A stretch of DNA of 7,871 bases from positions 6,402-14,272 of the forward strand of contig MGQK01000088.1 in assembly GCA_001797815.1 (NCBI GenBank). The letters are read 5' to 3'. Below, piece by piece: positions 1 to 7,871 of this stretch. Position 1 is the first letter of the stretch; the number at the start of each line of letters is the position of its first letter. The translations under genes were made by a program, and so were the position numbers. The stretch is from Deltaproteobacteria bacterium RBG_13_61_14. GTDB lineage: Bacteria; RBG-13-61-14. Below the pieces are notes generated by a model. That model did not search any database and had not been told where the DNA came from. It saw only the letters and a program-made list of their open reading frames with translations.

Positions 1-2
1 CC

Positions 3-275
3 CTTTTTCCCAAGCGCACCAACGTCGAGTTCGTGGAGGTGCAGGGCCGGCGGCGGCTCAAGGTCCGGGTCTGGGAACGCGGGGCCGGGGAAACCCTGGC
101 CTGCGGCACCGGCGCCTGCGCCGCCCTGGTGGCCATGGTCCGGCTGGGCCAGGCCGAGCGCAAAGCCACGGTGGCTCTTCCCGGCGGCGAGCTCTTGATC
201 GAGTGGCTAAAATCAAACCACGTCTTCATGACCGGCCCGGCCGAGATGGTCTTTCAGGGGACCATTAACCTCTAG
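3..275 (+). CDS. dapF: Diaminopimelate epimerase, C-terminal part (5' end outside window)
   Basis: Cytoplasmic enzyme that interconverts LL- and meso-diaminopimelate in lysine and peptidoglycan-precursor biosynthesis. The reading frame is open from the left edge, and about 90 C-terminal residues are visible before the TAG at 273-275. It begins with FPKRTNVEF, a typical DapF segment, and then shows the signature [16 protein letters not shown]. The first Cys of that signature (codon 102-104) corresponds to the second catalytic Cys of the two-Cys racemase mechanism, and the neighbouring G-T-G residues contact substrate. The end ([15 protein letters not shown]) is the usual DapF C-terminus, so the gene looks intact on this side. 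Its codons are strongly GC-rich, unlike the restriction genes that start about 110 bp downstream. Only the identity of the upstream half is unseen. Confidence 0.95.
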
Positions 276-286
276 CCGATTCCAGT

Positions 287-316
287 TTGACAGTATTCTA
301 GGCCTATTGGTATCGT
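287..316 (+). promoter_or_regulatory. sigma70 promoter of the restriction-modification operon
   Basis: A perfect -35 box TTGACA (287-292) is followed after 18 bp by TATCGT (311-316), which matches the -10 consensus at 4 of 6 positions. It is preceded by TGG, an extended -10 motif. Transcription would begin near 323 and give a leader of about 65 nt before the endonuclease ATG at 389. This is the only good promoter seen in the dapF-endonuclease gap. No regulatory C-box repeat or controller gene is evident. The function is inferred from the boxes only. Confidence 0.6.
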
Positions 317-388
317 AAATGGATACATTTCCCAAAGACATTCTGGATGTTAATACTCAGAATAATCTTTGGGGGAGAAGGAAAGATC

Positions 389-1054
389 ATGAAACCGCAG
401 CTCACTTTACCGTTGCTCAAGAAATCGGCAAGGGATTTTGTTCGCGATTTAGGCAAGCGAGATATCGCCGATCTCTATGGCATTACGGATGGCAAGGCAG
501 TAGGAACCCATGTGGAACACCAATTTTTTAAATACTTAACTGCGCGTTTCGCTTATCAAGTGGGCAGTTCCGCGAGCGGGATTGATTTTCCCGATCTCAC
601 GGTGGATTTAAAGGTCACCTCCATTCGTCAGCCGCAATCTTCGTGTCCTTACAAATCAGCCAGTCAGAAGGTTTATGGCCTCGGCTATCATTTGCTGGTC
701 TTCGTCTATGAGAAACACGATAACAGCCGCAAGAAGACGGCTCGTCTCAATTTTCGCCATGGCCTCTTCATAGACCTGAGACATACTGCCGATTATCAGA
801 CCACTCGCGGTTTGCTTGAGATTTTGGACCGCGAAGGGAATCAAGATGATGTCGCCGCATACCTCGAAGAACGCAACCTGCCTTTGGACGACATTGGCCG
901 CACTCGGTTAGCTCAACAGATTTTGAGCGAACGGCCGGCCCAAGGTTATTTAACCGTTTCCAATGCCTTGCAATGGCGGCTCCAATATGGTCGCGCGGTT
1001 GAGATCGCGGCCAAAGGCGGCAACGAAGGGATTGAAAACCTTTTAGCCACTTGA
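389..1054 (+). CDS. Type II restriction endonuclease, PD-(D/E)XK fold
   Basis: Predicted 221-residue DNA endonuclease that cuts sites left unmodified by the methyltransferase encoded 16 bp downstream. The ATG at 389 is chosen because the purine-rich GGGGGAGAAGG Shine-Dalgarno (371-381) sits just before it; an in-frame ATG at 347 has no such site. The candidate active site is GIDFPDLTVDLKVTS (residues 64-78). Here D66-x6-D73-x-K75 forms a D-(x)6-(D/E)-x-K pattern with the same spacing as MutH (D70, E77, K79), and E43 in a preceding helix is a possible fourth ligand. The region after it (QPQSSCPYKSASQKVYGLGYHLLVFVYEK) reads as the continuing core strand and helix. The C-terminal third is mostly helical and unassigned. 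G+C is lower than in the flanking genes, which suggests transfer. The family role is likely from the motif plus the neighbouring methylase; the recognition sequence cannot be read from the sequence. Confidence 0.82.
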   Translation: MKPQLTLPLLKKSARDFVRDLGKRDIADLYGITDGKAVGTHVEHQFFKYLTARFAYQVGSSASGIDFPDLTVDLKVTSIRQPQSSCPYKSASQKVYGLGYHLLVFVYEKHDNSRKKTARLNFRHGLFIDLRHTADYQTTRGLLEILDREGNQDDVAAYLEERNLPLDDIGRTRLAQQILSERPAQGYLTVSNALQWRLQYGRAVEIAAKGGNEGIENLLAT

Positions 1055-1070
1055 TGGCGGGGCATGAGGC

Positions 1071-2630
1071 ATGAAGCTAAAACAGTTTGGTGATTTCCAA
1101 ACCCCCTTGGATCTGGCGAGGCAGATCCTCCAAGGGCTCGGGCCAGTCGGCCCCCAATGGGATCGCGTTTTGGAACCGACCTGTGGCCGCGGCAATTTCA
1201 TCCGGGGGTTGCTGCAATTGGATTCTCCTCCAAGGGAAATTATTGGGATTGAAATGCAAGATTCTTATTATCAAGAAGCCCAATCCCTGGCTTCCTCTTC
1301 GGTCCAGATCATCCACGGCGATATTTTCCAGCTTAACCTCGCCCGAGCTTTAGCTTGGAAAACCACGGGCCCATTGCTGGTGATCGGAAATCCTCCCTGG
1401 GTAACGAACGCGGAGATCGGATCAATCGGTGGGGACAACCTGCCAAGGAAGAAAAATATTAAGCGGTTACGCGGAATCGAAGCGATCATGGGACCTTCCA
1501 ACTTCGATCTTGCTGAATTTATCTGGATCAAACTTATCCAAGAATTAGCGGTCGAACAGGCCACCATCGCCTTATTGTGCAAGACCTCCGTGGTGAGGAA
1601 TTTACTCAGCTATGCCCAACAAGCTCGATGGCCGATCGGGAAGATCAAGATTCGGGCGTTGGATGCAAAAAAGTGGTTTGGGGCTTCAGTCGGGGCGTGC
1701 CTACTTTCCTTGCAGACGGGAATGCCGAGGGCTAATTATCATGCTCAGGTCTTGGAACCCCTGGATGCTTCTGCCCGCCGCTTCACGATCGGATTTTGCA
1801 ATGGCCATTTAGTGTCCGATCAAAAAGCTTATCAAACCGTCTCTTTTCTGGAAGGGGCGAGCCCTTTCCAATGGCGGCAAGGAATTAAGCATGACGCCGC
1901 CGCGATCTTGGAATTGACCCGGAAAGATGGGGAATGGTTCAACGGAAAAGGGGATCGCGTCGAAGTCGAAGAAGAGTTTATTTTCCCCCTTCTCAAAGGC
2001 TCCGATGTTCAGTCCTTTCACGGGCAACCCTCTCTCCCCAGAGCAGTGATTGTCCCGCAAAAAGAAATCGGCCAGAACACCAGGGTTCTCCAAGAACAAG
2101 CTCCGCGTTTATGGCACTATCTTTCAGACTATGCGGGAATCTTTCAGAAACGAAAATCTTCTATTTATAATAACAAACCTCCTTTTTCCATTTTTGGCGT
2201 AGGAAACTATTCTTTTTCTCCTTATAAAGTCATCGTGTCAGGCTTGCATAAGTCTCCACGATTCATTGCCGTTGGACCCGTGGGCTCCAAGCCGGTCTTT
2301 TGTGACGATACCTGCTATCTCCTGCCTTGCCACTCTTCCTTGCAAGCGGCAGTTATCGCCGCCCTTCTCAACCACTCTCTCGCCCAAACCTTCCTCCAGA
2401 GTATCATTTTCCGAGATGCCAAGCGGCCGATCACGAAAACCGTGCTTCGACGCATCAATCTCCTGGAACTTGCCAGGAGAATTCCTTTTGAGGATGTCCG
2501 AGAGACGATTGGATCAACTCTTAGCATCCTCGAAACCAGTAAGGAGAAAGAATACCCCAAAATCATCAATTTAATCGAAGCTCTGGAACTTCATCATCAA
2601 ACAACCCAGCCCTCCCTATTCGGTCCTTAA
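1071..2630 (+). CDS. Type II DNA adenine-N6 methyltransferase, gamma class, NPPW motif
   Basis: 519-residue S-adenosylmethionine-dependent DNA methylase that protects host DNA from the upstream endonuclease. Motifs occur in gamma-class order. Motif X is FGDFQTP (6-12). Motif I is VLEPTCGRGNF (33-43), the SAM-binding loop. Motif II is GIEMQ (59-63, acidic E61). Motif III is HGDIF (82-86). Catalytic motif IV is VIGNPPWV (104-111). Motif V is SNFDLAEFIWIKLI (143-156) and motif VI is ATIALLCKTSVV (164-175). The C-terminal half (about 290-470, including FIFPLLKGSDV and SPYKVIVSG) is the expected target-recognition domain. NPPW is compatible with adenine-N6 methylation, though N4-cytosine is not formally excluded. 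The ATG at 1071 follows GAGG (1066-1069) at very short spacing, so translation may be coupled to the endonuclease stop 16 bp upstream. The length and motifs show no damage. G+C is lower than in the surrounding housekeeping genes. Confidence 0.9.
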   Translation: MKLKQFGDFQTPLDLARQILQGLGPVGPQWDRVLEPTCGRGNFIRGLLQLDSPPREIIGIEMQDSYYQEAQSLASSSVQIIHGDIFQLNLARALAWKTTGPLLVIGNPPWVTNAEIGSIGGDNLPRKKNIKRLRGIEAIMGPSNFDLAEFIWIKLIQELAVEQATIALLCKTSVVRNLLSYAQQARWPIGKIKIRALDAKKWFGASVGACLLSLQTGMPRANYHAQVLEPLDASARRFTIGFCNGHLVSDQKAYQTVSFLEGASPFQWRQGIKHDAAAILELTRKDGEWFNGKGDRVEVEEEFIFPLLKGSDVQSFHGQPSLPRAVIVPQKEIGQNTRVLQEQAPRLWHYLSDYAGIFQKRKSSIYNNKPPFSIFGVGNYSFSPYKVIVSGLHKSPRFIAVGPVGSKPVFCDDTCYLLPCHSSLQAAVIAALLNHSLAQTFLQSIIFRDAKRPITKTVLRRINLLELARRIPFEDVRETIGSTLSILETSKEKEYPKIINLIEALELHHQTTQPSLFGP

Positions 2631-2650
2631 CCGGGAGCTTTCTTTTTCTT
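2612..2650 (+). terminator. Probable rho-independent terminator ending the R-M operon
   Basis: CGGT (2621-2624) pairs with ACCG (2630-2633) around a 5-nt loop. The flanking CTCC (2612-2615) pairs with GGAG (2634-2637), with a 5-nt bulge on the left arm. A pyrimidine-rich, mostly T tract (2638-2650) follows at once. The stem overlaps the last methyltransferase codons and its TAA. The bulge makes this a moderate rather than strong terminator. It would isolate the R-M unit from the DUF350 operon. Confidence 0.5.
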
Positions 2651-2704
2651 GTTTCAATCCAGTTGGGCATCGAAAAGGCTTTGACCTGAAGAAAGGAGTA
2701 ACCG

Positions 2705-2926
2705 ATGGATATTCTCTATGCCTACTTCATCACCTTTGGCTGGGCCATTGTCGGCAGCGTCAGCATGGGCCTGGGTCTGGTCATCTCTTTGATGATCTTT
2801 AACCGGCTCACGCCCGGGGTGGACGAGTGGAAGCTCATTCGGGAAGGGAGCATCCCCATGGCCATCATCATGGCCGCGGTAATCATTGCCTGCGGGGTGG
2901 TGGTAGCGAGCGCGATCCGGCCGTGA
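2705..2926 (+). CDS. DUF350 family small membrane protein
   Basis: 73-residue inner-membrane protein with two predicted transmembrane helices (about residues 7-33 and 50-70). They are separated by a short polar loop, TPGVDEWKLIREGS (36-49), in which the D-E-W-K-L-I-R-E-G pattern is characteristic of DUF350 repeats. Many family members carry two such repeats in about 130 residues; this one has a single repeat. The molecular function of DUF350 is unknown. The ATG at 2705 has a strong Shine-Dalgarno, AAAGGAG (2692-2698), with 6-nt spacing. The stop overlaps the GTG start of the nuclease gene by 4 nt (GTGA), so the two are probably translated together. No convincing promoter was found between the R-M terminator and this gene. 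The family assignment is by recognition of the sequence pattern. Confidence 0.8.
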   Translation: MDILYAYFITFGWAIVGSVSMGLGLVISLMIFNRLTPGVDEWKLIREGSIPMAIIMAAVIIACGVVVASAIRP

Positions 2927-3531
2927 AGCGATCCCTTCCGATCCCGGCGCTCCTTTTCGCCGCCTTCCTGGTCCTGGGCTCGATCGCCCTTTCCGCGGGC
3001 CAGGAGTCGGCGGCACCGGCTTCCGTCAAGCGTGGCGCCGGCGCCCGCACCGAGCCAAGCCGGGGAAGATCGTCGGCCGATGTGCCGCGTGTCCGGCTGG
3101 AAAGCCGCGCCGAGATATTCCGGGTGAAAAAGGTCGTTGACGGCGACACTTTCCGGCTGGACAATGACGAGCGGGTCCGGCTGCTCGGGGTGGACACGCC
3201 CGAAACCAAGCACCCGAAAAAGCCAATCGAGTACTATGGGCCGGAGGCTTCGGCCTTTACCAAGCGCGAGATCGAAAAACGCCTGGTCCTGCTGGAGTTC
3301 GACCGCACGCCCCGCGACCGCTACGGCCGGGTCCTGGCCTACGCCTTTCGCCAGCCCGACGAGTTCTTCCTCAACGCCGAGCTGCTCAAGCAAGGCTACG
3401 CCTACGCCTACACCCGCTTCCCGTTTGCACGGAAAGAAGAATTCCTTCGCTACGAAGAGGAGGCCCGGAAAGCCGGCCGCGGCTTGTGGGCGCCCCGGCC
3501 CGAGGCCTCGGCGCCTCCGGCAGCCCCCTGA
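2923..3531 (+). CDS. Exported thermonuclease-like protein (staphylococcal nuclease family)
   Basis: 202-residue Ca2+-dependent phosphodiesterase of the SNase (OB-fold) family, predicted to be secreted or periplasmic. The GTG start at 2923 overlaps the DUF350 stop and gives a clear signal peptide: MKRS, a hydrophobic core at about residues 8-22, and an A-x-A-like cleavage region near ALSAG (22-26). A low-complexity linker follows (about 30-55). The nuclease domain (about 65-190) keeps every known catalytic position: VVDGDTF with D73 and D75, R86, D91 and E94 in VRLLGVDTPET, and R136 in DRYGR. These correspond to D19, D21, R35, D40, E43 and R87 of S. aureus nuclease. Two stretches, DTPETKHPKK (91-100) and YGPEASAFTK (105-114), look identical to the staphylococcal enzyme as I remember it. 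The tail is Pro/Ala-rich. The TGA overlaps the next gene's ATG by 1 nt. Confidence 0.92.
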   Translation: MKRSLPIPALLFAAFLVLGSIALSAGQESAAPASVKRGAGARTEPSRGRSSADVPRVRLESRAEIFRVKKVVDGDTFRLDNDERVRLLGVDTPETKHPKKPIEYYGPEASAFTKREIEKRLVLLEFDRTPRDRYGRVLAYAFRQPDEFFLNAELLKQGYAYAYTRFPFARKEEFLRYEEEARKAGRGLWAPRPEASAPPAAP

Positions 3532-4742
3532 TGTTGGAACGGAACGAGAAAAAAATCCTGGCCGCCACCGTGGTCGCCCACGCGCTCGATCACGTGAGCG
3601 AGCTTTCCTTCCCCGCAGTGGCGCTGCTCATCAGCCAGGAGTTTTTCGCCGGACAAGAAAATTACGAACGGATCGGCTTTGCCGCTTTCGTGGCCGCGTT
3701 CTGCTTCGGGGTCGCCAACCTCCCTTCCGGCCGCCTGGTGGACTGGATCGGCTCGCGCCGGGTCATGCTCCTCTATCTCCTCGGCACCGGGCTCGCCCTG
3801 ATCCTTACCGGGCTGGCGCCCAGCTATCCGGCGTTCCTGTTCGCGCTCGGGCTCTTGGGCTCCCTGGCCGGCCTTTACCACCCTTCCGGCACCACCCTCA
3901 TTTCCCTCGGCGTCCGCGAGCAAGGCCGGGCCTTGGGCATCCACGGCGTGGGCGGCAACCTGGGGCTGGCCCTCTCGCCCTTCCTCACCGCGGCCCTGGC
4001 CGCGGCCTTCGGCTGGCGCCACGCCTATTTCGCGCTCAGCCTGCCCTTCTTCATCCTCGCCCTCCTGATCTGGCTGGGCAAGGTTGAGGCGCACCGCCGA
4101 GAGGCTACTCCAGACCCAAACCCCGGCGCCGCTCCGGAAAAGCCTTACCTGCTTTTGCCCCTGCTGATTCTTTTCGCCATGGCCATCATGAACGGCCTTT
4201 GCTACCGCGGATTCCTCACCTTCCTCCCTACCTACTTCGCCAAAAGCATCCATACCGCCCTGCCCGGCCGCGAGGTGCTCCTGGCCGGATCCCTCTCCAC
4301 CGCGGTCCTGCTCCTGGGCATGTTCGGCCAGTTCCTGGGCGGCCATTTCGCCGACCGCTGGTCCCCGGCCAAGATCTTCGCCGGCGTGTTCCTGCTCAGC
4401 TCGCCCATCCTGTTCATCCTCAGCCGGCTCCAGAACCTTCCCCTGCTCTTCGCCGCGGCCGGCTTTGCCTTCCTCTACTTCGCCAACCAGCCGGTGGGCA
4501 ATGTCCTCCTGGTCCGGCTGACCTCCGCCCCGGTGCGGGGACGCATCTTCGGCCTGTTCTTCTTCGTCAACTTCAGCGCCGGCTCGTTCATGGGCTGGAT
4601 CGCCGGCCTCATTGGACAAAGACTCTCGCTCTCCGCTATTTTCAGCGTGCTGGCCCTGTGTCTGTTCCTGGCCGGCGCCATCGGCCTGCTCTTCATCCTC
4701 TCCCTGCGGGGAAAGCAAATGCCTGGGGCAGACTCCAGCTAG
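3531..4742 (+). CDS. Major facilitator superfamily transporter
   Basis: 403-residue polytopic inner-membrane permease with two six-helix halves joined by a polar loop (about residues 183-204, EAHRREATPDPNPGAAPEK). The MFS motif A between helices 2 and 3 is present as SGRLVDWIGSRRVM (66-79). A degenerate second-half counterpart, GGHFADRWSPAK (270-281), is also visible. The TM4-TM5 region carries YHPSGTTLIS (116-125) and GVGGNLGLALSP (139-150), a pattern reminiscent of fosmidomycin-resistance-type MFS exporters. The substrate cannot be assigned from sequence. The ATG at 3531 overlaps the nuclease TGA (TGATG), so it is the third gene of a translationally coupled operon; an upstream in-frame extension to 3486 would run into the nuclease and has no ribosome site. 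The link with an exported nuclease allows uptake of nuclease products as a speculation, but the likeness is to exporters. Confidence 0.88.
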   Translation: MLERNEKKILAATVVAHALDHVSELSFPAVALLISQEFFAGQENYERIGFAAFVAAFCFGVANLPSGRLVDWIGSRRVMLLYLLGTGLALILTGLAPSYPAFLFALGLLGSLAGLYHPSGTTLISLGVREQGRALGIHGVGGNLGLALSPFLTAALAAAFGWRHAYFALSLPFFILALLIWLGKVEAHRREATPDPNPGAAPEKPYLLLPLLILFAMAIMNGLCYRGFLTFLPTYFAKSIHTALPGREVLLAGSLSTAVLLLGMFGQFLGGHFADRWSPAKIFAGVFLLSSPILFILSRLQNLPLLFAAAGFAFLYFANQPVGNVLLVRLTSAPVRGRIFGLFFFVNFSAGSFMGWIAGLIGQRLSLSAIFSVLALCLFLAGAIGLLFILSLRGKQMPGADSS

Positions 4743-4748
4743 GATAAG

Positions 4749-4903
4749 GTTCACAGTTCACGGTTGGTGGTCGGCGCTTCACAGATTCCGCGACCGGGGC
4801 GGTCGCGGCTACACCGGACACTTGACACGTGACACTTGACACATTGAGCGGTTCACGGTTCACAGTTTCATGTGACCCTGACACCCATGACACCTTGACA
4901 CCT
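4749..4903. repeat. Degenerate period-7 tandem repeats in the MFS 3' intergenic region
   Basis: Clusters of heptamers of two related types lie here. The GGTTCAC/AGTTCAC type is at 4749-4765 and again at 4850-4869. The GACACTT/GACACGT type makes four near-perfect units at about 4818-4844, with looser copies at 4878-4902. The whole 4743-4949 stretch contains no plausible gene. Its other visible element is the hairpin at 4788-4808. The TTGACA inside the units resembles a -35 box but has no matching -10 or downstream plus-strand gene. Confidence 0.75.
4788..4808. repeat. Perfect intergenic hairpin (8-bp stem), related to that at 5517
   Basis: CCGCGACC (4788-4795) and GGTCGCGG (4801-4808) form a perfect 8-bp GC-rich stem with a 5-nt loop. 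CTAC follows it directly. No T-tract follows, so it is not a typical intrinsic terminator, although it lies 45 bp beyond the MFS stop and could still protect the 3' end of that mRNA. Its right arm plus tail (GTCGCGGCTAC) recurs as GTCGCAGCTAC at 5538-5548. Confidence 0.65.
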
Positions 4904-4949
4904 CTCTTGGTTCGCGGTTGATGGCCAGGAAAGGTGCGGCGGGAATTCA

Positions 4950-4989
4950 GCTAAGAGAGGAACAGGGCGTAGAGCGGATACTTAAGCTC
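4950..4989 (-). pseudogene. Stranded 3'-end remnant of the 5599-6357 membrane-protein gene
   Basis: These 40 nt match 5598-5637 at 37 positions in the same orientation. Read on the minus strand they encode ELKYPLYALFLS followed by TAG, exactly the C-terminus of the intact gene at 5599-6357. The three differences (CTT/CTC, CCG/CCC, TAC/TAT) are all silent third-position changes. Similarity stops immediately upstream of the GAG codon and one base (two at most) past the stop codon. No further upstream coding sequence for this copy exists in the window. It is therefore either the original gene end displaced by the hicBA segment or the end of a deleted paralogue. Confidence 0.8.
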
Positions 4990-4997
4990 TAATTGGG

Positions 4998-5016
4998 GGG
5001 ACACCATACTTAATTC
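4998..5016. repeat. REP-like 19-mer, copy 1 (GGGACACCATACTTAATTC)
   Basis: This matches the motif at 5483-5501 at 18 of 19 positions in direct orientation. It lies 4 nt from the hicA stop, while the second copy lies just upstream of the hicB promoter, so the two copies bracket the toxin-antitoxin pair. The reverse form (GAATTAAGTATGGTGTCCC) resembles, from memory, a widespread intergenic motif linked to REP-associated tyrosine transposases. That link is unverified here. Confidence 0.65.
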
Positions 5017-5020
5017 TGCA

Positions 5021-5206
5021 TCAGAATTCAGGAATTTCCAGGCTGCGGCAGATTTTCTGGGCTAGTTTATTGGGGATCTCGATATGGCGGGGGATGGCTT
5101 CGATGTGGCCGGTTTGGGGGTTGCACCAGAGGGAATGGGAGCGGCCTTCCCTTTTGAGATAGCATCCATTTCGGCGCAAATGCCGGAGCAGAGCCTCCCG
5201 CTTCAT
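5021..5206 (-). CDS. hicA: HicA family mRNA interferase toxin
   Basis: 61-residue ribosome-independent mRNA endonuclease of a type II toxin-antitoxin system, with a double-stranded-RNA-binding-like fold. The sequence follows the family pattern: MKREALLRHLRRNGCYLKRE, then GRSHSLW (21-27), in which H24 sits at the position of the catalytic His, then NPQTG and EAIPRHIEIPNKLAQKI, which matches the conserved P-x-H segment and last helix. The ATG at 5206 is chosen because it begins at the family's usual N-terminus and overlaps the hicB stop by 4 nt (ATGA), giving translational coupling. A longer open frame reaching 5314 lies within hicB and is not needed. The active-site His is present, so the toxin is probably functional. 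The gene ends 4 nt from a REP-like motif. Confidence 0.9.
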   Translation of the reverse strand: MKREALLRHLRRNGCYLKREGRSHSLWCNPQTGHIEAIPRHIEIPNKLAQKICRSLEIPEF

Positions 5207-5418
5207 CGGACGGTGAGGGTCTCCTGAATGGCGTCTTCGGGTAGACCTTGAGCGGCGTCTTTGCGGCGGTCTTCCAGAATCAGGTGGATAGCCTCGGACA
5301 AACTCTTGCGGCATTGCGCTTTAGTGCGGCCTTGGCCGTTGGCCCCCGGAACTTCGGGGCAGTAAGCAATCCACCACTCACCGTCCTTTTCGATAATCGC
5401 GGTGAATTCATTATGCAT
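5203..5418 (-). CDS. hicB: HicB family antitoxin, short form
   Basis: 71-residue antitoxin expected to bind and block HicA. It has the partial RNase H-like HicB fold: MHNEFTAIIEKDGEWWIAYCPEVPGANGQGRTKAQCRKSLSEAIHLILEDR. This includes the characteristic E-x-x-W-I-A-Y-C-P-E-V-P-G-A-N-G-Q-G segment (about 14-31) and the following helix. There is no room for the C-terminal helix-turn-helix or ribbon-helix-helix domain found in longer HicB proteins. Autorepression, if any, would need another mechanism. The antitoxin is encoded first, the reverse of the hicA-hicB order common in enterobacteria. The start at 5418 has an ideal Shine-Dalgarno, AAAGGAGGT (5425-5433), at 6-nt spacing, consistent with antitoxin being made in excess. 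Confidence 0.9.
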   Translation of the reverse strand: MHNEFTAIIEKDGEWWIAYCPEVPGANGQGRTKAQCRKSLSEAIHLILEDRRKDAAQGLPEDAIQETLTVR

Positions 5419-5424
5419 CCGAAT

Positions 5425-5433
5425 ACCTCCTTT
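5425..5433 (-). promoter_or_regulatory. Strong Shine-Dalgarno of hicB
   Basis: The minus-strand sequence AAAGGAGGT is fully complementary to the 16S anti-SD core and lies 6 nt before the ATG at 5418. hicA has no comparable site and depends on the 4-nt overlap. The expected outcome is more antitoxin than toxin per transcript. Confidence 0.8.
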
Positions 5434-5451
5434 CCGGTCTCGCTATTTTCA

Positions 5452-5479
5452 AGGATATCATTCGCCAGGCCTAAGTCAA
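5452..5479 (-). promoter_or_regulatory. sigma70 promoter for hicBA
   Basis: On the minus strand, TTGACT (5479-5474, 5 of 6 to the -35 consensus) is followed after 16 bp by TATCCT (5457-5452, 4 of 6). The -10 is preceded by TGA, an extended -10 motif. Transcription would start near 5445, giving a leader of about 27 nt that contains the hicB Shine-Dalgarno. The -10 overlaps the palindrome GATATC (5454-5459), a possible but unproven operator half-site. Confidence 0.6.
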
Positions 5480-5482
5480 GTT

Positions 5483-5501
5483 GGGACACCATATTTAATT
5501 C
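5483..5501. repeat. REP-like 19-mer, copy 2 (GGGACACCATATTTAATTC)
   Basis: This direct repeat of the motif at 4998-5016 has one mismatch. It sits 3 bp beyond the -35 box of the hicBA promoter. With copy 1 it encloses hicBA within about 500 bp. It lies between the 9-bp inverted repeat at 5502-5510 and the promoter. Confidence 0.65.
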
Positions 5502-5516
5502 CTTAGCCCACTCACC

Positions 5517-5542
5517 GCGACCCCGCTGGAAAGCGGAGTCGC
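5517..5542. repeat. Intergenic hairpin (11-bp stem, one mismatch, GGAA loop)
   Basis: GCGAC-C-CCGCT (5517-5527) pairs with AGCGG-A-GTCGC (5532-5542) around GGAA. The right arm continues into AGCTACC, echoing the GCTAC tail of the hairpin at 4788-4808. No T-tract is present on either strand. It lies between the end of the membrane-protein gene and the hicBA promoter and might attenuate read-through or represent a dispersed repeat. Confidence 0.65.
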
Positions 5543-5597
5543 AGCTACCCATTCGTTTATGTTTATGATTACGTCTAGGTTCACGTTAAGATTTTGG

Positions 5598-5637
5598 GCT
5601 AAGAGAGGAACAGGGCATAGAGGGGATACTTGAGCTC
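5598..5637. repeat. 40-bp direct repeat, copy 2 (3' end of the membrane-protein gene)
   Basis: This is the functional copy of the 40-bp repeat whose other copy is at 4950-4989 (37/40 identical). It covers the last 12 codons and the TAG stop of the minus-strand gene, plus one base beyond. The distance between copies, 648 bp, defines a segment holding hicBA, both REP-like motifs and one hairpin. Confidence 0.85.
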
Positions 5638-6357
5638 GACCCCCAACCGCAGCGCCAGGGCGGGGATCAACCCTCGGCGCAGGTAAACTTCGCCGAAGAC
5701 CAGGTTGGAGACAAAGGCGAGCCCCAGGCAACTGAGAGTGAAGAGGTTGAGCCCGGGTTGCTGCTGCAGCCGCTCCAGGCCGACCCAGGCCTCGAGCACG
5801 CCAAAGCCGGCCACGGCCAGAGGAGCGGGCCAGGGGTGCCCGGCAAAGCGGAGCCAGCGCAAGAGATAGACCCCGATGGTGACCAGCCCGAACCGGGCGA
5901 TGACCTCCGGCGCCAGGGCCCGGCCCAGGGTCTGGGCCAGGGCCCAGCCAGGCTGGCCGGGAAAGTATTCCGGGATCCTGGCTCGCAAGTCCATGTCCAG
6001 CAGGAAATAGGCGACCGGCGCGGTCAGCAGACCCGCGGCCAGATAGAGAGCGAAGAATTTGCGGTCCCAACTCAAGACCTTTAGCCCGGGCAGGCCCAGG
6101 CGGGGGGTGTAGAGGAAACCCACCAGCGCGCAGAGCAAAGAGGCGGCGAAGATCAAGAGCGCATGGAACAGGGTCAGGGCCATGGTCTGGTCGGGGTTGG
6201 GAGGCTTGGCCAGCATCGGCGCGATCAGGTGGACGGTCTGGTAATACATCATGGGGAAGGCGGCGGCGGCGCAGGCTCCGGCCAGGATGATCGCCGAGCG
6301 GACTCCCTCGCGCACGTCGGAGGGCGACAGCCGCACCGGTTGGCGGGATGGGGGCAT
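5599..6357 (-). CDS. Multi-pass membrane protein, possible catalytically dead CPBP-like fold
   Basis: 252-residue hydrophobic protein with about six to eight membrane segments (clear ones near residues 20-35, 58-82, 100-120, 150-168, 178-192 and 203-222). I do not recognise a named family with certainty. Its C-terminal half follows the layout of CPBP (Abi/Rce1-type) intramembrane proteases. APEVIARFG (149-157) lies where EExxxR is expected but lacks the first Glu. FGVLE (185-189) replaces FxxxH. LRLGVE (236-241) replaces the final HxxxN. If the fold is right, the metal-binding residues are missing and it would be a non-proteolytic relative. The ATG at 6357 has AAGGTGA just upstream on the minus strand. 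The 3' end is duplicated at 4950-4989. The codons are GC-rich like those of the neighbouring core genes. It faces xerC divergently. Confidence 0.7.
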   Translation of the reverse strand: MPPSRQPVRLSPSDVREGVRSAIILAGACAAAAFPMMYYQTVHLIAPMLAKPPNPDQTMALTLFHALLIFAASLLCALVGFLYTPRLGLPGLKVLSWDRKFFALYLAAGLLTAPVAYFLLDMDLRARIPEYFPGQPGWALAQTLGRALAPEVIARFGLVTIGVYLLRWLRFAGHPWPAPLAVAGFGVLEAWVGLERLQQQPGLNLFTLSCLGLAFVSNLVFGEVYLRRGLIPALALRLGVELKYPLYALFLS

Positions 6358-6433
6358 GCTTCACCTTAAATCAGGCCGGCCGCTCCTGTCAAGACGCACC
6401 GCTCCCGAATCCAAGGGTGGGCGAGGTTTTCTT

Positions 6434-6463
6434 ATTATACAATTATGAAATGTGAAATGTGAA
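6434..6463 (-). promoter_or_regulatory. Probable sigma70 promoter for the membrane-protein gene
   Basis: On the minus strand a perfect -10, TATAAT (6439-6434), follows TTCACA (6463-6458, 5 of 6 to TTGACA) after 18 bp. The -35-like box is part of a heptamer repeat (TTCACAT twice). The start near 6427 would give a leader of about 70 nt to the ATG at 6357. The AT-rich patch stands out from its GC-rich surroundings. Confidence 0.5.
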
Positions 6464-6475
6464 GACCTGACCCCA
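6447..6475. repeat. Heptamer repeat joined to a REP-like AAGACCTGACCCC motif
   Basis: GAAATGT occurs twice in tandem (6447-6460), followed by GAAGACCTGACCCCA (6461-6475). The reverse form, TGGGGTCAGGTCTTC followed by a TTCACATT-type repeat, resembles from memory a motif found near REP-associated tyrosine transposases in many bacteria. It lies between the divergent promoters of the membrane-protein gene and xerC. Confidence 0.55.
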
Positions 6476-6482
6476 ACTCTGC

Positions 6483-6511
6483 TTGCAAAGCCGAATCGAA
6501 TCCGATACACT
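6483..6511 (+). promoter_or_regulatory. sigma70 promoter for xerC-hslV
   Basis: TTGCAA (6483-6488, 5 of 6) is followed after an optimal 17 bp by TACACT (6506-6511, 4 of 6). Transcription would start near 6518, about 20 nt before the TTG start and just ahead of the AAGGGGAG Shine-Dalgarno (6523-6530). This leaves a very short leader. Confidence 0.55.
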
Positions 6512-6537
6512 GATTCCTATTCAAGGGGAGACGGGGT

Positions 6538-7467
6538 TTGGACGACTGGATCGCCCGGTTTCAAGACTATCTGCGCCTGGAAAAGAATGCCTCGCCGGCC
6601 ACGATCAAGGCCTACTTGGCCGACCTGGAGCGGTTCCAAAAATTCCTGGCCGAGAGCGATCCCGACCGCGGTCAAAAGCCGCTGGATCCCGCTTCGGTGG
6701 ACCGCAAGCTGATCCGGGCCTTTGTCGGCCGGCTGCACCGCGACCTGGAGGCCGCCAGCATCGAGCGGGCCTTGGCCGCGCTCCGCGTCTTTTTCCGTTT
6801 TTGCCAGCGGGAGGGCGCGGTTTCCCTGAATCCCGCGGCTAATGTCCCGACTCCCAAGAAGAAAAAGCATTTGCCCGGGGTGCTTTCGGTGGATGAAGTG
6901 GTTGGGTTGTTGCTTAAGCCGGGGGATGACACTATCTTAGGCCGCAGGGACCGGGCCATCCTGGAATTATTTTACGCGAGCGGGCTTCGGCTCTCCGAGC
7001 TGGTGGGGTTGAACCTGGAAGACGTGGACTTGAAAGAGCGGATGGTCCAGGTGATGGGCAAAGGGAGCAAGCAGCGCAAGGTGCCGTTCCACACCCTGGC
7101 CGGCCGGGTCCTGGCCGATTACCTTAAGGACCGGCCCGCCTTTTTGAAAGGGCGCAGCGACGCGGCCGACGAGCACGCGCTCTTTTTGAGCCGGCAGGGC
7201 CGACGGATCAGCGTAAGCCGGGTCCAGAAAATGCTGGACCACCACCGGCTCCGCGCCGGCTTCAACCGCAAAGTGAGCCCGCACCAGCTCCGGCACTCCT
7301 TCGCCACGCACCTGTTGGAGGAGGGAATGGATATCCGCAGCATCCAGGAGCTTTTGGGCCACGAGAGCCTCAGCACCACCCAGCGCTACACCCAGGTGGA
7401 CTTGAAACAATTGATGAGGGTTTATGACGATGCACACCCCCGCGCCAAAAAAGCCAACCCCGATTAG
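6538..7467 (+). CDS. xerC: Tyrosine recombinase XerC
   Basis: 309-residue site-specific recombinase that, with XerD, resolves chromosome dimers at dif. The N-terminal SAM-like core-binding domain is residues 1-100 ([30 protein letters not shown]). The catalytic domain is about 112-300. The full catalytic set is present with XerD-like spacing: R151 (SGLRLSEL), K175 (GKGSKQRK), H249 and R252 ([15 protein letters not shown]), H275 ([11 protein letters not shown]) and the nucleophile Y284 (QRYTQV). The start is a TTG at 6538 with AAGGGGAG (6523-6530) 7 nt upstream; no ATG fits the N-terminus. It overlaps hslV by 38 nt, a xerC-hslV arrangement also known from Firmicutes and other phyla. This pairing and the typical XerC length make it the housekeeping enzyme rather than a phage or island integrase, although it lies only about 0.9 kb from the hicBA cassette. 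Confidence 0.92.
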
Positions 7468-7871
7468 GGGCACCACCATCCTTTTCGTCCGGCGGGACGG
7501 CAAAGTGGCCCTGGCCGGCGACGGCCAGGTCACCGTCGGCGCCAACGTGCTCAAGCACCGCGCCAGGAAGGTGCGCCGCCTCTTCCGCGACCAGGTGCTC
7601 GCCGGGTTCGCCGGCGCCACCGCCGACGCCTTCACCTTGTTCGAGAAATTCGAGGGCAAGCTGGAAAAGCACAACGGCAACCTCCGCCGCGCCGCGGTCG
7701 AGCTGGCCAAGGACTGGCGCACCGACCGGGTGCTCCGCCGGCTGGAGGCGCTGATGATCGTGGCCGATAAGGACGAAGCCTTCCTCATCTCCGGCGCCGG
7801 CGACGTGATCGAGCCGGACGAGGGCGCGCTGGCCATCGGCTCGGGCGGGCCAGTGGCCGAGGCCGCGGCCC
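7430..7871 (+). CDS. hslV: ATP-dependent protease subunit HslV (ClpQ), 5' part; runs off window
   Basis: N-terminal nucleophile peptidase of the HslUV (ClpYQ) cytoplasmic protease; about 147 residues are visible. The core reads [21 protein letters not shown], with the mature Thr nucleophile at residue 15. It continues through [62 protein letters not shown], and the near-terminal AIGSGGP. All are hallmark HslV blocks. The ATG at 7430 is preferred: GAGGG (7416-7420) lies 9 nt upstream, whereas the in-frame ATG at 7424 is too close to it. This leaves a 14-residue leader ([14 protein letters not shown]) before the catalytic Thr, so a short propeptide must be removed. The 38-nt overlap with xerC implies one transcript. 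hslU is expected next, outside the window. Confidence 0.95.

Follow-up and report, generated by a model that had tools for sequence, protein, structure and literature searches.

A small hicBA toxin-antitoxin (TA) module is bracketed by the duplicated 3′ end of a putative membrane-protein gene, and only one of the two copies is attached to a gene. We prefer the reading, with a probability of roughly 0.55, that the module entered at this gene end by recombination between two diverged versions of the end. The same anatomy was observed around TA modules of unrelated families in the same genome, and a case in Nitrospira has both an empty site and filled sites among its relatives. The window, i.e., the whole stretch of DNA that was analysed, comprises 7,871 nt (positions 6402–14272 of contig C88). 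The draft genome to which it belongs has 132 contigs and a size of 4.74 Mb. It was probably assembled from a metagenome, and 2.30 Mb of it, about half, was read for the genome survey.

The two copies are direct repeats of 40 nt, with identity at 37 of the 40 positions and a start-to-start distance of 648 nt. The pair has an E value of 1e-10 in a self-BLAST of the window, in which the next local repeat has an E value of 0.05, and the 40-mer occurs nowhere else in the 2.30 Mb that was read. Both copies read ELKYPLYALFLS-stop on the minus strand, and the three differences between them (CTC/CTT, CCC/CCG, and TAT/TAC) are all synonymous. The repeat search and the codon counts confirmed the description of the pair given in the initial annotation, including its positions, the lack of a gene body at the distal copy, and homology that extends only one base beyond the stop codon. 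The membrane-protein gene is a single-copy gene in this genome, and a search of 98 genomes gave one relative, a 33% match in the order-mate G001. No close relative of the window locus, and hence no empty site or donor, was found in the 98 genomes or in a contig scan with the membrane protein.

The segment between the copies contains the hicBA frames only; no integrase or transposase frame was found within its 608 bp. The stop codon of hicB overlaps the start codon of hicA (ATGA), and the invariant G and H of HicA are retained. The PF07927 match to hicA was scored on a longer frame (5021–5314). The HicA domain is above the cut-off and the match of the overlapping HicB-like frame is below it; the pair is a putative hicBA, and its toxin-antitoxin function is predicted. 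The ORFs and the Pfam matches thus agree with the earlier description of a minimal hicBA cargo without an integrase, placed at a duplicated gene end while the gene itself is intact. A tyrosine recombinase (6538–7467, PF00589) is located outside the insert, directly before an hslV-like frame, and looks like the chromosomal XerC.

Table 1. Features of the window (window positions) and repeat pairs retained in the genome survey (contig only)
Feature	Location	Strand	Basis or remarks
Orphan gene 3′ end (own stop codon present, gene body absent)	4950..4989	-	37/40, three synonymous differences
Segment between the gene-end copies: REP, hicA, hicB, REP, 96 bp spacer	4990..5597	.	608 bp; ORFs, profile search
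REP-like repeat (taattggGGGGACACCATACTTAATTC), abuts the orphan copy at 4989/4990	4990..5016	+	70 genomic copies; context alignment
hicA toxin gene, 61 aa from the ATG overlapping hicB	5021..5206	-	PF07927, 30.7 bits (cut-off 27)
hicB-like antitoxin gene, 71 aa	5203..5418	-	UPF0150, 21.2 bits, below the cut-off of 27.3; no NCBIfam match
Second REP-like copy, slightly diverged, beyond hicBA and oriented like the first	5482..5501	+	repeat search
Copy of the duplicated 3′ end that is attached to the gene, ELKYPLYALFLS-stop	5598..5637	-	repeat and codon comparison
252-aa putative membrane-protein gene, 3′ end duplicated	5599..6357	-	ORF; no Pfam/NCBIfam match
hicBA	C88 (window)		40-bp repeat, membrane-protein gene 3′ end
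hicBA	C16		35-bp repeat; host frame without Pfam match
BrnT with BrnA/CopG-like partner (brnTA)	C53		58-bp repeat; host gene DsbA-like
AF2212 and PIN	C81		71-bp repeat
HEPN and nucleotidyltransferase (HEPN-MNT)	C44		48-bp repeat; POR-family gene, module upstream, 5′ end duplicated
ParE-like toxin with small partner frame	C82		37-bp repeat, not a gene end
23S rRNA IVP gene, same anatomy	C62		112-bp repeat; host an Fe-S protein by weak matches
PilZ-domain gene, non-TA	C3		30-bp repeat
Repeat pair at contig edge	C66		

To describe the recurrence of this anatomy in the same genome, local direct repeats of 28–350 bp at distances of 250–2500 bp were listed, with pairs inside one reading frame excluded. 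There were 37 such pairs in the 2.30 Mb, and nine were left after a stricter filter (exactly two copies and a gap of less than 1.1 kb). Six of the nine bracket TA modules, which were identified by Pfam and belong to unrelated families (Table 1), and most of these six repeat part of a protein gene. PemK with DUF2281 (C75) and a weak PIN match (C109) are bracketed by repeats that are themselves dispersed. A TA cargo is not required, as a PilZ-domain gene (C3) and a tRNA-Phe end (C114) show a similar anatomy. At C3 (L034, 18451–19518), the end of a sulfatase-like gene, ALGYIQK-stop, is repeated past the PilZ-domain gene, and the upstream codons of the two copies differ while reading alike. At C114 (L164, 252–1351), a 67-bp copy of the 3′ part of the tRNA-Phe gene is located behind an insert of 950 bp, which contains a DAPG-hydrolase-like gene and no integrase.

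Duplicated gene pieces around hicBA are also found in other genomes. Three genomes of the phylum contain 18 HicA loci with full flanks, and seven of them are bracketed, compared with 13 of 400 random positions (Fisher 4e-6), which are an imperfect control, being mostly coding and all from one genome. With a low-complexity case and a 24-bp case left out, five loci are bracketed (Fisher 5e-4). In the sister genome G001, hicBA follows recG and has a 50-bp piece of recG behind it at 98% identity; the duplicated piece comes from about 37 codons before the end of recG. Another hicBA in G001 follows a TIM-barrel gene and is accompanied by orphan pieces of 62 and 129 bp, whose order is reversed. Past this module (L191, 1020–2036; contig C94), the terminal 62 bp of the gene are met before the 129 bp that precede them in the gene. 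Two successive, nested insertions at one gene end would fit this arrangement. A set of 25 named HicA loci from one scan included 19 with flanks, two of which are bracketed, compared with none of 151 shifted positions (p 0.012). The first is the recG locus again, in uncultured delta proteobacterium AlinenSediments_bin-1115. The second belongs to Nitrospira sp. CTRL-LIN-TMP-bin1 (L223), where a 120-bp end of a BT1/MFS gene is duplicated around hicBA.

The Nitrospira locus allowed a search for the empty site. The gene of L223 was joined to the flank beyond the orphan, and this joined sequence was queried against 79 genomes of the genus. One genome, G133, aligns over the joined flanks (1–1472) in one piece with 83% identity and is a directly aligned empty site. 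In three others (G121, G154, and G156), the next gene follows approximately 380–404 bp after the gene without an orphan, and these sites look empty by spacing. Orphan ends are located 0.8–1.6 kb away in G155, G151, and G161, the last of which has two; they start at query positions 475–511 and end at about the stop codon. The orphan ends in several relatives point to the BT1/MFS gene end as a recurrent insertion place in Nitrospira, where the insert content was read in L223 only.

The differences between the copies bear on their origin. Scripted codon counts were made for ten gene-derived repeat pairs, with linked sites treated as independent. The differences at codon positions 1, 2, and 3 number 10, 9, and 33, respectively; 33 are synonymous and 19 are not. 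The excess at the third position has a p value of 9e-6 against the fraction of 1/3 expected for random decay of one copy and of 0.035 against the fraction of 1/2 expected for a constrained gene copy and a free orphan. The longest identical run was compared with 5000 shuffles of each pair. An identical core longer than in the shuffles was found in L223 (64 nt, 0/5000), C62 (58 nt, p 0.0002), and C53 (38 nt, p 0.04), and the cores are not significant in the other seven of the ten pairs. In L223, C62, and C53, the differences cluster around the identical core. Such a pattern would result if a crossover within an identical stretch had joined two coding versions that had diverged.

The initial annotation had proposed that a small segment entered at the gene end and that silent-only divergence implied two separate lineages. 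Entry of a small segment is supported by the recurrence in this genome, in the sister genome, and in Nitrospira. The pooled differences, and the identical cores of three pairs, are best read as a sign that the diverged gene end arrived with the module, although this is not proven. The pooled third-position share (33 of 52) favours separate lineages, whereas the three changes in the window cannot decide the matter. The chance that all three would sit at third positions in one random copy is about 0.03 by our estimate, and the silent changes may be regarded as weak evidence on their own. The longest identical run of the window pair is 19 nt (core test, p 0.49), which is uninformative by itself.

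In the mechanism that we propose, the incoming DNA would have been a small circle, or a fragment behaving like one, that carried hicBA together with the terminal 40 bp or so of this gene as found in a different lineage. It could have been joined to the chromosome by one crossover where the two versions are identical over a short distance; alternatively, homologous pairing on one side may have been combined with illegitimate joining on the other. The product would have the order of intact gene, hicBA, and spare gene end running into the native flank. We infer that another lineage supplied one of the copies and that the host carried out the insertion by its own recombination. TA modules would be over-represented among the inserts because addiction would keep them once they had landed. 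Homology-facilitated illegitimate recombination and Campbell-type insertion-duplication are laboratory phenomena in transformable bacteria. They are alike in that short homology on the incoming DNA leads to an insertion that duplicates the homologous stretch; however, the present case is inferred from natural genomes and is tied to TA modules.

A different explanation, which we regard as possible but rather unlikely, is an insertion with a long target duplication (35–130 bp) and subsequent divergence, in which the gene copy would change silently only and the orphan freely. Such duplications, variable and of the order of 100 bp, have been described for restriction-modification (R-M) systems, which are addictive like TA modules (Nobusato et al. 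2000; Furuta et al. 2010, as cited in PMC3031569 and PMC3874152). As far as they are summarized in the citing papers, the R-M insertions resemble the present loci in being small addiction modules without a transposase, in having direct repeats of this size, and in having a repeat-free empty site in a relative, as in the Nitrospira case. The repeat lengths are similar (35–129 bp across the loci), several pairs have only one to three differences, and the Nitrospira empty site without duplication fits this explanation equally well. However, the third-position excess is above the expectation for a free orphan, and the differences in L223, C62, and C53 are not spread over the repeats as independent divergence would have them. 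The cargo here is also a TA module, in most cases the repeat is a gene end and the host gene stays intact, and the copies differ mostly at silent positions, with an identical core in some pairs, which points to a second lineage; these are differences from the R-M insertions as they are cited. Moreover, the mechanism of such duplications is itself unexplained.

The initial annotation had likened the arrangement to the strategy of integrative islands. Islands with a tyrosine integrase insert at tRNA or guaA 3′ ends, so that the insert has the gene end on either side and the gene remains whole. The window shares with them a duplicated 3′ end and a whole host gene, and this architecture fits the comparison. 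However, the insert is only about 0.6 kb and has no integrase, each module in the survey has a different host gene, and one duplicated piece is a 5′ end and one an internal stretch. Because no integrase is present, the mechanism is probably different from that of the islands.

A site-specific recombinase acting in trans, either Xer-like or from a lost island, with the gene end as the att site, is a doubtful alternative. It would account for the use of gene 3′ ends, for the tRNA-Phe 3′ end duplicated around the 950-bp insert in the genome of the window, and for the Nitrospira gene end, which was struck repeatedly, once twice in tandem, with variable orphan starts and a fixed end at the stop codon. 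However, none of the inserts that were read encodes a recombinase, and the duplicated 5′ end at C44 and the internal piece of recG do not suit a fixed att site. Homology on both sides of the identical core also argues against it. The remaining portion of a tandem paralogue, decayed or deleted except for its last 40 bp, had been named as an alternative in the initial annotation and would yield silent-only divergence, but we consider it very unlikely. There is no further copy of the gene in the genome, the same coincidence would be needed around hicBA, brnTA, PIN, HEPN-MNT, and other modules, and the Nitrospira relative has a simple empty site; as a general cause it is unlikely because the anatomy recurs across TA families, in the sister genome, and in Nitrospira. 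An assembly artefact or a chance repeat, conceivable in a draft of many contigs, is scarcely credible given copies that differ, an E value this low, only two occurrences, and a pattern that recurs in independently assembled genomes.

A dispersed REP-like repeat, AATTCGGGGGACACCATACTTAATTC, adjoins the orphan. In a search of the genome with at most two mismatches, GGGACACCATACTTAATT gave 70 copies, and the reversed-pattern control gave none. The copies often form close inverted pairs, which could form hairpins (e.g., in L042, L058, and L061). As in a REP-flanked composite, hicBA is bounded on both sides by two of the 70 copies in the same orientation. The PIN pair of C109 lies between 133-bp repeats that contain REP, and the mazF-like module of C75 has REPs nearby. 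Most of the other TA brackets are far from any REP; therefore, REP copies alone are disfavoured as the cause, and the REP at the window locus is probably a local circumstance. Given the copies that flank hicBA, a role for repeats is also possible. Elsewhere in the genome, a hicA 3′ end without a body is located beside a REP copy (C125:4900–4967; L012, 1501–1568), and the two resemble the hicA end and REP in the window at 85%. The gene end is either a decayed relative of the window module or another orphan gene end.

A 2020 review (PMC7167474) describes the movement and integration of solitary chromosomal TA modules as unelucidated, and in the open-licence literature we found no paper in which duplicated gene ends are described around TA modules. 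The ccdO157 module of E. coli, located at folA/apaH, is likewise a solitary TA module between two chromosomal genes, and REP sequences are known at its site (PMC7167474). It replaces the folA-apaH spacer without duplication, and K-12 represents the empty site. In contrast to the window, no gene-end duplication was found at any of ten E. coli TA loci (ccdO157 and nine loci of K-12). Gene-end duplication is therefore one route among several for TA insertion.

We suggest, tentatively and with less confidence than for the window itself, that these loci belong to widespread mini-elements without an integrase. Each would consist of a TA module or another small gene whose sole attachment site is part of a host gene end; it would spread between related genomes by the homologous recombination of its hosts and could be excised again via the duplicated ends. 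If this is true, a small gene needs no enzyme of its own to enter a chromosome at the end of another gene and can do so without breaking that gene. The spare gene end is a visible scar. Together with an empty site in a relative, it makes TA integration countable in any set of genomes and testable at the bench.

The window contains a further candidate insert. A type II restriction-modification pair is located at 347–2630 (NCBIfam NF052465 above the cut-off; REase_II and MTase_II in PADLOC). With a GC content of 49% between neighbours of 67%, it looks like another small foreign insert. No long repeat was found around it in the repeat search of the window. In addition, the intergenic regions 4743–4930 and 6421–6478 are built of short recurring phrases (ttcacggttcacagt, gacacttgacac, and gaagacctgacccc), and phrases of a similar kind are located between genes in other stretches that were read from the genome.
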